Source of the DNA: Flavihumibacter profundi
Lineage (GTDB): Bacteria > Bacteroidota > Bacteroidia > Chitinophagales > Chitinophagaceae
Length of the DNA stretch: 64,000 bases
Direction of reading: 5' to 3'
NCBI RefSeq assembly: GCF_020076305.1
Contig: NZ_JAIQXE010000001.1
Span: forward strand, 434,001 to 498,000
Shown: positions 1 to 64,000 of the stretch, piece by piece
Layout of the letters: each line of letters starts with the position of its first letter
Numbering within the stretch: position 1 is the first letter of the stretch
The notes under the pieces: model-generated
Told to the model about the DNA's origin: nothing
The model's database searches: none
Seen by the model: only the letters and a program-made list of their open reading frames with translations
Program-made: the position numbers and the translations under genes

Positions 1-1118
1 AATGGTTTTTGGTAAGGGATTAAGATGGTTTCATGCAGTACAGTACTGAAATAGGGAACAATCAGTATTACTAACAGCCCGGCAAATAAAAAAGCTATAA
101 TTGAGAGTAATAGGGATTCCACCAGGAATTGGGAAAGCAATTGTTTTCTTTCAGAGCCAAGGGTTTTCCTGATGCCAATTTCTTTGGCCCTTTTTTCAGA
201 CCTGGCAGTTGACAGGTTCATGAAATTTACGCAAGCTATTACAAGGATAATTATGGCAATCCAGGTGAATAGTTTAACATATTGAATCCTGCCACCGGTA
301 TTCCTGCCATCCCGGAACTCCTCATACAACCTCCATTTTTTCATTGGATGCAGGATGATACTTCCTTTTGTTGTCGGGTTGTCGCTTTTGCTCCTCGCCC
401 TGACCAGCGCAAGAATGGAAGACTCCAGCTTGGGAATATCCGCACCTTTCCTTATGCTGAAGAAAACCCGGTTGCCGCAGTTTGTCCAATCGTTTTCAGA
501 TTCTTTAATTTGTGGGGAGGAAGTATTAAAGGGTATGATCGCTTCAAACTGGAGTGTGGAGTTTTGGGGTACATCTTTGATTACACCTTTTATAAAAGCG
601 GTTCTTCCATTATTGATCAATATGGGCTGGTTATAAATATTTGTTTTGCCATACAGTGCTTTTGCCGTGCTTTCTGTAAGGATTATTGCACCAGGATCCT
701 TAACCGCAGCAGCATTCCCTTCAATAAATTCATAATTGAAAATATCCAGGAATTCTGGTGATACAGTAATGGTGTTTTTGTTTAATCTTTTATCATCATG
801 ACTGAGTAAGGTTGTTTCGCCGAAACTGGCAATGGCTGCATGTTCAATTTCCGGAATGGCAGATTTAGCTGCTTCCGGAAGGGGATACATCATGTCCGGG
901 CCAGTGGTCGTTTGGCCATTGAAATTCCGGTTGCACATTACGTGGTAAACCTGGTCATATTTTGCATATGACTTATCCCATGAATATTCATTGTATACCC
1001 ACAGCAGGATTAGCATTGTAGCAGTCATGCCTATGGATAGTCCGGCTATATTTATTATAGAAAAACTTTTGTTTTTTGTAAGATTTCTAAATGATATGAT
1101 AAGGTAATTCTTCCACAT
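1..1118 (-). CDS. ABC transporter permease, MacB/FtsX type (3' end cut by window edge)
   Basis: The frame is open from an ATG at 1118 to the left edge, giving about 372 residues. It begins MWKNYLIISFRNLTKNK, followed by a first membrane segment around residues 20-42 and a long extracytoplasmic domain of the MacB periplasmic-core type. A second membrane segment follows (FTWIAIIILVIACVNFMNLS), then the FtsX-family coupling motif GIRKTLGSERKQLLSQF and a third hydrophobic stretch. Such permeases work with a LolD-like ATPase and an HlyD-like adaptor in tripartite efflux or envelope export. The ATPase gene lies 22 bp upstream on the same strand, so the two are almost certainly in one operon. The C-terminal membrane segments lie outside the window. 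The substrate cannot be read from the sequence. Confidence 0.9.
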   Translation of the reverse strand, partial: MWKNYLIISFRNLTKNKSFSIINIAGLSIGMTATMLILLWVYNEYSWDKSYAKYDQVYHVMCNRNFNGQTTTGPDMMYPLPEAAKSAIPEIEHAAIASFGETTLLSHDDKRLNKNTITVSPEFLDIFNYEFIEGNAAAVKDPGAIILTESTAKALYGKTNIYNQPILINNGRTAFIKGVIKDVPQNSTLQFEAIIPFNTSSPQIKESENDWTNCGNRVFFSIRKGADIPKLESSILALVRARSKSDNPTTKGSIILHPMKKWRLYEEFRDGRNTGGRIQYVKLFTWIAIIILVIACVNFMNLSTARSEKRAKEIGIRKTLGSERKQLLSQFLVESLLLSIIAFLFAGLLVILIVPYFSTVLHETILIPYQKP

Positions 1119-1140
1119 AGAAATTTAAATTGAAGATTTA

Positions 1141-1818
1141 TCAGGCCATCAGGTTTTCCATAACTGTTTGCCCGTCGAGCATCCTGATCACACGATGACT
1201 GTACCTGGCGTCGTGTTCACTGTGTGTAACCATCACAATGGTAGTGCCCTGTTCATTCAGGTCAGTAAGGAGTTGCATTACTTCGTTGCCATTGCTTGAG
1301 TCGAGGTTTCCGGTAGGCTCATCAGCAAGGATCAATTTAGGGTTGTTTACCACTGCCCTGGCAACAGCCACCCGTTGTTGCTGGCCCCCTGAAAGCTGCT
1401 GTGGGTAGTGGTTGCGGCGATGCATTATTTGCATTTTATCGAGTGCTTCTTCCACAATCCTTTTGCGTTCCGCAGTTTTTACCCCGGTATAAATTAAGGG
1501 CAATTCAACATTTTCAAATACGGTCAGTTCATCAATCAGGTTGAAACTCTGGAACACAAAACCAATATTGTGTTTACGCAGGTCGGCCCTTTTCCTTTCA
1601 TTGAATTTGGCTACTTCAATACCATTAAACAAAAAACTACCCGCATCAGGATCATCAAGAAGTCCGAGGATATTCAGCAAAGTTGATTTGCCGCAACCTG
1701 AGGGCCCCATTACTGCAACAAACTCACCTTCTTTAACTTCGAATGATAATTTGTTAAGTGCGACTGTTTCCACTTCTTCAGTGCGATAAATTTTTTCCAG
1801 GTTGGTGATCTTGATCAT
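1141..1818 (-). CDS. ABC transporter ATP-binding protein, LolD/MacB type
   Basis: This 225-residue nucleotide-binding domain powers the adjacent MacB-like permease from the cytoplasmic face. Walker [10 protein letters not shown] is at 38-46, the Q-loop near 90, the signature LSGGQQQR at 142-149, Walker B LILADEP with D166/E167, and the H-loop histidine at about 199. The length and the [10 protein letters not shown] wording are typical of the LolD/MacB/FtsE subfamily rather than importer ATPases. It lies between the small lipoprotein ORF (18 bp upstream) and the permease (22 bp downstream), in an operon that begins with the HlyD adaptor at 3315. Control by the divergent sigma-54 activator at 3546 is inferred from the shared intergenic region. 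Confidence 0.95.
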
Positions 1819-1836
1819 ATTGTTTGATTTGTTAGA

Positions 1837-2034
1837 TTATATAGATAATAAAAAAGTTAGTGCAGATTCAGGCGTTACCCGGACAGCCGGGTTTTCTTCA
1901 GCTGATATGACCGCTGATTTGGTCTGCAGGTATCCTGGCCCCGTTAAGGTGCAGAATTCTTTGCTTTGGCAGGAAGTTGAATATATAGCCAGCATGCAAA
2001 GCAGCATTGAAAATCTTAATAATTGTTGCTTCAT
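1837..2034 (-). CDS. Small putative lipoprotein within the ABC efflux operon
   Basis: The 65-codon ORF fills the gap between the adaptor gene (24 bp upstream) and the ATPase gene (18 bp downstream) on the same strand. That spacing is what a real operon member would show. Residues 1-21 form a basic and hydrophobic signal peptide ending in YSTSC, a plausible lipobox with Cys22 as the acylated residue. The mature part would be about 44 residues with one further cysteine (Cys28) and no fold that I recognise. It could be a small efflux accessory lipoprotein, an exported peptide, or a degenerate remnant. No function is assigned. The evidence is position and signal peptide only. Confidence 0.5.
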   Translation of the reverse strand: MKQQLLRFSMLLCMLAIYSTSCQSKEFCTLTGPGYLQTKSAVISAEENPAVRVTPESALTFLLSI

Positions 2035-2058
2035 AAAAAAAGGTTTAATGGTTAATGG

Positions 2059-3315
2059 CTATTGTTTTTTCAGGACCAACTCCTGCATGTTTCCATAATT
2101 TTCATAGCTGCTTGTCACAACTTTATCGCCAGGCTGCAACCCGCTTAAGACTTCATAATTATCCGGACTTTGCATTCCCAGCTGGATGTCTACTTTATAG
2201 GCCATGGTTCCTGCATCATTCAGTTTGAAGATCCAGTTACCACCGGTTTGCTGGTAAAATCCACCTTTGGCGAGCAATATTGCCTGCTTCTCATCACTTA
2301 ATGCCAGCCTGATCTGCAGGGTCTGGCCCCGTCGTATACCTTTGGGTACTTCACCGGCAAATTCCATATCTACCTGGAAACGGCCATTTGTTACCTGGGT
2401 GTACACTTTTTTAATCGTAAGCAGGTAATCTTTGCCGGCATAATTAAAAGTACCCTTCAGTCCGGTGAAAATCCTTGAAATATAATGTTCATCTACATCT
2501 ACGCGAACTTTATAACCACTTAGTACATCTATCTGCCCAAGGCGTTCCCCTTTGTTTTTTGACTGCCCGATTTCAGCATCCAATGAAGTCAGCTGGCCAT
2601 CAACAGGCGCCCGGACAACCAGGTCGCCGACTTTCTTGCGCATCAGTTGCAATGCATTTTGCATTCTTTCATAAGACTGCTGCATCTGTGACAATTGCTG
2701 GCGATTGGAAATTGAATCCTTCCTAAGGATATCAACCGTTAATTTCTTGCGGGTAGCCTGGTATTCCATCAGGTTCTGGGAAGATTTGTATTCCTGCAAG
2801 CCAATAGCTTTCTGGTCGTATAATTTCTTGTTCACTGTATACACCCGTTCAGCTTCTTTAGCAGCGTTATCAACTTCAGCCATCTGGTTTAACCGGGTGA
2901 TGGTATTCTGGTCAGCATTATTTTTGGAAATCTGCATCTGGGTTAAAACATTGAATACCTGGGTTTCCTGGTTGGAAAGGCTGAGTTCCAGGTCGGTATT
3001 GCTTAGGCGAAGGATCGGCTGGTCTTTTTTCATGATAGCACCGTCCTCCACAAATTTCTCTTCCACCCGGCCACCTTCGGTAGCATCCAGGTATATTGTC
3101 GATACAGGAAGGACAATGCCATTTACGGGGATGTTTTCCTGGAAAATGCCTTTTTTGATTTCAGTAATCGTAATCCTTTCGGTATCCACATTCAGCCGGC
3201 TGTTGCCAGAGGTGGCAAAGTAGCTCCCGCCGATCAATGCCACAAGCCCGGTAATTCCTGCAATGGTCAGAATTCTCTTGGCCGACCACTTCTTTTTTTC
3301 GATAACTCTATCCAC
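2059..3315 (-). CDS. HlyD/MacA-family periplasmic adaptor subunit
   Basis: This 418-residue membrane-fusion protein links the inner-membrane ABC permease to an outer-membrane channel. An N-terminal membrane anchor spans about residues 15-37. A lipoyl/barrel-sandwich half follows near residues 60-110 (ATEGGRVEEKFVEDG). A Gln- and Asn-rich coiled-coil hairpin covers about 110-240. The second lipoyl half contains VVRAPVDGQLTSLDAEIGQ, and beta-barrel and C-terminal domains end with GLQPGDKVVTSSYENYG. It is the first gene of the operon. Upstream of it lie a candidate -24 element and three direct repeats, which suggest sigma-54 control. No TolC-like gene is next to it, so the outer-membrane partner must be encoded beyond the left edge or elsewhere. 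Confidence 0.93.
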   Translation of the reverse strand: MDRVIEKKKWSAKRILTIAGITGLVALIGGSYFATSGNSRLNVDTERITITEIKKGIFQENIPVNGIVLPVSTIYLDATEGGRVEEKFVEDGAIMKKDQPILRLSNTDLELSLSNQETQVFNVLTQMQISKNNADQNTITRLNQMAEVDNAAKEAERVYTVNKKLYDQKAIGLQEYKSSQNLMEYQATRKKLTVDILRKDSISNRQQLSQMQQSYERMQNALQLMRKKVGDLVVRAPVDGQLTSLDAEIGQSKNKGERLGQIDVLSGYKVRVDVDEHYISRIFTGLKGTFNYAGKDYLLTIKKVYTQVTNGRFQVDMEFAGEVPKGIRRGQTLQIRLALSDEKQAILLAKGGFYQQTGGNWIFKLNDAGTMAYKVDIQLGMQSPDNYEVLSGLQPGDKVVTSSYENYGNMQELVLKKQ

Positions 3316-3373
3316 GGTAATCTAATTTTTCGTTTCCTGCTTTTTTTATTCTGATTCTATTAAGATAAACCCC

Positions 3374-3389
3374 GTGCCATATTTTAAAT
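3374..3389 (-). promoter_or_regulatory. Candidate sigma-54 promoter of the ABC efflux operon
   Basis: On the minus strand, TGGCAC occupies 3379-3374, a perfect -24 element. It is followed at the right spacing by TTAT where TTGC is expected, so the -12 element is degenerate. It lies about 60 bp upstream of the adaptor start codon. The divergent neighbour encodes a sigma-54 activator, which makes the assignment plausible but not certain. Confidence 0.5.
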
Positions 3390-3429
3390 TATTAAAAATC
3401 AATAAGTTGTAATCTTTTGAAAAAAACCA

Positions 3430-3519
3430 CTGTACGATTTTGATACAATTACTGTCCGCTTTTGGTATCCCATATTAATCTTGCTGAAATGAAATAAAAA
3501 ATGCTGTTCGGTTTTGTAA
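3430..3519. promoter_or_regulatory. Three direct repeats, probable enhancer sites for the sigma-54 activator
   Basis: Copies begin at 3430, 3452 and 3504 and share CTGTnCGnTTTTG followed by an A/T-rich end. The fixed bases agree in all three, while the n positions differ each time. The first two are 22 bp apart (two helical turns) and the third is 52 bp further. Measured from the candidate -24 element they lie about 50, 73 and 125 bp upstream, where enhancer sites for an NtrC-family regulator normally lie. The third copy ends 27 bp before the regulator's own start codon, so it may also affect autoregulation. Confidence 0.6.
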
Positions 3520-3545
3520 TAATATTATCATTGTGCTGAAATATT

Positions 3546-4904
3546 ATGACGTTAAAAAATGCCTCAATACTTGTTGTGGATGATGACACAGATGTGTTAA
3601 CAGCCGTTCGCCTTCTGTTGAAAACAGAAGTTAAAGATGTTGTGACGGAAAAGAACCCACAATTGTTACAGCAATTGCTGAGCAGCCGGAAATTTGATGT
3701 TATCCTGCTGGATATGAATTTTACCAGTTCCATTAATACAGGTAATGAAGGGTTGTTCTGGTTACGAAAAGTAAAAGAACTGAAATCTGACGCTTCCGTT
3801 ATTATGATCACTGCTTATGGGGATGTGGATCTTGCCGTAAGATCGCTTAAGGACGGAGCTTCAGACTTTGTGGTAAAACCCTGGCATAATGACCGGTTGA
3901 TTGCCACTATTAAGGAAGTACTTAAAAAGCGGGACGGTGAACATTCTGGCGAAAGGAGTTCTGCGGCAGGTACCCTGATCGGGAATGAATTGCTGGGTAA
4001 TTCAGAACAGATGCAGGCTATCTTTTATAAAATTGAAAAGATCGCCCCAACTGATGCTAATATTCTTGTCCTGGGAGAAAATGGCACAGGTAAAGACCTT
4101 ATCGCAAAAGCCATTCACCAGCATTCCCTTAGGGCCGACAAACCTTTTGTAAAAGTGGATGTGGGGGCACTGACTGATTCGCTGTTTGAATCTGAATTAT
4201 TCGGCCACCGTAAGGGTGCGTTTACGGATGCCCGTGAAGACAGGGCCGGCAGGTTTGAAGCAGCAAATGGGGGAACCGTCTTCCTGGATGAAATTGGTAA
4301 TATCAGTTTACAGCAACAAGCCAAATTACTTTCCGTTTTACAGAATCGCCAGGTGACCAGGTTGGGGACGAATACACCCATTCCTATTGACGTTCGCCTG
4401 ATATGCGCAACAAACCTTCCTATTTCTGAACTGGCCAATGAAAACCGGTTCCGGAAAGACCTTATTTACCGCATCAATACAGTGGAGATTATTATGCCGC
4501 CGCTGCGGAAAAGGGGTAAGGATATACTGTTACTGGCAAATTATTTTAATGCGATGTACAGTAAAAAGTATATGAAGCCGCAATTGAAATTCGACGAAAC
4601 TGCTAATGATAAATTATTATCCTACGCATTCCCGGGTAATGTCAGGGAACTTCAGTATACCATCGAACGGGCTGTTATCATGGCTGAAGGCGATGAGCTG
4701 AAAGCCAGTGACCTTTTATTTTCTCCCATAGAATTTGCTACTGACCAGAATGAGGAACCTTCTGAATTGAAGCTTAGTGCTATCGAGAAAAATACTATTC
4801 TTAAAGTTATAGAAAAACATAATGGAAATATTACCAAAGCTGCTAAAGAGCTTGGTTTAACGCGTACTGCCTTGTACAGAAGACTCAGTAAATATGATAT
4901 TTAA
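3546..4904 (+). CDS. Sigma-54-dependent response regulator (NtrC family)
   Basis: The 452 residues form a receiver, an AAA+ domain and a Fis-type helix-turn-helix. The receiver has acidic residues VDDD at 11-14, phospho-acceptor Asp56 in ILLDMNF and Lys111. The ATPase has Walker A GENGTGKD at 177-184, the sigma-54 contact loop GAFTDA at 224-229, Walker B FLDEIG and an R-finger region. The C-terminal HTH reads NITKAAKELGLTRTALYRRL. The usual loop is GAFTGA, and here the fifth residue is Asp. It activates sigma-54 RNA polymerase by ATP hydrolysis when phosphorylated. The histidine kinase gene overlaps it by 11 bp. The divergent ABC efflux operon is the likely target. Confidence 0.95.
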   Translation: MTLKNASILVVDDDTDVLTAVRLLLKTEVKDVVTEKNPQLLQQLLSSRKFDVILLDMNFTSSINTGNEGLFWLRKVKELKSDASVIMITAYGDVDLAVRSLKDGASDFVVKPWHNDRLIATIKEVLKKRDGEHSGERSSAAGTLIGNELLGNSEQMQAIFYKIEKIAPTDANILVLGENGTGKDLIAKAIHQHSLRADKPFVKVDVGALTDSLFESELFGHRKGAFTDAREDRAGRFEAANGGTVFLDEIGNISLQQQAKLLSVLQNRQVTRLGTNTPIPIDVRLICATNLPISELANENRFRKDLIYRINTVEIIMPPLRKRGKDILLLANYFNAMYSKKYMKPQLKFDETANDKLLSYAFPGNVRELQYTIERAVIMAEGDELKASDLLFSPIEFATDQNEEPSELKLSAIEKNTILKVIEKHNGNITKAAKELGLTRTALYRRLSKYDI

Positions 4905-6243
4905 GAAAGGTGAAAACAGGTTGTTCCTGAAAGTGATGCTGATGTTTGCAGTGCTTTGTGTAGCTGCCTGGTTACTGGTTAACCAGCAATATAAATTCCT
5001 GTTAATTGTGGTGCCGGTTTTGATTTACCAATTATCTGACCTGTACCGTTACCAGCAAAAGGCCCAGGTTGAACTTGACCAGTTTGTAGAATCGGTCCAT
5101 TACCGTGACTTCTCGCGTTATTTTGATGTAAAGCACGCCCCGGCTGAATTGCAGCCATTGCGGCATGGATTTAATGAGATCAACTCCACGTTTAAAGTAA
5201 TCAGTAAGGAAAAGGAAACCCAATACCAATACCTGCAAAAAATACTGGAGTTGGTCGATACGGGAATTCTTTCATATGAAACAGAAGATGGACAGGTCGT
5301 TTGGATGAATGAATCCTTAAAGCGGATGTTGCACTTGCCTTATTTAAAAACAGTGCATTCCCTGGAAAAGCGCGATGCCGGCTTATATAAAGTGGTTACC
5401 AGCATCAGGCCGGGTGAAGCTAAGGTTGCAGCTGCCCAGCTGGATAAGGGTAGCTTTAAAGTACTTGTTTCCTGTACTGCATTCCAGACTGACGACAAGC
5501 AATATAAGCTGATTGCATTCCAGAATGTGAATGAAGCCCTCGATGAAACTGAATCAAAAGCCTGGCAGAAACTGCTGAACGTTATGACCCACGAAATCAT
5601 GAATTCAGTAGCACCGATTTCATCCCTGGCCGACACCTTAAAGAACAGGCTGCATGCCGCTGCAAGGGAAGTTGAAGATAAGAACAGCACACTGGAAGAC
5701 CTCGAACTGGGCATTGAAACAATTAAGCGCCGCAGTGAAGGCCTTTTGAGATTTGCTGAAACATACCGGAACCTTAATAAAATAAGTGAACTGCACCTCG
5801 AAAAAATTTATGTGCTGGAATTGTTCCGTAACCTCCAGCAGCTCATGCAGCCTACGTTTGAACAGAAAAACTTTGAACTGGAGATTATCCTTAAAGAGCC
5901 TGAATTATTTCTTGAAGCTGATATTAACCTTCTTGAGCAAGTGCTTATTAATTTAATGGTGAATGCCATGGATGCTGTGAGGGAAAGTGAACATCCGAAA
6001 ATTATCCTTTCTGCTGCAACAGGACCCAACCGGAAAACCATAATTAAAGTCGCCGACAACGGGGCCGGTATGTCGCAGGAAGTGATGGAGAAAATTTTCA
6101 TTCCGTTCTTCAGTACAAAGAAAACAGGCAGCGGTATCGGGCTTAGCCTTTGCAAACAAATTATGATGCTGCATAAGGGTAATATACAGGTTCAGTCTGT
6201 AATAGGCGAGGGGACCGTTTTCTCCCTCCAATTCGGGACCTGA
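4894..6243 (+). CDS. Sensor histidine kinase paired with the sigma-54 regulator
   Basis: This 449-residue kinase has two closely spaced N-terminal membrane segments (about residues 11-29 and 33-47) with almost no periplasmic loop, so it probably senses within the membrane or cytoplasm. A PAS-like region follows (ILELVDTGILSYETEDGQVVWMNESL). The H-box is MTHEIMNSVAP with His233 as phospho-acceptor. The catalytic domain shows the N-box INLMVNAMDAV, the G1 box ADNGAGM and the G2 region KKTGSGIGLSLCKQIM. It overlaps the regulator by 11 bp, so the pair is co-expressed and presumably cognate. The signal is unknown. The coupling to envelope or antimicrobial stress is an inference from the adjacent efflux operon. 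Confidence 0.93.
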   Translation: MIFKKGENRLFLKVMLMFAVLCVAAWLLVNQQYKFLLIVVPVLIYQLSDLYRYQQKAQVELDQFVESVHYRDFSRYFDVKHAPAELQPLRHGFNEINSTFKVISKEKETQYQYLQKILELVDTGILSYETEDGQVVWMNESLKRMLHLPYLKTVHSLEKRDAGLYKVVTSIRPGEAKVAAAQLDKGSFKVLVSCTAFQTDDKQYKLIAFQNVNEALDETESKAWQKLLNVMTHEIMNSVAPISSLADTLKNRLHAAAREVEDKNSTLEDLELGIETIKRRSEGLLRFAETYRNLNKISELHLEKIYVLELFRNLQQLMQPTFEQKNFELEIILKEPELFLEADINLLEQVLINLMVNAMDAVRESEHPKIILSAATGPNRKTIIKVADNGAGMSQEVMEKIFIPFFSTKKTGSGIGLSLCKQIMMLHKGNIQVQSVIGEGTVFSLQFGT

Positions 6244-6247
6244 AATA

Positions 6248-6769
6248 TTAACCCGCCTTACTACCGGTTAGGTTTAACCGGTTTTTCAACCAGCTTTTGG
6301 ATAAAGGGATAATCCAGTTTTCTTCAAGTTCTTTTTTGTTGGCTACCATATTATTAAAGTAAAGACTGTCCACGGGTAAAATCCCGCTTTCAACAGCTGG
6401 TTTCAATTGTGCCAATGGAATCAACTGGACTTTGTCTTTTACAACAAATGCAAGTAATTGCCTGTCGAAAAGGGTTACTTTAAATTGTTGCTCAATTTGC
6501 TTTATCACGCGGACACTGCTGTCCGTGCTGCAGCCACTGACACCTTCCCCGGTTTCGTCGGCCATTATAATAATGAACTGACCGAAAAATACAGTGGCGA
6601 ATCCTTTTACCGGTGTTCCATGGGTTTGCCATTGTTTCACAAAAGATTGAAGGATATTGTCAACTTCGATTACTTCGCCCATACCAAAAAGCCGGTTGCA
6701 CTGGTATATCCATACTCTTGATGAAGGGGCGAAATCCTGGGGTAATAATTCCTGGTATGCAAGGTTCAT
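6248..6769 (-). CDS. Conserved Bacteroidota protein of unknown function
   Basis: The 173-residue soluble protein begins MNLAYQELLPQDFAPSSRVWIYQ and contains FGQFIIIMADETGEGVSGCSTDSSVRVIK and LFDRQLLAFVVKDKVQLIPL. I recognise this as a family common in Bacteroidota that is often mislabelled 'ABC transporter ATPase'. It has no Walker A motif, so that name is not supported. The conserved GCSTDSS block with a single cysteine could be functional. It converges on the histidine kinase gene with a 4 bp gap. A terminator-like hairpin for the kinase transcript lies inside its last codons. Confidence 0.8.
   Translation of the reverse strand: MNLAYQELLPQDFAPSSRVWIYQCNRLFGMGEVIEVDNILQSFVKQWQTHGTPVKGFATVFFGQFIIIMADETGEGVSGCSTDSSVRVIKQIEQQFKVTLFDRQLLAFVVKDKVQLIPLAQLKPAVESGILPVDSLYFNNMVANKKELEENWIIPLSKSWLKNRLNLTGSKAG
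6263..6286 (+). terminator. Probable intrinsic terminator of the regulator-kinase operon
   Basis: ACCGGTT and AACCGGT (7 bp stem, 6-nt loop) are followed directly by TTTTT on the plus strand, 20 bp after the kinase stop codon. The hairpin is embedded in the 3' coding end of the convergent gene. Confidence 0.6.
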
Positions 6770-6785
6770 AGGGCAAAGTTACTAT

Positions 6786-7328
6786 TTACAGGTGAATCAG
6801 GGTTTTTCGTATACGCATTGCCAGGATAACCAGGAATAAACCATAGATGAATGCATAAATACCCAGCAGTAATGTTAAGGTAATGGCTCCCTGGATTGGG
6901 TTTGCAAGTAATAATACCCCGAAAATTATTGACAAAACCCCTCCTGCGATCAGCCAGCCTTCCCCTTTAATTTCTTTCCTGATCCTGATAGCAAATACAA
7001 TTTCTGCAATGCCCACAATTAATGACCAGATAGCCAGGTAAACGATAATAATGGCACCGGTTACAGTAGGGTTCATGAAGGTATAAATTCCTAAAAGCAG
7101 GCTTACAATTCCGGCCAACATCGCTATCCACCAGTTTTTGTCCTCCGCTTTATCCTGGAAAGAGCCAACCATCATCAATACCCCGTTAATGGCGAGCCAG
7201 GCGCCAAGCCATAAAATAATGGTGGAAAATGTAATTGCTGGTAAAAATACAGCCAGCAGCCCGAACAGGAGGGCCAGGATACCGCGTAATAACAGCAGTT
7301 TCCAGACTGAACTTCCAATGGATTTCAT
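6786..7328 (-). CDS. HdeD/DUF308 family membrane protein
   Basis: This 180-residue, very hydrophobic protein has about six membrane helices arranged as three hairpin pairs. Recurring features are LLLRGILALLFGLLAVFLP, LAGIVSLLLGIYTFMNP and AGGVLSIIFGVLLLANP. The helix-turn 'G(I/V)LxIIFGxLLLxNP' repeat is typical of HdeD/DUF308 proteins. In E. coli HdeD is linked to acid resistance at high cell density, but the biochemical role of most homologues is unknown. It lies 16 bp upstream of the conserved unknown on the same strand and may share its transcript. A TAACTTTA box on the minus strand near 7400-7407 is a possible promoter. Confidence 0.88.
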   Translation of the reverse strand: MKSIGSSVWKLLLLRGILALLFGLLAVFLPAITFSTIILWLGAWLAINGVLMMVGSFQDKAEDKNWWIAMLAGIVSLLLGIYTFMNPTVTGAIIIVYLAIWSLIVGIAEIVFAIRIRKEIKGEGWLIAGGVLSIIFGVLLLANPIQGAITLTLLLGIYAFIYGLFLVILAMRIRKTLIHL

Positions 7329-7500
7329 ATTTGTAGTTGTTGATACCCTTTTCTGGCTCCAGCACTGCCATCATTCTAAATATCCTGAAGCACTGTGTTG
7401 TATAAAGTTAATGAAATGTGTATGAATTGATATTCTATTCAAACACTCCTTGGGCAGTAACCCGGAAAACAAAAATCAAACCAGAACCACTATTTCCCTT

Positions 7501-7566
7501 CATTTATGTGATGGTCTATATTCATTCCTGTGACGGTTTGTACTCATTCCTGTGATGAATGTCCAT
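7501..7566. repeat. Three direct repeats with exact 22-bp period
   Basis: CATT starts copies at 7501, 7523 and 7545. Copies 2 and 3 share CATTCCTGTGA; copy 1 reads CATTTATGTGA. The core is CATTCCTGTGAYGG. The 22-bp pitch puts the same face of the helix forward in each copy, as in operator arrays. Confidence 0.7.
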
Positions 7567-7581
7567 TTTACCTCGAAAACA

Positions 7582-7699
7582 CCTCTTTGGGTCCTCTTTG
7601 GGTCCTCTTTGGGTCCTCTTTGGGTCCTCGGAAAGACCTCCGGGGCCGAGGAGCCAAAGAGGACCCAAAGAGGTAGTATCGGGGAGGCAAAGAGGACCG
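7582..7699. repeat. Tandem 11-bp repeat with inverted copies, strong hairpin potential
   Basis: Four perfect head-to-tail copies of CCTCTTTGGGT occupy 7582-7625. The reverse complement returns at about 7652-7674 (CCAAAGAGGACCCAAAGAGG) and partly again near 7684-7698. The arms can form a stem of about 18 bp closed by a GC-rich loop around 7630-7648. It could be a transcriptional terminator-like structure, a protein-binding array, or a slippage-prone minisatellite. Confidence 0.85.
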
Positions 7700-7778
7700 T
7701 TTCCGGAAAAACAGCTAACTTCTTCCGCATAACCGGACCCTCCCGGAAAAAACACTTAATAAAATAATCAGGTATCAG

Positions 7779-9236
7779 ATGAACAGGTATTTAATGATTA
7801 AAAACCTTGCATTTTTATGTTTTGCCATAAATGCGTTAACAACCTTTGGACAAAATGCGGCTGTTGTCCAGGTTGGTAATAGAAGGGAAATATTTGTTGA
7901 TAATTATTTAGTGGATAAACTGATCAATGCAAATATTAAACTTCAAATACCGCGCAATGAAGGCCCGGTGTTACAATTTGATAAACCCTGGGAAGGACGG
8001 TTCAGTGCTTATTGCACTATCATTAAAGATAGCAACATCTACCGGGCTTATTACAGGGGTATCCCTGTCTCTGGTAATGATGGAAACGATGCTGAAGTGA
8101 CTTGTTATGCTGAATCCGTGGATGGTATCCATTGGGTTAAACCGGGCTTGAAAATCCATTCAATTAATGGCTCTTTGGAAAACAACATAATACTTGCCAA
8201 TGACGCTCCGGTAACACATAATTTCAGCCCTTTCCTTGATTTAAATCCAAATGCAAAGCCGGAAGAAAAATATAAAGCGCTGGGTGGAATTGAAAAATCC
8301 GGCCTGGTTGCTTATGTTTCCGCGGATGGTATCCATTGGAAACGATTAAAGCAGGATGCTGTTTTTAAGAAAGGGGCATTTGACTCGCAAAACGTATCGT
8401 TCTGGTCAGAAACTGAAGGGCAATATGTCTGTTATTTCCGTACCTGGTCTGGTGGAGGTTACAGCGGGTTCAGGTCAGTCAGCAGGACAACATCCAAAGA
8501 TTTTATTAACTGGACGGAGCCGGTCGCTATGACATTTGGTGATACACCCTTTGAGCATCTTTATACCCAGCAGACAAGTCCCTATTTCAGGGCTCAGCAA
8601 ATTTATCTTGCAATAGGGGCGCGATTTATGCCCGGTCGCCAGGTTATATCTGATGCCGAAGCAAAGGCTTTGAATGTTGATCCCCAATATTATAAGGATT
8701 GTTCAGATGTTATTCTTATGTCAAGTCGCGGTGGCAGCCGGTACGACAGGTTATTTATGGAGTCTTTCATCCGTCCCGGGATCGGGTTGGCAAATTGGGT
8801 ATCGCGATCAAATTATCCCGCATTGAATGTTGTACAAACAAGTCCTACTGAAATGTCTGTATATGTTAATGAAGACTATGCCCAGAATACAGCACACATT
8901 AAACGGTATTCCTTAAGGCTGGATGGATTTACAGCTGTTTCAGCGCCTTATAAGGGCGGAGAACTTATTACCAAACCTTTTGTATTTTCCGGGAAGGAGT
9001 TAGAGATCAATTACGCAACATCCGCTGCTGGTGAAATCCGTATTGAAATCCAGGACCAAAACGGTAAAGCAATTCCAGGGTTTACAATGGATGATTCCCG
9101 GGAAATAATTGGCAATGAAATAAAAAGGGTTGTTTCCTGGAAAGGAGGCCAGAGCCTGGAATCACTCGCTTCAAAACCTGTACGGTTACATTTTTTAATG
9201 AAGGATGCAGATTTGTATTCTTTCAAGTTTAATTAA
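7779..9236 (+). CDS. Secreted glycosidase-like five-bladed beta-propeller protein
   Basis: The 485-residue protein has a signal peptide (residues 1-25, ending TFGQ). Its body resembles GH32/GH43/GH68-type propellers: IFVDNYLVDK near the start, repeated DGIHW blades (ESVDGIHWVKPG, SADGIHWKRLK), and NVSFWSETEGQYVCYFRTWSGG. A C-terminal beta-sandwich (about 395-485; ELEINYATSAAGEIRIEIQD) resembles those of planctomycete- and Bacteroidota-type uncharacterised glycosidases. I cannot assign substrate or catalytic residues with confidence. It is followed after 33 bp by a sialidase-like gene, so the two are probably co-transcribed. No SusC/SusD pair is nearby, so this is not a typical polysaccharide utilisation locus. 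Confidence 0.75.
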   Translation: MNRYLMIKNLAFLCFAINALTTFGQNAAVVQVGNRREIFVDNYLVDKLINANIKLQIPRNEGPVLQFDKPWEGRFSAYCTIIKDSNIYRAYYRGIPVSGNDGNDAEVTCYAESVDGIHWVKPGLKIHSINGSLENNIILANDAPVTHNFSPFLDLNPNAKPEEKYKALGGIEKSGLVAYVSADGIHWKRLKQDAVFKKGAFDSQNVSFWSETEGQYVCYFRTWSGGGYSGFRSVSRTTSKDFINWTEPVAMTFGDTPFEHLYTQQTSPYFRAQQIYLAIGARFMPGRQVISDAEAKALNVDPQYYKDCSDVILMSSRGGSRYDRLFMESFIRPGIGLANWVSRSNYPALNVVQTSPTEMSVYVNEDYAQNTAHIKRYSLRLDGFTAVSAPYKGGELITKPFVFSGKELEINYATSAAGEIRIEIQDQNGKAIPGFTMDDSREIIGNEIKRVVSWKGGQSLESLASKPVRLHFLMKDADLYSFKFN

Positions 9237-9269
9237 TCCTCATTGTACTTACATTTTTAATTAAAAGGC

Positions 9270-10442
9270 ATGGTCAGTTTAGGGCAAATAATTAAGTCTG
9301 CCACAGTTTGTTGTATCGGGCTTTTGACTGCATTTGTACCGGCACCAGGTAGTATTCCTGGTGTCCGCAAATTGAAAGATGTTGTAATCTACAAGGATAC
9401 TGCATTCTATGCGTCTTTTCCATCAGTTGTAAAACGACCCGACGGAGAATTGCTGGTAGCTTTTCGCAGGGCGCCGGACAGGAAAATTTTTGGTGAGAAG
9501 GGTACAAGCCATACAGATCCAAACAGCTACCTGGTAATGGTTCGTTCCAGGGATGCCCAAACCTGGACCAAAGAACCTGAACTGATCTATGCCCACCCTT
9601 ATGGTGGTTCTCAGGATCCCTGTTTATTGCAATTACGTGACGGCACCTTGCTTTGTGCCAGCTATGGCTGGGCTTTTGTCCGCCCCGATGGAATACCTAA
9701 TTTAAAGAAGCCCTATTTTCCGGCTGGTGAAGCCGTTTTTCTCGGTGGATACCTCATTCGGTCAAAGGATGGTGGAAATAGCTGGAAGGGCCCTGTTTAT
9801 CCGCCTAATATTGCACCGGAAAAGATGTTAACTGCTTTAGGTAATCCGGTTCCGGCTTATAACAGGGGGGCGCTTTATGAAGCAAAGGATGGTCGCATAT
9901 TGTGGGTGGTAGCGGCTATGGATACTGCCGGAAGGACTTCCAATCATCTCCTGGTATCAACCGATAAAGGATCTACCTGGAAATACTCAGGTATAGTTGC
10001 AGAAGATGCTACTGTAATGTTTAATGAAACTTCCGTTTATGAAACGCCCAAAGGTGATATCGTTGCTTTTTTACGGACTGCCAATTACGATGACAAAGCT
10101 TGCATTGCCCGTTCAAAGGATGGCGGAAAAACATTCAAGTGGGAATCCATGGGCTTCCAGGGGCATCCGCTGAACGCTTTGCGCCTTCCGGATAACAGGG
10201 TCCTGCTTACCTATGGATACAGGCATCAGCCATTTGGTATCCGTGCCCGCATCCTGAATGCAGAATGCACAGATTTTGCGACTTCCCTGGAAATTGTACT
10301 TCGCGACGATGGCGGTAATGGTGATATCGGTTATACCTGGCCGGTACAATTAGACAGGAACCGTGTTTTGGTGGTATATTATTTCAATAAGGACAACGGA
10401 CCGCGGTATATTGCCGGTACTATCCTGGAGATAAAACTATAA
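9270..10442 (+). CDS. Sialidase-like BNR-repeat exo-glycosidase
   Basis: This 390-residue exported protein has a signal peptide (about 1-23) and a six-bladed sialidase fold. Asp-box/BNR-type turns are SKDGGNSWKGP, STDKGSTWKYSG and SKDGGKTFKWES. Near the N-terminus PSVVKRPDGELLVAFRRAPD corresponds to the sialidase entry strand that carries the active-site arginine (F-R-x-P). The C-terminus has GDIGYTWPVQLDRNRVLVVYYF, as in many putative exo-alpha-sialidases. Function on sialic acid is not proven, since many BNR proteins act on other sugars. It overlaps the convergent Fe-S protein gene by 6 bp at the stop codons. The preceding propeller gene is a likely functional partner. Confidence 0.82.
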   Translation: MVSLGQIIKSATVCCIGLLTAFVPAPGSIPGVRKLKDVVIYKDTAFYASFPSVVKRPDGELLVAFRRAPDRKIFGEKGTSHTDPNSYLVMVRSRDAQTWTKEPELIYAHPYGGSQDPCLLQLRDGTLLCASYGWAFVRPDGIPNLKKPYFPAGEAVFLGGYLIRSKDGGNSWKGPVYPPNIAPEKMLTALGNPVPAYNRGALYEAKDGRILWVVAAMDTAGRTSNHLLVSTDKGSTWKYSGIVAEDATVMFNETSVYETPKGDIVAFLRTANYDDKACIARSKDGGKTFKWESMGFQGHPLNALRLPDNRVLLTYGYRHQPFGIRARILNAECTDFATSLEIVLRDDGGNGDIGYTWPVQLDRNRVLVVYYFNKDNGPRYIAGTILEIKL

Positions 10443-11213
10443 GCTCGCGGCAATCATCTCGGCAATGTCCAGCACCTGGACACTTTCTTCCTTCTCTTTG
10501 GTCTTGATACCATCGGTCATCATCGTATTACAGAAAGGGCATGCTGAAGCAATAACAACTGCGCCCGTTTCAAGGGCATCATTAGTACGTTCCCAGTTTA
10601 CACGGGTGCTGCCTTTTTCTTCTTCCTTGAACATCTGGGCACCGCCGGCGCCGCAACATAGTCCGTTACTGCGGCATCTTTTCATTTCAACCAATTCGGA
10701 ATCCAGTGCTTCCAGGACTTTCCTGGGTGCCTCATAAATGCCATTTGCACGGCCCAGGTAACAACTGTCGTGGTAAGTGATCTTCTTCCCTTTAAAACTG
10801 CCGCCTTCTTTAAGGTTAATCCGGCCATCATCGATCAACTTTTGCAGGAAACTGGCATGATGCATTACTTCATAATGGCCGCCTAATTCTGCATATTCAT
10901 TTTTAAGGGTATTGAAACAGTGCGGGCAGGTGGTTACGATTTTTTTAATGCCATAACCATTCAGGACCTGGATATTCTGGTAAGCCATCATCTGGAACAT
11001 AAATTCATTGCCAGCCCTCCGGACAGGATCGCCGGTGCACATTTCTTCCTTACCTAAAATGGCAAATTTGATTCCTACCGTATTTAAAATAAGTGCAAAT
11101 GCTTTTGTGATTTTTTGGGCACGTTGATCAAAACTTCCGGCGCAGCCAACCCAAAAAAGAACTTCGGGTGTTTCTCCTGACGCCATCAGCTGAGCCATAG
11201 TAGGAACCTGCAT
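10437..11213 (-). CDS. CCG-domain (Fe-S)-binding protein, heterodisulfide reductase/LutA-like
   Basis: The 258 residues carry two cysteine-rich CCG domains. The first has VGCAGSFDQRAQK ... VTTCPHCFNTLKNEY. The second has YHDSCYLGR ... KRCRSNGLCCGAGGAQMF ... ASACPFCNTMMTDG. CCG domains bind Fe-S clusters and act in electron transfer from flavoproteins or quinol, as in HdrB, GlpC and LutA. The usual partner, a larger 4Fe-4S oxidoreductase of about 450 residues, is not adjacent. The gene is alone on its strand, with YceI divergent upstream. It may pair in trans with a partner elsewhere. Confidence 0.9.
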   Translation of the reverse strand: MQVPTMAQLMASGETPEVLFWVGCAGSFDQRAQKITKAFALILNTVGIKFAILGKEEMCTGDPVRRAGNEFMFQMMAYQNIQVLNGYGIKKIVTTCPHCFNTLKNEYAELGGHYEVMHHASFLQKLIDDGRINLKEGGSFKGKKITYHDSCYLGRANGIYEAPRKVLEALDSELVEMKRCRSNGLCCGAGGAQMFKEEEKGSTRVNWERTNDALETGAVVIASACPFCNTMMTDGIKTKEKEESVQVLDIAEMIAASL

Positions 11214-11360
11214 GCAGCAATATTTTTTTGTAAATCTATAGGAATTGGTTGAAATCAGGGATTTCAGAATTATTTTATAAAACAGGCCCCCTGTTGCAGG
11301 CTATAGAAACAATTAGCATAGGCGGTGTGTTAATTGTATATAATATTGCTTTCTGATTTT

Positions 11361-11906
11361 ATGAAGTCAATTTGGTATATAATACTGGTATTTTTGGCCG
11401 GCTTTCTTCCCGGTAAGCTGCTATCCCAAATACTTCAGCCTGATGATAATGCATCTTCTGTAAGGTTTTCAATCCGCAATTTCGGGTTTACTACCACTGG
11501 CACTTTTAAAGGATTGGAAGGTCACATCAGTTTTGACCCTAAAAATATTATGCAGTCACATTTCGATGCCAGCATTGCTGCTTCCACCATAAATACAGGG
11601 ATTAGTGCCCGCGACAGGCACCTGAAATCTGAAGATTATTTTGATGCAGGACATTTCCCCATGATTACCATAAAAAGTGAAACAGTACGATCCGGAAATA
11701 CACCAGGTTCGTTTATCCTTCATGGTGAATTGGCTTTAAAAGGTGTTAGCCGTACAATTGATATTCCTTTTACCGCAAAACAAGTAAACGGCGGTGTCTT
11801 ATTTGAAGGGGAATTTACCCTAAACCGGCTTGATTATAAAGTCGGAAGCAATAGTATTTCCCTTGCTGATAACGTAAATATTGAACTGAAAGTAATGGCC
11901 AGGTAA
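11361..11906 (+). CDS. YceI family periplasmic lipid-binding-type protein
   Basis: A frame upstream offers an earlier start, but the ATG at 11361 gives a normal signal peptide (MKSIWYIILVFLAGFLPGKLLSQ) and is preferred, giving 181 residues. The YceI lipocalin-like beta-barrel is clear: SSVRFSIRNFGFTTTGTFKGLEGHISFDPKN, DRHLKSEDYFDAGHFPMITIKSE, and GELALKGVSRTIDIPFTAK. The family binds isoprenoid or fatty-acid ligands in its barrel, and its role in this clade is undefined. It is divergent from the CCG protein (147 bp apart) and 84 bp upstream of the LysE-type exporter. Confidence 0.93.
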   Translation: MKSIWYIILVFLAGFLPGKLLSQILQPDDNASSVRFSIRNFGFTTTGTFKGLEGHISFDPKNIMQSHFDASIAASTINTGISARDRHLKSEDYFDAGHFPMITIKSETVRSGNTPGSFILHGELALKGVSRTIDIPFTAKQVNGGVLFEGEFTLNRLDYKVGSNSISLADNVNIELKVMAR

Positions 11907-11961
11907 AAAGGCATTCTTTATATGACTTATAATGAAGATCGCCCGATGTTTGTAAGAACAG

Positions 11962-11969
11962 TAATTTTG
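11962..11969 (+). promoter_or_regulatory. Bacteroidota -7 box upstream of the LysE-type gene
   Basis: TAATTTTG matches TAnnTTTG perfectly and lies 21 bp before the ATG at 11991. A clear -33 element at the expected spacing is not seen. Confidence 0.45.
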
Positions 11970-11990
11970 AATGGAAGAGGGAATAATTAA

Positions 11991-12662
11991 ATGAATTACG
12001 CCATTGAAATTTTTACTGTCGGGATGGTGATTAGTTTTCTGGGCAGTATACCACTTGGTATACTGAACATTACGGCAATGCAGATATCAGTGCAGGAATC
12101 AGTCCAAAAGGCAATGGCCTTTGCATTTGGTGTGTCCATAATAGAATTACTATTCGTCAGGGTTTCATTGAAGGGTATTGATTTTTTATTGGCAAACCAA
12201 CGGGTGTTTTATTTCATGGAATGGTTATCTGTTATACTTTTTCTGGTACTGGCCATCAGTAATTTCAATGCGGCCAAAAAAGAAAAAGCCGGTCAAAAAA
12301 GCATTTTGCTCAGTAATACAGTTAACCGGTTTTGGCTGGGTATATCCATGAGCGCAATAAATCCGCTAAAAATTCCTTTTTGGTTCCTTTGGTCTGGCTA
12401 TTTTTTAAGTATCCATTTGCTTCAATCCACTTCCCTTTCTTTTAACATCTATACTTTAGGGATCGGTACCGGAACTATTGCCGGAATGATTTTATTCATT
12501 TTTGGCGGTAAATGGCTGGTGAGGAGATTAAACACGGGGCAGCGTGCACTTAATTTAATAGTTGGACTGGTATTCCTGGTCTCAGCTATAATCCAGTTTG
12601 CCAGGGTTATGGTTAAACCCATGGAACAGCAACTTAAAGTACCCACGGAGCAGAAACGTTAA
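11991..12662 (+). CDS. LysE/RhtB-family translocator
   Basis: The 223-residue protein has about six membrane helices. The N-terminal motif GMVISFLGSIPLGILNITAMQISVQESVQKAMAFAFG corresponds to the LysE family signature (G-x-x-x-PGP region), with Pro-Leu-Gly in place of Pro-Gly-Pro. NPLKIPFWFLWSGYF follows near residue 125. LysE-type carriers export amino acids or other small metabolites across the inner membrane. Substrate specificity cannot be read. It converges with the outer-membrane barrel gene, sharing a 4-bp TTAA that contains both stop codons. Confidence 0.85.
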   Translation: MNYAIEIFTVGMVISFLGSIPLGILNITAMQISVQESVQKAMAFAFGVSIIELLFVRVSLKGIDFLLANQRVFYFMEWLSVILFLVLAISNFNAAKKEKAGQKSILLSNTVNRFWLGISMSAINPLKIPFWFLWSGYFLSIHLLQSTSLSFNIYTLGIGTGTIAGMILFIFGGKWLVRRLNTGQRALNLIVGLVFLVSAIIQFARVMVKPMEQQLKVPTEQKR

Positions 12663-15313
12663 AACTGGACCCCTTCATTAGCGTTTTGCATATTCTGCAT
12701 TTCCCCTTTAATATTTTTCTTCTTGAACAATGATGTGTCAAACTTACCGAAGCGGTAACTGAAACCCAGGCGAAGGAATTGCGGATCCCTTACACGGCTG
12801 GCATCCTGAACGAAAAAGCTTGATTCAGAATGTATATCTGAAATCCTGGTACGGAAAATATCATTCCAGCTTAAAGTAAATGCTGCTGCTTTATTCTTCA
12901 GAAACTCATACTTCAAGGACAGGTCAACGTAATAGTTCGGGCGTACATAACCCTGTGCAGTAGACGACGGTCCACCCATGAATCCACCCCCCCCAAATCC
13001 ACCGCCACTGCTGCTTCCGCCAGGTGGCAGGATGGTTTTTGAGGTGTATTCGCCGCTCAGCTGCAAAGTGAAATTTTTAGGCAACCTGAATATATTGTTC
13101 ACCTTGAAGAAATAACTCCACATATTATCCTGCTGCTGAACGCTTGAGTCCACAATATTTATTTTTGACGTGTACAGGTTGAGGTTGACATTTAATTCCC
13201 ACCATTTTTTAAGGATGGTTTTAGTTGTAAGTTCCAACCCGCCGACATAACTGCTATTTGCATTAGTATATGTATTGATCAGGACAGTGTCACCTGAAAT
13301 CGGGTTAAGTTCTTTTTGCTGTATCCTGGTTATCTGGTTGGTGGTATGCTTCATGTATACTGAAGCAAGGAATGTATTATTGTTTTCAAAATTCTTGGTA
13401 TAAGACATTTCAAGAGACTTGGTAAATTCAGGTTGGAGGTCTGGGTTACCCCTGGTCAGGTTAAGCGAATCAGAATAGTTGGTAAAGGGAAACAACTGGA
13501 AAAAATTAGGGCGGTTTATCCTGCGGGTATAACTAAGTTGCAAACTCTGTTGTTTACCCAGGTCGTAGCTTAGGAATACACTGGGGAAAAGGCTTATCGG
13601 GAAATTATTGGAAAAGGTTTGTGAAGTATCCTTTTGTGAAGTTGTAGTTGAATGTACGGTGCCTTCATATTGTGAACTTTCTAACCGCAAACCTACCTGG
13701 TACCCCAGTTTTTTATACCTGTTGGTGAATGAAGTATAACCCGCTAATACCCGGTCGGAATTCACATATTGTGAAGACAATTCCTTTAATGGAATTAGCG
13801 TGCCATCGGGCAGGCGCTGGAAAATATCATTACGGCTATCCACTGTCCTGAACTGGGCCCGCAAGCCCATTTCCAGCTTCGCAGTTTCGGTGAGTGGGTT
13901 TACAAAATCTGTCTGAGCTGTAAAGAAGCGATTCTTTCCTTCACCATCCAGGACCTGGTTATACACGCGGGCATTGGTTTCACTTCCTGCCACAGGATAA
14001 ATATTCGTCAGGATATCATTACTGTTTTCATTTTTGCTTTGGTTGAAATTGAGGTCGGCGGTTAATTCTTTACCCGGTTTGGAGTAATTGTGTTTGTATC
14101 CCAACGAGGAACCCAGGTTTTTGAAATTACCGGTGGTATTGGAATTCCGCTGGCTATAAGATTGTTTGGAACCAGATTCCAACAGTGTATCTACAAAAAT
14201 ATCACTAACCGTATTGGGGGTAAATTTGCCTTGTACAAGGTTCAGGGAACCTGTAAGTGTATTCCTGTTATTAATGAAATAATCTGCCCCAAATCGCCCG
14301 AAGGCAAATTGCCCCAGGTTTGTGGTTTTGTCATACTGGTGTAATTCGGTACTTGGTTTGTTGAAGGTTGAAAGCCTTTCGGTTACGCCATCAGAAATTG
14401 ATTTCCGCTGGTTAAAATTGACATTGGCAAAAAGGTTTACTTTATTCTGCCGCAGGTTGATATCGCCCCCGGCATTGATTTTTCCCCTTTCGTCAACTCC
14501 ACCTCTGACAGTTCCGCTATATCCCACCTTTTTATTCTTTTTCAATACAATGTTCAGTATGCCGGAAGTGCCTCCCGATGCATCATATTTCGCTGATGGG
14601 TTGGTAATTACTTCTACAGTGGCAATAGCATCCGCCGGAATCTGGTCAAGCGTGAGGGTAGTAGGGCGGCCATCAACAAAAATCTGCGGGCTTGCATTCC
14701 GCAGCGTAACATTCCCATCGAGGTCAACCTGCAAAGAGGGCACATTTTTCATTACATCTACAGCTGTTCCCCCTGCGGAATTGATGTTTTTTTCTACGTT
14801 AAATATTTTTCGGTCTATCCCGGAGCTTATAAGGGGTTTGGATGCGGAAACGGTAACATTTTCCAGGGTTTGGGCATCGTTTTTCATTTTCAGGTTGCCG
14901 AGGTCCTTGTCAACAGCTGATAGCGCTTTTGACATATCCCCACCCATTTTAAGTTCAAATGCAACCTTTTGTTCAATAATTTTATACCCAATGGCCGAAA
15001 TTTTCAATTTATAACTTGCCGCTATTGCCAGGTTCTCAAAACTAAATTCCCCTCTTTTATCCGTGAGCATGCCAGCAATGATGGTATCTTTTCTTTTCCT
15101 GGAAAGCGTATCAAATTTGCTTTGTATCAATTGGACAGAGGCGGCTTCAATCCCTTTATTTGTGGAACTGTCTACAATCCGGCCATAAAAATGGCCAACA
15201 TTCATGGACGCACCGGCAGCACCAGCACGATTCGCATTAACCCCGGCAGGTATCTGGGCAAAAACAATTGCTGAAGAAAATAAAAGAAAAATAGCTAAGA
15301 GCAGTTTGGTCAT
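12659..15313 (-). CDS. Outer-membrane beta-barrel protein with N-terminal carboxypeptidase-regulatory-like domain
   Basis: The 884 residues comprise a signal peptide (1-19), a carboxypeptidase-regulatory-like beta domain (about 40-120; GRIVDSSTNKGIEAASVQLIQ), a plug-like domain (about 150-260; GGTAVDVMKNVPSLQVDLDGNVTLRNASPQIFVDGRPT), and a C-terminal barrel. The barrel belongs to the 'outer membrane protein beta-barrel' family related to TonB-dependent receptors (QLSYTRRINRPNFFQLFPFTNYSDSLNLTRGNPDLQPEF). No TonB box is obvious, and proteins of this class often have unknown ligands. A low-complexity Gly/Ser/Pro loop lies at about 761-784, within the last strands. It is a single gene, 152 bp from the DUF445 gene. 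Confidence 0.9.
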   Translation of the reverse strand: MTKLLLAIFLLFSSAIVFAQIPAGVNANRAGAAGASMNVGHFYGRIVDSSTNKGIEAASVQLIQSKFDTLSRKRKDTIIAGMLTDKRGEFSFENLAIAASYKLKISAIGYKIIEQKVAFELKMGGDMSKALSAVDKDLGNLKMKNDAQTLENVTVSASKPLISSGIDRKIFNVEKNINSAGGTAVDVMKNVPSLQVDLDGNVTLRNASPQIFVDGRPTTLTLDQIPADAIATVEVITNPSAKYDASGGTSGILNIVLKKNKKVGYSGTVRGGVDERGKINAGGDINLRQNKVNLFANVNFNQRKSISDGVTERLSTFNKPSTELHQYDKTTNLGQFAFGRFGADYFINNRNTLTGSLNLVQGKFTPNTVSDIFVDTLLESGSKQSYSQRNSNTTGNFKNLGSSLGYKHNYSKPGKELTADLNFNQSKNENSNDILTNIYPVAGSETNARVYNQVLDGEGKNRFFTAQTDFVNPLTETAKLEMGLRAQFRTVDSRNDIFQRLPDGTLIPLKELSSQYVNSDRVLAGYTSFTNRYKKLGYQVGLRLESSQYEGTVHSTTTSQKDTSQTFSNNFPISLFPSVFLSYDLGKQQSLQLSYTRRINRPNFFQLFPFTNYSDSLNLTRGNPDLQPEFTKSLEMSYTKNFENNNTFLASVYMKHTTNQITRIQQKELNPISGDTVLINTYTNANSSYVGGLELTTKTILKKWWELNVNLNLYTSKINIVDSSVQQQDNMWSYFFKVNNIFRLPKNFTLQLSGEYTSKTILPPGGSSSGGGFGGGGFMGGPSSTAQGYVRPNYYVDLSLKYEFLKNKAAAFTLSWNDIFRTRISDIHSESSFFVQDASRVRDPQFLRLGFSYRFGKFDTSLFKKKNIKGEMQNMQNANEGVQF

Positions 15314-15465
15314 GTGTTAAATTTCTCTGGGTTCTGTAAAGTTCTGTCATTGCCCTGCACCCGGACTGTACAAATTGATGAATGGTAAAGAACAGCTGTA
15401 TTAAACATAGGTTTTGAAGAACTGATAAATGGCAAAAGAATCGGATGAACGGTTTTTTGATCCAT

Positions 15466-16071
15466 TTAATAGGTTATGGTGCTAATTAAAACGGTAAGAA
15501 TGCCAATTATAAACCCCAGCACCAACCCTAGTATTTTGACAAACCGGAATTCTTTGACAAGTGCATCACGGACCATTTTTTCCAATTGTTCAGGTGATAT
15601 AACTGCCATCCTGGTGGTGACAATTTTTTTGAGATCCAGCTGGGACTGGAGGTTGGTGGCATATTTTTCCATCAGCGGGGGAAATATCAGGATTAATTCT
15701 TCCATAAAAACCCCTTTCAGCTGTGCTATGGTCTTTTCCCCGATAAACATGCCAACCACAGGCATAGACTCCTTGAGCTTTACTTTAAGGAAATGATCAA
15801 TCTGTTCCTCCACAAAAGGCAGTACCTGCCGGATGTTTTCAGGATCAGCAATTTTTTGGGTTAAACCGGGATTCGTAAGGAATTCAGTTTCGGCTATAGT
15901 TCCCAGTTTTTCCGCAATTGCTATTTTCCGGCCAGGTAAAATCCCCTGGAAATGAAAGCCGAAGAGCTTTTTAGGATAGCGGGGATGAAAAAGCAAATCA
16001 ATTGCCATATGGAAGGAGAGCCATCCAAGAAAGGCTGATATTATAGGAATGAGTAATAACCAATAATTCAT
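15466..16071 (-). CDS. DUF445 family membrane protein
   Basis: The 201 residues begin with one membrane segment (about 3-22) and end with another (about 180-199), separated by an amphipathic region typical of DUF445/YheB proteins. Diagnostic phrases are GWLSFHMAIDLLFHPRYPKKLFGFHFQGILPGRKIAIAEKLG and VIGREFL-like spacing around AETEFLTNP. The family is widespread and its molecular role is unknown. The gene lies just downstream of tRNA-His on the same strand, separated from it by a terminator. Confidence 0.85.
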   Translation of the reverse strand: MNYWLLLIPIISAFLGWLSFHMAIDLLFHPRYPKKLFGFHFQGILPGRKIAIAEKLGTIAETEFLTNPGLTQKIADPENIRQVLPFVEEQIDHFLKVKLKESMPVVGMFIGEKTIAQLKGVFMEELILIFPPLMEKYATNLQSQLDLKKIVTTRMAVISPEQLEKMVRDALVKEFRFVKILGLVLGFIIGILTVLISTITY

Positions 16072-16088
16072 GTCCCCTTACAAAAGGT

Positions 16089-16114
16089 AAAAAAAACCCT
16101 CACCGAAGTGAGGG
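16089..16114 (-). terminator. Intrinsic terminator downstream of tRNA-His
   Basis: On the minus strand, CCCTCAC-TTCG-GTGAGGG forms a perfect 7-bp stem with a stable UUCG tetraloop, followed by eight T residues. It ends tRNA transcription before the DUF445 gene. Confidence 0.9.
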
Positions 16115-16121
16115 ATTGATG

Positions 16122-16196
16122 GGAGGCTGAGGGGTCTCGAACCCCCGGCCTTCAGTGCCACAAACTGACGCTCTAACCAACTGAGCTACAACCTCC
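16122..16196 (-). tRNA. tRNA-His (anticodon GTG)
   Basis: The minus-strand sequence folds into a full cloverleaf. The D-stem is GCTC/GAGC, the anticodon stem TCAGT/ACTGA carries loop TTGTGGC with anticodon GTG, and the T-arm is GGGGG-TTCGAGA-CCCCT. Acceptor pairs GAGGTTG/CAGCCTC include one T-G wobble. The extra 5' G at position -1 (16196) and C73 (16122) are the histidine identity pair. CCA is not encoded. A UUCG-hairpin terminator follows at once. Confidence 0.95.
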
Positions 16197-16361
16197 ATGA
16201 GATAAAAACAGTCGCTTTTTTGAAGCGGGCACAAAAATAAGTAAAAAATCGGATCAGAAATTAAGGTTATTAAAAAAAGATACGCTGCCATTCATCATAA
16301 TCACATGTTAATTGCAGGCATCAGCAACAAGCACTATGGTTTATTCGTTATTTTTGGAACA

Positions 16362-18545
16362 ATGCAAAAACTGGTTGATTTTATGTTTAGTAAAAGAAGC
16401 TTACCCGTGCTGGTGATCATGTTGTCCTGTGCCCTTTTCATCGGCTTCCGCTCTATGGGAACTAATGGTACCCATCCCCCTGGCAAATATGAAAAAATTC
16501 TGCATAATGTCGGGGATATCCTTCTCCAGGTGCATTATAGCCCTAAGAAATTAGATGATGCTTTTTCTAAGGAAGTCTTTACGAAATTCCTTACTACGGT
16601 AGATGGTGAAAAAAACATCTTCCTGCAGTCTGATATACAATCACTCCGGAAATATGAAACAAAGCTTGATGATGAAATAAATGGCGGCGACGTGGAATTC
16701 GTACCCGCTGTTTCCTTAATCTTCAAAAACAGGGTCCTTGAAACCGAGCAATTGGCAAAAGAACTGCTGGAAAAACCATTCGAATTCAAAACTGAAGAGA
16801 ATATCACATTAGATCCTGAAAACCTTGAATTCCCCAAAAATGAGGCGGAGAAAAAAGACAGGTGGCGGAAAAGACTGAAGTATATGGCGCTGGAAAGGTA
16901 TTCCGACCTGCTTGATATCCAGGAAAAAAGCAAGGGCAAGCCCGACTATGTAGCCAAAACCAATACAGAATTGGAGAAGGATGCGCGAGATAAGGTGCAG
17001 AAAGTGGTAAACCGGATGTTTGACCGCCTGAAATTAAAATACAGCGATGACGACAGGTTCAACCAGTACGTGAATACCATTACCAGTACAATGGATCCGC
17101 ATACAACCTTTTTTCCCCCGGTAGATAAACGGTATTTTGATGAACAAATGAGCGGACGGTTCTTTGGCATCGGCGCTTCCCTGCGTGAGGAAGATGGAAA
17201 TATCAAAATTGCTTCCCTGTTAACCGGGAGCCCTGCATGGAAATCGGGTGAAGTTACAGTAGGTGATATTGTATTGAAAGTAGGCCAGGGAGCAGAAGAG
17301 CCGACAGACCTGGCTGGTTCTGCAACCGAAGATGCAGTGAAAATTATCAGGGGTAAAAAGGGGACTGAAGTAAGGTTGACATTGCGTAAAAATGATGGCA
17401 GCATTAAAGTGGTGTCACTGATACGTGATGAAATTGTCCAGGATGAAACCTTTGCCCGCAGTGCAATTGTAAACAATGGTAAATCTAAAATCGGGTTTAT
17501 TTACCTTCCCGAGTTTTATGCAGATTTCGACAACCCTAAAGGAAACCGCTGTGCAATTGATGTAGCCAAGGAAATCATCAAACTGAAAGAACAAAAAATA
17601 GATGGCATAGTGATGGACCTCCGTAATAATGGTGGCGGCTCCTTATATGATGTGGTGCAAATGGTTGGATTATTTATCGAAGACGGTCCAATTGTGCAGG
17701 TCAGGGATCGTGATGGCAAACCAAGTGTATTGCGCGACCGCGATAAATCTGTATTGTACGACGGCCCCCTGGCAGTTATGGTAAATGAGTTCAGTGCATC
17801 GGCTTCAGAGATTTTTGCAGCAGCCATCCAGGATTATAAAAGAGGTGTCATTATCGGTAGTTCCACTACTTATGGAAAAGGAACAGTACAGCGAAATATT
17901 GGCCTGGATAAGGAATCCGGCATGTTTACATCAAACAGTGAATTGGGAACAATTAAGCTCACCCTCCAGAAGTTTTACCGGATAAACGGGGGATCAACCC
18001 AATTGAAAGGGGTAAGTTCTGATATTGTTATTCCTGACGTTCTTGAAAAATCAAAATTGCGGGAGAAAGATGATCCTGATGCATTGCCCTGGGATGAAAT
18101 CCAGAAATCGCCCTATACAACCTGGAAAGCGCCTTATGACATTGATGTAGTAAGTAAGAACAGCCAGTTAAGGGTGAATAACAATCCGGCGTTCAACCTG
18201 ATTAAAACCAATACAGACTGGCTTGCCGAACAGAATGACAAAACTTATTCCCTGAACCTTGAAAAGTACCGGGATAGCAAGAAGAAAATCAACGCTACAG
18301 TTAAACAACTGGAAAGCCTGAATAAATTGTCTAAGGAAATTGTTGTAGAAGATGTTCCCGGATCTGATACCCGTTTTTCTACGGATACAGATAAACTGGA
18401 AAGGTATAAAGCCTGGAAAAAAGGCCTCACCAATGATATTTACCTTGATGAGGCGCTGAATGCAGTGAATGATATGGTGTACCAGAAAAACCTCGCATTC
18501 TCAAAAGCTGGTGAACAAAAAGTGATTGCTGCTGAGAAGCAGTAA
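16362..18545 (+). CDS. Tail-specific / carboxy-terminal processing protease (Prc/CtpA, S41)
   Basis: The ATG at 16362 gives 727 residues and places a membrane anchor/signal right after a short basic region (SLPVLVIMLSCALFIGF). A further in-frame ATG lies at 16383. Order: N-terminal Prc domain, PDZ (MSGRFFGIGASLREEDGNIKIASLLTGSPAWKSGEVTVGD), S41 peptidase, and a C-terminal DUF3340-like region. The Ser-Lys dyad is present in FSASASEIFAAAIQDYKRG...TYGKGTVQ, the same pattern as E. coli Prc. It degrades or trims periplasmic proteins at their C-termini. It ends one base before the convergent DinB gene's stop. Confidence 0.95.
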   Translation: MQKLVDFMFSKRSLPVLVIMLSCALFIGFRSMGTNGTHPPGKYEKILHNVGDILLQVHYSPKKLDDAFSKEVFTKFLTTVDGEKNIFLQSDIQSLRKYETKLDDEINGGDVEFVPAVSLIFKNRVLETEQLAKELLEKPFEFKTEENITLDPENLEFPKNEAEKKDRWRKRLKYMALERYSDLLDIQEKSKGKPDYVAKTNTELEKDARDKVQKVVNRMFDRLKLKYSDDDRFNQYVNTITSTMDPHTTFFPPVDKRYFDEQMSGRFFGIGASLREEDGNIKIASLLTGSPAWKSGEVTVGDIVLKVGQGAEEPTDLAGSATEDAVKIIRGKKGTEVRLTLRKNDGSIKVVSLIRDEIVQDETFARSAIVNNGKSKIGFIYLPEFYADFDNPKGNRCAIDVAKEIIKLKEQKIDGIVMDLRNNGGGSLYDVVQMVGLFIEDGPIVQVRDRDGKPSVLRDRDKSVLYDGPLAVMVNEFSASASEIFAAAIQDYKRGVIIGSSTTYGKGTVQRNIGLDKESGMFTSNSELGTIKLTLQKFYRINGGSTQLKGVSSDIVIPDVLEKSKLREKDDPDALPWDEIQKSPYTTWKAPYDIDVVSKNSQLRVNNNPAFNLIKTNTDWLAEQNDKTYSLNLEKYRDSKKKINATVKQLESLNKLSKEIVVEDVPGSDTRFSTDTDKLERYKAWKKGLTNDIYLDEALNAVNDMVYQKNLAFSKAGEQKVIAAEKQ

Positions 18546-19055
18546 TCACTTTTTCAAATACCGCTCCTTCAAAATATTCATGTGGTGCTTTACATGTCCT
18601 GCTAAAATATAGCAGAGTGCAGCTGTACTAACAGGCTGGTTGCTTGCAGTGCCTGTTGCATTCAATTGTTCTTTTGAAAAATCAGCAATCATCAGCAAAT
18701 TGCTTTTCCTCAGGAATTTGAATTCCTTAACCATATCGGACCATTTCCTTTTGGCGGTATTTGCATTTTCCATCCATTTATTTTCATCAAATGAAGCCAT
18801 TGGCGTGCCATCCAGCCTGGCGATACGGATTATCCGGTAAGAAAAAACCCGCTCGGCATCTATGATATGCTGCAGCACTTCTTTTACTGTCCATTTTCCT
18901 TCGCCATAGGCATGGTTGATCATACTGCCGGGTATATCATCCAATAAATCCAGGAACTCTTCTGTATTTTTTGACAAAGCTTTTTCGATAGGGGCTTCCT
19001 TAACAAGGGCAACATAATTTGTATAAAAATCAGCGTAAACTAAGTTGTATTTCAT
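18546..19055 (-). CDS. DinB-family putative metal-dependent protein
   Basis: This 169-residue four-helix-bundle protein belongs to the DinB/YfiT superfamily. The metal-binding histidine pattern is visible as LQHIIDAERVFSYRIIRIARLDG (first His in helix 2) and GHVKHHMNILKERYL (two His in the last helix). Members include thiol transferases for bacillithiol or mycothiol, and many are uncharacterised. It is related to, but distinct from, the BstA-like protein at 57154. It is a single gene, convergent with and adjoining the tail-specific protease. Confidence 0.88.
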   Translation of the reverse strand: MKYNLVYADFYTNYVALVKEAPIEKALSKNTEEFLDLLDDIPGSMINHAYGEGKWTVKEVLQHIIDAERVFSYRIIRIARLDGTPMASFDENKWMENANTAKRKWSDMVKEFKFLRKSNLLMIADFSKEQLNATGTASNQPVSTAALCYILAGHVKHHMNILKERYLKK

Positions 19056-19120
19056 ATAATGGTTTAAAGTTTTAGTGCATAAATGTATAATCCTTTATGC
19101 TGCTTTCAAATAGCTCCAAA

Positions 19121-19147
19121 GAAAAACCCCGCAGTTTGCGGGGTTTG
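19121..19147 (-). terminator. Intrinsic terminator of the subtilase gene
   Basis: On the minus strand, AACCCCGCA and TGCGGGGTT pair around a 2-3-nt loop and run into TTTTTC. It begins 5 bp after the stop codon at 19152. Confidence 0.85.
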
Positions 19148-19151
19148 AATG

Positions 19152-20861
19152 TTATCCTTTATTTCCTTTTTTCAAGGTCGATTTGGGTAGTTTCTTAGCC
19201 GGTGTATCTGCTTTAATGGTCTCTGCCAGTTTTGCTGCTTCGTAGGCATTCAGGAAGCCTCCTGAGTGGCTGATAGAGGAGAGGGGTACCATTTGCTCTG
19301 AACCTGGAAGCTTTACTTTTTCATCCGGTACCACTGCAGATTTTTCAATCACCATCTTAACCTGCTGGGGTGTCAGGTTAGGGTAGTAGCTTAAAAGAAA
19401 GGCTGCTACACCTACAACCACGGGACAAGCCATGCTGGTACCTTGCTGGTTACCATAGGTATTTCCACCAGGAAGGGTAGAATAGATTTTTGTACCTGGT
19501 GCAAATACATCCACTTCCTGTTTGCCATAATTGGAGAAAGAAGCGGTATAGCTATTAAACCCAGGTTCAGCCAAAGGATCGCTGCTCGCCCCAACGGTAA
19601 TCCAGTTGGTAGCTCTTGATTTAATTGTCCTTAAATTTGGATTCGGGAAATTATCGGTAGAATCAACATTAGCGGCATCATTACCGGCTGCGTGAACCAA
19701 TAATACGCCATTTGTTTCTGCATATTTAACGGCTTCATCCACCCATTTCTTTTCGGGGGAAAAGCTTTTGCCAAAACTCATGTTCACCACTTTAGCGCCA
19801 TTATCAACCGCATAGCGAATGGCAAGGGCTATATCTTTATCGTGTTCATCGCCATCAGGAACTGCCCTGATCATCATGACTTTTACGTTATCTGCAATTC
19901 CATCCATACCAATGCCATTGTTTCTTTGTGCAGCTATAATTCCCGTTACGTGCGTGCCATGCATTGGCGTATTGGCCATTACGTCGTTGTTTCCGTAAAA
20001 CCGGTCGGAGAAATCACTGTAATTGTCTTTTACCACATTGCCGCGGTAGTCTGTCGGGGCTTTTTCAGCACCTTCTTTTTTCTTCTCTTCCCCTCTAACA
20101 AATTCTTCAAAGCCTTCCAGGAATTCAGTATTGCTGGTTTCCATCATATTGAATGCCTTGAAAATATATAGCATACCTGATTTTGCTTTTTGTGCTTCCG
20201 TTGTTGATGGAACAAAAGTTTCCAGGTCTTTGCCGTTATAAGTTGTGGTATCCATGGCTTTGCGCAGGAGACTGTCATTTTTCTGGCTGGTTTCGAGGGC
20301 CCGTTTCAGGAAAAGCAGGTCAGCACCACCGCCACTAGCATCCCCTTCAACACGGTCCTTGGCTTTTTTCCACATATCATATTCTTCCTTCTCTTCACCT
20401 TTAAGGGCAACAGCGTTGAAACCCGGAGCCGTGAATTTCGCTTTCAGGTTATGGTAAACCCTTGCTCCTTCGTAGCTGTCTTCCTTAACACTGGAGCCGT
20501 CTTTGCCACCTAAAAAGTTCCAGCCATGTATGTCATCAACATAACCATTCTTGTCATCATCGATGCCATTTCCCGGAATTTCCCGCGGGTTGGTCCACAA
20601 TATTGATTTGAGGTCTTCGTGAAGCGTATCTACTCCGGAATCGATTACCGCTACAATTACCGTTTTACTCGGTTTGCCTTTCACAAACTCATAAGCCTTA
20701 TCCAGGCTGATTCCATAATAGCCATCTTTAGCTTTATCGCCAAGATGCCAGCCTTTGGGAAGATCTCTTTTCACAGGGAGAGCATTGCCCTGACCGGAAA
20801 CGGATCCAAAGCTAAATGCTGCTAAAAGTATACCCGCAGGTAGGATTAAATGTAGCTTCAT
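19152..20861 (-). CDS. Secreted S8 family serine peptidase (subtilase) with a long insert
   Basis: The 569 residues start with a signal peptide (1-23). The catalytic triad is Asp74 (AVIDSGVD), His301 (MHGTHVTGIIAAQ) and Ser476 (GTSMACPVVVGVAA), with oxyanion Asn394 (AAGND). Asp74 and His301 are 227 residues apart, against a few tens in classical subtilisins. The insert is mostly charged and predicted helical (KKAKDRVEG, FEEFVRGEEKKKEGAEKAP). The protein is probably exported, and its substrates are unknown. It is a single gene with its own terminator. TAGTATTG upstream on the minus strand matches seven of eight bases of the -7 box. Confidence 0.94.
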   Translation of the reverse strand: MKLHLILPAGILLAAFSFGSVSGQGNALPVKRDLPKGWHLGDKAKDGYYGISLDKAYEFVKGKPSKTVIVAVIDSGVDTLHEDLKSILWTNPREIPGNGIDDDKNGYVDDIHGWNFLGGKDGSSVKEDSYEGARVYHNLKAKFTAPGFNAVALKGEEKEEYDMWKKAKDRVEGDASGGGADLLFLKRALETSQKNDSLLRKAMDTTTYNGKDLETFVPSTTEAQKAKSGMLYIFKAFNMMETSNTEFLEGFEEFVRGEEKKKEGAEKAPTDYRGNVVKDNYSDFSDRFYGNNDVMANTPMHGTHVTGIIAAQRNNGIGMDGIADNVKVMMIRAVPDGDEHDKDIALAIRYAVDNGAKVVNMSFGKSFSPEKKWVDEAVKYAETNGVLLVHAAGNDAANVDSTDNFPNPNLRTIKSRATNWITVGASSDPLAEPGFNSYTASFSNYGKQEVDVFAPGTKIYSTLPGGNTYGNQQGTSMACPVVVGVAAFLLSYYPNLTPQQVKMVIEKSAVVPDEKVKLPGSEQMVPLSSISHSGGFLNAYEAAKLAETIKADTPAKKLPKSTLKKGNKG

Positions 20862-20938
20862 GCAATCTTTATTTATTTACAATACTAATAGACGTAAAAT
20901 CCTTTAAAATAGTTTACCGTTTGCAGATTTTAACCATA

Positions 20939-22462
20939 TTATAGGTCAAATTTAATTCCTTGTGCCAACGGAAGTTTAGTTGAGTAGTTGATGGTATTGG
21001 TTTGCCTCCGCATATATGCTTTCCAGGCATCACTGCCGCTTTCACGACCGCCACCGGTTTCTTTTTCCCCGCCAAAAGCCCCGCCGATTTCGGCCCCGCT
21101 GGTGCCGATGTTTACGTTGGCAATACCACAATCACTACCTGAGCAGGACAGGAACTGTTCAGCTTCGCGCAGGTTTAGGGTCATAATTGAAGAAGACAGC
21201 CCCTGGGGTACACCATTCTGGTAAGCAATTGCTTCATCAATGGTTTTGTACTTAATCAGGTATAAAATAGGGGCGAATGTTTCATGCTGTACAATGCTGA
21301 AATCATTGGAAACCTCTGCTATACAAGGTTTCACATAGCAGCCGCTTTCGAAACCGGCTCCTTCCATTACCCCGCCTTCCACTACAAAACGACCGCCTTC
21401 TGACTTGCATTTTTCAATGGAAGCCAGGTATTGGTTCACCGCATCTTTATCAATCAGCGGGCCGACATGGTTATTCTGGTCGAGCGGGTTGCCAATCCTT
21501 AACTGGCCATAGGCTTTAACCAGTTTGTCGCGGAAAGCATCATAAACAGATTCATGGATAATGAGCCTTCGGGTGGAGGTACATCTTTGTCCGGCTGTAC
21601 CTACAGCGCCGAAAACACAACCAATGAGGCTCATGTCGAGGTCAGCATCTTTTGAAATAATGATGGCATTATTACCGCCCAGTTCCAGGATGCTTTTCCC
21701 TAGGCGGGCGCCTACTGCTGCCCCAACCGCTTTGCCCATACGGGTAGACCCTGTTGCAGAGATCAGCGGGATCCTGGTGTCGGCAGCAAGCCATTCACCC
21801 AGTTCCCTTCCGCCATTTACAAGGTTACATACCCCCTGCGGAACATCATTCCGGGTGAATACCTCATTAATAATGTTCTGGCAGGCTATAGAGCAAAGGG
21901 GGCATTTTTCGGATGGTTTCCAGATACAAACATCGCCGCAAACCCAGCCCAGCATGGTATTCCAGCTCCAAACCGCAACAGGGAAGTTAAAAGCGGAAAT
22001 AATACCGACAATTCCCAGCGGGTGCCATTGTTCGTACATCCTGTGGCCGGGTCTTTCGCTGTGCATGGTCAGCCCGTGCAGCTGGCGGGATAAACCCACT
22101 GCAAAATCACAGATATCGATCATTTCCTGAACTTCACCAAGGCCTTCCTGGAGGCTTTTTCCCATTTCATAGGAAACCAGTTGCCCGAGCCATTGCTTTT
22201 TTTCACGCAGTGCTTCACCAACCTGGCGAACAACTTCACCACGTCGGGGGGCAGGCCAGTTCCGCCATTCTGCAAAAGCCCTGGCGGCAGTATGGAGCAC
22301 CTGCTCATATCCATCTTTATCTGTTGCATAAACAGAACCGATAAGGGCTCCGTCAACGGGCGAGTAGGAGGGAATTGCGGCACCTTTTGTATTGATCCAA
22401 ACCGAACCAGTACTGGTTCCACAATTGTCTTTGGCTATACCCAGGGCTTTTAAAAATTCCAT
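20939..22462 (-). CDS. Aldehyde dehydrogenase, ALDH7 (antiquitin / aminoadipate-semialdehyde) type
   Basis: This 507-residue NAD(P)-dependent aldehyde dehydrogenase has the catalytic Cys294 in GTAGQRCTSTRR, the general-base Glu in ILELGGNNA, and the cofactor motif SATGSTRMG. The C-terminal block GTSGAEIGGAFGGEKETGGGRESGS is the ALDH7 signature. ALDH7 enzymes oxidise alpha-aminoadipate semialdehyde in lysine breakdown and also detoxify aldehydes. No lysine-degradation genes are adjacent, so the exact substrate is inferred from family only. A perfect -7 box at 22483-22490 gives it its own promoter just behind panB. Confidence 0.94.
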   Translation of the reverse strand: MEFLKALGIAKDNCGTSTGSVWINTKGAAIPSYSPVDGALIGSVYATDKDGYEQVLHTAARAFAEWRNWPAPRRGEVVRQVGEALREKKQWLGQLVSYEMGKSLQEGLGEVQEMIDICDFAVGLSRQLHGLTMHSERPGHRMYEQWHPLGIVGIISAFNFPVAVWSWNTMLGWVCGDVCIWKPSEKCPLCSIACQNIINEVFTRNDVPQGVCNLVNGGRELGEWLAADTRIPLISATGSTRMGKAVGAAVGARLGKSILELGGNNAIIISKDADLDMSLIGCVFGAVGTAGQRCTSTRRLIIHESVYDAFRDKLVKAYGQLRIGNPLDQNNHVGPLIDKDAVNQYLASIEKCKSEGGRFVVEGGVMEGAGFESGCYVKPCIAEVSNDFSIVQHETFAPILYLIKYKTIDEAIAYQNGVPQGLSSSIMTLNLREAEQFLSCSGSDCGIANVNIGTSGAEIGGAFGGEKETGGGRESGSDAWKAYMRRQTNTINYSTKLPLAQGIKFDL

Positions 22463-22482
22463 GACAAGCTATTTTTAGCCGC

Positions 22483-22490
22483 CAAAGGTA
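22483..22490 (-). promoter_or_regulatory. Bacteroidota -7 box of the ALDH7 gene
   Basis: The minus strand reads TACCTTTG, matching TAnnTTTG, 20 bp before the ATG at 22462 and within 12 bp of the end of panB. It suggests independent transcription. Confidence 0.6.
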
Positions 22491-22501
22491 CAGTTTAGGA
22501 A

Positions 22502-23314
22502 TCAGTATTGCTCCTGTTCATTAGGGAAATCCTGCGACTGGACATCCTTTACGTACTGTTCAACTGCTGCTGTTATTTCTTTGTTCAAATCAGCATATTT
22601 CCGTAGGAAGCGAGGTTTGAATTCGATATTGATACCCAGCATATCGTGCATTACCAAAACCTGGCCATCACAATACATTCCCGCACCAATACCTATGGTG
22701 GGGATGTCCAGGCTTTCAGAGACTTCTTTAGCAAGCAGGGCAGGAATTTTTTCCAGTACTATGGCATAACAGCCAGCATCCTGCAACAATAAAGCATCCC
22801 TTTTCAGCTTTTCAGCTTCCATTTCTTCTTTCGCCCTGACGGTGTAAGTACCGAATTTATAAATTGATTGCGGCGTTAAACCGAGGTGACCCATAACCGG
22901 GATTCCGGCTTTTACAATTCGTTTAATGCTTTCCACTGCTTCCTCACCCCCTTCCAGTTTAATGCTATGTCCGCCGGTTTCTTTCATCACCCTGATGGCG
23001 GAGGCAAGTGCAATGTCCGGATTTGACTGGTAGGTTCCAAAGGGGAGGTCCACTACAACCAGGGAACGGTCTACACCCCTTACCACGCACTGGGCATGGT
23101 AAATCATCTGGTCGAGTGTAATGGGTAAAGTGGTTTCATGTCCGGCCATAACATTGCTGGCAGAATCTCCCACCAAAAGCACATCAATTCCGGCTGCATC
23201 GAAGATCCTGGCAAATGAAAAATCATAGGCGGTTAACATGGCAATTTTCTGTCCCGCCGCTTTCATTTTCTGGAGGGTATTGGTAGTTACTTTTTTAACA
23301 TCTGGCTGCGACAT
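22502..23314 (-). CDS. panB: 3-methyl-2-oxobutanoate hydroxymethyltransferase (ketopantoate synthesis)
   Basis: The 270-residue TIM-barrel enzyme transfers a hydroxymethyl group from 5,10-methylene-THF to alpha-ketoisovalerate, the first committed step to pantothenate and CoA. Typical PanB motifs are present: [33 protein letters not shown] (Mg-binding Asp), [35 protein letters not shown], and [21 protein letters not shown]. The length is normal. It is alone, with no panC or panD adjacent. It is 53 bp downstream of ppx on the same strand and could be read through from it. Confidence 0.97.
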
Positions 23315-23367
23315 GATATGGTTGTATTAGGCGTTAAAATATTTCTGAAGGAAACAGGTGAAGCAGG

Positions 23368-24255
23368 TTATCCGGCTCCTTTAACCTTATTCCATAAGAT
23401 ATGGATGAGTCCGTCTGCCAACCCGATCTTAGGCACGTATATATCCCGCGAGTCGGTCCATCGCATAACGTTAATGTATATGCTAAGGGCAGGCACGATC
23501 ACATCGGCGCGGTCTTCCCTGAGGCTGTACAGGCGCATGCGTTCTGGTACAGTAAAACTGCTCAGTTCTTTATAATAGTCTTTGAGGTGGTCCAGGGAAA
23601 GGGGTTTACCGTCTTTTTTCTTGGACATGGAAAATACTTTATTGATATTCCCGCCGGATCCGATACAGGTAATTTCTTTAAATCCCCTGGTTTTATTTCG
23701 GATGAAATCTTTCATTTCGTTCCACATTTTTTCCTCAACCTGGTTTTTGAGTAACCTGATGGTCCCGATATTGAAAGATTCCTTAAAAACAAGATGGTTG
23801 TCGTTAAAAAAAGTGAGTTCAGTGCTTCCGCCACCTACGTCAATATACATATATGAGTGGTCTTTATCCAGGTTTTCTGCGATATGGTTTTCGTAAATAA
23901 AAGAAGCTTCCTCATCGCCACTGATCACTTCAATTTCAACTCCTGTTTCACCTTTTATATGAGCAATAATTTCTTTTGCGTTGGTGGCATCGCGCATTGC
24001 TGAAGTGGCGCAGGCCAGGTAATGTTCAACGCCATAAACGTCCATGAGAGCACGATACGCTTTGATGGTTTTTAAAACGTGGATTTCTTTTTCCGGGGAA
24101 ATTACCTGCGAATCGAAAACATCAAATCCGAGCCGGAGGGGAACCCTCACCAGGTTCAGTTTGTTGAATTGGGTTTGTCCGGATCCATCGGTTACCACCT
24201 CTGTTATCAGCAGGCGGGCAGCATTACTTCCTATATCGATGGCGGCTAGTTTCAA
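23368..24255 (-). CDS. ppx: Exopolyphosphatase / Ppx-GppA phosphatase family
   Basis: This 295-residue ASKHA-fold protein has the phosphate-1 loop AAIDIGSNAARLLI, a catalytic Glu in ISGDEEASFIYENH, and the phosphate-2 loop YIDVGGGSTELTFF. It lacks the C-terminal HD-like domain of long E. coli Ppx and fits the short Bacteroidota form. The start codon overlaps the stop of ppk1 by 4 bp (ATGA), so synthesis and breakdown of polyphosphate are translationally linked. Action on pppGpp instead of, or as well as, polyP is possible. Confidence 0.93.
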   Translation of the reverse strand: MKLAAIDIGSNAARLLITEVVTDGSGQTQFNKLNLVRVPLRLGFDVFDSQVISPEKEIHVLKTIKAYRALMDVYGVEHYLACATSAMRDATNAKEIIAHIKGETGVEIEVISGDEEASFIYENHIAENLDKDHSYMYIDVGGGSTELTFFNDNHLVFKESFNIGTIRLLKNQVEEKMWNEMKDFIRNKTRGFKEITCIGSGGNINKVFSMSKKKDGKPLSLDHLKDYYKELSSFTVPERMRLYSLREDRADVIVPALSIYINVMRWTDSRDIYVPKIGLADGLIHILWNKVKGAG

Positions 24256-26408
24256 AGGCTGGTTGTGGTTTTAAGGGGAATGCTATCAGCGCTTGAATTC
24301 AAAGGCTGCGAAACTTCCCCGGGTTGTAATTTGTTTTTCTTGGATTGAAGGTAAATATACTGTTCAACCTGTGAGCGTACTTTTTTTCCGCCTGTCCGCA
24401 CGTATTCATTACTAAGTGAATTATCCAGGATGCGGGCCTTTACGTTGTCTGACAATTGTATGGCCAGCATATTTTTCAAAACCTTCTGGATATTTTCATC
24501 GTAAACAGGGCAGGTAACTTCAATGCGGTGATCCAGGTTCCTGACCATCCAGTCTGCCGATGATATATACACTTTTTCTTTACTGCCGTTGTGAAAAATG
24601 AATACCCTGGCATGTTCCAGGTATTCATCAACGATACTGATAGCTTTCACAGGTTGTTTGTATTTACTGTTTTCACTGAACATGCAAAAAATTCCCCTGA
24701 CAATCAGTTGGACAGGTACACCGGCCCTGGCGGCTTCATATAATTTATCGATCAGTATTTCATCTGAAAGGGAATTCATTTTTAAAAGGATGCCGCATTT
24801 CTTTTTCTTTTTAGCAGCCCTTATTTCCTGGTTGATCAGTTTTATGAGTTCACTTCGAAGGTTACCCGGGCAGGTAAGTAATGTTTTGCAGGATTTTAAA
24901 ATATCAGGTTTGGTTTTATATTTTTCCAGGTATAAAAAAATACGGTTGATATCTGCCATTATCCCGCGGTGGGCAGTAAGCAGGCTATGGTCACTATAAA
25001 TTTTTGCAGTCGATTCATTCAAGTTACCGGTGCTTACAAAACCATACTGGATGGTCCTGTTCCGGGTCCGTTTCCTGATGATACATAACTTGGCATGCAC
25101 TTTTATATTTGGGATACCAATCAATACCTTAACCCCTTCTTCCTCCAGTTTTTCCTTCCATTCGAGGTTGGCCTCTTCTTCAAAACGGGCGCGGAGCTCC
25201 ATCATTACGACCACTTCTTTGCCATTCCGAACAGCATTGATCAGTGCGTTGATGATTTTTGAATTTTGTGCAAGCCGGTAAGCCGTGATTTTTATGGAAA
25301 TAACTTCAGGATCTATGGCTGCTTCGCGAAGTAATTCAATAACCGGATTGAAAGAATGGTAGGGGAAATTAAGCATGACGTCATTTTCCAGGATCACGTC
25401 GGTAACCCTGGAACTACCGGCCAGCAAGGGATGCAGGAATGGTTTTTTCCGTTGTGATTTTTTGGTAAAGATATCCGGGAATTCCATGAAATGCCGGAAG
25501 TTATGGATCCTGCCCCCGGGAATGAGGTTGTCTTTCCGGGTAAGGCTCATGCGCCGCATCAGGAACTCAAGAAGTCCTGCATCCATCTCTTTATCATATA
25601 CAAAGCGTACAGGTTTTCCTTTCCTGCGGTTCTTAACACCTTTCTCAATTTTCTGGATGAGGGTTGTGGAAATGTCATTATCGATATCTATCTCTGCGTC
25701 CTTGGTTACCTTGAATACCCAGGAATCAAATTTTTCATAGCCGAAGTAGGAGAAAATGGCAGGCAGGTTAAAACGGATCACATCCTCCAGTAAAATGATA
25801 TTGTTTTGCCCGGTTGGCGCGGGAAGTTGCACGAACCTGCCCAGTACTTTTGAAGGCACTTCAATGAGGGCGTATTTCTGTTCGAAGGTGCTGGTGCGTC
25901 TGCTCATTACCACACCGAGGTAAATGGATTTGTCGCGCAGGTAGGGCAGCTGTGGAATCTGCTCAATCATCAGCGGGATAGTATTTACCCTGACTTCTTC
26001 CTCAAAGTATTGTTTAACGAAAGCTTTCTGCTCTTTGCTTAACTGTTTTTCATTAAGCAGGAATATTTTTTCCTTTTCAAGTTCGCGCCTGATATCTTCC
26101 CAGATATGGTTGAATTCATTTTGTTGCCGCAAAACCAGGATCATGATTTCTTCCAGTATTTTTTCCGGGGAAAGTTCCAGGTGCATATTCACCTTAATTT
26201 TTTTACCACCGATTTCGATCATCCTTTTTAAGGTGGCCACCCTAACCCTGAAAAATTCGTCGAGGTTATTGGAAAATATGCCTAAAAATTTAATACGTTC
26301 TTTAAGGGGGACTGTCGGGTCTGCAGCTTCCTGAAGCACTCTGGCATTAAAGGAAAGCCAACTGATATCCCGGACTATTGTTTTTCTTTTTCCATCCATA
26401 TCAATCAT
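24252..26408 (-). CDS. ppk1: Polyphosphate kinase 1
   Basis: The 718-residue enzyme reversibly polymerises the ATP gamma-phosphate into inorganic polyphosphate. It has an N-terminal domain (RDISWLSFNARVLQEAADPTVPLKERIKFLGIFSNNLDEFFRVRV), a head domain, and two phospholipase-D-like domains. The active-site histidines are His438 in NIKVHAKLCII and His627 in NLDHRIEV. The length is typical. It leads the ppk1-ppx operon, and the genes overlap by 4 bp. Upstream on the minus strand, CAACTTTAC is a weak -7-like element. Confidence 0.96.
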   Translation of the reverse strand: MIDMDGKRKTIVRDISWLSFNARVLQEAADPTVPLKERIKFLGIFSNNLDEFFRVRVATLKRMIEIGGKKIKVNMHLELSPEKILEEIMILVLRQQNEFNHIWEDIRRELEKEKIFLLNEKQLSKEQKAFVKQYFEEEVRVNTIPLMIEQIPQLPYLRDKSIYLGVVMSRRTSTFEQKYALIEVPSKVLGRFVQLPAPTGQNNIILLEDVIRFNLPAIFSYFGYEKFDSWVFKVTKDAEIDIDNDISTTLIQKIEKGVKNRRKGKPVRFVYDKEMDAGLLEFLMRRMSLTRKDNLIPGGRIHNFRHFMEFPDIFTKKSQRKKPFLHPLLAGSSRVTDVILENDVMLNFPYHSFNPVIELLREAAIDPEVISIKITAYRLAQNSKIINALINAVRNGKEVVVMMELRARFEEEANLEWKEKLEEEGVKVLIGIPNIKVHAKLCIIRKRTRNRTIQYGFVSTGNLNESTAKIYSDHSLLTAHRGIMADINRIFLYLEKYKTKPDILKSCKTLLTCPGNLRSELIKLINQEIRAAKKKKKCGILLKMNSLSDEILIDKLYEAARAGVPVQLIVRGIFCMFSENSKYKQPVKAISIVDEYLEHARVFIFHNGSKEKVYISSADWMVRNLDHRIEVTCPVYDENIQKVLKNMLAIQLSDNVKARILDNSLSNEYVRTGGKKVRSQVEQYIYLQSKKNKLQPGEVSQPLNSSADSIPLKTTTSL

Positions 26409-26576
26409 TATCAGCCATTTAAGTGTAAAGTTGGGATGATGGCCGGCAATTTGAAATTAAGTATTTGTTACGAATTAGCTGGTAATCAGTTCTGTAATCA
26501 GCGGACTAATCACGCTGTTTTTCCAATTAATTCTCTTTATCCTGTAAATGCCGGCAACTGGTAAGCAGAAAGGGAT

Positions 26577-26584
26577 TACCTTTG
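26577..26584 (+). promoter_or_regulatory. Bacteroidota -7 box upstream of the L28 operon
   Basis: TACCTTTG matches TAnnTTTG and would start a transcript about 100 nt before rpmB. A second, weaker box (GACCTTCG, near 26675) lies about 20 bp from the ATG, so the operon may have two promoters. Confidence 0.5.
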
Positions 26585-26693
26585 CGGACTGGCGAAAATC
26601 GCTAAAGGATACATTTATTTTTAAAAAAGACTAAAAAAGTTGGAAATAGTTTTGCTGAATTGCTGAATTTTCCGACCTTCGCCGTCCTAAATT

Positions 26694-26939
26694 TTGACAG
26701 TCATGGCTAGAGTATGTCAGGTTACGGGTAAGACGCCGATCACCGGTCACAAAGTTTCTCACTCGAACATTAAGACAAAACGCAGGTTCCTTCCGAACTT
26801 GCTGACGAAGCGATTTTATATTGCAGAAGAAGATAAGTGGATTACTTTGAAGCTGTCTGCTGAAGGATTGCGTACCATCAATAAAAATGGTTTGCTTTCA
26901 GTAGTTAAGGATCTCAGAGCGAAAGGAGCTAAAATCTAA
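26694..26939 (+). CDS. rpmB: 50S ribosomal protein L28
   Basis: The 81-residue basic protein begins [33 protein letters not shown] and has the L28 core [28 protein letters not shown]. It is a component of the large ribosomal subunit near the E site. It is first in the rpmB-rpmG-DUF4295 operon, 46 bp before rpmG. The N-terminal CxxTG-type zinc motif is incomplete (a single Cys5), as in cysteine-poor L28 paralogues. Confidence 0.97.
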
Positions 26940-26985
26940 ATTACTGTTCGGCCGGAAACGGCAGAATATATAAAACTGATTAACA

Positions 26986-27168
26986 ATGGCAAAGAAAGGA
27001 AACAGAGTTCAGGTGATTTTGGAATGTACCGAGCACAAAACAAGTGGTAAGCCGGGTACAAGCCGTTATATCACTAACAAGAACAAAAAGAATACTCCGG
27101 AGCGCCTGGAGTTGAAAAAGTTCAACCCAATCCTGAAGAAAGTAACTGTTCATAAGGAAATTAAATAA
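26986..27168 (+). CDS. rpmG: 50S ribosomal protein L33
   Basis: The 60 residues match L33: [46 protein letters not shown]. Only one cysteine (Cys14) remains of the four zinc ligands of the C+ form, so this is a C- (zinc-independent) type. It lies between L28 and the DUF4295 gene in the conserved Bacteroidota order. Confidence 0.97.
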
Positions 27169-27209
27169 GCGCGGTAACCTGATTTACTCAACATCTAATT
27201 CGTTATAAA

Positions 27210-27383
27210 ATGGCAAAAGCAGCAAAAACGGCGATCAAGACTAAAGACCAGAAGGCAGCAGCAGAAGCTAAGAACTGGACTAAAGTGATCAAGGCTGTAC
27301 GCAGTCCAAAGTCTGGTGCATATACCTTTAAAGAGGCGATTGTGCACAAAGACAAGATCAAGGATTTCATGAATGAAAAATAA
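27210..27383 (+). CDS. DUF4295 small basic protein
   Basis: This short ORF of 57 residues (MAKAAKTAIKTKDQKAAAEA..., ending KDFMNEK) lies 41 bp after rpmG. It is rich in Lys and Ala. DUF4295 proteins are found directly behind L28-L33 across Bacteroidota and are thought to be ribosome-associated, although the role is not established. An intrinsic terminator follows 28 bp after the stop. Confidence 0.92.
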   Translation: MAKAAKTAIKTKDQKAAAEAKNWTKVIKAVRSPKSGAYTFKEAIVHKDKIKDFMNEK

Positions 27384-27410
27384 TTGAGGGGGTAGTTAAG
27401 TACTCTTGCG

Positions 27411-27446
27411 AGCTGTTCTGAATTAAACCGGGACAGCTTTTCTGTT
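27411..27446 (+). terminator. Terminator of the L28-L33-DUF4295 operon
   Basis: AGCTGTTC pairs with GGGACAGCT (8 bp with one G-T pair, 11-nt loop) and runs into TTTTCTGTTTT. Confidence 0.8.
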
Positions 27447-27531
27447 TTGGGACTTTATGAAGGCAATGGGTTAATTTCGCTGATCGCTATAGTCTGACAC
27501 AAATTTTTCGCAAACACCACAAGCAGCTTTC

Positions 27532-28494
27532 ATGGGATTTTTTGATAAATTATTCGGGAAGAAAGAAAAGGAAACCCTTGACCAGGGATTGCAAAAGACC
27601 AAGGAAAGTTTCCTTAGCAAGATAACAAAGGCGGTTGCCGGGAAAAGCACGGTAGATGAAGAAGTGCTTGACAATCTTGAGGAGGCCCTGGTTGGCGCAG
27701 ATGTTGGAATTGACACCACTGTGCAAATTATTGATCGCGTTGAAAAAAGGGTGTCGCGCGATAAATACCTTAATACTACCGACCTCAATCGCATTTTACA
27801 GGAAGAGATTACAAATGTACTGGTCGATGCGCCGGAGAGCAATACATATTCCTTTGAATCCCAACTGCCTGATAAGCCCTATGTTATTATGGTTGTAGGG
27901 GTTAATGGTGTTGGAAAAACAACTACAATCGGTAAGCTCGCCTATAATTTCAAAAAAGCAGGTAAGCAGGTTTTGTTGGGGGCTGCAGATACTTTCAGGG
28001 CTGCGGCCGTTGACCAGCTTACGATCTGGAGTGAGCGCGTTGGTGTACCTATTGTAAAGCAGGATATGGGATCAGATCCGGCTGCGGTGGCTTTTGATAC
28101 TGTGCAAAGTGGTGTAGCCAGGGGTTCTGATGTAATTATCATTGATACAGCGGGTCGCCTTCATAACAAAGTCCACCTGATGGATGAACTTGGTAAGATT
28201 CGCCGTGTGGTACAAAAAGTGATACCCAATGCACCTCACGAAGTTTTGTTGGTTTTGGACGGTAGTACTGGCCAGAATGCATTAGAGCAAGCCAGGCATT
28301 TTACTGCAACAACTGAAGTTACTGCCCTGGCTATAACTAAACTGGATGGTACAGCCAAGGGTGGAGTTGTGTTAGCTATTGCCAACCAGTTTAAGATCCC
28401 GGTGAAGTTTATAGGTATGGGAGAGAAGATGGAAGACTTACTCGTATTTGATAAGCACGAATTTGTGGATAGCCTGTTTAGTTTAAGCAAATAA
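27532..28494 (+). CDS. ftsY: Signal recognition particle receptor FtsY
   Basis: The 320-residue SRP GTPase docks SRP-ribosome complexes at the inner membrane. It has a short N-terminal acidic/basic helix and an N domain (about 15-100). The G domain has G1 GVNGVGKTTTIGKLA, DTFRAAAVDQL, G3 DTAGRLHNK, G4 TKLDGTAKGG and the closing FIGMGEKMEDLLVFD. It lacks the long A domain of E. coli FtsY, as usual in this phylum. A near-consensus -7 box (TAATTTCG, about 27471-27478) follows the upstream terminator. Confidence 0.97.
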   Translation: MGFFDKLFGKKEKETLDQGLQKTKESFLSKITKAVAGKSTVDEEVLDNLEEALVGADVGIDTTVQIIDRVEKRVSRDKYLNTTDLNRILQEEITNVLVDAPESNTYSFESQLPDKPYVIMVVGVNGVGKTTTIGKLAYNFKKAGKQVLLGAADTFRAAAVDQLTIWSERVGVPIVKQDMGSDPAAVAFDTVQSGVARGSDVIIIDTAGRLHNKVHLMDELGKIRRVVQKVIPNAPHEVLLVLDGSTGQNALEQARHFTATTEVTALAITKLDGTAKGGVVLAIANQFKIPVKFIGMGEKMEDLLVFDKHEFVDSLFSLSK

Positions 28495-28522
28495 AAAAGG
28501 TGGTCTGTAATCAAACCACCTT
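28491..28522 (-). terminator. Terminator between ftsY and the small barrel gene
   Basis: AAGGTGGT and ACCACCTT form an 8-bp stem around a 10-nt loop. On the minus strand it runs into TTTTTTATTT, so it ends the gene at 28531. It overlaps the ftsY stop and may also slow plus-strand transcription. Confidence 0.8.
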
Positions 28523-28530
28523 AGAAAATA

Positions 28531-29031
28531 TTAGAATGTGTACCTGACCGCAAGTCCACCCCATACATCCATATAAGTGTGATGCGGTATTTCTAAAAAG
28601 GGTTGAATGTCAAGGCTCATATTAATTGGGGCGCCTTTGAACTTATAATCAAGCCCGAATACACCATCAAGTCCCACCGAAAAATCACCACTGTTGTAAT
28701 AATATTCGTCATGGTTATTGTGGTAATACCAGCCTTCGCTATAAGTACCCATATGGAAACCCGGTCCGGCATACCATTTTAGTCCGGGAGCCCCGTTGAT
28801 ATTACCATGGAACTCATATAAACCTGTAAAACGGAAACCATGGTCCCAAAAATACGCCAGGCCTTCCAGGGCTTTATTGTCGGCGATGAAATGTTTTACA
28901 GTAATTGCCCCGGGCCAGAATTTAACCCCTAAGGCAGTTTTATAGCTTGATCCCATTGACTGACCATAAGCGCCTTCCTTAAGCAGGCAAATCCCCATAA
29001 AGAGGGTAGCTGCCATTATCCATTTTTTCAT
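28531..29031 (-). CDS. Small outer-membrane beta-barrel-like protein
   Basis: The 166-residue protein has a signal peptide (1-23, ending AYGQ). Its body is rich in alternating aromatic residues: GVKFWPGAITVKHFI, FRFTGLYEFHGNI, GLKWYAGPGFHMGTYSEGWYYHNNHDEYYYN, FLEIPHHTYMDVWGGLAVRYTF. The C-terminal Phe and strand pattern suggest an eight-strand barrel or related periplasmic fold. A His/Tyr/Asp-rich loop lies near 104-112. No specific family can be named with confidence. Its promoter region carries paired 13-bp palindromes, so it is probably tightly regulated. Confidence 0.75.
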   Translation of the reverse strand: MKKWIMAATLFMGICLLKEGAYGQSMGSSYKTALGVKFWPGAITVKHFIADNKALEGLAYFWDHGFRFTGLYEFHGNINGAPGLKWYAGPGFHMGTYSEGWYYHNNHDEYYYNSGDFSVGLDGVFGLDYKFKGAPINMSLDIQPFLEIPHHTYMDVWGGLAVRYTF

Positions 29032-29068
29032 TGCTATTAATTTAACTCCCAGTAATAAAAAATTATGC

Positions 29069-29076
29069 CAAAGTTA
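29069..29076 (-). promoter_or_regulatory. -7 box of the small barrel gene
   Basis: The minus strand reads TAACTTTG (perfect TAnnTTTG), 37 bp before the ATG at 29031. The palindrome pair at 29082-29108 lies just upstream in place of a -33 element. Confidence 0.65.
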
Positions 29077-29081
29077 AGATT

Positions 29082-29108
29082 TACCCGCCGGGTATTACCC
29101 GGCGGGTA
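29082..29108. promoter_or_regulatory. Paired 13-bp palindromes, operator-like (barrel side)
   Basis: TACCCGCCGGGTA (29082-29094) and TACCCGGCGGGTA (29096-29108) are separated by one base. Each half is palindromic apart from its centre, and the pair is itself symmetric. It lies 5 bp from the -7 box of the minus-strand promoter. Confidence 0.8.
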
Positions 29109-29169
29109 AATCTGCCGTTCTTTATATAATAGATACTTTAAAACATTGAAAATTAACCAGATGTTTAAC

Positions 29170-29196
29170 TACCCGGCGGGTAATACCCGCCGGGTA
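29170..29196. promoter_or_regulatory. Paired 13-bp palindromes, operator-like (rimO side)
   Basis: TACCCGGCGGGTA (29170-29182) and TACCCGCCGGGTA (29184-29196) repeat the same motif with the two unit types in the opposite order. The pair lies 7 bp from the plus-strand -7 box. Confidence 0.8.
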
Positions 29197-29203
29197 AAAT
29201 TGT

Positions 29204-29211
29204 TACCTTTG
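29204..29211 (+). promoter_or_regulatory. -7 box of rimO
   Basis: TACCTTTG matches TAnnTTTG. Transcription should begin near 29216-29219, giving a 5' leader of about 10 nt before the ATG at 29229. Confidence 0.65.
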
Positions 29212-29228
29212 CGACTTATTTGAAACGA

Positions 29229-30536
29229 ATGAAAGCAAGAACGCTGAAGAAAGATAAAGTGAATATTATTACCCTGGGGTGCAGCAAGAATATGGTGGAT
29301 AGCGAGGTGCTGAGTGGTCAGCTTTTTGCAAATGACATTGAGGTGGTTCATGAAAATAGTAAACTTGACCACAATATTGTGGTAGTGAATACCTGCGGAT
29401 TTATTGATAAAGCCAAAGAGGAATCGATCAATACGATTCTGGACCAGGTAGCCCTTAAAAAGAAAGGGAAACTCGATAAGGTGTTTGTAACAGGGTGTTT
29501 AAGCCATCGGTATCGTGAGGACCTGGAAAAAGAAATTCCGGAAGTTGATGCCTGGTTCGGTACAATGGAACTTCCCCTGATCCTGAAAGAACTGGAAGCA
29601 GATTATAAATCTGAACTCCTTGGTGAAAGGTTGCTGGCAACGCCTAAACATTATGCTTACCTGAAAATCTCTGAAGGCTGCAACCGTACCTGTTCTTTTT
29701 GCGCTATCCCTTTAATGCGTGGCGGCCATGTAAGCCGGCCCATTGAAGAACTGGTAAAAGAAGCCGAAGCCTTAGTGAAAAAAGGGGTGAAAGAAGTGAT
29801 GCTGATTGCCCAGGAACTCACATACTACGGGCTGGATCTTTATAAAAAGCGCCAATTGGGTGAATTGCTGTACCGTCTTTCGGATGTGGAGGGATTGGAA
29901 TGGATCAGGTTACATTATGCCTATCCTTCGAAATTCCCGATTGAAGTGCTGGATGCCATGCGGGACAGAAAAAATATTTGTAATTACCTCGATATGCCTT
30001 TACAACACGCTTCCAACAATATGCTGAAAGCGATGAAAAGGCAAATCACCCGCGAAGAAATGGAAGAGCTTATTGCGGCAATAAGGGAAAAAGTTCCCGG
30101 GATCTGCCTGCGTACAACTTTGATTGCTGGTTTTCCCGGGGAAACCCGCGAAGACGTGGAAGAACTAAAAGACTTTTTGCGCCGGATGCGTTTTGACCGG
30201 GTAGGAATATTCACCTATTCACATGAAGAGAATACCTCTGCTTATGATCTCGTGGATGATGTTCCTGCCGATGAAAAAGAGGCCAGGGCCCAGGAAATCA
30301 TGGAAGTACAGCAGGAGATCAGCCTGGAGAAAAACCAGGAGAAAGTCGGGCAGGTTTTCAAGGTGCTGATTGATAAGCGTGAGGCAGGCCGCTATCTTGG
30401 CCGCACTGAATTTGACAGTGTTGAAGTAGATAATGAAGTAGTAATTAATACAAACAGGAAATTACCAATCGGCGAATTTGTACAGGTTAAAATCACAAAG
30501 GCTTTTGATTACGACCTGGAAGGGGAAGTTGTTTGA
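29229..30536 (+). CDS. rimO: Ribosomal protein S12 methylthiotransferase
   Basis: An in-frame TTG at 29220 is unlikely to be the start because it would fall at the predicted transcription start. The ATG at 29229 (MKARTLKKDKVNIITLGCSKN) gives 435 residues. The N-terminal MTTase domain has cysteines in GCSKN, NTCGF and GCLSHR for the auxiliary cluster. The radical SAM domain has Cys151, Cys155 and Cys158 in GCNRTCSFCAIP. A TRAM domain ends the protein. RimO adds a methylthio group to Asp88/89 of S12. The family's usual length and order are intact. Its promoter shares palindromic sites with the divergent barrel gene. Confidence 0.95.
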   Translation: MKARTLKKDKVNIITLGCSKNMVDSEVLSGQLFANDIEVVHENSKLDHNIVVVNTCGFIDKAKEESINTILDQVALKKKGKLDKVFVTGCLSHRYREDLEKEIPEVDAWFGTMELPLILKELEADYKSELLGERLLATPKHYAYLKISEGCNRTCSFCAIPLMRGGHVSRPIEELVKEAEALVKKGVKEVMLIAQELTYYGLDLYKKRQLGELLYRLSDVEGLEWIRLHYAYPSKFPIEVLDAMRDRKNICNYLDMPLQHASNNMLKAMKRQITREEMEELIAAIREKVPGICLRTTLIAGFPGETREDVEELKDFLRRMRFDRVGIFTYSHEENTSAYDLVDDVPADEKEARAQEIMEVQQEISLEKNQEKVGQVFKVLIDKREAGRYLGRTEFDSVEVDNEVVINTNRKLPIGEFVQVKITKAFDYDLEGEVV

Positions 30537-30559
30537 TACACCCATAAAAAACATGAAAT

Positions 30560-30961
30560 ATGAAATATGCCTTTATCATTTCAGGGTTTATCCTTTTAGG
30601 AAATGCAGCAAACTCGTACCGCCAGGACCCCAAAGCTGAAAGCATTAAACGTGGCCAGGAGGTGTATATTAATAACTGCCAGAGTTGCCATATGGAAAAG
30701 GGTGAGGGAGTTGAAAATTCCTTCCCACCGCTTGCAAAAGCAGACTACCTGATGAAAGATCCTAAAAGGACAATAGGTATAATTTTAAAAGGGCAAAATG
30801 AGCCGATAATTGTAAACGGAAAGCCGTACAATATGCTGATGCCTGCACAGGATTACCTGACTGATGAACAAATTGCCGATGTTGTAAATTATATAGCCAA
30901 CAGCTGGGGCAATACCTATAAACCTTTGATTGTTCCGGACCAGGTAAAAAAAGCACGGTAA
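30560..30961 (+). CDS. Secreted class I cytochrome c
   Basis: The 133 residues begin with a signal peptide (about 1-18). The heme site is C40-Q-S-C43-H44, and the distal ligand is probably Met94 in NMLMPAQDYLTDEQIADVVNYI. It is a monoheme periplasmic electron carrier similar to the small cytochromes that serve molybdenum hydroxylases or oxidases. It is 23 bp after rimO on the same strand, and convergent with the molybdopterin subunit gene after 20 bp. Electron transfer between them is plausible but not proved, since their transcripts are opposed. Confidence 0.92.
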   Translation: MKYAFIISGFILLGNAANSYRQDPKAESIKRGQEVYINNCQSCHMEKGEGVENSFPPLAKADYLMKDPKRTIGIILKGQNEPIIVNGKPYNMLMPAQDYLTDEQIADVVNYIANSWGNTYKPLIVPDQVKKAR

Positions 30962-30981
30962 TAATACCGGCTGATTCATCC

Positions 30982-33153
30982 TTATACTTTTTTAAGGTCA
31001 AATGGAAGTTTTCGGATACGTTTTCCCGTCAGGTCAAAAATCGCATTGCAAAGGGCAGGTGCAAATGGTGGCAAACCTGGTTCACCTACACCGCCTGGTT
31101 TTTCATCGTTGTTCATAATATGTACAGCGATAGGCGGACTATCACTGATCCTTGGCATGTGGTATTGGTGGAAGTTCGTTTCAACTGCTTTCCCGTCAGC
31201 AAAATGGGTTCCATGAACTGCTGCAGCACCCAGGGCCATAATAACACTTCCTTCAACCTGTGCCCTTACAATATCCGGATTAACGTGCCATCCGCAATCC
31301 ATAACAACAGTGACCTGGTCAATTTTTAAAGAGCCGTCAGTATTTTTAGATACTTTGACCACTTCGGCAACAGGACTCTCGAAACATTCGGAAATGGCAA
31401 ATCCCCATCCTTCATTTTTTCCCCTTTTAGACCAGCCTGATTTTTCCTGGATTTCCGTCAGTAAAGCATGGTAACGTTCTTTATCAGGGGAAATATGCAT
31501 ACGCCTGAATTCCAGGGGATCTTTTCCTGCTGCTATGGCCAGTTCATCCCAGAAGCTTTCAAATGCAAATACATTCGTTGAAGCATAAACAGACCGCCAC
31601 CACATTACAGGAATAGGTGATTCAGTTGGAATATCTGCAAACCTGAAATGGGGGATGCTATCAAAATAGGGTGGCAGGAATCCTTCATGGGTGCTGCGGT
31701 TATATTCAGCCTTATCCGGCATCGGCGATGACTGATGATCCATATTTTGTGCTGCCATTTTAACCTGCCAGGAATTTACCATCCCGCCATCGAGACTGGC
31801 ACGGCAACCATAGACTGCACCCGGCCTGAAAGGCCCCTGGGTCATATCATCTTCACGGGTCCAGACTACCTGTACAGGCGCCTTTACCATCTTTGATATG
31901 GTCACAGCTTCAGCTGGATAATCAGTAAAAGCCTTCCTGCCAAAACCACCGCCAAGAAAAGTCATATGGACGTTCACTTTTTCCACTGGTATACTGAATC
32001 TTTCAGCAAGGTCTGACTGCACCCAGTCAGGACCCTGGATTGGTCCCCATACTTCAATTTTATCTTCACTGTACAATGCGGTACAATTCAGGGGCTCCAA
32101 TGCGCTATGCGATTCATAAGGCAGTTCGTAAACTGCTTCAATTTTTTGGGTGGATTTAGCAAAAACCCGGTCCACATCACCTTGTGCATTTTGGGTAAGT
32201 CCGGGTTTATTGAGATCCTGCCGCATACGGTCGTATAACATATCGGTATTCACCAGTTCAATTCCGCTGTCATCCCATTCAACTTTCAGCAATTTCCTGG
32301 CTTGCATGGCTGCCCATACATTGTCGGCAACTACCGCAACGCCATGGCGGGTAAAGGCAAAAACAGGCATCTCTACTTCAATGACATCCTTAACCCCTTT
32401 AACCATCCTGGCTGCTTTGTCATCAATTGATTTTATTTTTCCATGGAACCTCGGACTTCTTTCCACTACTGCAAAAAGCAATCCCGGTACCCGGAAGTCT
32501 ATACCAAAAACGGCGCTGCCATTGATTTTGGGTGGGTTATCGAGCCTGGGCAACGGTTTTCCAATGAGTTTATAATCTTTTCGTTCCTTGAGCTTTACGT
32601 CGGGAATTTTAAGCCTGGATGCAGCATCTACCAGTGATCCATATCCTATTTTTTTACCGGTTGGGCGGTGAATGATTTCCCCTTTTTCTGCATAGCATTC
32701 TGAGGCGGGAACTCCCCAGCTTTTTGCAGCTGCCGCCAATAACATTTCGCGTGCAGTTGCGCCAGCCTTTAATAAATTTTTATAGCCGCCACGAACTGTT
32801 GAACTTCCACCCGTTACCTGGCTGCCGTATTTGGCCTGGTTTCCCGGCGCAAAGACAACTTTTATTTTATTAAGGTCAACCTCCAGTTCTTCGGCAACAA
32901 TTTGCGGAATAGTCTGGAAGGATCCCTGTCCCATTTCTGCCCGGTGGCTGGCTATGGTAACCAGCCCGTTTTTATCTATTGAGACCCATGCGGTCAATTC
33001 AATACCCTGCTCAAGTGCCTCCCCGGGAGTAAGCAATTTTGGTACTGCTTTTGCCATCACCGGCAGGTAAAAGCCTATCGTCAGTGATGCGCCTGTCATT
33101 CCGGTTAACTGCAAAAAGTTACGGCGGGAAATATTTTTTGTCTTATTGCTCAT
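30982..33153 (-). CDS. Molybdenum hydroxylase large subunit (IorB / xanthine-dehydrogenase family)
   Basis: The 723-residue protein has a twin-arginine signal (ISRRNFLQLTG at about 8-18), so it is exported folded. Molybdopterin-binding segments include GGGFGRKAFTDYP and the C-terminal GGVGEPGLPPFAPALCNAIF, which contains the catalytic Glu. Length and order match the beta subunit of isoquinoline 1-oxidoreductase-type enzymes. Those normally pair with a small 2Fe-2S subunit (IorA), but none lies in the neighbourhood. A cytochrome c gene is convergent with it. The substrate is unknown. A partner elsewhere on the chromosome is likely. Confidence 0.92.
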   Translation of the reverse strand: MSNKTKNISRRNFLQLTGMTGASLTIGFYLPVMAKAVPKLLTPGEALEQGIELTAWVSIDKNGLVTIASHRAEMGQGSFQTIPQIVAEELEVDLNKIKVVFAPGNQAKYGSQVTGGSSTVRGGYKNLLKAGATAREMLLAAAAKSWGVPASECYAEKGEIIHRPTGKKIGYGSLVDAASRLKIPDVKLKERKDYKLIGKPLPRLDNPPKINGSAVFGIDFRVPGLLFAVVERSPRFHGKIKSIDDKAARMVKGVKDVIEVEMPVFAFTRHGVAVVADNVWAAMQARKLLKVEWDDSGIELVNTDMLYDRMRQDLNKPGLTQNAQGDVDRVFAKSTQKIEAVYELPYESHSALEPLNCTALYSEDKIEVWGPIQGPDWVQSDLAERFSIPVEKVNVHMTFLGGGFGRKAFTDYPAEAVTISKMVKAPVQVVWTREDDMTQGPFRPGAVYGCRASLDGGMVNSWQVKMAAQNMDHQSSPMPDKAEYNRSTHEGFLPPYFDSIPHFRFADIPTESPIPVMWWRSVYASTNVFAFESFWDELAIAAGKDPLEFRRMHISPDKERYHALLTEIQEKSGWSKRGKNEGWGFAISECFESPVAEVVKVSKNTDGSLKIDQVTVVMDCGWHVNPDIVRAQVEGSVIMALGAAAVHGTHFADGKAVETNFHQYHMPRISDSPPIAVHIMNNDEKPGGVGEPGLPPFAPALCNAIFDLTGKRIRKLPFDLKKV

Positions 33154-33253
33154 AGTTAGCTGGTATTGTTCCGGTTTTCATTTATAACCCCAAAATTTCC
33201 TTTATAATTAAATACATAAGTTAGTAAAAATTGGCCGATTACCCGGTTATGTA

Positions 33254-35809
33254 TTATTCATCATGGGTTTTAATAAATACCTGTTTCACATTTTCTGAGC
33301 GCATGGTATAGGGAACCCAAATCATCCCATAAAACAGTATCCTGAAAATATCCCTGATTGTACTGTTTTCTGTTCCTGGAACATATTTTTCAATATTGAC
33401 AAATTTGTAGGTTATAAGCAGCAAGAGGTTACCAACAACAATGCTGGCAATATAGTACATGAATATCCTGGGGAAAATATCCCTTTTTTTAAAAAACCAG
33501 TAAACAAGGGCAAGGTTTGCAGTAATCCAGGTTGCTGACAATACCAATTCTAAAAGGCTGGTATACATCAGGCCATTACCTGCCATTGATTGAAGTGTCT
33601 TATAATTGGATAGGTTGAAAAAATCGTTTTTGATAAAGTTGTATACCTGGAACAGGAGTGATATGACCAGGGTTATGCCGAGAAAGATAGTCCAGGCATT
33701 GAATTTGTCTTCATAATTGATCCTGCTATTCCCGGGAATGTAATACCTGTTATACCTATGAAAAAGCAGGTATCCCCCGCTGCCGATTATCATACACAAT
33801 AAAACTGCCGGCCAGTATATGTTCTGGCCTGGTAATGTAATTTTAGGTTGGTTACCTGTATCCGTCGTGTTTTTATACAACTCAAACTGGAGGGTGTTGT
33901 CTATCTTTTTATAATCGGTTTTAAATGCAGTTACTTCATCAGCCGGAATATGGTCTTTTAAGGTTTTAAATGCGTAATTAAGTTCAATCCTGTTGCCTGA
34001 AAATGCCGGACTGAATTTATAGCTATAGGAATTTGTCGAAAGTTCAAGTGGTTCAATAGGGAAGGACCAATCCTGCGGCATCCTGATTTTTATGGAATAC
34101 CGGAGATCTGCCGGATAATTCAGCGAAAGCGGAGCACCGCCATAATGGTTTTTCGGGGAAATTAGTTTTTCCATTATTGCTTTCGCAACAACAGGCATTT
34201 CTTTCTTGCCTTCTTCCGAGTAAGTCCAGATTTCAGGGATAATATAATTTTCTTCAATCAATATCTTGTTAGCGACACTATCATCCTTGAAATTAATATC
34301 GCCAACCATTTTTATACTATCATAAATACCTGCATAATAGTCTTCATATTGCTTTACAATATCAGCATGGCTGTTGGAAGAATAATATTCACGGATCATA
34401 TCTGCAGCCCCGCCAAAATATTCCGTGTTCACTTTCAGGGTGCTGTTACCTTCACCGGGAAACTTCACATCTAAAGACTCTTCCACAATGGTATTGTTAA
34501 CAGGACCTGGAGCCACATCAGAAAATTCAGCGACGCCTGGTTTTATTACCAATGCTTTTCCATAAGCGGGTATATATAAATTTATTAGGCTACCTCTCTG
34601 GCCACTGGAAGTAGGATCTATAAATAAGTAACCATCCGACCTTTGCAAGGCTACAATTGCATGATTGAAGACTCCGGGCGATGGCGCTTCTTTTTCAACG
34701 TTATTGCGTAAGCTGGTATTTAAAAGTGCTATATAGGCCGGAATTTTCGCATATTGTAAAATCCTTGCCAGTAAAAGGGATTTGTCTTTGCAATCGCCAT
34801 AACCTTGCCGCAATACCTGGTTTGGATCATGCGGGCGATGGGAATAAACACCCACTTCAAATCCCAGGTATCGCACCTGGTCCTGTACAAAACGGATAGC
34901 CAGTTCAGTGAAAAGGTCGTTATCGCCTTGTGCCTTGCTTTGCAGTTCCTTTATTTTTTTTACCAGTTCATCTGAAAAGGGATAGTTATAGGAATTGAAT
35001 ACACCAAGCGCCCATTCACCAACTTCCTTCCAATTGTTGAATTCTGTAACTGTGATGTAAGGATAATCATCGAACCAGGATGGAACAGTTGCCTGGCTTT
35101 CCCATGCCCGCAATACCGGCTGTTTCCATTGGTGGAGCAGGAGTCCATTTACACTTCCAGCAACCGGGGCTGCGGCCTGGTTGAACAAATGAAGATTGAG
35201 TTTTTTTGCCGGATCGCTAAGAATACTGATAAAATAATTGGTAACGGGAGTGCTATAGCTGAAGTACTGCGACCAATGGAATTTATTTTTGAATACCGGA
35301 TTGTATCCAACTATTGAATAGGCAAAATCAATCCTGTCTTCTTTGTGTGTATCCTCCAGTACAACAAATGCCCTTTTCTGGTTATTGTACTGGTAATTAC
35401 CTGATTCAGTTTCTTCTTCGACGACTTTAATTTGCCCTGGGGTTAACCGGCTGATAATTTTTCCATTCCTTATCAGGTTAATATAATGGAAAATGACTTT
35501 TTCATATTCAGGTGAAAATTCAACCGATACTTCAGATGCACTTTGTACGCCTGATTCATTAATAATATGCCTGACTAAATGGTGGTATTCCGTTTTAGCG
35601 GGGACATTAACCTGTAAATCTGCCAGGTCCAAAAAATACCCGTCACTAATTTCTTTTTCAGCAGGTTTTTTAGAATAATCCGGGTCTATATTCAGTAACC
35701 AGGAAGGGGCCGGGGAAATTGCAGGTTTTTGGGCAAATGAAAATAAGGTGATCAGGCTTACTGATGCAATAAGGGTTAAGGTTTTCAGCATGCTTTGGCA
35801 GGTTTGCAT
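33254..35809 (-). CDS. DUF3857 / transglutaminase-like protein with C-terminal membrane domain
   Basis: The 851 residues have a signal peptide (an internal Met at residue 7 gives the cleaner start), a DUF3857 domain (about 60-230), and a transglutaminase-like core with Cys340 in RQGYGDCKDKSLLLARIL, His in FNHAIVALQ and Asp in FIDPTSSG. A beta-rich DUF3858-like region follows. After a membrane segment near 660-680 there are four helices of DUF2569 type (NAWTIFLGITLVISLLFQVY onward). The catalytic triad appears intact, so protease or amide-exchange activity in the periplasm is possible. The natural substrate of this Bacteroidota family is unknown. It is a single gene. Confidence 0.88.
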   Translation of the reverse strand: MQTCQSMLKTLTLIASVSLITLFSFAQKPAISPAPSWLLNIDPDYSKKPAEKEISDGYFLDLADLQVNVPAKTEYHHLVRHIINESGVQSASEVSVEFSPEYEKVIFHYINLIRNGKIISRLTPGQIKVVEEETESGNYQYNNQKRAFVVLEDTHKEDRIDFAYSIVGYNPVFKNKFHWSQYFSYSTPVTNYFISILSDPAKKLNLHLFNQAAAPVAGSVNGLLLHQWKQPVLRAWESQATVPSWFDDYPYITVTEFNNWKEVGEWALGVFNSYNYPFSDELVKKIKELQSKAQGDNDLFTELAIRFVQDQVRYLGFEVGVYSHRPHDPNQVLRQGYGDCKDKSLLLARILQYAKIPAYIALLNTSLRNNVEKEAPSPGVFNHAIVALQRSDGYLFIDPTSSGQRGSLINLYIPAYGKALVIKPGVAEFSDVAPGPVNNTIVEESLDVKFPGEGNSTLKVNTEYFGGAADMIREYYSSNSHADIVKQYEDYYAGIYDSIKMVGDINFKDDSVANKILIEENYIIPEIWTYSEEGKKEMPVVAKAIMEKLISPKNHYGGAPLSLNYPADLRYSIKIRMPQDWSFPIEPLELSTNSYSYKFSPAFSGNRIELNYAFKTLKDHIPADEVTAFKTDYKKIDNTLQFELYKNTTDTGNQPKITLPGQNIYWPAVLLCMIIGSGGYLLFHRYNRYYIPGNSRINYEDKFNAWTIFLGITLVISLLFQVYNFIKNDFFNLSNYKTLQSMAGNGLMYTSLLELVLSATWITANLALVYWFFKKRDIFPRIFMYYIASIVVGNLLLLITYKFVNIEKYVPGTENSTIRDIFRILFYGMIWVPYTMRSENVKQVFIKTHDE

Positions 35810-35834
35810 GAGCCAATATAATTATTAAATTTTA

Positions 35835-36512
35835 TCAGGCATGTTTAAGTGCTTCCCTTTTTGCCAAACCATTAATTGCTGCCTGTTCTACAAACAATTC
35901 AACTGCTGCAGGATCAGTACGGTGGTATTGCCGGAGGCTCCAGCCAATCGCTTTCTGGATAAAAAAATCTTTTTTATGCTTAACCCTATTGATGATTGCA
36001 AACAATAACCCGGAGTCGGTTGCTTTTTTATAGTTTAGCTGGAACAGGATTGCTGTCCGGTTCTGCCAAAGATCATTTGTAGCAGACCAGGCTATCATTT
36101 TTGGAGGTTTATGCTTACCTGCATAATAGGTTCCGATAAGTTTTGATGCAATGAAATCAACGGTATCCCACCATGGCTTCCTGTTCACCAGCGAACAAAA
36201 AAAAGGGAGGGATTTGTTATCCCATTTCTTACGGGCAGCATACAATAATTCCATCGCTATATACTGGAATTCTCGTTCAGGCTTGTTCCAGAGTGCATCT
36301 GCCAATGCGATAATTTCAGCATTATCAAGGTCTTTGGCTTCCTTCATAAATCGGGCTGAAAGTGTTTTGCGCAATGGCTGTTTAATGCCCAGGTAGGGGA
36401 AAAGGTTTTTCATGTATCTGGCCATAGGCAGCGCCAGCGCAGGATCACGGTGAAATTCCATGGCCGGAAGGAGTTCTTCCAGTAGTTGTTTTGTTTTCTT
36501 CTGCATATTCAT
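35835..36512 (-). CDS. AlkD-like DNA alkylation repair protein
   Basis: The chosen start ATG at 36512 overlaps the MBL gene stop by 4 bp (ATGA). An upstream alternative at 36530 is less economical. The 225 residues form HEAT-like repeats typical of AlkD: FPYLGIKQPLRKTLSARFM, EREFQYIAMELLYAARKKW, VNRKPWWDTVDFIASKLIG, and KDFFIQKAIGWSLRQYHRTDPAAVELFVEQ. AlkD glycosylases remove bulky or cationic alkylated bases without flipping. Trp and Asp residues equivalent to the AlkD active site are plausible in NRKPWWDTVD. Translation is coupled to the upstream MBL hydrolase. Confidence 0.9.
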   Translation of the reverse strand: MNMQKKTKQLLEELLPAMEFHRDPALALPMARYMKNLFPYLGIKQPLRKTLSARFMKEAKDLDNAEIIALADALWNKPEREFQYIAMELLYAARKKWDNKSLPFFCSLVNRKPWWDTVDFIASKLIGTYYAGKHKPPKMIAWSATNDLWQNRTAILFQLNYKKATDSGLLFAIINRVKHKKDFFIQKAIGWSLRQYHRTDPAAVELFVEQAAINGLAKREALKHA

Positions 36513-37510
36513 CCTGCTATGTCTAACCACCAGGCTTTTGACGGATTGCTGCCATTTATGACCAGCGGTTCCCCGATTCTGGGGGTAGCAATCGGTACTC
36601 CTTTCTCAGCTGCTTTGGTGGTGACCCTTATGATGGGTTCATTCCAGGCATGATAGGCCAGCGCGAATTTTCCCCAATGTACGGGAAGCAGCATTTTAGC
36701 GCCCAGGTCGATATATGCCTGCACCACTTCTTCAGGCTGCATATGAATATAGGGCCAGTATGCATTGTATTGGCCACATTCCAGGATTGCGAGGTCAATT
36801 TCACCAGCGGCCTTTCCAATTTCAGCAAAGTGCAGGTCATAGCCAGAATCACCCCCGATATAAATTGTAAAACCAAAAATATTGAGCAGGTAGGAAGTCC
36901 AGAGTGAGCCACCCCTTTTAAATCCCCTTCCTGAAAAATGCCTGGCTGGTGTACTTGTTATGGAAATATATGGTGAGAGTTGATTTGACTCCCACCAATC
37001 CATTTCGATGATCCGCTCTTTACCAATTGACCAGTTTTTAAGATTTGCAGCCACACCTAATGGCACGATGTACTGTTTGGTCCGTTGGTTCAGTTCAACC
37101 ATCGTTTTTTTATCCAGATGATCATAATGATTATGGGTTAGCACCATGTAGTCTATGGTGGCCGGCATATCTTTTGGGCCATATTCATTGGAGCCCGGAA
37201 ATGCCTTTACCAATGAAGAAATTGGTGCAGCAGAACCACTAAAAACCGGATCTACCAGTACGTTGATGCCATTAATATTTATCAGGTAGGAGGAATGCCC
37301 GAACCAGATTACCGTTGGTTTGTCGGAACTTAATTCCTTAAGGTTGGTTTGCACAGAGGGCAGGGGCCCAGGCGGATTTACTGATTTCGGCTTATTTAAA
37401 AAATCCCGCAAAATTTTAAAAGTTGAAACTCCCTCTGCCATCATTGGAGTTGTGGAAAGGTTCTGGAAGGCACCATTGCGAAAATTGGGTGAATTTTTGA
37501 TCTTGTCCAT
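36509..37510 (-). CDS. MBL-fold metallo-hydrolase (NAPE-PLD/UlaG-like)
   Basis: This 333-residue metallo-beta-lactamase-fold enzyme has the metal motif THNHYDHLD, a preceding strand INVLVDPVFSGSAAPI, the middle ARHFSGRG histidine, GDSGYDLHF, and a final HWGKFALAYHAWNEP. The arrangement resembles N-acyl-phosphatidylethanolamine phospholipase D and UlaG-type lactonases. The N-terminal SPNFRNGAFQNLS..P segment is typical of the bacterial NAPE-PLD-like group. The substrate is unknown. It overlaps the AlkD gene by 4 bp and is divergent from the GH140-like gene by 138 bp. Confidence 0.92.
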   Translation of the reverse strand: MDKIKNSPNFRNGAFQNLSTTPMMAEGVSTFKILRDFLNKPKSVNPPGPLPSVQTNLKELSSDKPTVIWFGHSSYLININGINVLVDPVFSGSAAPISSLVKAFPGSNEYGPKDMPATIDYMVLTHNHYDHLDKKTMVELNQRTKQYIVPLGVAANLKNWSIGKERIIEMDWWESNQLSPYISITSTPARHFSGRGFKRGGSLWTSYLLNIFGFTIYIGGDSGYDLHFAEIGKAAGEIDLAILECGQYNAYWPYIHMQPEEVVQAYIDLGAKMLLPVHWGKFALAYHAWNEPIIRVTTKAAEKGVPIATPRIGEPLVINGSNPSKAWWLDIAG

Positions 37511-37648
37511 ATAGAAAAAGAATTACAGCAGGAAACTACAAATGTTCTTTTTTTTCCAATAAAATGACCTTTCCTTCGTTATGCTATTTGGCAAATGTGC
37601 CTAATAATGAATAGATTATAATTTTTTGCAGGATAAAATGAACTACAG

Positions 37649-39058
37649 ATGAAGCGTATCCGACTCCTTTTTTTCATGGCGACCATTTTGTTTTCGACGA
37701 TAGCGGAGGCACAGAAAACATGGAAAAACGGCCGGCTGCGTGTGAGCGCCGACGGACATTTTCTGGAAACCACCAATGACCGGCCTTTTTTCTGGCTGGG
37801 TGACACTGGCTGGGAACTCTTTCACCGGCTTGATTTTGAAGAAATACAAACCTACCTGGATGACAGGTATGCCAAGGGTTTCAACGTAATACAGGCTGTA
37901 ATCCTGGCGGAATTTGATGGCATTAAAAAGCCGAACCGCTATGGTGCAATTCCCCTTAACAATTTTAATATCGAAACCCCGAATCCGAGATATTTTCAAT
38001 TAGTGGATACCGTTGTAAAAATGGCTGCCCAAAGGGATATGTTCTTGTGCTTATTGCCTACCTGGGGAGATAAAGTAACACCCAAATGGGGTACAGGGCC
38101 GGTTATTTTCAATGAAAAAAATGCTTATACCTACGGGAAATGGCTGGGCAACCGGTATAAAGATGATGAAAACATCATCTGGATGTTAGGTGGTGATCGC
38201 CCGCCACAGAAAGATACATCTGATTGGCGGCCTATTTGGCGCGCTATGGCACGGGGAATTCGTGAAGGTGCCGGTTATAAGGCTTTTATTACTTACCATA
38301 CCTGGGGTGGTGAAAAAAGCACTTCACAATACTTACACAAGGAGGAGTGGCTTAATATGAATACCATGCAAAGTGGCCATGGCAGCGGCCATGATGTTCC
38401 GGTTTGGAAATGGATTGATCGCGACTTTAAATTGCCTAATCCAAAACCTACCCTGGATGCAGAACCGAATTATGAAGACCACCCGGTAAACCCATGGCCA
38501 AAGTGGAATCCCAAGGATGGTTTTTTTGATGATTATGATGTGCGCAAGCAATGTTATAGATCTGTTTTTGCCGGGGGCTGCGGTGTTACCTATGGGCACC
38601 ACGGTGTCTGGCAGTTTTACAGTGAAAGGGAAGAGCCTATTACCTATGTTGATCGCAGCTGGACCAACGGGCTTGACCGACCGGGTGCTTTCAGTGTCAG
38701 TTACCTTCGTAAACTGATTGAATGCAGGCCTTATATTGGCCGTATCTATGATCCGTCGATGATTGTAGAAGGACAGGGTGAAAAAGGGGAATTCATCACC
38801 GCTTTTCGGGGTAAGGATAATGATTATGCCATGATCTATATCCCGGTGGGTAAAACAATCAAAGTGAAGACAAGTTTCATGAAAAGTTCAGATGTTAAGG
38901 CATGGTGGTTTGATCCCCGTATAGGCCTTATGGTTAGGGGTATATCTTCTTACCGCAAAGATATTATGAGTTTTACACCACCAACGAAAGGGGTGGGGCA
39001 AGACTGGGTTTTGGTACTTGATAACCCGGATTATCAGTACCGGCCCCCTGGCAAATAA
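37649..39058 (+). CDS. Secreted DUF4038 / GH140-like glycoside hydrolase
   Basis: The 469-residue protein has a signal peptide (1-21, ending AEAQ). It belongs to the DUF4038 TIM-barrel family, of which GH140 apiosidases are members. Recognisable phrases are [66 protein letters not shown] and [16 protein letters not shown]. The C-terminal beta domain includes [16 protein letters not shown]. Acidic residues in LGGDRP and LDAEPNYE are candidates for catalysis. GH140 acts on apiose in pectin rhamnogalacturonan-II, but no other pectin genes lie here. It overlaps the convergent desaturase gene by 25 bp. Confidence 0.87.
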
Positions 39059-40320
39059 GACAAGGGTTGCTGGTCTTCCTGTGCATGCTGGTAAACAAAC
39101 CAGGCAACAACAATTGTCGAAACCAGGAAATAGGTGATGAGTATTGGTTGTATAAATGAAAATATCCGGCTTGCGCCAAACCAGTCTTTCTGGTAAAATA
39201 GAATGGCTATCCCGGTTATATTTTTTATCAGTTCCCAGATAATGGCAGATTTATTCCGGTCCATTAATTCAGTGAATGCATAGACCATCAGGAAAATAAA
39301 AAGTCCGTATAAAAATATTCCGGGAGATCCGATGCCGGCAATATTCCCAAAAAAATAACTAATGAAAAGAAGGCAGCAGGTTAGTTGTACCCAACTCCAG
39401 GCTTGCAGGGAATCTGATGCTTTAGGGTTGTACTTTTCGAAGTGATAGGGATCCTCTATTTTATAAACCGGGTATTTTTCTGCAACATCGGCCGGTCGCC
39501 AGCCTGTAGGCATTAACCAGATGCGGAATTTATCTTTCCAGTCTGCAGCTCTCCAGGCATCTTTTATTAAAAGCCAAAGATGCTGGAAATTTATTTTAAC
39601 AGGATTCCAGGTTTGTGCAGGCCTGGTTATACCATAAACAGGCGGAATAGTTTCCAGTTCTTCCTGGAAGGTGCCAAAAAGCTTATCCCAGAAGATGAAA
39701 ATCTGTGAATAGTTTTTATCGAGGTACTCCGGGTTTAATGCATGATGAACGCGGTGGTGTGAGGGCGTTACGATTATTTTCTCCAGGAATCCCATCCGCT
39801 TTATATGTTGTGTATGGTACCAGAACTGTGCAAAGAGGTGCAAGGGGGCTACAATAGCAATTACTGCTGAAGGAACACCTAACAAAGCCGCAGGCAGCAA
39901 AAGGATACCGAAAATCTGGACAAAGGAGGAGATGCTTTGGCGTAATGCACAGGCCAGGTTAAACTCTTCACTGCTATGGTGAATGATATGGTTGTTCCAG
40001 AAAAAATTGTATTCATGGGCAATACGGTGGGTCCAATAACCTGCAAAATCCAGCACCATGAATGCAATAAAATAGGTCAGCCATCCATCCGGAACATGTA
40101 TAAGGGCGAAATGCTTTAAAAGCCATCCATAGCTGATTATGGCAATGCTCAGGCCCAGGACATCCTTGGTAACATTTGTTATGCCCGAACTTAGACTGGA
40201 AATCATATCCATATTGCGTACGGTATCAAAACCTTTTCTCCAGCCATACCATTTCTCCAGCAGAACAAGCAATAAAAATACTGGCATTGCAATGAGTAAT
40301 ATTTTTCCATAGGTTTCCAT
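39034..40320 (-). CDS. Sterol desaturase / fatty-acid hydroxylase family membrane protein
   Basis: The 428-residue integral membrane di-iron protein shows the histidine clusters HRIAHE (near 105), [12 protein letters not shown] and [10 protein letters not shown]. These are the three boxes of the FA_hydroxylase superfamily. Membrane segments flank the catalytic part, and about three more hydrophobic helices follow ([37 protein letters not shown]). The family hydroxylates or desaturates sterols, carotenoids or lipids. In this clade the substrate is uncertain. A perfect -7 box lies 20 bp before the ATG. Confidence 0.92.
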
Positions 40321-40339
40321 ATAGCAAACTTCGTTTCTG

Positions 40340-40347
40340 CAAATTTA
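40340..40347 (-). promoter_or_regulatory. -7 box of the sterol-desaturase-like gene
   Basis: The minus strand reads TAAATTTG, a perfect match, 20 bp upstream of the ATG at 40320. Confidence 0.6.
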
Positions 40348-40441
40348 GCCAGAATTGCCCACTGAACCGATAATGTACTGTTTTTTTGATCCCGGTCATC
40401 TTTATGGGCCGGGTCCTTCTTTATCCTTGTCTATAACCCAT

Positions 40442-40449
40442 TAAATTTG
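40442..40449 (+). promoter_or_regulatory. -7 box of the DadA-like gene
   Basis: TAAATTTG, identical to the divergent box at 40340-40347, ends 7 bp before the ATG at 40457. The transcript would therefore be nearly leaderless. Confidence 0.6.
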
Positions 40450-40456
40450 CAAATCT

Positions 40457-41704
40457 ATGCAGGCAATAGTTATTGGGGGTGGAATAATTGGTTTAAGTTC
40501 TGCCCTTTATCTTCAGCAATCGGGGTGGCAGGTTACAGTTATCGACAAGGATGGTCTTTTGAATAACTGCAGCTATGGCAATGCAGGATATATCTGCCCC
40601 TCTCATTTTATACCACTTGCAACACCAGGTATCATCCGGCAAGGCCTGAAATGGATGTGGAACCCCCAAAGTCCGTTTTATATTCAGCCCCGGGCCAGCT
40701 GGCCCCTGATTGACTGGGGTTGGAAGTTTATGCGAAGTGCCACGCCCGAAAAGGTCCGGGCTGCAGCCATTCCATTGCGGGATATTGCGCTTTTCAGCCA
40801 GCGATGCTACATGGACTGGCAGGGCATTGCCGGATTTGATATGGCCTATGAGCACAAAGGGCTTTTGGAATATTTTCAAACACCAGAAAAAGAAGAACAT
40901 GCGCACCATACCTGCCAGCAGGCTAATGACCTTGGGCTTGATGCAGTGGTGCTTTCCCGGGAAGAGGTGCAGGCCATGGAACCACAAACAAAATTAGCTA
41001 TTAATGGGGCTTTATATTTTAAGTGTGACGCCCATGTATACCCGAATAAAGTAATGGGGTCACTGATCCGGCATTTAAAAGCCCTGGGTGTGCAATTCAG
41101 GACCCATGAAGAAGTCACAGGATTTGAAAAAAACAATGGCCGGATAAGCGGGGTCAAAACAAACAGGGCAATGTATTCACCCGATATCATTGTTTTAGCC
41201 TCAGGTTCCTGGAGCAGGGAACTTGCGGCAGGAGCCGGACTGAAAATTCCCATCATGCCGGGAAGGGGTTATTCGATAACCCTGGAAAATTCATCCAATA
41301 AACTGAATTATCCGGCTGTACTGATGGAAGGCAGGGTAGCCATCACCCCAATGGATGGCAATAAAATCAGGTTTGGCGGCACCATGGAAATTACAGCTAC
41401 AAATCAACCACCCCGGATGGGCAGGGTGAAAGGCATAATCGATGCTGTTAAACGTTATTTGCCCGATTACCACATACCAATGCCCCAGGAAAAAGAGGTC
41501 TGGTTTGGTTTTCGCCCTTGTTCAGCAGACGGGATGCCTTATATCGGGAGAAGCAAATCCGTCACTAACCTGGTTGTTGCAACGGGCCATGCTATGGTGG
41601 GCATGAGCCTTGGAGCCGGGACCGGTAAACTGGTTGCAGAAATCGCCAATGAGTTGAAGCCATCGGTTGACCTGATGCCATTTTTACCTGAGCGGTTTCA
41701 ATGA
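40457..41704 (+). CDS. FAD-dependent D-amino-acid dehydrogenase-like oxidoreductase (DadA family)
   Basis: This 415-residue DAO-type flavoprotein has the FAD-binding motif AIVIGGGIIGLSSALYLQQSGWQVTVIDKD at the N-terminus. It also has CSYGNAGYICPSHFIPLATPGI, IIVLASGSWSRELAAGAGLKIPIMPGRGYSI, the strand GRVAITPMDGNKIRFGGTMEI, and the C-terminal GFRPCSADGMPYIGRS ... ATGHAMVGMSLGAGTGKLVAEI. DadA-type enzymes deaminate D-amino acids to keto acids with electrons passing to quinone. Related proteins oxidise hydroxyproline or other imino acids, so the substrate is uncertain. No racemase or dehydratase is adjacent. It is 71 bp ahead of bshC, which has its own promoter-like box. Confidence 0.9.
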   Translation: MQAIVIGGGIIGLSSALYLQQSGWQVTVIDKDGLLNNCSYGNAGYICPSHFIPLATPGIIRQGLKWMWNPQSPFYIQPRASWPLIDWGWKFMRSATPEKVRAAAIPLRDIALFSQRCYMDWQGIAGFDMAYEHKGLLEYFQTPEKEEHAHHTCQQANDLGLDAVVLSREEVQAMEPQTKLAINGALYFKCDAHVYPNKVMGSLIRHLKALGVQFRTHEEVTGFEKNNGRISGVKTNRAMYSPDIIVLASGSWSRELAAGAGLKIPIMPGRGYSITLENSSNKLNYPAVLMEGRVAITPMDGNKIRFGGTMEITATNQPPRMGRVKGIIDAVKRYLPDYHIPMPQEKEVWFGFRPCSADGMPYIGRSKSVTNLVVATGHAMVGMSLGAGTGKLVAEIANELKPSVDLMPFLPERFQ

Positions 41705-41775
41705 TCCTGCACCTTATCGTATTTAACTAGATATTAGTGGGTTGGTTTGCTAACTTTACCATCAATAATCGCCAA

Positions 41776-43452
41776 ATGGAATGTAACGCTACGCAATTCA
41801 GTTACCGGCAAACCGGGTTGTTCAACGAGATTGTTAATGATTATTTGAGCGGGGCATCAGCTTTGCGTTCATTTTATGAATACCCGGTAAACAGGGAAGG
41901 CATTTTTTCGGCTATCCAGGCCCGTCAGGCATTTGCGACAAACAGGGATTTGCTGGCGAACGTATTGCAGGAACAGTATGCTAAACTGCATGGTTATGAA
42001 ACTGGGTCTTCACCGGCGAGCCTCGTTGCTAAAAATATCAGTCTGCTTCGGCTGGACAATACTTTTACGGTTTGTACTGCACACCAGCCCAATATTTTTA
42101 CCGGCTACCTGTATTTTATTTACAAAATACTGCATGCCGTAAAGCTTGCAAATAACCTGTCACAGGATTTCCCTTCGTTTAATTTCGTTCCTGTTTTTTA
42201 TATGGGAAGTGAAGATGCGGACCTTGATGAATTGGGAAAAGTTTTCCTTAATGGAGAAAAGCTGGTTTGGGATACTAAACAGGGTGGGGCTGTAGGAAGG
42301 ATGACAACGAAGGGATTAGAAAAGCTGATCAACAGGATAGAAGGCGAACTCTCCGTGCAGCAATATGGTACCGAATTAGTTGCGATACTTAAAAAGGCCT
42401 ATCTCAACAGCCCGGATATCCAAACCGCTACTTTTACTTTACTGCATGACCTTTTTGCAGAATTCGGGTTGGTAGTGCTGATTGCAGATCATCCTGAACT
42501 TAAAAGGGAAATGGAGGCTGTTTTCTCAGATGACCTTTTTAACAATACACCATCTGCCATTGTAACTGCGACAAATAACCGATTATCTGAACATTACAAA
42601 GTGCAGGCGAATCCACGGGACATTAACTTGTTTTACCTGAAAGATGAAGTCAGGAACCGCATTGAAAGGAATGGTGAAGGTTTTCATGTTGTTGATACTA
42701 CCATAAGATTTACTGCAAACCAATTGAAGCAGGAACTTAATGAATACCCGGAAAGATTTAGTCCGAATGTTATACTACGCGGACTTTACCAGGAAACGAT
42801 TTTACCCAATATCGCTTTTATTGGCGGTGGGGGTGAACTGGCCTACTGGCTTGAATTGAAAGACCTTTTTCATCATTATAAAGTGCCTTATCCCGTGCAG
42901 GTTTTGAGAAATTCCTTCCTGTTGCTCGAAGAAAAATGGTCTAAAAAAATAGCTGCGATGGAATTTGATACTGCTGAATTTTTTAAACCCGCCGCAGAAA
43001 TATTGAATGACCTGGTGAAAAGGGAAACTGTTGTGCAAATCCAGCTGGACCAGGAAATCAGTGAAGCCAGAACATTTTATGCACACCTCAGGAGTATTGC
43101 TGTTAAAGTAGACAAAACACTGGAAACACATATACTTGCCCAGCAAAAAAAAGTATTGCAGCAATTGGAAAACCTTGAGAAGAAACTATTAAGGGCGGAG
43201 AAGAGAAAATTCAGTGACCATTCGCGGCAGATAAGCACTATTAAGGCAGCCTTGTTTCCAAATAATAATTTGCAGGAGAGGGTAGAGAATTTTATGCCAT
43301 TTTACGCGAAATACGGACCCGAATTTATCAGGACTATTTATAACATTTCACCTTCTTTGGACCAACAGTTTATCGTATGTACTATTAACCAGGAGCAGGT
43401 CGCTGAAAAAAGCGTTAAGTTAACAGGTTCCGTCATTGATCCATTGAGGTAA
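41776..43452 (+). CDS. bshC: Bacillithiol biosynthesis cysteine-adding enzyme BshC
   Basis: The ATG at 41776 is chosen over an upstream GTG at 41737. It begins MECNATQFSYRQTGLFNEIVNDYLSG and gives 558 residues, normal for BshC. Core motifs are VCTAHQPNIFTGYLYFIYKILHAVKLANNL, FVPVFYMGSEDADLDELG, SPNVILRGLYQETILPNIAFIGGGGELAYWLELK, and a coiled-coil near 440-490. BshC joins cysteine to glucosaminyl-malate in the last step of bacillithiol synthesis. bshA and bshB are not in the window. A TAACTTTA box at 41751-41758 is a likely promoter. It ends 2 bp before the convergent purE stop. Confidence 0.94.
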   Translation: MECNATQFSYRQTGLFNEIVNDYLSGASALRSFYEYPVNREGIFSAIQARQAFATNRDLLANVLQEQYAKLHGYETGSSPASLVAKNISLLRLDNTFTVCTAHQPNIFTGYLYFIYKILHAVKLANNLSQDFPSFNFVPVFYMGSEDADLDELGKVFLNGEKLVWDTKQGGAVGRMTTKGLEKLINRIEGELSVQQYGTELVAILKKAYLNSPDIQTATFTLLHDLFAEFGLVVLIADHPELKREMEAVFSDDLFNNTPSAIVTATNNRLSEHYKVQANPRDINLFYLKDEVRNRIERNGEGFHVVDTTIRFTANQLKQELNEYPERFSPNVILRGLYQETILPNIAFIGGGGELAYWLELKDLFHHYKVPYPVQVLRNSFLLLEEKWSKKIAAMEFDTAEFFKPAAEILNDLVKRETVVQIQLDQEISEARTFYAHLRSIAVKVDKTLETHILAQQKKVLQQLENLEKKLLRAEKRKFSDHSRQISTIKAALFPNNNLQERVENFMPFYAKYGPEFIRTIYNISPSLDQQFIVCTINQEQVAEKSVKLTGSVIDPLR

Positions 43453-43454
43453 AC

Positions 43455-43997
43455 TCAGTCGAAACTATTTGGTTGCCCCCCGGCTTTGAGTTTATTTACT
43501 TTTGCCAGTACTTCCTCTTCCAGCGAAGCTTTATAGGCAGCAACCTTGTCGCCAGTAACTGGGTCAAATGCACCTATTATTGAAGCAGCAAGTATGCCCG
43601 CATTTTTAGCTGCATTAAGGGCAACGGTTGCTACCGGGATGCCATTAGGCATTTGCAGGATGGACAAAACTGAATCCCATCCGTCAATTGAATTAGAAGA
43701 TTTAATAGGAACACCAATAACAGGTAAAGAGGTTAAGGAAGCAACCATTCCTGGTAAATGGGCGGCGCCACCTGCACCGGCAATAATTACTTTAAGCCCC
43801 CTTTCCCTTGCCCGGCTGGCATATTCCACCATTCTTTTTGGTGTCCTGTGGGCAGACACTACAGTCAGTTCATAGCCAATACCAAATTGACTGAGCATAT
43901 CGGCGGCGGCCTGCATAATGGCAAGGTCTGAATCAGATCCCATAATTATGCCTACTTGCAAAGCTGATACTTGTTGGTTTATTCCGGATACTGACAT
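43455..43997 (-). CDS. purE: N5-carboxyaminoimidazole ribonucleotide mutase
   Basis: The 180-residue class I PurE has the conserved [61 protein letters not shown], the catalytic SAHR histidine, and [24 protein letters not shown]. It converts N5-CAIR to CAIR in purine synthesis. Its partner purK lies 6 kb upstream on the same strand, with a whole RND efflux operon between. purE begins 22 bp after the TolC-like gene, so it is probably transcribed with the efflux genes. Confidence 0.97.
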
Positions 43998-44019
43998 AAT
44001 GCTGTTTTTTAGTTTTACC

Positions 44020-45345
44020 CTACCTGATTATTTCTCCCTTTAATCTCATTAATTGAATTTCGGCAACTTTTGCGTTATACCTTGCAGCAATGAGGCGGTT
44101 ATATGCTTCAACCAGGCTGATTTGCGCATCCCTCAATTCAATATAGGTGCTTACCCCTTGTTTGAACCGCTCCAATGCGATATTTACGTTTTCTTTTGCC
44201 AGTAAAATATTATCCTCTTCCAGCAACAGGTTTTGCTTTTGCAATTCATAATCCTTGAATGCATTTTTAACGGCTACGTCTACCTGCAGTATCTGGTTGT
44301 CATACTGGACTTCCTGTTGCAGGATGGAAAGCTTGGCTTGCTTTACCTGCCTTGTAACGTTAAATCCATTGAAGATGGGAACTGTAGCAGTAAGTCCGGC
44401 TGACAGACCTGAAACCTGCCTGTATGGCAACTGGAAGGGGTTTATATTCTGGGTATTATTAACCATGTTAAAATTATAATTACTAACGAGACTAATCTTT
44501 GGATAATACCCTGATTTCACTTCCCTTAAAACAATTTTAGAAATATCTATGTTCTTTTTAAAGATTTGAAGGTCCGGATTAGTCTGGTCAATATTTGTAA
44601 GGATATTGTCGAGGGTCAGATCCTGTTTTATCGGGATGGTATCTAATACATCATAGTTTATACCTTTTGATACGCCCATCAATTGATTCAACTGCTCTTT
44701 CAACTGGAGTATTACCGTATTTTGCCTGTGTTGTGATGAAATGAATGCGTTGAGGTCAACTTTGGCCTGCAGCAATTCCGGTTTAGCACCCAAACCCACA
44801 GATAATTTTTTATCAGCAAGTTTAACCCTTTCCTCGCTGATTGATTTCTGTTCTATAATGGCATTCAGTTGTTGTTTTTGCTGAACGATATCATAATAAG
44901 TGCGCACTACATCAGCTATGCTGTTGGCAATTTGGGTTTTAATGCCCAGTGAGCCCATCTTAACCAATTCTTTAACATGGTCGCGCGTTGCAAACATCAG
45001 GAATCCGTCAAACAGGACCCAGTTCATACCTACGCCGGCTACCCAGTTATTTGATTTTGAAATGCCGGAAGTATCAGTACGGCCCGGCATACCTTTAAAC
45101 TTATTGGTTTCCGTGTTACGGTTGAAAGTCCTGGAAACATTACCGTTCAGGGTGGGCAGGAAAAAGGTATAGATATAAGATTCATCAATACCATATGAAG
45201 TTGAATCCAGTTTTGATAACCTGATATCGTAGTTGTTGGCAAGGGTTGTTGCAATAGCCTCTTCAACAGTTAATTTTTCCTGTGCACTGATTCCCGTAAT
45301 ACCTGTAATAAAAAGAAATAAAATAATTCCTATTCTGCGTTTCAT
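44020..45345 (-). CDS. TolC-family outer-membrane efflux channel
   Basis: The 441 residues have a signal peptide (1-21, ending ISAQ) and two repeats of the long alpha-hairpin plus beta-strand pattern of TolC/CusC proteins. Repeat openings are [23 protein letters not shown] and [67 protein letters not shown] closes the second. No lipobox is seen. It forms the outer-membrane duct of the tripartite pump whose RND and adaptor subunits are encoded immediately upstream (9 bp and about 3.1 kb). Confidence 0.94.
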
Positions 45346-45354
45346 ATGGTTTTT

Positions 45355-48300
45355 TTATGCCGGTACCGGTATAGTTAAAATTTCATCCAGCTCACTATGT
45401 GCTTTCTTTTTAGAAGAAAGATAGGAGTAGATGGCCGGAATTATATACAGCGTAAGGATCAGGGAAAACATGATACCACCCACTATTACAATACCCAGCG
45501 GGATGCGGCTTGTAGACGCGGCACCCATTGAAAGTGCGAGCGGCAAAGCTCCCAGTGACATAGCGAGGCTGGTCATCAGGATAGGGCGGAGCCTGCTTAC
45601 GGCTGCCTCAATAGCAGCGGGTGTTTTAGCCATGCCATCAATTCGTTTGTGGTTGGCAAATTCAACAATCAGGATGCCATTTTTTGTAACCAGTCCAATT
45701 AACATGATCATTCCGATCTGGGAGAAGATATTCAGTGTCTGGTCGAACAGCCAAAGCGATAGCAATGCACCAGCCATGGCCAGGGGCACTGTAATCATGA
45801 TAATGAACGGATCTATAAAGCTTTCAAACTGGGCAGCAAGGATCAGGAAAATAAGTCCAAGTGCCAATAAAAATGCAAAGCTGGTATTGCTGGTACTTTC
45901 AGCGAAATCGCGGGATGTTCCGGCCAATGAAGTCGTGAAACTTTCATCCAGTAGTTTTTTAGCGATACCCTCCATTTCCTTAATACCGTCCCCGACAGTC
46001 TTACCCGGGGCAAGTCCGGCTGAAACGGTAGCTGACTTATACCTGTTAAAATGATAAATGGTTGGTGGGGTCGTTTCTTCCGTGAATGATACAATGTTAT
46101 CAAGGGAAATCGCCTGACCGGTTTTGCTGCGGACATAAACCGATTTCAGGTCGGTTGGCTCATCGCGGTCGTTCCTGGCGAGCTGGCCAATTACCTGGTA
46201 CTGTTTTCCTTCTTTTATAAAATATCCCAACCTGCGGTTACTCAGTGCAAGTTGCAGTGTTGAAGATACATCTTCAATGGAAACACCAAGCTGACTTGCT
46301 TTCAGGCGGTCAACATTTACCCTCAGTTCGGGCTTATTGAATTTCAGGTCAACGTCCACGCCCTGGAATACCGGGTTTTTATTCGCTTCTTCAATGAACT
46401 GGGGTAATACCTGCCGCAGTTTTTCAAAATCGATATTTTGTAAAACAAACTGAACAGGCAAGCCACCTCTACGGTTTACGGCAATGGTTTGTTCCTGGAT
46501 AGCAAAAACCCTTCCTTCATTGAATCGCGATAAATTCCTGGTAACCATATCCACAATTTGCTGCTGGCTGCGTTCCCTTTTGTCCGGATCAACCAGTAAC
46601 ATCCTCAGGAAACCGGTATTAACCGAACCAGAGCCTGAAAAACCAGGTGCTGTTACGGTAAGCATAACCTGCTTTTCAGGCACAGAATCAACCACAAACT
46701 GGCCGATGCGGTCAACATAGGCATCCATATAATCAAAAGATGTGCCTTCCGGGGCGGTAATCGACAAACGGAACTGGCTTCTGTCTTCCATTGGAGCCAA
46801 TTCTGACGGGATGTTTTTTCCGATACTATATATAATTCCAAAGCAAATAATGATGATCACAAAAGATATCCAGCGGACACGCATAAATGCCGTAAGTGTT
46901 CTACGGTAAAAATTTTCCAGCCCGGTAAAGAATGGTTCTGTTTTAATATAAAACCAGGAATGGTGATGTTTTTTCCTGGTGAGTTTAACGTTCAGCACAG
47001 GTGTCAGGGTAAGGGAAACAAATGCTGAAATAAGCACTGCACCAGCAACGATAATTCCGAATTCGCGGAACAGGCGACCTACAAATCCCTGTAAAAAAAC
47101 GATGGGTAAAAATACAACAGCAAGCGTAATGGAGGTTGCAATAACTGCAAAATAGATTTCCTTGGAACCCTCTTTTGCAGCCTGCCATTTATCCATCCCC
47201 TTTTCCATCTTCTTAAAGATATTCTCTGTAACTACGATGCCGTCATCAACAACAAGCCCGGTTGCAAGCACAATGGCCAGCAAGGTTAATACATTGATGG
47301 TAAATCCCATCAGGTACATAATGAAGAATGCCCCGATCAGTGAAACCGGGATATCAATCAGCGGGCGAATGGCAATTATCCAGTCGCGGAAAAAGATGTA
47401 AATGATTAAGACTACCAGGACAAGTGAAATGAGTAATGTTTCCTTTACTTCCAGTATTGATCGTTTGATGAAAACGGTTTGGTCCAGTGCTATATCCAGG
47501 CTGATATCTGAGGGTACTTCTTTTTTTATCTGTTCGTAGCGCTTGTAAAACTCTTTACTGATCTCAACATAGTTTGATCCGGGTTGCGGGATAATGGCCA
47601 GTGCAATCATCGGGGTTCCGCTCGCCTTTAAAATAGTTTCTTCATTTTCCGGGCCAAGTACAGCCTCACCAATATCTTTTAATCGTATATCTGCGCCGGG
47701 GACATTTTTAACGATGATATTATTAAATTCTTCTTCTGTATTGAGCTGCCCAAAAGTACGCACTGATAATTCCGTGGCGTTTCCTGCTATTTTGCCGGAA
47801 GGAAGTTCCACATTCTGTGCTTTCAAAGCGGCCTGGACATCACCAGGTGTTAATCCATAGGCCGATAATTTGGAAGGGTCAAACCAGATACGCATGGCAT
47901 ATCTTTTTTCTCCCCAAATCTGGATCCCACTAACACCAGGAATAGTTTGCAACCTTTCCAGCAGGTTATTGGTGGCATATTCGGTAACCTGTAACTGGTT
48001 CCTGGTATTGCTTTGCACAGTCATCGACAATATAAAATCAGAACTGGCATCAGCTTTTGAAACAACAGGCGGCGCATCGAGGTCATCCGGAAGGGAACGC
48101 ACGGCTTGTGATACTTTATCACGAACATCATTTGCAGCTGCCTCAAGGTCAATATTCAGATCAAATTCGACCGTGATATTACTGGTACCCTGGCTACTGC
48201 CCGAGGTAATATTCTTTACACCTGCTATCCCATTGATGGATTTCTCCAGTGGTTCAGTAATCTGTGATTCAATAATATCAGCATTTGCGCCGGGATAGGA

Positions 48301-48447
48301 GGTCCTTACGTTTACAATAGGGGGGTCAATAGCGGGGTAATCCCTTACACCAAGGAACTTATACCCGATAAGGCCGAATACTATGATAATAATATTCATT
48401 ACGATCGCCAGTACCGGCCTCCTTAAACTCAGTTCAGAAATATTCAT
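45355..48447 (-). CDS. RND-family multidrug efflux transporter (AcrB/HAE1 type)
   Basis: The 1030-residue inner-membrane proton-driven pump has 12 predicted membrane helices and two large periplasmic loops. TM4 carries LATGLVVDDGIVVTENIFKKMEKG with the paired Asp residues for proton relay, typical of the HAE1 subfamily. The N-terminus MNISELSLRRPVLAIVMNIIIIVFG and GVRDYPAIDPPIVNVRTSYPGANADIIE are also characteristic. It lies 7 bp from the adaptor and 9 bp from the TolC gene and forms a complete tripartite operon with them. The substrates are probably hydrophobic antimicrobials or bile-like compounds; specificity is not readable. Confidence 0.96.
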   Translation of the reverse strand: MNISELSLRRPVLAIVMNIIIIVFGLIGYKFLGVRDYPAIDPPIVNVRTSYPGANADIIESQITEPLEKSINGIAGVKNITSGSSQGTSNITVEFDLNIDLEAAANDVRDKVSQAVRSLPDDLDAPPVVSKADASSDFILSMTVQSNTRNQLQVTEYATNNLLERLQTIPGVSGIQIWGEKRYAMRIWFDPSKLSAYGLTPGDVQAALKAQNVELPSGKIAGNATELSVRTFGQLNTEEEFNNIIVKNVPGADIRLKDIGEAVLGPENEETILKASGTPMIALAIIPQPGSNYVEISKEFYKRYEQIKKEVPSDISLDIALDQTVFIKRSILEVKETLLISLVLVVLIIYIFFRDWIIAIRPLIDIPVSLIGAFFIMYLMGFTINVLTLLAIVLATGLVVDDGIVVTENIFKKMEKGMDKWQAAKEGSKEIYFAVIATSITLAVVFLPIVFLQGFVGRLFREFGIIVAGAVLISAFVSLTLTPVLNVKLTRKKHHHSWFYIKTEPFFTGLENFYRRTLTAFMRVRWISFVIIIICFGIIYSIGKNIPSELAPMEDRSQFRLSITAPEGTSFDYMDAYVDRIGQFVVDSVPEKQVMLTVTAPGFSGSGSVNTGFLRMLLVDPDKRERSQQQIVDMVTRNLSRFNEGRVFAIQEQTIAVNRRGGLPVQFVLQNIDFEKLRQVLPQFIEEANKNPVFQGVDVDLKFNKPELRVNVDRLKASQLGVSIEDVSSTLQLALSNRRLGYFIKEGKQYQVIGQLARNDRDEPTDLKSVYVRSKTGQAISLDNIVSFTEETTPPTIYHFNRYKSATVSAGLAPGKTVGDGIKEMEGIAKKLLDESFTTSLAGTSRDFAESTSNTSFAFLLALGLIFLILAAQFESFIDPFIIMITVPLAMAGALLSLWLFDQTLNIFSQIGMIMLIGLVTKNGILIVEFANHKRIDGMAKTPAAIEAAVSRLRPILMTSLAMSLGALPLALSMGAASTSRIPLGIVIVGGIMFSLILTLYIIPAIYSYLSSKKKAHSELDEILTIPVPA

Positions 48448-48454
48448 CTTTTAC

Positions 48455-49528
48455 TTAGTTAAGTTTGGTGATTTCCAGTTTGGAATCAGGTTTGATAGAA
48501 AGTAATCCGGTAATAACAATGGTGTCACCTGCATGGATTCCCGAAATAATCTGTACGAAGCTGGAGTCACGAACCCCTGTAGTAACTGTTTCGAAAACAG
48601 CATTTCCATTCCTGCTGACAATTACTTTTTTATACCTCGCTTGTGGAATTACTGCCTGGGTTGGAACCATCAGTGCATTTTTATCCTGCCCAAAATCAAG
48701 GGTCACTTTAGCAAATGCACCGGGTATTAATTGCGGCGATTTTGTTGTTACCACAGCCCTGACCTTTAAACTCCTTGTTTCTTCCGTTACAGCCTCTTCT
48801 GTTGCAATAATTTTAGCCGGATTTAATTTCTCAGATCCTTCCACCATAAAATTCACAATGTCGCCAGTCTTGATTTTGCTACTGTATTTTTCGGGAACAG
48901 TGAATTCAAGTTTCAGCTGGTCTTCCTGCCGGATATTGGTAATGAGTGTTAATGGTGTTATATACGCCCCTAAGCTGATATTCCTCAATCCCAGTTTACC
49001 GGAAAAAGGTGCCCTTATTTCAGTTTTCTGGATGGAAGTTGCGATAAGTTCCATATCAGCCTTTATATTGTTCACCTGCAAAACACTCAGGTCATATTCC
49101 TGCTTACTGATACCTTCAATTTTTAAAAGTTCAGCCTGCCTAGCTGCTGTTTGTTGGTAGATTTCCAGCTGCACTTTTAGCTTATTTAATTGAGCCTGGA
49201 GGTCGGCATCATATAGTTTCACCAATAAAGTTCCTTTGCTTACGGATTGGCCTTCATGGATATTCAGTTGTGTAACCCGACCAGACACCTCAGTTCTTAA
49301 TTCGGTGGCTTCAAAGGGGATGATGCTTCCCGGAACTTCCAGTTTTTCACTGACAGTTTTGGTTTTAACCAGGAATCCTTCAACTTTCATAGGCATCGAT
49401 TGGCCCTTGCCTGAACCAGCTGGACCGGGTGCGGCAATCTTTTTGTCGGTTTTCGAGGTACAGGCAGATAAGGACAAAAGGCTTATCAAAAAAAACACTA
49501 ATCCATTTCTGGAAATAAATAAACGCAT
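48455..49528 (-). CDS. RND efflux periplasmic adaptor lipoprotein
   Basis: The 357-residue protein has a lipoprotein signal ending LLSLSAC with Cys23. The barrel-sandwich domain includes TELRTEVSGRVTQLNIHEGQSVSKGTLLVKLYDADLQAQLNKLK. A short coiled-coil hairpin follows, then TEIRAPFSGKLGLRNISLGAYI. The beta-barrel and membrane-proximal domains end with IHAGDTIVITGLLSIKPDSKLEI. It is the first gene of the efflux operon. A CAACTTTA sequence about 15 bp before the start could be a degenerate -7 box. Confidence 0.94.
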   Translation of the reverse strand: MRLFISRNGLVFFLISLLSLSACTSKTDKKIAAPGPAGSGKGQSMPMKVEGFLVKTKTVSEKLEVPGSIIPFEATELRTEVSGRVTQLNIHEGQSVSKGTLLVKLYDADLQAQLNKLKVQLEIYQQTAARQAELLKIEGISKQEYDLSVLQVNNIKADMELIATSIQKTEIRAPFSGKLGLRNISLGAYITPLTLITNIRQEDQLKLEFTVPEKYSSKIKTGDIVNFMVEGSEKLNPAKIIATEEAVTEETRSLKVRAVVTTKSPQLIPGAFAKVTLDFGQDKNALMVPTQAVIPQARYKKVIVSRNGNAVFETVTTGVRDSSFVQIISGIHAGDTIVITGLLSIKPDSKLEITKLN

Positions 49529-49685
49529 GGGCTTGCTGCTTGGTTAAAGTTGGAACAACGGTAAAATTAACAGATTTAAAAAACAAATGGCTATTCGATC
49601 TTGTGGATACGACGGTAAAAATGCAAAAGGCCTGAATCTTTGTTCAGTGGTTCTCATAGATTATGAATGGAAAAAAATCAGGGTT

Positions 49686-50813
49686 TTAAGGCTTGCTGAT
49701 AACCCTAAGGGATCTTTTTACCTGGTGGGCCTTTCTTACCAGGTCATGCCGGTCTTTGCCTACAATGGTAATATGCCCCATTTTCCTACCCGGCCTTGTT
49801 TCCTTTTTACCATAAAGGTGGATATAACAGTCTTCCAAAGCCAACACATCTTCAATTCCTTCATATACTGCCGGACCGCTATGGCCTTTTTCCCCAATCA
49901 GGTTTACCAGTGAGGAAGCCATAATGGCTGCAGGTGATCCAAGGGGATAATCAAGTAATATCCGCCAAAGCATATCGTATTGGGAGGAATAATGGGCTTC
50001 AATGGTATGGTGGCCGCTATTGTGGACCCTTGGCGCAGTTTCATTCACCAGCACGTCCCCGTTTGTATCAACAAATAATTCTACTGCGAATAATCCCGGT
50101 GATGCAAGGGCAATAGCAAGTTTCCTTGCAATAGCTTCCAGGCGCCATTTGGTTTTTTCGGGAATATCTGCCGGGGAAATCTGGTAATCCAGTAAATTCA
50201 GGTTGGGATCAAATACCATCTCTACCGGAGGGTACATCACAGCGCTTCCTTTACTATCAATAGCAACTATAACGGATATTTCCTTACTGATGTTGATTTT
50301 CTTTTCCAACACGCTTGGCGCATCAAAGCCAAGGGAAATTTCATCGGCTGTATTGATTAACTGAACCCCTTTGCCATCGTAACCGCCTTCTCCTAATTTA
50401 TGTGCGGCAGGGAAGAAATTGCGGTGGTTATAAAGGTCTGTTTTATTCTGTGTTACAATAAATGGAGCAGTTGGTAATTCCAGTGCCTGGTAAAATTCTT
50501 TTTGCCTGATTTTATTTTTAATGGTGCGCAGGGCAGAAGGCTTTGGGATTACGGTTATTCCTTCTTTTTCCAGTTGTTCCAGTGCATCTACATTTACAGA
50601 TTCTATTTCAATGGTCAGCGCTTCAACCTGTTTCCCGAAACGATATACGTCTTCAAAATTCCTGATATCACCTACTATGAATTTATGACACAAATGGGCT
50701 GCCGGACATTCGGCATCATTTTCCATAACCCAGGTCTCCACCGGGTAATTTGCTGCTTCTTGTAGTAACATCCTGCCTAATTGCCCGCCCCCGAGAATTC
50801 CAACTTTTTTCAT
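49686..50813 (-). CDS. purK: 5-(carboxyamino)imidazole ribonucleotide synthase
   Basis: The 375-residue ATP-grasp enzyme makes N5-CAIR from AIR, bicarbonate and ATP, the step before PurE. Motifs include KKVGILGGGQLGRMLLQEA, LTIEIESVNVDALEQLEKEG, EGGYDGKGVQLI (Gly-rich loop), ISVIVAIDSKGSAVMYPPVE, LFAVELFVDTNGDVLVNETAPRVHNSGHHTIEA. The length is normal. A perfect -7 box directly before the start codon suggests a leaderless transcript. purE is not adjacent but lies beyond the RND operon. Confidence 0.97.
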   Translation of the reverse strand: MKKVGILGGGQLGRMLLQEAANYPVETWVMENDAECPAAHLCHKFIVGDIRNFEDVYRFGKQVEALTIEIESVNVDALEQLEKEGITVIPKPSALRTIKNKIRQKEFYQALELPTAPFIVTQNKTDLYNHRNFFPAAHKLGEGGYDGKGVQLINTADEISLGFDAPSVLEKKINISKEISVIVAIDSKGSAVMYPPVEMVFDPNLNLLDYQISPADIPEKTKWRLEAIARKLAIALASPGLFAVELFVDTNGDVLVNETAPRVHNSGHHTIEAHYSSQYDMLWRILLDYPLGSPAAIMASSLVNLIGEKGHSGPAVYEGIEDVLALEDCYIHLYGKKETRPGRKMGHITIVGKDRHDLVRKAHQVKRSLRVISKP

Positions 50814-50817
50814 TGCA

Positions 50818-50825
50818 CAAAAATA
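50818..50825 (-). promoter_or_regulatory. -7 box of purK
   Basis: The minus strand reads TATTTTTG, matching TAnnTTTG, with its last base 5 bp before the ATG at 50813. Transcription would start at or beside the start codon. Confidence 0.55.
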
Positions 50826-50851
50826 CGGGGAAGATTAATGTGGCCATATGC

Positions 50852-50859
50852 TATCTTTG
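50852..50859 (+). promoter_or_regulatory. -7 box upstream of a 32-codon ORF and hpd
   Basis: TATCTTTG matches TAnnTTTG. The ATG of the small ORF follows after 4 bp. This is the only perfect box found upstream of hpd, so the hpd transcript probably starts here with a leader of about 150 nt. Confidence 0.5.
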
Positions 50860-50863
50860 AATC

Positions 50864-50962
50864 ATGGTTCCCGACTATCCCCATAAGTTGTTTCCCGATC
50901 ACCGCAGGCAATACTGTTTGCTGATGGAATCACTGGCCATGCAGGCTGGCAGGGCGCGATAG
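50864..50962 (+). CDS. Candidate 32-residue small protein or leader peptide upstream of hpd
   Basis: The ORF starts ATG at 50864 and stops TAG at 50962. It reads MVPDYPHKLFPDHRRQYCLL and ends LAMQAGRAR, with two Tyr, one Phe and several basic residues. It lacks a signal peptide. It lies right behind a canonical -7 box and 49 bp before hpd. It may be a real small protein, a leader peptide affecting hpd, or chance. No homologue is known to me. Confidence 0.35.
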   Translation: MVPDYPHKLFPDHRRQYCLLMESLAMQAGRAR

Positions 50963-51011
50963 TCAACCACCGCTTACCGCTTACCATTTACCGCTCACCA
51001 AAATTCCCTGT

Positions 51012-52142
51012 ATGTCCCACTCAATAGCAACCCGCTTGCAACAGCATGCCAATACAGATTTTCTTCCCCTGGAAGGCACCGATTATGTTGAATTTTATGT
51101 AGGCAACGCCAAACAGGCGGCGCATTTTTATAAAACCGCTTTTGGCTTTCAAAGCCTGGCATACGCCGGACCAGAAACGGGTATGAAAGAAATAGCCAGT
51201 TATGCCGTCCGGCAGAATAAACTAACATTTGTTTTTACCACCCCTTTGCGACCTGGCAATAGTATGGCAGACCATATTTATAAACATGGCGATGGCGTGA
51301 AAGTGCTGGCGCTTCGGGTTGATGATGCCCGGAAGGCCTGGACTGAAACCACTGCCAGGGGAGCCGTCAGTTGTAAAGACCCGGTTGTATTGAAAGATGA
51401 CCATGGCGAAGTGGTGGTTAGTGGTATCCGGACTTATGGGGAAACTGATCACTATTTTATTGAAAGGAAAAATTACAAAGGTGATTTCCTGCCCGGGTAC
51501 CAGACCTGGGAAAGCAATTATAACCCACCAGAAACCGGTTTACAATATGTTGACCATTGTGTGGGAAATGTTGGCTGGCACCAAATGGACAAATGGGTGA
51601 AGTTTTACGAGGATGTAATGGGTTTCAGGAATATCCTGAGTTTTGATGATAATGACATTTCTACAGAATACTCTGCCCTGATGAGCAAGGTAATGAGTAC
51701 TGGAAATGGTTATGTAAAATTTCCGATCAATGAACCCGCTGAAGGAAAAAAGAAAAGCCAGGTAGAGGAATACCTTGAATTCTACAATGGGGAAGGATGC
51801 CAGCATGTGGCGCTTGCTACCAATAATATTATCGAAACAGTAACTGCCCTGCAAAGCCGGGGCGTTGAATTCCTGAAAGTACCACCGGCTTATTATGATG
51901 ATTTGCTGGATCGCGTTGGTGAAATTGATGAAGCCCTTGAGCCATTGAAACAATTGGGGATTCTTGTCGACCGTGATGAGGAAGGTTATTTGCTGCAGAT
52001 TTTTTCAAAACCCGTGGAAGACCGTCCAACCCTGTTTTTTGAAATCATTCAGCGGAAAGGGGCAAAAAGTTTTGGCAAGGGAAATTTCAAGGCACTCTTC
52101 GAAGCCATTGAAAGAGAGCAGGAAAAGCGCGGTAATTTGTAA
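51012..52142 (+). CDS. hpd: 4-hydroxyphenylpyruvate dioxygenase
   Basis: The 376-residue Fe(II) dioxygenase converts 4-hydroxyphenylpyruvate to homogentisate in tyrosine breakdown. Metal ligands are His182 in VDHCVGNVGWHQMDKWV, His265 in GEGCQHVALATNNI and Glu344 in TLFFEIIQRKGAKSFGKGNFKALFEAIE, the family's facial triad. The C-terminal block GKGNFKALFEAIEREQEKRG is diagnostic. Homogentisate dioxygenase is not adjacent. The upstream leader carries a small ORF. It is followed after 74 bp by the L,D-transpeptidase-like gene. Confidence 0.97.
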   Translation: MSHSIATRLQQHANTDFLPLEGTDYVEFYVGNAKQAAHFYKTAFGFQSLAYAGPETGMKEIASYAVRQNKLTFVFTTPLRPGNSMADHIYKHGDGVKVLALRVDDARKAWTETTARGAVSCKDPVVLKDDHGEVVVSGIRTYGETDHYFIERKNYKGDFLPGYQTWESNYNPPETGLQYVDHCVGNVGWHQMDKWVKFYEDVMGFRNILSFDDNDISTEYSALMSKVMSTGNGYVKFPINEPAEGKKKSQVEEYLEFYNGEGCQHVALATNNIIETVTALQSRGVEFLKVPPAYYDDLLDRVGEIDEALEPLKQLGILVDRDEEGYLLQIFSKPVEDRPTLFFEIIQRKGAKSFGKGNFKALFEAIEREQEKRGNL

Positions 52143-52216
52143 TCCACAGGGTGGGGAGAATTCTAACTTAGTATTACCGATTCTTTGTATTATTTTTAAG
52201 GCGCGGTATTGTTACT

Positions 52217-53416
52217 ATGAATAAAATCCTGTTTACTCTTGGTTTGGTTTTGTCGGTTTTTTCTCTGAAATCACAAAACTCAATCCAGCCTAATTTTGCT
52301 GAATACCAGCGGAATTTCCCCCGTTTTAATGGTGCGTTAGCTAAAAGAGAAGATTCCCTAATCAGGCAATTCAGGGAAAAGGGTTTGGAATGGCCAGCCA
52401 AATACCTTTATATCAGGTCCTTTAAATACGATAGCCAGCTTGAGGTCTGGGTAAAAAATGAAAAGGATGAGCCATTTAAATTGTTCAAGACTTATAAGGT
52501 CTGTGCAATGGCAGGTACCCTCGGGCCTAAAAGAATGGAAGGGGATTACCAGGTGCCTGAAGGTTTTTATTATATCAATGAGTTCAATCCCCGCAGTATT
52601 TACCATTTGTCCCTTGGATTGAATTACCCGAATGCATCTGACCGGTTCCTGAGTGATGCCATCCAGCCGGGTGGTGATATCTATATTCATGGCAGCTGTG
52701 TAACTACGGGGTGTATCCCAATAACTGACACCCAAATTGAAGAACTATATTTAATGGCGAGCTATGCCAAGTCATTTGGGCAGGATTTTATCCCGGTGCA
52801 TATTTTTCCTGTAAAATTTAATAACCGACGCAGTTCCGAATACCTTAACAGGTATGTAAGGGATTTTGCTGATTACGCTAACCTGGCAAGCAGCCTCAAG
52901 GAAGTGTTTTACTATTTTGAAAAATATAAGAAGTTGCCGGTTATTATGGTAAATGGCCGGGGTAGTTATGTACTGGATGAGGACGTGAAATCTGCACTGC
53001 CCAGTCTGGAGAAAAAAATAATTCCATCAGCTCCCGTCATTAAAAAACAGCGCATTACTGTTCCCTTTAATGAAAAGGATATTCCCAATACGGTACAGAA
53101 ATTGCCTGAATTTCCAGGTGGTATAACAGCTTTCAAAAATTACCTGCGGCAATTAAACCTTGAACTTGCGCCATTCTTAAAGGAAGACCAGCATACTGCC
53201 TATATTTTAGTTGAATTCATTGTAGATAAAAACGGCAAGGTGCTGAATCCAAAAATCCTGAAAGGTGGAAATGACCAGTTGAATGAATACCTGTTAGATG
53301 CATTGGAGCAAATGCCCGACTGGAAGCCTGCGGTTCGTGATGAACGCAACACTCCAGTAAATGTTCCCATGAAATTGAAACAGACCATTCTCGTAGAGAC
53401 AAAACCTGAGGCCTAA
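52217..53416 (+). CDS. L,D-transpeptidase (YafK/DpaA-like) fused to a TonB-C domain
   Basis: The 399 residues have a signal peptide (1-19), a YkuD-type catalytic domain with His158 and Cys166 in IYIHGSCVTTGCIPITD, and a linker. At about 295-395 there is a TonB C-terminal domain (LPEFPGGITAFKNYLRQL ... AYILVEFIVDKNGKVLNPKILKGGNDQLNEYLLDALEQMPDWKPAVRDE). The Gly-Cys pattern and context resemble YafK/DpaA, which hydrolyses protein-peptidoglycan links, as well as true L,D-transpeptidases. The TonB-C domain normally contacts outer-membrane receptors, and in Bacteroidota it is often fused to other periplasmic modules. It is convergent with lysC, overlapping by 4 bp. Confidence 0.9.
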   Translation: MNKILFTLGLVLSVFSLKSQNSIQPNFAEYQRNFPRFNGALAKREDSLIRQFREKGLEWPAKYLYIRSFKYDSQLEVWVKNEKDEPFKLFKTYKVCAMAGTLGPKRMEGDYQVPEGFYYINEFNPRSIYHLSLGLNYPNASDRFLSDAIQPGGDIYIHGSCVTTGCIPITDTQIEELYLMASYAKSFGQDFIPVHIFPVKFNNRRSSEYLNRYVRDFADYANLASSLKEVFYYFEKYKKLPVIMVNGRGSYVLDEDVKSALPSLEKKIIPSAPVIKKQRITVPFNEKDIPNTVQKLPEFPGGITAFKNYLRQLNLELAPFLKEDQHTAYILVEFIVDKNGKVLNPKILKGGNDQLNEYLLDALEQMPDWKPAVRDERNTPVNVPMKLKQTILVETKPEA

Positions 53417-54675
53417 CGCATCACAATTTGTGCTGTTTCCGGAGATTGTTGCCGAAGGACTACTTCATTATTCCCGATTAATTTTTGCATTACTTCATGG
53501 TGGTAATGCCGCACAGTTAAGAGGCGCAAACCCTTTTCAACAACCACATCAAAATATATTGCGGCTTCAAGGGCCAGTTGCTCAATTTTTTCGGGTTTGT
53601 CGTCGAGGCAACAAAGGAAGCTTATCGCCCCATTTTGCGTAAGGTTGGGTTTAATGGACAGTTGTTCAAAGAGATGGTATAAATGTCCCACAGATTTCTC
53701 ACCAATAAAAGAAAAGTCTTTCGATTTCAAATGGATCAATGCCTGGTTCTCTTTCATGACAATAATCGGTGGCAAACCCTGAACAGTTTTATTATGGATC
53801 ACAGTACCTGGCAAAGAAGGATCCAGGAAACATTTCACATATAACGGTATGCCTTTATTCTGAAGGGGCTTAATAGTTTTCGGATGAATTACCTGGGCAC
53901 CATAGTAAGCCATCTCAATAACTTCAGTATAGTTTAGTTCGGGGATCAATTGGGCATCGGGATATTGCTTTGGGTCTGCATTCATTACGCCTTCAACATC
54001 TTTCCATATTGTTTGGCTTTCAGCATCCAGCATATTGGCAAAAACTGCTGCGGTATAATCACTTCCTTCCCTTCCAAGGGTTACACTTTCATTTTCATCA
54101 GTTGCGCCAATGAACCCCTGGGTAATAACCATCCTGTTTTTTTTGAACAAAGGTTTCACCTGCTGGTCAACCTGCTTCTGTGAAAATTCCCAGTCGATAT
54201 TTGCATCCCTGAAATTATCGTCCGTGCGGATAATATCACGAACATCAATCCAGGTATTTGCTATCCCTTCTTCATTTAGAAAGGCACTCATAATAGCCGT
54301 GGATAAAAGTTCACCAACACAAACAATCTGGTCGTAATAATAATCGAATTTCCTTACCGGTTTATCATATAAAAGCCATTCCACTTCAGTGAAAAAGTTG
54401 GTCAGTGATTGTTCACAAGCCAGGTAATTCCTTACCAGCAGGTATTTCGCAGTTGTAAGGTGTTGCTGTTTTACCTGGCTGAATAATTGCAGCGATTCTT
54501 CCTTGTTTCCTGCGAAAAACTGTTCAGCTACTTTTTCCAGGGCGTTTGTTGTTTTGCCCATGGCAGAAATTACTATGAGTAATTCTTCCTTTTCAAAACT
54601 GTGTAAAATTTTCGCTACCTGTTTTATCCTTTCTATACTATTTACGCTTGCACCGCCAAACTTGAATACGCGCAT
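53413..54675 (-). CDS. lysC: Aspartate kinase
   Basis: The 420-residue protein begins MRVFKFGGASVNSIERIK with the KFGG motif for nucleotide binding. The kinase core has NTWIDVRDIIRTDDNFRDANIDW and VTLGREGSDYTAAVFANML, which is diagnostic. The C-terminal third is a short ACT-like regulatory part (ALIHLKSKDFSFIGEKSVGHLYHLFEQLSIKPNLTQNGAISFLCCLDDKPEKIEQL). It is monofunctional; no homoserine dehydrogenase is fused. It phosphorylates aspartate for Lys/Thr/Met and diaminopimelate synthesis. It is divergent from fbp by 110 bp. Confidence 0.95.
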   Translation of the reverse strand: MRVFKFGGASVNSIERIKQVAKILHSFEKEELLIVISAMGKTTNALEKVAEQFFAGNKEESLQLFSQVKQQHLTTAKYLLVRNYLACEQSLTNFFTEVEWLLYDKPVRKFDYYYDQIVCVGELLSTAIMSAFLNEEGIANTWIDVRDIIRTDDNFRDANIDWEFSQKQVDQQVKPLFKKNRMVITQGFIGATDENESVTLGREGSDYTAAVFANMLDAESQTIWKDVEGVMNADPKQYPDAQLIPELNYTEVIEMAYYGAQVIHPKTIKPLQNKGIPLYVKCFLDPSLPGTVIHNKTVQGLPPIIVMKENQALIHLKSKDFSFIGEKSVGHLYHLFEQLSIKPNLTQNGAISFLCCLDDKPEKIEQLALEAAIYFDVVVEKGLRLLTVRHYHHEVMQKLIGNNEVVLRQQSPETAQIVMR

Positions 54676-54785
54676 ATTTATCTGGATTGAAATTTAATTT
54701 TATTGGATCCGGGCCCCGAAACTACAATCAACCGGCTAGAATCTCCAATTTTTTGTTTCTTTGTTACTGTTCAAACGATTGCTTT

Positions 54786-55799
54786 ATGACCACTATTAAC
54801 AGGCAGGTCCTGACCCTGGATGAATTTACCATTCAGCAATTGCGCATATTTCCAAGGGCAACCGGTGAATTAAGCAACCTTCTCCGCGATATCGGCCTGG
54901 CAGCAAAAAGGATTAATGTTGAAGTGAATAAAGCCGGATTGGTAGATATACTTGGCGATTATGGCAGTATTAATGTCCAGGGTGAAGAAGTAAAGAAGCT
55001 GGATGTATTTGCCAATAACCAACTGGTTGGTGTATTGCGGCATGGTATAAGTTGTGCAGGTGTCGGCAGTGAGGAGTTGGATGAGATTGTGGTTTTTAAT
55101 GATGTGGTCAGTAACCAATCCAAATACATTGTCTTGTTTGATCCACTTGATGGAAGTTCCAATATTGATGTAAATGTTTCCATTGGGACCATATTTTCTG
55201 TTTACCGGCGTAAAAGTGAATTGGGGGCACCTTGCAGGAAAGAAGATTTTATACAGGCCGGAATTAACCAGGTGGCCGCCGGTTATATCATTTATGGCAG
55301 CAGTACCATGATGGTGTATGCCACAAGGAGAGGGGTTAATGGTTTCACCCTTGATCCATCCATTGGTGAATTCTGCCTGAGCCATCCTGATATCAAATGC
55401 CCTGAATTGGGCAAAATTTATTCAGTAAACCATGGGAATTTCTTTCAATATGATGAAGGGGTCAGGAATTATATTACCAACTGCCAGAAGAAAACTTCAG
55501 AGACCGGTGGTCCATATACCCAGCGGTATATAGGCAGTATGGTCAGTGATGTACACCGGAATCTTATAAAAGGAGGGATTTTCATGTATCCGGGAATGTC
55601 TGATATGCCTGAAGGGAAATTGCGCCTGATGTATGAATGCAATCCATTTGCCTTTTTATTGGAAGTTGCCGGTGGGAAAGCTACCAACGGTAAAACCCGG
55701 ATTCTTGATTTGGAACCTGCCGGCTTACATGAACGTTCACCATTTTTTGCCGGTAGTAAGGGCATGATGGAGGAACTTGAAAGTTTTCTCAAAAAATAG
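54786..55799 (+). CDS. fbp: Fructose-1,6-bisphosphatase class I
   Basis: The ATG at 54786 is chosen (MTTINRQVLTLDEFTIQQLR), giving 337 residues. An upstream in-frame start adds 33 non-conserved residues. Mg-binding and catalytic motifs are VFDPLDGSSNIDVNVSIGTIFSVYRR, the AMP-site-like N-terminal residues, GYIIYGSSTMMVYATRRGV, RYIGSMVSDVHRNLIKGGIFMYP, and FLLEVAGGKATNGKTRILDLEP. It hydrolyses fructose-1,6-bisphosphate in gluconeogenesis. The class I type is usual in this phylum. It is followed after 38 bp by a lipoprotein gene. Confidence 0.97.
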   Translation: MTTINRQVLTLDEFTIQQLRIFPRATGELSNLLRDIGLAAKRINVEVNKAGLVDILGDYGSINVQGEEVKKLDVFANNQLVGVLRHGISCAGVGSEELDEIVVFNDVVSNQSKYIVLFDPLDGSSNIDVNVSIGTIFSVYRRKSELGAPCRKEDFIQAGINQVAAGYIIYGSSTMMVYATRRGVNGFTLDPSIGEFCLSHPDIKCPELGKIYSVNHGNFFQYDEGVRNYITNCQKKTSETGGPYTQRYIGSMVSDVHRNLIKGGIFMYPGMSDMPEGKLRLMYECNPFAFLLEVAGGKATNGKTRILDLEPAGLHERSPFFAGSKGMMEELESFLKK

Positions 55800-55837
55800 C
55801 TGTGGTACAATACTTGCTTATACCGGCTAAAGCATTT

Positions 55838-56338
55838 ATGGTGGTTCGTAATCCGTTGATTTGTTTAGGTATTCTGTTAATGTTTTTTGTAGGCTGTAAA
55901 AGTCCTGCAAAGAGCACAGGCACCAACACAAAAACTTCCTCTTCGGCAATTAACCTGTCATCGCTGGAAAGCGATATCCTGGCAGAGGTTAACCGGCACC
56001 GTAAATCTATTGGGCTATATGCGTTGCAGGCAAACAGTGTTATTGGTTCTGAGGCAGCCCTGCACAGCCAGCATATGGCCAGCAAGCAGGTTCCGTTTGG
56101 TCACGATGGCTTTGAAGGCAGGATTTCCCGCATCAATAAAAGGCTCGGGGGAATTACCAGTTCTGCGGAAAATGTGGCCTACGGAAAAATGACTGCCCGT
56201 GAAGTAGTACAGGGATGGCTGAAAAGTCCGCCACACAAAAAAAATATGGAAGGGAAATATAACCTGACCGGAATCGGAGTTTCACGCAATAGCCAGGGGA
56301 TTATTTATTATACACAGATCTTTTCACAAAAATCATAG
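55838..56338 (+). CDS. CAP/SCP-domain lipoprotein
   Basis: The ATG at 55838 is preferred over the GTG at 55802 because it gives a compact lipoprotein signal (MVVRNPLICLGILLMFFVGC, Cys20). After a Ser/Thr-rich linker comes a CAP domain of about 125 residues: LESDILAEVNRHRKSIGLYAL, EAALHSQHMASKQVPFGHDGFEGRI, SSAENVAYGKMTAREVVQGWLKSPPHKKNMEGKYNLTGIGVSR. His and Glu residues in HSQHM, SAENV and SPPHKKN match the CAP cavity tetrad. Bacterial CAP proteins are secreted or cell-surface; their activities are mostly unknown. It is 16 bp upstream of the ABC ATPase gene. Confidence 0.93.
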   Translation: MVVRNPLICLGILLMFFVGCKSPAKSTGTNTKTSSSAINLSSLESDILAEVNRHRKSIGLYALQANSVIGSEAALHSQHMASKQVPFGHDGFEGRISRINKRLGGITSSAENVAYGKMTAREVVQGWLKSPPHKKNMEGKYNLTGIGVSRNSQGIIYYTQIFSQKS

Positions 56339-56354
56339 TGTAAATTGTGGGCCT

Positions 56355-57122
56355 ATGCAAGAACGCCCAATCATATCGGTTATCAACCTGGTTAAAAAAT
56401 ATGGCAATTTTGAAGCTGTAAAAGGCCTCAATTTCGAAGTTTATCCTGGTGAGATCTTCGGTTTATTAGGACCGAATGGTGCCGGAAAATCTACAACCCT
56501 TGAGATTATTGAAACTTTAAGGGAGAAGACAAGTGGTAAAGTGATCGTAGATGGCTTTGACCTGGACACAGCCCCGGAATCCATTAAAAAGATAATTGGT
56601 GTTCAGCTACAGGCTTCTGGTTATTACCCCGGATTGAACCTGACACAATTAATTGAATTGTTCGCTGGATTGTATAACCGAAATGTAGATCCTGGTAAAT
56701 TACTTGGCCTTGTTAATTTGCAGGATAAGGCAAAAGCTAAATTTAAAAACCTGAGTGGCGGACAAAAGCAGCGGTTTTCAGTTGCTACAACCCTGATTAA
56801 TGAACCCAGGATTATATTTCTTGATGAGCCAACCACCGGGCTGGATCCACAGGCGAGAAGAAGCCTGTGGGACCTGATTTCAGCCATTCGTAATAAAGGA
56901 ACAACTGTTATCCTGACCACCCATTATATGGACGAGGCCGAGGTCTTGTGCGACCGGGTGGCAATTATAGACAATGGGAGGATCATAGCCCTGGATAGTC
57001 CCGATAAACTAATTGATCAACTTGTGGCAAGTGGTTTTGAGAGGCCGAAAGAAATGAAGCAGGCTAACCTGGAAGATGTATTTATTCAACTTACCGGTCA
57101 TCATTTGAGAAATGGTGAATAG
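56355..57122 (+). CDS. ABC-2 type transporter ATP-binding protein
   Basis: This 255-residue ATPase of the DrrA/CcmA class has Walker A GPNGAGKST, signature LSGGQKQR, Walker B IIFLDEPTTGLDPQ and the H-loop TTHYMDEAE. It belongs to exporters with ABC-2 permeases, which usually lie directly downstream. Here the next gene encodes a DinB-type protein and no permease is present in this region. The ATPase may therefore pair with a permease elsewhere. It forms a possible transcript with the CAP lipoprotein (16 bp) and the BstA-like gene (31 bp). Confidence 0.94.
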   Translation: MQERPIISVINLVKKYGNFEAVKGLNFEVYPGEIFGLLGPNGAGKSTTLEIIETLREKTSGKVIVDGFDLDTAPESIKKIIGVQLQASGYYPGLNLTQLIELFAGLYNRNVDPGKLLGLVNLQDKAKAKFKNLSGGQKQRFSVATTLINEPRIIFLDEPTTGLDPQARRSLWDLISAIRNKGTTVILTTHYMDEAEVLCDRVAIIDNGRIIALDSPDKLIDQLVASGFERPKEMKQANLEDVFIQLTGHHLRNGE

Positions 57123-57153
57123 CAGATTTAATTTTATTTTCAGTTTATAAATT

Positions 57154-57699
57154 ATGCCAATGAGTAATTCAGCCATTGACCCCAGTTATCCCATCGGAAA
57201 GTATGAACCCCAACCGTATTCAGCCACACTACACCAAACCTGGCTGAATGATATCCGGTACTTACCCCAATTGCTGGAGAATGCAGTATTAAACCTCGAT
57301 GAGGCCCAATTGCTAACGCCTTACAGGAATGGTGGCTGGACTATTAAGCAGGTCATTCATCATGTTGCGGATAGTCATTCTAATGCCATGATCCGCTTCA
57401 AACTGGCTATGACAGAAGATAGTCCGACTATTAAACCCTACGATGAAAAAGCCTGGGCTGAACTGAATGATGTGCATGAATTGCCCGTCAATATATCATT
57501 TACATTATTGCATGCATTGCATGCGCGCTGGTATAGCTGCATTAAAGTGCTAACGGCAGATGAATTGCAATCAATGTCTGTTGTCCATCCCCAGCATAAT
57601 AAAAAGATGACCCTCTGGCACTTATTAGGAATGTATGCCTGGCATGGCAAACACCATACTGCCCACATTACATCACTTAGGGAGCGCATGGGCTGGTAG
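57154..57699 (+). CDS. YfiT/BstA-like bacillithiol transferase (DinB superfamily)
   Basis: The 181 residues match the YfiT family: DPSYPIGKYEPQPYSATLHQTWLNDIRYLPQLLENAVLNLDEAQL, YRNGGWTIKQVIHHVADSHSNAMIRFKLAMTEDSPTIKPYDEKAWAEL, and WHLLGMYAWHGKHHTAHITSLRERMGW. The metal-binding histidines are in QVIHHVADSH and GKHHTAH. In Bacillus and Staphylococcus these proteins conjugate bacillithiol to electrophiles. The bshC gene at 41776 makes that substrate plausible here. It is the last of a run of three plus-strand genes and is 42 bp ahead of the Nudix gene. Confidence 0.92.
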   Translation: MPMSNSAIDPSYPIGKYEPQPYSATLHQTWLNDIRYLPQLLENAVLNLDEAQLLTPYRNGGWTIKQVIHHVADSHSNAMIRFKLAMTEDSPTIKPYDEKAWAELNDVHELPVNISFTLLHALHARWYSCIKVLTADELQSMSVVHPQHNKKMTLWHLLGMYAWHGKHHTAHITSLRERMGW

Positions 57700-57741
57700 T
57701 CCCCATTCCCCATTTAACATTCACGAATTACGATTCACCGC

Positions 57742-58293
57742 ATGTTCTGGAAAACACTATCCTCCGAATACATCAGCAACCATATTTATTTTACTGCCCG
57801 CCGGGATCGCTGCCAGCGTGAGGACGGAACTATCGTGGATCCCTATTTTGTAGTGGAGTTGCCTACATCTGCTACAGCATTGGCCCTGACTGCAGAAAAC
57901 AAAGTGCTGATGGTAAAGCAGTACAGGCATCCGATTGGGGAAGTGATCCTGGAAACTCCCGGCGGCTTTATTGACCCCGGCGAAGATTTTTCAACCGGTA
58001 TGAAAAGGGAATTAATGGAAGAGACCGGTTATGATTTTGAGGAAATTGAATACCTGGGCAGGGTAGCAGCAAACCCTGGCGTGCTGAACAATTATACTGA
58101 ATTGTACCTGGCAAAGGGAGGCGTAAAAGCCCGGGAACAACAACTGGACCACAATGAGGAAATTGAAGTTGTTGAGATTACCCTGGAAGAATTAACAGAG
58201 ATGCTCATGCACCAGGAAATTAAGCAATCCCTGCATGTGAATTGCATTTTCTTCGCCTTGTTGAAAATGGGCAAACTGTCATTTACCGGTTAA
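57742..58293 (+). CDS. Nudix hydrolase (ADP-ribose pyrophosphatase type)
   Basis: The 183 residues contain a complete Nudix box at 75-97 (GX5EX7REUXEEXGU: Gly75, Glu81, Arg89-Glu90, Glu93-Glu94, Gly96). The preceding ALALTAENKVLMVKQYRHPIGEVILETPGG is typical of the ADP-ribose or nucleoside-diphosphate-sugar pyrophosphatase group, which cleaves to phosphoribose and AMP or sugar phosphate. The gene is convergent with folC and overlaps it by 11 bp. Confidence 0.93.
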   Translation: MFWKTLSSEYISNHIYFTARRDRCQREDGTIVDPYFVVELPTSATALALTAENKVLMVKQYRHPIGEVILETPGGFIDPGEDFSTGMKRELMEETGYDFEEIEYLGRVAANPGVLNNYTELYLAKGGVKAREQQLDHNEEIEVVEITLEELTEMLMHQEIKQSLHVNCIFFALLKMGKLSFTG

Positions 58294-59572
58294 CTTCGCC
58301 CACTACAAAAACACTTCCGCAAACCAAAACCAGGTCTTTGTCACTGGCCGCATTTTTTGCGGCCTTTAATGCCGAGTTTACATCCTTGAAAATTTTACCG
58401 GTCAGTCCGGCTCCGGCCGCCATGGTCTGCAGCTGTTCAGCAGGAAGTGCCCGTGGGATCGAGGCTTGCGTAAAATAATAGGTTGCCCGTTGTGGTAATA
58501 AGGACAATACTTTACTGATGTCTTTATCTTTTACTATCCCCATAACGATATGCAAGTGGTTATAGTTTGTAAGTTCAAGTTGTTCACATATGGCTTTAAT
58601 GCCATCTTCATTATGGCCAACATCAAGTATAACCCTTGGGTGGTCACTTATCTGCTCCCAGCGGCCATGCAGTCCCGTTAGTTTACGGGTATGTGCCAGT
58701 CCGGCGCTTATGGCAGTTTCCGGGATTATATAGCCCTTTTGTTGCAATAGCCTTATTGTTTGCAGGACAGCCCCAATATTTTTTGCCTGGTAAAAACCGT
58801 TGAGATCCAGAAGGTATTGGTGTGCATCCAGGTGCGCTGCTTCCTGTATAGTGACACTAAGCAGATGTTCCCTCTGTTCCCAGCTAATTACCTGCTGGAG
58901 TTCATTTGCATAATAGATCGGCGCATTTTTTTCAAGTGAAGCTTTCTGGAATACCTTTTTTGTTTCAGGGATTGTTTCTCCAATTACAACCGGGATACCT
59001 TCCTTGATAATCCCTGCTTTTTCTGTGGCAATTTTTTCCAGTGAATCGCCCAGGATATTCATATGGTCCCAACCTATGTTTGTAATTACGGAAATTTCGG
59101 GAGTGATTATATTGGTACTGTCAAGGCGCCCGCCAAGTCCAACTTCCACAACAGCAATATTAACTTCCTGCAAGGCAAACCACTCAAAAGCCATAGCCAC
59201 GGTAATCTCGAAAAAAGAAGGTTCAATAACCGGGATAACTGTTTGCATTTTTTCTGTGAAAGCAACCACTACGTCGGGTGGTATCATTTCACCATTAATC
59301 CTGATCCTTTCCCGAAAATCTTTCAGGTGGGGGGAAGTATATAAACCGGTTTTATAGCCTGCTTCCTGCAGTATTGCCGCAAGCATGTGGCTGGTTGAAC
59401 CTTTGCCATTTGTGCCGGCTATATGGATGGTTTTAAATTTCCTGTGGGGGTTATCATTTGCCTGTTCAAGTATCCTGATATTATGCAGGTCTTTTTTGTA
59501 AGCGCTGGTCCCGATTTTGGAAAACATGGGCAAGCGCGTGAACAGGTAATGGATGGTTTCTTGGTAATTCAT
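58283..59572 (-). CDS. folC: Folylpolyglutamate synthase / dihydrofolate synthase
   Basis: The 429-residue Mur-ligase-fold enzyme has the P-loop HIAGTNGKGSTSHMLAAIL, TGLYTSPHLKDFRERIRINGE, VGLGGRLDSTNII (Mg and substrate loop), NIGWDHMNILGDSLEKIATEKAGIIK, and the C-terminal ligase domain HPRVILDVGHNEDGIKAI. It adds glutamate to folates, and many bacterial versions also make dihydrofolate from dihydropteroate. The length is normal. It is 56 bp downstream of the TonB gene on the same strand. Confidence 0.95.
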   Translation of the reverse strand: MNYQETIHYLFTRLPMFSKIGTSAYKKDLHNIRILEQANDNPHRKFKTIHIAGTNGKGSTSHMLAAILQEAGYKTGLYTSPHLKDFRERIRINGEMIPPDVVVAFTEKMQTVIPVIEPSFFEITVAMAFEWFALQEVNIAVVEVGLGGRLDSTNIITPEISVITNIGWDHMNILGDSLEKIATEKAGIIKEGIPVVIGETIPETKKVFQKASLEKNAPIYYANELQQVISWEQREHLLSVTIQEAAHLDAHQYLLDLNGFYQAKNIGAVLQTIRLLQQKGYIIPETAISAGLAHTRKLTGLHGRWEQISDHPRVILDVGHNEDGIKAICEQLELTNYNHLHIVMGIVKDKDISKVLSLLPQRATYYFTQASIPRALPAEQLQTMAAGAGLTGKIFKDVNSALKAAKNAASDKDLVLVCGSVFVVGEVNR

Positions 59573-59628
59573 CCCGGCAAAACTAATTGATGCGGGTAAA
59601 TTAGCCTAACCAGCTATTTTGAATATGG

Positions 59629-60507
59629 TTAGTTCTTCAGCCTGAAGTTGAAGGTAATGGTGCCAATTTGTTCATCATCACCGCTGGCATTCAGTTTCAG
59701 CTGCATGGCTTTCCTGATGGCAATAGCTTTTAGGTTGGCATCAGAAGTTGTTGAGCCGCGGGGTTGGAAAACGGCGGAGAGAACTTTACCTGTTGCGTCT
59801 ACCTTAATGTCAACGGCGACTTTTGCATTTTCGTTGAAATCATCTTCAAAAGAAGGGAATCGTACAATGTTGCGGCCGCTTAACCCGCGGGAAATACTAA
59901 CGCCGGAACTTCCGGTTCCGCCATTGCCTTCATAATTTTTTGAATCAGGATTACCGCCTGGTTTGCCCTGGTCGCCTGATCCGCCGGCAATGCCCTGGTT
60001 GCCACCTTTTTTATAGCTGTCGGCTTCATTTCCTCCGGCGCCATTTCCACTGACTCCTTTAAATACGGCTTTCGGTTTGGGTGGGGCGGGAACTGGATTA
60101 ACAACGGGCGTTGGAGGATTGGATTTGGGCTTAACAGCCTCTTCTTTCACGGGAATTTTAGTAGCATTTGGTTTAACAACTACCGGCTTCTTTACAGCCG
60201 GAGCATCATTATCGCGGTCATCAGTTTCAACATCACGGTTGTTTGCAGCCACCACTGCAGCTGCTTTAGGTGGCGAATATTTGGGCTGTTCAGCCGGCGC
60301 AGGTTTTTCAGGCGACATCGGTTGATCATCTCCAAAACCTTTATCACTGTTGCCAAGGTTTACCTCGATACCCTCCTCCATTGGCGGCGGTGGTACCACC
60401 GGCAAGGACCATTTCACCAAAAAAAGTATAAGTAACAGCATTCCAATTACACCGGCAGTGTAACTACCAGCGCGGATATTTTTCTGTACTTCAAAATCGG
60501 CGGTCAT
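59629..60507 (-). CDS. TonB-family energy-transducing protein
   Basis: The 292 residues comprise a short cytoplasmic N-terminus, a membrane helix at about 17-36 (AGVIGMLLLILFLVKWSLPVV), a long Pro/Lys/Glu-rich spacer (residues 40-150), a Gly/Asn-rich stretch (about 150-205) and a C-terminal TonB-type domain (FEDDFNENAKVAVDIKVDATGKVLSAVFQPRGSTTSDANLKAIAIRKAMQLKLN). It would transmit proton-motive force to outer-membrane receptors. ExbB and ExbD are not present beside it. The glycine-rich linker (GNQGIAGGSGDQGKPGGN) is unusual for TonB. Confidence 0.85.
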   Translation of the reverse strand: MTADFEVQKNIRAGSYTAGVIGMLLLILFLVKWSLPVVPPPPMEEGIEVNLGNSDKGFGDDQPMSPEKPAPAEQPKYSPPKAAAVVAANNRDVETDDRDNDAPAVKKPVVVKPNATKIPVKEEAVKPKSNPPTPVVNPVPAPPKPKAVFKGVSGNGAGGNEADSYKKGGNQGIAGGSGDQGKPGGNPDSKNYEGNGGTGSSGVSISRGLSGRNIVRFPSFEDDFNENAKVAVDIKVDATGKVLSAVFQPRGSTTSDANLKAIAIRKAMQLKLNASGDDEQIGTITFNFRLKN

Positions 60508-60575
60508 AATAAATAGGTTCTCTGATTACAAATAACGGGTTAACTGTTCAATTTCATGCCGCTAATTTGTTAAAA

Positions 60576-61490
60576 TCATTTCCTTTTTGTGGATAGGTTT
60601 GCAATTGCTAATCCTGTAATTACCATCAAACCACTTATGATATGGAAAAAGGTGATTTTTTCCTGCAACAACCATACCGCTTCCAGGGTGCTGAAAACAG
60701 GGATCAGGTTGCCGAAGAGGGCTGTGCGGGCTGCGCCTAATTGCGCAATAGCTTCATTCCAGCACAAAAATGAAATGACGGAAGTACCCAAACCCAGGTA
60801 CAATATCACGGCTACTAAATTGCCATTCCATGCAATAGGTGCGGAATACGAATTCTCCCATAACCAGGCGGGGAAAATCAGTAATGTGCCTAAACCAAAT
60901 ACAACAAAAAGAAAAGCTCTTGCGCTTATGCCTGTCGGTTTTTTCCGAACCAGGATATTATATATGGCAAATGCCAGTGCACCCAGCAATACCCAGACAT
61001 CACCATGGGAAAACTGCAATCCCATGAGGTTTTCCAGGCTTCCCTTCGACAAAAGATAAAGTATACCGGTAACGCATATACTAAGTCCGGTTACCCGCAG
61101 CCAGGTTACTTTTTCTTTCAGGATAATACGCGCCAAAATAATGGCCATAATGGGTGAGGATGTCGTTCCAATCAGGGCCAGGTTGATGGCAGGGGAATAA
61201 TGCCCTGCAATGTATACCAGCGTATTGAAAAGGCTTACACCCATTAAGCCTGTCAATAAAAAATAGGGGAATTGTTTTTTTACAACAGGCCATTCCCGCC
61301 GTAATTCATTCCAGGCCAGGGGTAATATACAAACAGTAGCAGTTAGCCACCTGAAAAATGCAAGGGCTATTGGCGGTATTTCGTGAATGACAGCCCTTGC
61401 AATAACGAAATTACCACTCCATATAATGGTTGCGAGGACGGCTAATGCAATGCCCGTCCAGGTTCCGGCATTTTTAGTTATACTGCTCAA
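60576..61490 (-). CDS. EamA/DMT-family transporter
   Basis: This 304-residue inner-membrane protein has ten helices in two EamA repeats. Repeat 1 begins IALAVLATIIWSGNFVIARAVIHEIPPIALAFFRW; repeat 2 begins DVWVLLGALAFAIYNILVRKKP. The closing LFGNLIPVFSTLEAVWLLQEKITFFHIISGLMVITGLAIANL is typical. Such carriers move amino acids, nucleosides or other metabolites. It overlaps the radical SAM gene by 4 bp, so the two are translationally coupled, and the enzyme product could be its cargo. Confidence 0.93.
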   Translation of the reverse strand: MSSITKNAGTWTGIALAVLATIIWSGNFVIARAVIHEIPPIALAFFRWLTATVCILPLAWNELRREWPVVKKQFPYFLLTGLMGVSLFNTLVYIAGHYSPAINLALIGTTSSPIMAIILARIILKEKVTWLRVTGLSICVTGILYLLSKGSLENLMGLQFSHGDVWVLLGALAFAIYNILVRKKPTGISARAFLFVVFGLGTLLIFPAWLWENSYSAPIAWNGNLVAVILYLGLGTSVISFLCWNEAIAQLGAARTALFGNLIPVFSTLEAVWLLQEKITFFHIISGLMVITGLAIANLSTKRK

Positions 61491-62782
61491 TGGGCAAAAT
61501 CAAGTTCGAAGTTCCCTTTTATCCTTTCCATTGGCGGGTTGAAATACCCGAATTTCAGGTGCGGAAATTCTTCCCTGATCAATTCCATCAGTTGTTTTAC
61601 ACCCATGCATTCACCGGTATCTGCAGCACCGATTTTACCCAGGTACCAATCGGGATCAATATTGAAATTCCGCCACTGGATCATGCAAAGGTCCGTATCA
61701 ATTATTAGCTTTCGCAATGCTTCATATTCTGCAATACTATCTGTCATCCCAGGAAAAACAAAATAATTGATGGAGGTCCACCCACCCATATTGCGCATTA
61801 CTTTTAAGCTTTCGATGATATCGTCAAAATCATAATTATTCGGTCGGTAGTAAGGCATGTAAACTTCCCGCCTGGCAGAATTGGTGCTAACGCGTATACT
61901 ATCCAAACCCGCTTCCCTCAATGCTTTTACGGCATCTGGTTTGGATCCGTTTGTATTGATATTAATGCTTCCCTTGCTGGTATGCTTCCTGATTTCCTTA
62001 ATCGCTTCCCTTATGGTTTCCCACATCAGTAAAGGTTCCCCTTCACAACCCTGCCCAAAACTTATCAGGGGATATGGTGCTGTCTCCAGGTGCGGGACCG
62101 TATACTCTACAATTTCTTCCGGTGATGGCTTAAAGCTTAAGCGGTCTTGTGTAGACACGATGGGTTCTTCATCGGGCTGCAGGGAAATACAACCAACACA
62201 GTTGGCATTACAGGCAGGAGAGGCGGGTACCGGGCATTCCCAACGGCCCATGAAATAATTACGCGCAGCCGGACAATGATAAGTATTGCAACAATTCTCA
62301 GCCAGGTGTTTTACAAGTCGGTTATGCGGATAGGCTTTCAGCATCTTGCTTACACCGCTTTCGATGATCTTGTCGTCGTAGCCACTGCATTCCTGGCGGA
62401 TATCAGATTCAATACGAACGGCAGGTACCACGAACTGGCCATCCACCCAGCCGGCGGCGGTATAACAAAACAAAGGGAGGGTAGGTGCGTTGGGTTCTGT
62501 TTCATAGGCAGCAATGAATAAGCCGGTATGTGCCGGCGGAATGAATGCGGCTACAGCCCAGCCTTTCTCACAGAGCCGCATTTCTCCTGTTTCTACATCT
62601 ATGCCAATACCTTTCCTGCCAGGCAATTCATAGAGGTTGCCGCCGTCGGGCAATACGATCCAGTCTTCCTCGGGAACAGGATAAACATCCCAGCCACTCC
62701 TTCCGGTCGCGAACAGGGTTTCATCTTCGAAAATATTCCCTTTACCGTCTGAATAAAGGAGATAGGGGGTATGTGCTAACAT
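61487..62782 (-). CDS. Radical SAM enzyme with extra N-terminal domain
   Basis: The 431-residue protein has an N-terminal beta-rich part (about 1-120) with recurring Gly/aromatic residues. It is followed by cysteines C164, C165, C170 and C183 and then the radical SAM motif C191-x3-C195-x2-C198 (CNANCVGC). The rest is the SPASM-less radical SAM barrel: SFGQGCEGEPLLMWETIREAIKEIR, SININTNGSKPDAVKALREAGLDSIRVSTNSAR. The protein family is known in bacteria but its reaction is undefined. It is coupled by a 4-bp overlap to an EamA exporter. A perfect -7 box lies 5 bp before the ATG. Confidence 0.9.
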   Translation of the reverse strand: MLAHTPYLLYSDGKGNIFEDETLFATGRSGWDVYPVPEEDWIVLPDGGNLYELPGRKGIGIDVETGEMRLCEKGWAVAAFIPPAHTGLFIAAYETEPNAPTLPLFCYTAAGWVDGQFVVPAVRIESDIRQECSGYDDKIIESGVSKMLKAYPHNRLVKHLAENCCNTYHCPAARNYFMGRWECPVPASPACNANCVGCISLQPDEEPIVSTQDRLSFKPSPEEIVEYTVPHLETAPYPLISFGQGCEGEPLLMWETIREAIKEIRKHTSKGSININTNGSKPDAVKALREAGLDSIRVSTNSARREVYMPYYRPNNYDFDDIIESLKVMRNMGGWTSINYFVFPGMTDSIAEYEALRKLIIDTDLCMIQWRNFNIDPDWYLGKIGAADTGECMGVKQLMELIREEFPHLKFGYFNPPMERIKGNFELDFAH

Positions 62783-62786
62783 CGGG

Positions 62787-62794
62787 CAAAGGTA
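62787..62794 (-). promoter_or_regulatory. -7 box of the radical SAM-EamA operon
   Basis: The minus strand reads TACCTTTG, matching TAnnTTTG. Its last base lies 5 bp before the ATG at 62782, so transcription would begin at or near the start codon (leaderless). Confidence 0.55.
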
Positions 62795-62815
62795 GGAAAT
62801 AGTGGCATTTGCATG

Positions 62816-64000
62816 TCAGAATGAAATCTCCCAGAATTCTTGATCAAATAGTTTGTTTTGCCAACTATAGTCCATGAATACATTTGGATATTCATTATAT
62901 CCAACACCTATAATTCTTTGTTGGCCGGGAGGCCCAAAAATTGTCCCTATTCCACCAATAGTTTTACCGCTATTTGGAAAGCCACCTAATGTCCAACTGT
63001 TTTTTTCAGGAGCGTATTTGAATAATTCAATGTTTAAATAATTTGTGTTTTCATCATTAAACCTGGACATATTCCTGGAAACCAGGAGTTGCTGGTTGTA
63101 TTTATACAGGTTGTTTAATCCATCTCCAAGGCAAATAAATTGCGAGTTTCCTGTATTTATGTCCCAAACCTCTATCGGGTTGTTTTTTGAATATTTATTT
63201 GCAGTATTCACCCAGTAGATTTGATTATCAAAAGCAACCCCTTTTGGATATATGCCGGTTGTCTTAAAAGTTGAAACACGCCAGGTATTTGTTTCCAGAT
63301 TGTAGATATCAACGACTTTAGATTCCGGCAATTGTTCCTGGATGCCTCCAGCAAAAAATACTTCATTTCCAGCAGCAACGATATACTTAGTAACCCTGTC
63401 CTGGCTCATTTTTGTATGCGTCCAGGTTTTGGAATCCAGATCAAGGATTTCGACCATATTGCCTGTTTCACTGTATGCATTTTCGAATTTACTGCCTGAA
63501 AATATGATCTTATTATCGACAACTATAGAAGCCCTTACAAGAAAATAGGCAGGTAATTCGATGTAATTCCATTGGCCAGTGTTGATATCAAAAATATCTA
63601 TTTTGTTATAGGCTCTACTATCTTGAAGTTGTGTATTAAAAATTGACCCGCCACTAAAAAATACCTTATTACCTGCGCTGACCATACTTAAATTCCGCCT
63701 TTCTGCGGACAAGGGTAAATCTGACCAGGTTTTCGAATCAAAATCAAATATCCTAATTCTATCTGTTGAAGCTACTTGCGAAGAAATACCTGGGACTTCC
63801 ACCACGTATTGGATAAAAAGCTTATTTCCGGCAACAACCATATCCCTAACATTTGATTCTTTAATTGTACCCAGGTAAACAGGGTTCAATAATTGAACGG
63901 ATGCATTAGATGGAAGGGAAGAAATTTTTACAGTATCTAAATCTGTCGCTCCTAAGTTATCGGTGATGGTAAGGCTAAACCAATAATCGCCAGGCTGGTT
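62816..64000 (-). CDS. Kelch-repeat protein with PKD/Ig-like domain, N-terminus cut by right edge
   Basis: The frame is open to the right edge, giving 394 residues in the window. A TTG at 63889 is an internal codon, not the start. The visible N-terminal piece (GDYWFSLTITDNLGATDLDTVKIS) is the last strand of a PKD/REJ-like Ig domain. About six kelch-type blades follow with the pattern 'DRIRIFDFDSKTWSDLPLS', 'AGNKVFFSGGS...NKIDIFDINTGQWNYIELP', 'VEILDLDSKTWTHTKMS', 'VVDIYNLETNTWRVSTF'. The domain order suggests a secreted or surface beta-propeller. It has no T9SS-type C-terminal tail; it ends EFWEISF. The function is unknown. Confidence 0.85.
   Translation of the reverse strand, partial: NQPGDYWFSLTITDNLGATDLDTVKISSLPSNASVQLLNPVYLGTIKESNVRDMVVAGNKLFIQYVVEVPGISSQVASTDRIRIFDFDSKTWSDLPLSAERRNLSMVSAGNKVFFSGGSIFNTQLQDSRAYNKIDIFDINTGQWNYIELPAYFLVRASIVVDNKIIFSGSKFENAYSETGNMVEILDLDSKTWTHTKMSQDRVTKYIVAAGNEVFFAGGIQEQLPESKVVDIYNLETNTWRVSTFKTTGIYPKGVAFDNQIYWVNTANKYSKNNPIEVWDINTGNSQFICLGDGLNNLYKYNQQLLVSRNMSRFNDENTNYLNIELFKYAPEKNSWTLGGFPNSGKTIGGIGTIFGPPGQQRIIGVGYNEYPNVFMDYSWQNKLFDQEFWEISF

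Follow-up and report, generated by a model that had tools for sequence, protein, structure and literature searches.

The window, by which we mean the whole stretch of 64,000 nucleotides of Flavihumibacter profundi DNA that was analysed, carries two divergent gene groups flanking the repeats studied here. The minus strand encodes an HlyD-type membrane fusion (adaptor) protein with a GTG start (2059-3315) and an ABC transporter ATPase (1141-1818), both assigned by domain matches, and the first of eight tandem FtsX/MacB_PCD permeases (3-1118), in an array that extends past the window edge. Each of the eight permeases is ~ 800 aa long and possesses MacB_PCD and FtsX domains, and the six gaps between permease genes that were readable measure 9-18 nt. 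Such short gaps suggest that the adaptor, the ATPase and the permease array form a single operon of ~ 21 kb. On the plus strand, domain matches revealed a response regulator (3546-4904) with REC, a sigma-54 AAA+ domain bearing a GAFTDA loop and a Fis-type HTH, as well as a histidine kinase (HATPase_c; 4894-6243). The nearest named orthologues of the regulator, among the best 80 of 585 relatives, come from Flavihumibacter and from a MAG labelled Flavipsychrobacter (84-85% identity). Between the adaptor and ATPase genes there is also a small ORF (1837-2034, minus strand; 65 codons) whose start resembles that of a lipoprotein. Below the permease array, another segment of the same genome (L279:1654-6616) contains a second ATPase gene with the same promoter module, together with an outer-membrane efflux gene and a gene for a radical SAM/TRAM protein; it also encodes another sigma-54 activator, with GAFTGA and no REC match.

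The sequence-only reading had reported three direct repeats between the divergent genes, and all three are exact: CTGTnCGnTTTTG occurs on the plus strand at starts 3430, 3452 and 3504, where 0.04 copies would be expected in the window, and none of 100 shuffles of the window held three copies. Over the whole genome, CTGTnCGnTTTTG has 11 exact matches versus 1 for the reversed pattern. When the window copies were compared with unlinked matches elsewhere in this genome, CTGTnCGnTTTTG proved to be the core of a longer 17-bp unit, TGTAYCRAAAnCGnACA on the operon strand. The proximal candidate activator site, TGTATCAAAATCGTACA (3431-3447, minus strand), is an exact 17-mer with a PWM score of 27.3, and the distal candidate site, GATACCAAAAGCGGACA (3453-3469, minus strand), located 22 bp further upstream, has 2 mismatches to the 17-mer and a PWM score of 14.7. 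The third and weaker copy (3505-3521, minus strand), close to the regulator gene, reaches a PWM score of 9.0 with 3 mismatches to the consensus and is possibly autoregulatory. Shortly upstream of the regulator gene (3526-3533) lies a TATCATTG-like sequence, which recurs in several orthologous loci and may be part of the regulator's own promoter.

A full palindrome was found in part only, with TGT at one end and ACA at the other. The looser 12-mer TGTnCGnTTTTG was judged unspecific because it gave 16 matches in the genome versus 13 for the reversed pattern; several of these matches were situated inside genes (e.g. L017, L018, L022 and L024) and were rejected as chance. When two mismatches to the 17-mer were allowed, 47 matches were obtained versus 34 in controls, and such matches were therefore accepted only if supported by a -24 element or a second copy.

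On the operon strand the earlier reading had also placed a -24 element, and this assignment was borne out: TGGCAC is present at 3374-3379 (minus strand), 51 nt past the end of the proximal site. Is this distance a general property of the site? For the 60 strict sites, with 105 nt scanned, TGGCA-type matches were found at 51-55 nt in 35 cases, at 73-77 nt in 15 and elsewhere in 8; the nearer interval corresponds to the proximal copy and the farther one to the distal copy. After removal of sites above 60% identity, 49 non-redundant sites remained, and 37 of them had TGGYAY at 51-55 or 73-77 nt, whereas 1000 shuffles averaged 0.39 such sites and never exceeded 3; in the other 12, TGGYAY was missing at both set distances. 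A wider alignment anchored on the -24 element was reduced from 123 to 94 promoters by a 70% identity limit. Since the -24 element was picked there within preset distance windows, the spacing in this alignment was excluded as evidence. In the same alignment T is found at +10 in 76 and at +11 in 89 of the 94 promoters, while the -12 GC of standard sigma-54 promoters (10 nt after GG) is unconserved across the set and missing in the window, where the -12 region reads TTTATC (3364-3369, minus strand), with the conserved TT and no GC. The -12 region had previously been described as degenerate and the promoter as possibly weak for this reason; the degeneracy is real, but its presence across the 94 promoters makes it a trait of the family rather than a peculiarity of the window promoter. 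The transcription start is predicted at 3353 (minus strand) from the position of the -24 element only.

These features have to be weighed against the possibility that the regulator acts, as activator or repressor, on a promoter of the housekeeping sigma factor and that TGGCAY belongs to another promoter class. The unconserved -12 GC speaks for such a scheme. However, TGGCAY is the -24 consensus, and a profile search of the genome found one RpoN (PF04552 match, 180 bits). The regulator itself, in which PF00072, PF00158 and PF02954 all scored above the cut-off, has the sigma-54 AAA+ domain, and the loop that touches RpoN was GAFTDA in 68 and GAYTDA in 10 of 81 compared regulators, the remaining 3 being unmatched by the pattern. 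Both GAFTDA and GAYTDA are among the loop variants that would keep activation, according to PMC4641369, which also argues against a housekeeping-sigma promoter. Moreover, TGCA stands at -12 in the standard register in four of 12 Hymenobacteraceae loci described below (L236, L237, L243 and L245), which supports the sigma-54 reading. We therefore regard control through the housekeeping sigma factor as distinctly improbable, and the promoter is treated hereafter as a sigma-54 promoter.

Another important question is whether the sites are bound by the neighbouring regulator or by some other DNA-binding protein. To follow both partners, 59 related genomes were compared; as relatives, they do not yield independent counts. 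Regulator matches at E 1e-100 or better were present in 24 of these genomes, of which 22 had an orthologue at 53% identity or more (one cut by a contig end) and 2 only a paralogue at 40-41%. The strict 17-mer occurred 61 times in 23 of the 59 genomes, versus 3 occurrences of a reversed control pattern, and was absent from the remaining 36. The 23 site-bearing genomes comprise all 22 with a regulator orthologue and G006, a genome of 55% completeness in which the site is found with no regulator match. Among family members outside the genus, the site was found in 8 of 8 genomes with the regulator and in none of 13 without it (p = 4.9e-6 if the genomes, which are related, are assumed to be independent).

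The comparison of orthologous regulator-efflux loci, proposed earlier as a check, thus found the site retained and tracking the regulator across the 59 genomes. The same was seen more widely: among 80 named loci (the best 80 of 585 relatives, including Niastella, Ferruginibacter, Sediminibacterium, Mucilaginibacter, Pedobacter and Cesiribacter), the site was found at a PWM score above 15 in 60, and 57 of these 60 had TGGYA 50-56 or 72-78 nt downstream; no site was obtained when the sequences of the 80 loci were reversed. A second copy was less regular. It was detected 21-23 bp off in 8 of 19 orthologous loci (PWM >4) and in 32 of the 60 site-bearing named loci from the best 80 of 585 (PWM >5), and in many other loci it was reduced to a degenerate trace. 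As for the conservation expected of the repeats, it holds for the main site, present in 60 of the best 80 loci, but not for the third repeat, since a copy at the corresponding place (120-132 nt before TGG, PWM >4) was found in only one of the 19 orthologous loci, the window itself.

A second form of the operator was encountered in Hymenobacteraceae. In 12 loci among the best 80 of 585, from Pontibacter, Rufibacter and Sabulibacter (L217, L227, L232, L235-L237, L240, L241 and L243-L246), the geometry is kept but the site approximates the palindromic sequence TGTGCGAAATCGCACA; a second copy lies ~ 22 bp on, TGGCAY is at the usual distance, and the bend-like element is the same, with 8 or 9 of its 9 positions agreeing in 9 of the 10 loci found by pattern. 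A narrow regular expression detected 2 of the TGTGCGAAATCGCACA-form loci and a wider one 10, and L237 and L236 were added by eye. Neither operator form was found in the stretch beside the regulator in 8 of the 80 loci (L183, L184, L190, L203, L205, L208, L216 and L239), although for L184 and L239 the stretch compared extends only a short way upstream of the regulator. The two operator groups have nearly identical recognition helices in their regulators and are separated by regulator positions 286, 411 and 422, outside this helix.

That the recognition helix hardly changes between the operator forms speaks in favour of a different binding protein, and binding by the regulator is itself a prediction. 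On the other hand, site and regulator co-occur across the 59 genomes, the strongest sites adjoin the regulator gene, and the position of the site is that of an enhancer-binding protein. Taken together, these data make another binder unlikely, and the neighbouring response regulator is the candidate that we retain.

Between the candidate enhancer and the -24 element, the window contains AATCAATAAGTTG (3397-3409, plus strand), which agrees at 9 of 9 positions with WATCAANNNNTTR, the consensus of IHF and a string that turned up in 14 papers on this protein; the earlier reading had overlooked this element. The 94 aligned promoters share a conserved TAA-N4-TTGATW at -31 to -19, which is the reverse complement of WATCAANNNNTTR, followed by TCAA at -17 to -14, and the A at -29 is found in 85 of the 94. 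At a fixed offset (±1 nt), at least 7 of 9 consensus positions were present in 72 of the 94 promoters, whereas 4.4 would be expected from shuffled spacers, and a reversed control of the IHF consensus never exceeded 2 of 94. A peak was also seen for the consensus in the opposite orientation, with 13 of 94 promoters having at least 8 of 9 positions, at -18 and -19; this additional peak follows from the nearly palindromic character of the element. The genome contains two genes of the HU/IHF family (PF00216). Bending between enhancer and promoter is textbook knowledge for Proteobacteria, and among the titles returned by a literature search with Bacteroidetes none dealt with enhancer-promoter bending.

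Could the -31 to -14 element instead be the operator of another regulator, or an A+T-rich extension of the promoter, with the response regulator still binding its own sites? Such a role is conceivable, if somewhat doubtful. The conservation exceeds the 13-bp IHF consensus by the TCAA at -17 to -14, the element is nearly palindromic with its 13 promoters in the opposite orientation, and the two PF00216 genes need not encode true IHF subunits; against this, the match to the IHF consensus is in the expected place in the large majority of promoters, far above both expectation and the reversed control. We therefore continue to treat the element as a putative bend site, where an IHF-type protein would act.

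The distribution of the module extends well beyond the window locus. Among the 61 strict matches, 19 are at the regulator locus, 2 form a pair in the own genome (C3:848k) and 40 are elsewhere, one of them (L144) being the HlyD operon of G002. The first gene was scanned at 39 of these 40 sites, as L157 runs off a contig end, and proved to be a MacB_PCD/FtsX permease in 27 cases, an ABC ATPase in 5, an HlyD gene in 1 and another gene in 6. These six comprise a beta-lactamase family gene, an acyl carrier protein phosphodiesterase, a cupin, a DUF4097 gene, a weak DUF4476 match and one unmatched gene; the phosphodiesterase site (L150) has no -24 element and is probably a chance match. Two non-transporter genes, L019:3467-4507 and L131:2556-3629, were observed to carry site and -24 element, one being a DUF4097 gene and the other without a Pfam match.

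In the genome of the window, where scans of selected loci gave an incomplete list of targets, the module precedes permeases at C2:41k and C4:609k, the second ATPase followed by the outer-membrane efflux gene at C1:415.7k, and, at C1:1521.6k, a gene whose product has no Pfam match. The permease at C3:848k has two sites in front of it, and TGGCCT stands there instead of TGGCAY. A one-mismatch site lies before a permease at C1:1591k, where the module scan found none, and the composite match L263 was rejected for the score of -17 at its proximal site. The sigma-54 efflux switch proposed for the window is thus supported at this locus, but it appears to be more than a local switch, as one member of a dispersed regulon.

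Because many targets are paralogous permeases, the shared upstream sequence might be taken for a mere relic of permease gene duplication. This explanation is hardly credible, as the elements remain conserved after removal of promoters above 70% identity while the stretches between them are almost not conserved, and the module is also found before ATPase genes and a few unrelated ones.

The preferred reading, to which we assign a probability of roughly 0.85 on the evidence of sequence comparison, is that DNA bending helps the regulator, bound at one or two sites, to activate RpoN polymerase at permease operons dispersed over the genome. The repeats would act as the upstream activating sequence of the sigma-54 promoter, and the response regulator encoded divergently from the operon would occupy them, presumably in its phosphorylated form. 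One strong, imperfectly palindromic site would hold the regulator, a second, weaker site 21-22 bp away on the same helix face would often add to this hold, and the IHF-type bend site would bring RpoN polymerase at TGGCAY-N4-TT into contact with the activated AAA+ ring. The occurrence of the same module with the same spacing before unlinked FtsX/MacB permease and ABC ATPase genes suggests that a single regulator would co-induce a dispersed set of efflux or envelope permeases, in response to a cue probably sensed by the neighbouring kinase.

NtrC-type two-component activators use sigma-54 promoters with an IHF site, for example at the glnA and nif promoters of Proteobacteria. The system described here resembles them in its REC-AAA+-HTH activator, upstream sites, bend-like element and TGGCAY -24 element, and differs in the operator sequence, in a site to -24 distance that stays within ~ 5 nt across promoters, in a -12 region mostly without the conserved GC and in having efflux permeases as targets. 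A link between sigma-54 and FtsX permeases has been reported before: PMC12316311 (2025) describes predicted sigma-54 promoters upstream of genes for FtsX-like permeases (COG0577) of Bacteroidia and calls this the first such link. The permease family is the same in both studies, whereas activator, operator, spacing and bend site are unnamed in the available part of that paper. Apart from this link, openly licensed literature yielded no earlier report of the present operator or regulon. In Flavobacterium psychrophilum, also a member of Bacteroidota, the sigma-54 regulon and its -24/-12 promoters were mapped experimentally, and the targets given in the accessible text include chaperone, envelope-stress and gliding genes (PMC9723704); no permease is named there, and the terms ABC transporter and FtsX have 0 occurrences in that text. 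As in efflux of the MacAB-TolC type (described in part in PMC5985334), an HlyD-type adaptor is combined with MacB_PCD and FtsX domains, and an outer-membrane efflux gene adjoins the second ATPase of the genome; unlike in MacAB-TolC, the permeases are ~ 800 aa long, eight of them are arranged in tandem, and the ATPase is encoded separately.

More speculatively, and with considerable reserve, the data could be understood as a hard-wired sigma-54 module, common to several Bacteroidota families, that dispersed permeases have repeatedly acquired, so that one regulator and a shared ATPase and adaptor would serve interchangeable permeases, the operator being replaceable while the geometry is kept. 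The analysis supplies a sigma-54 regulon of Bacteroidota with a concrete operator, a candidate activator and a list of targets, and the defined motif and spacing allow targets to be searched for in many genomes. Dispersed FtsX-type permeases are thereby tied to one control system, which also offers a natural case of an operator that changes while the promoter geometry stays constant and points to a use of IHF-type bending at sigma-54 promoters beyond Proteobacteria.
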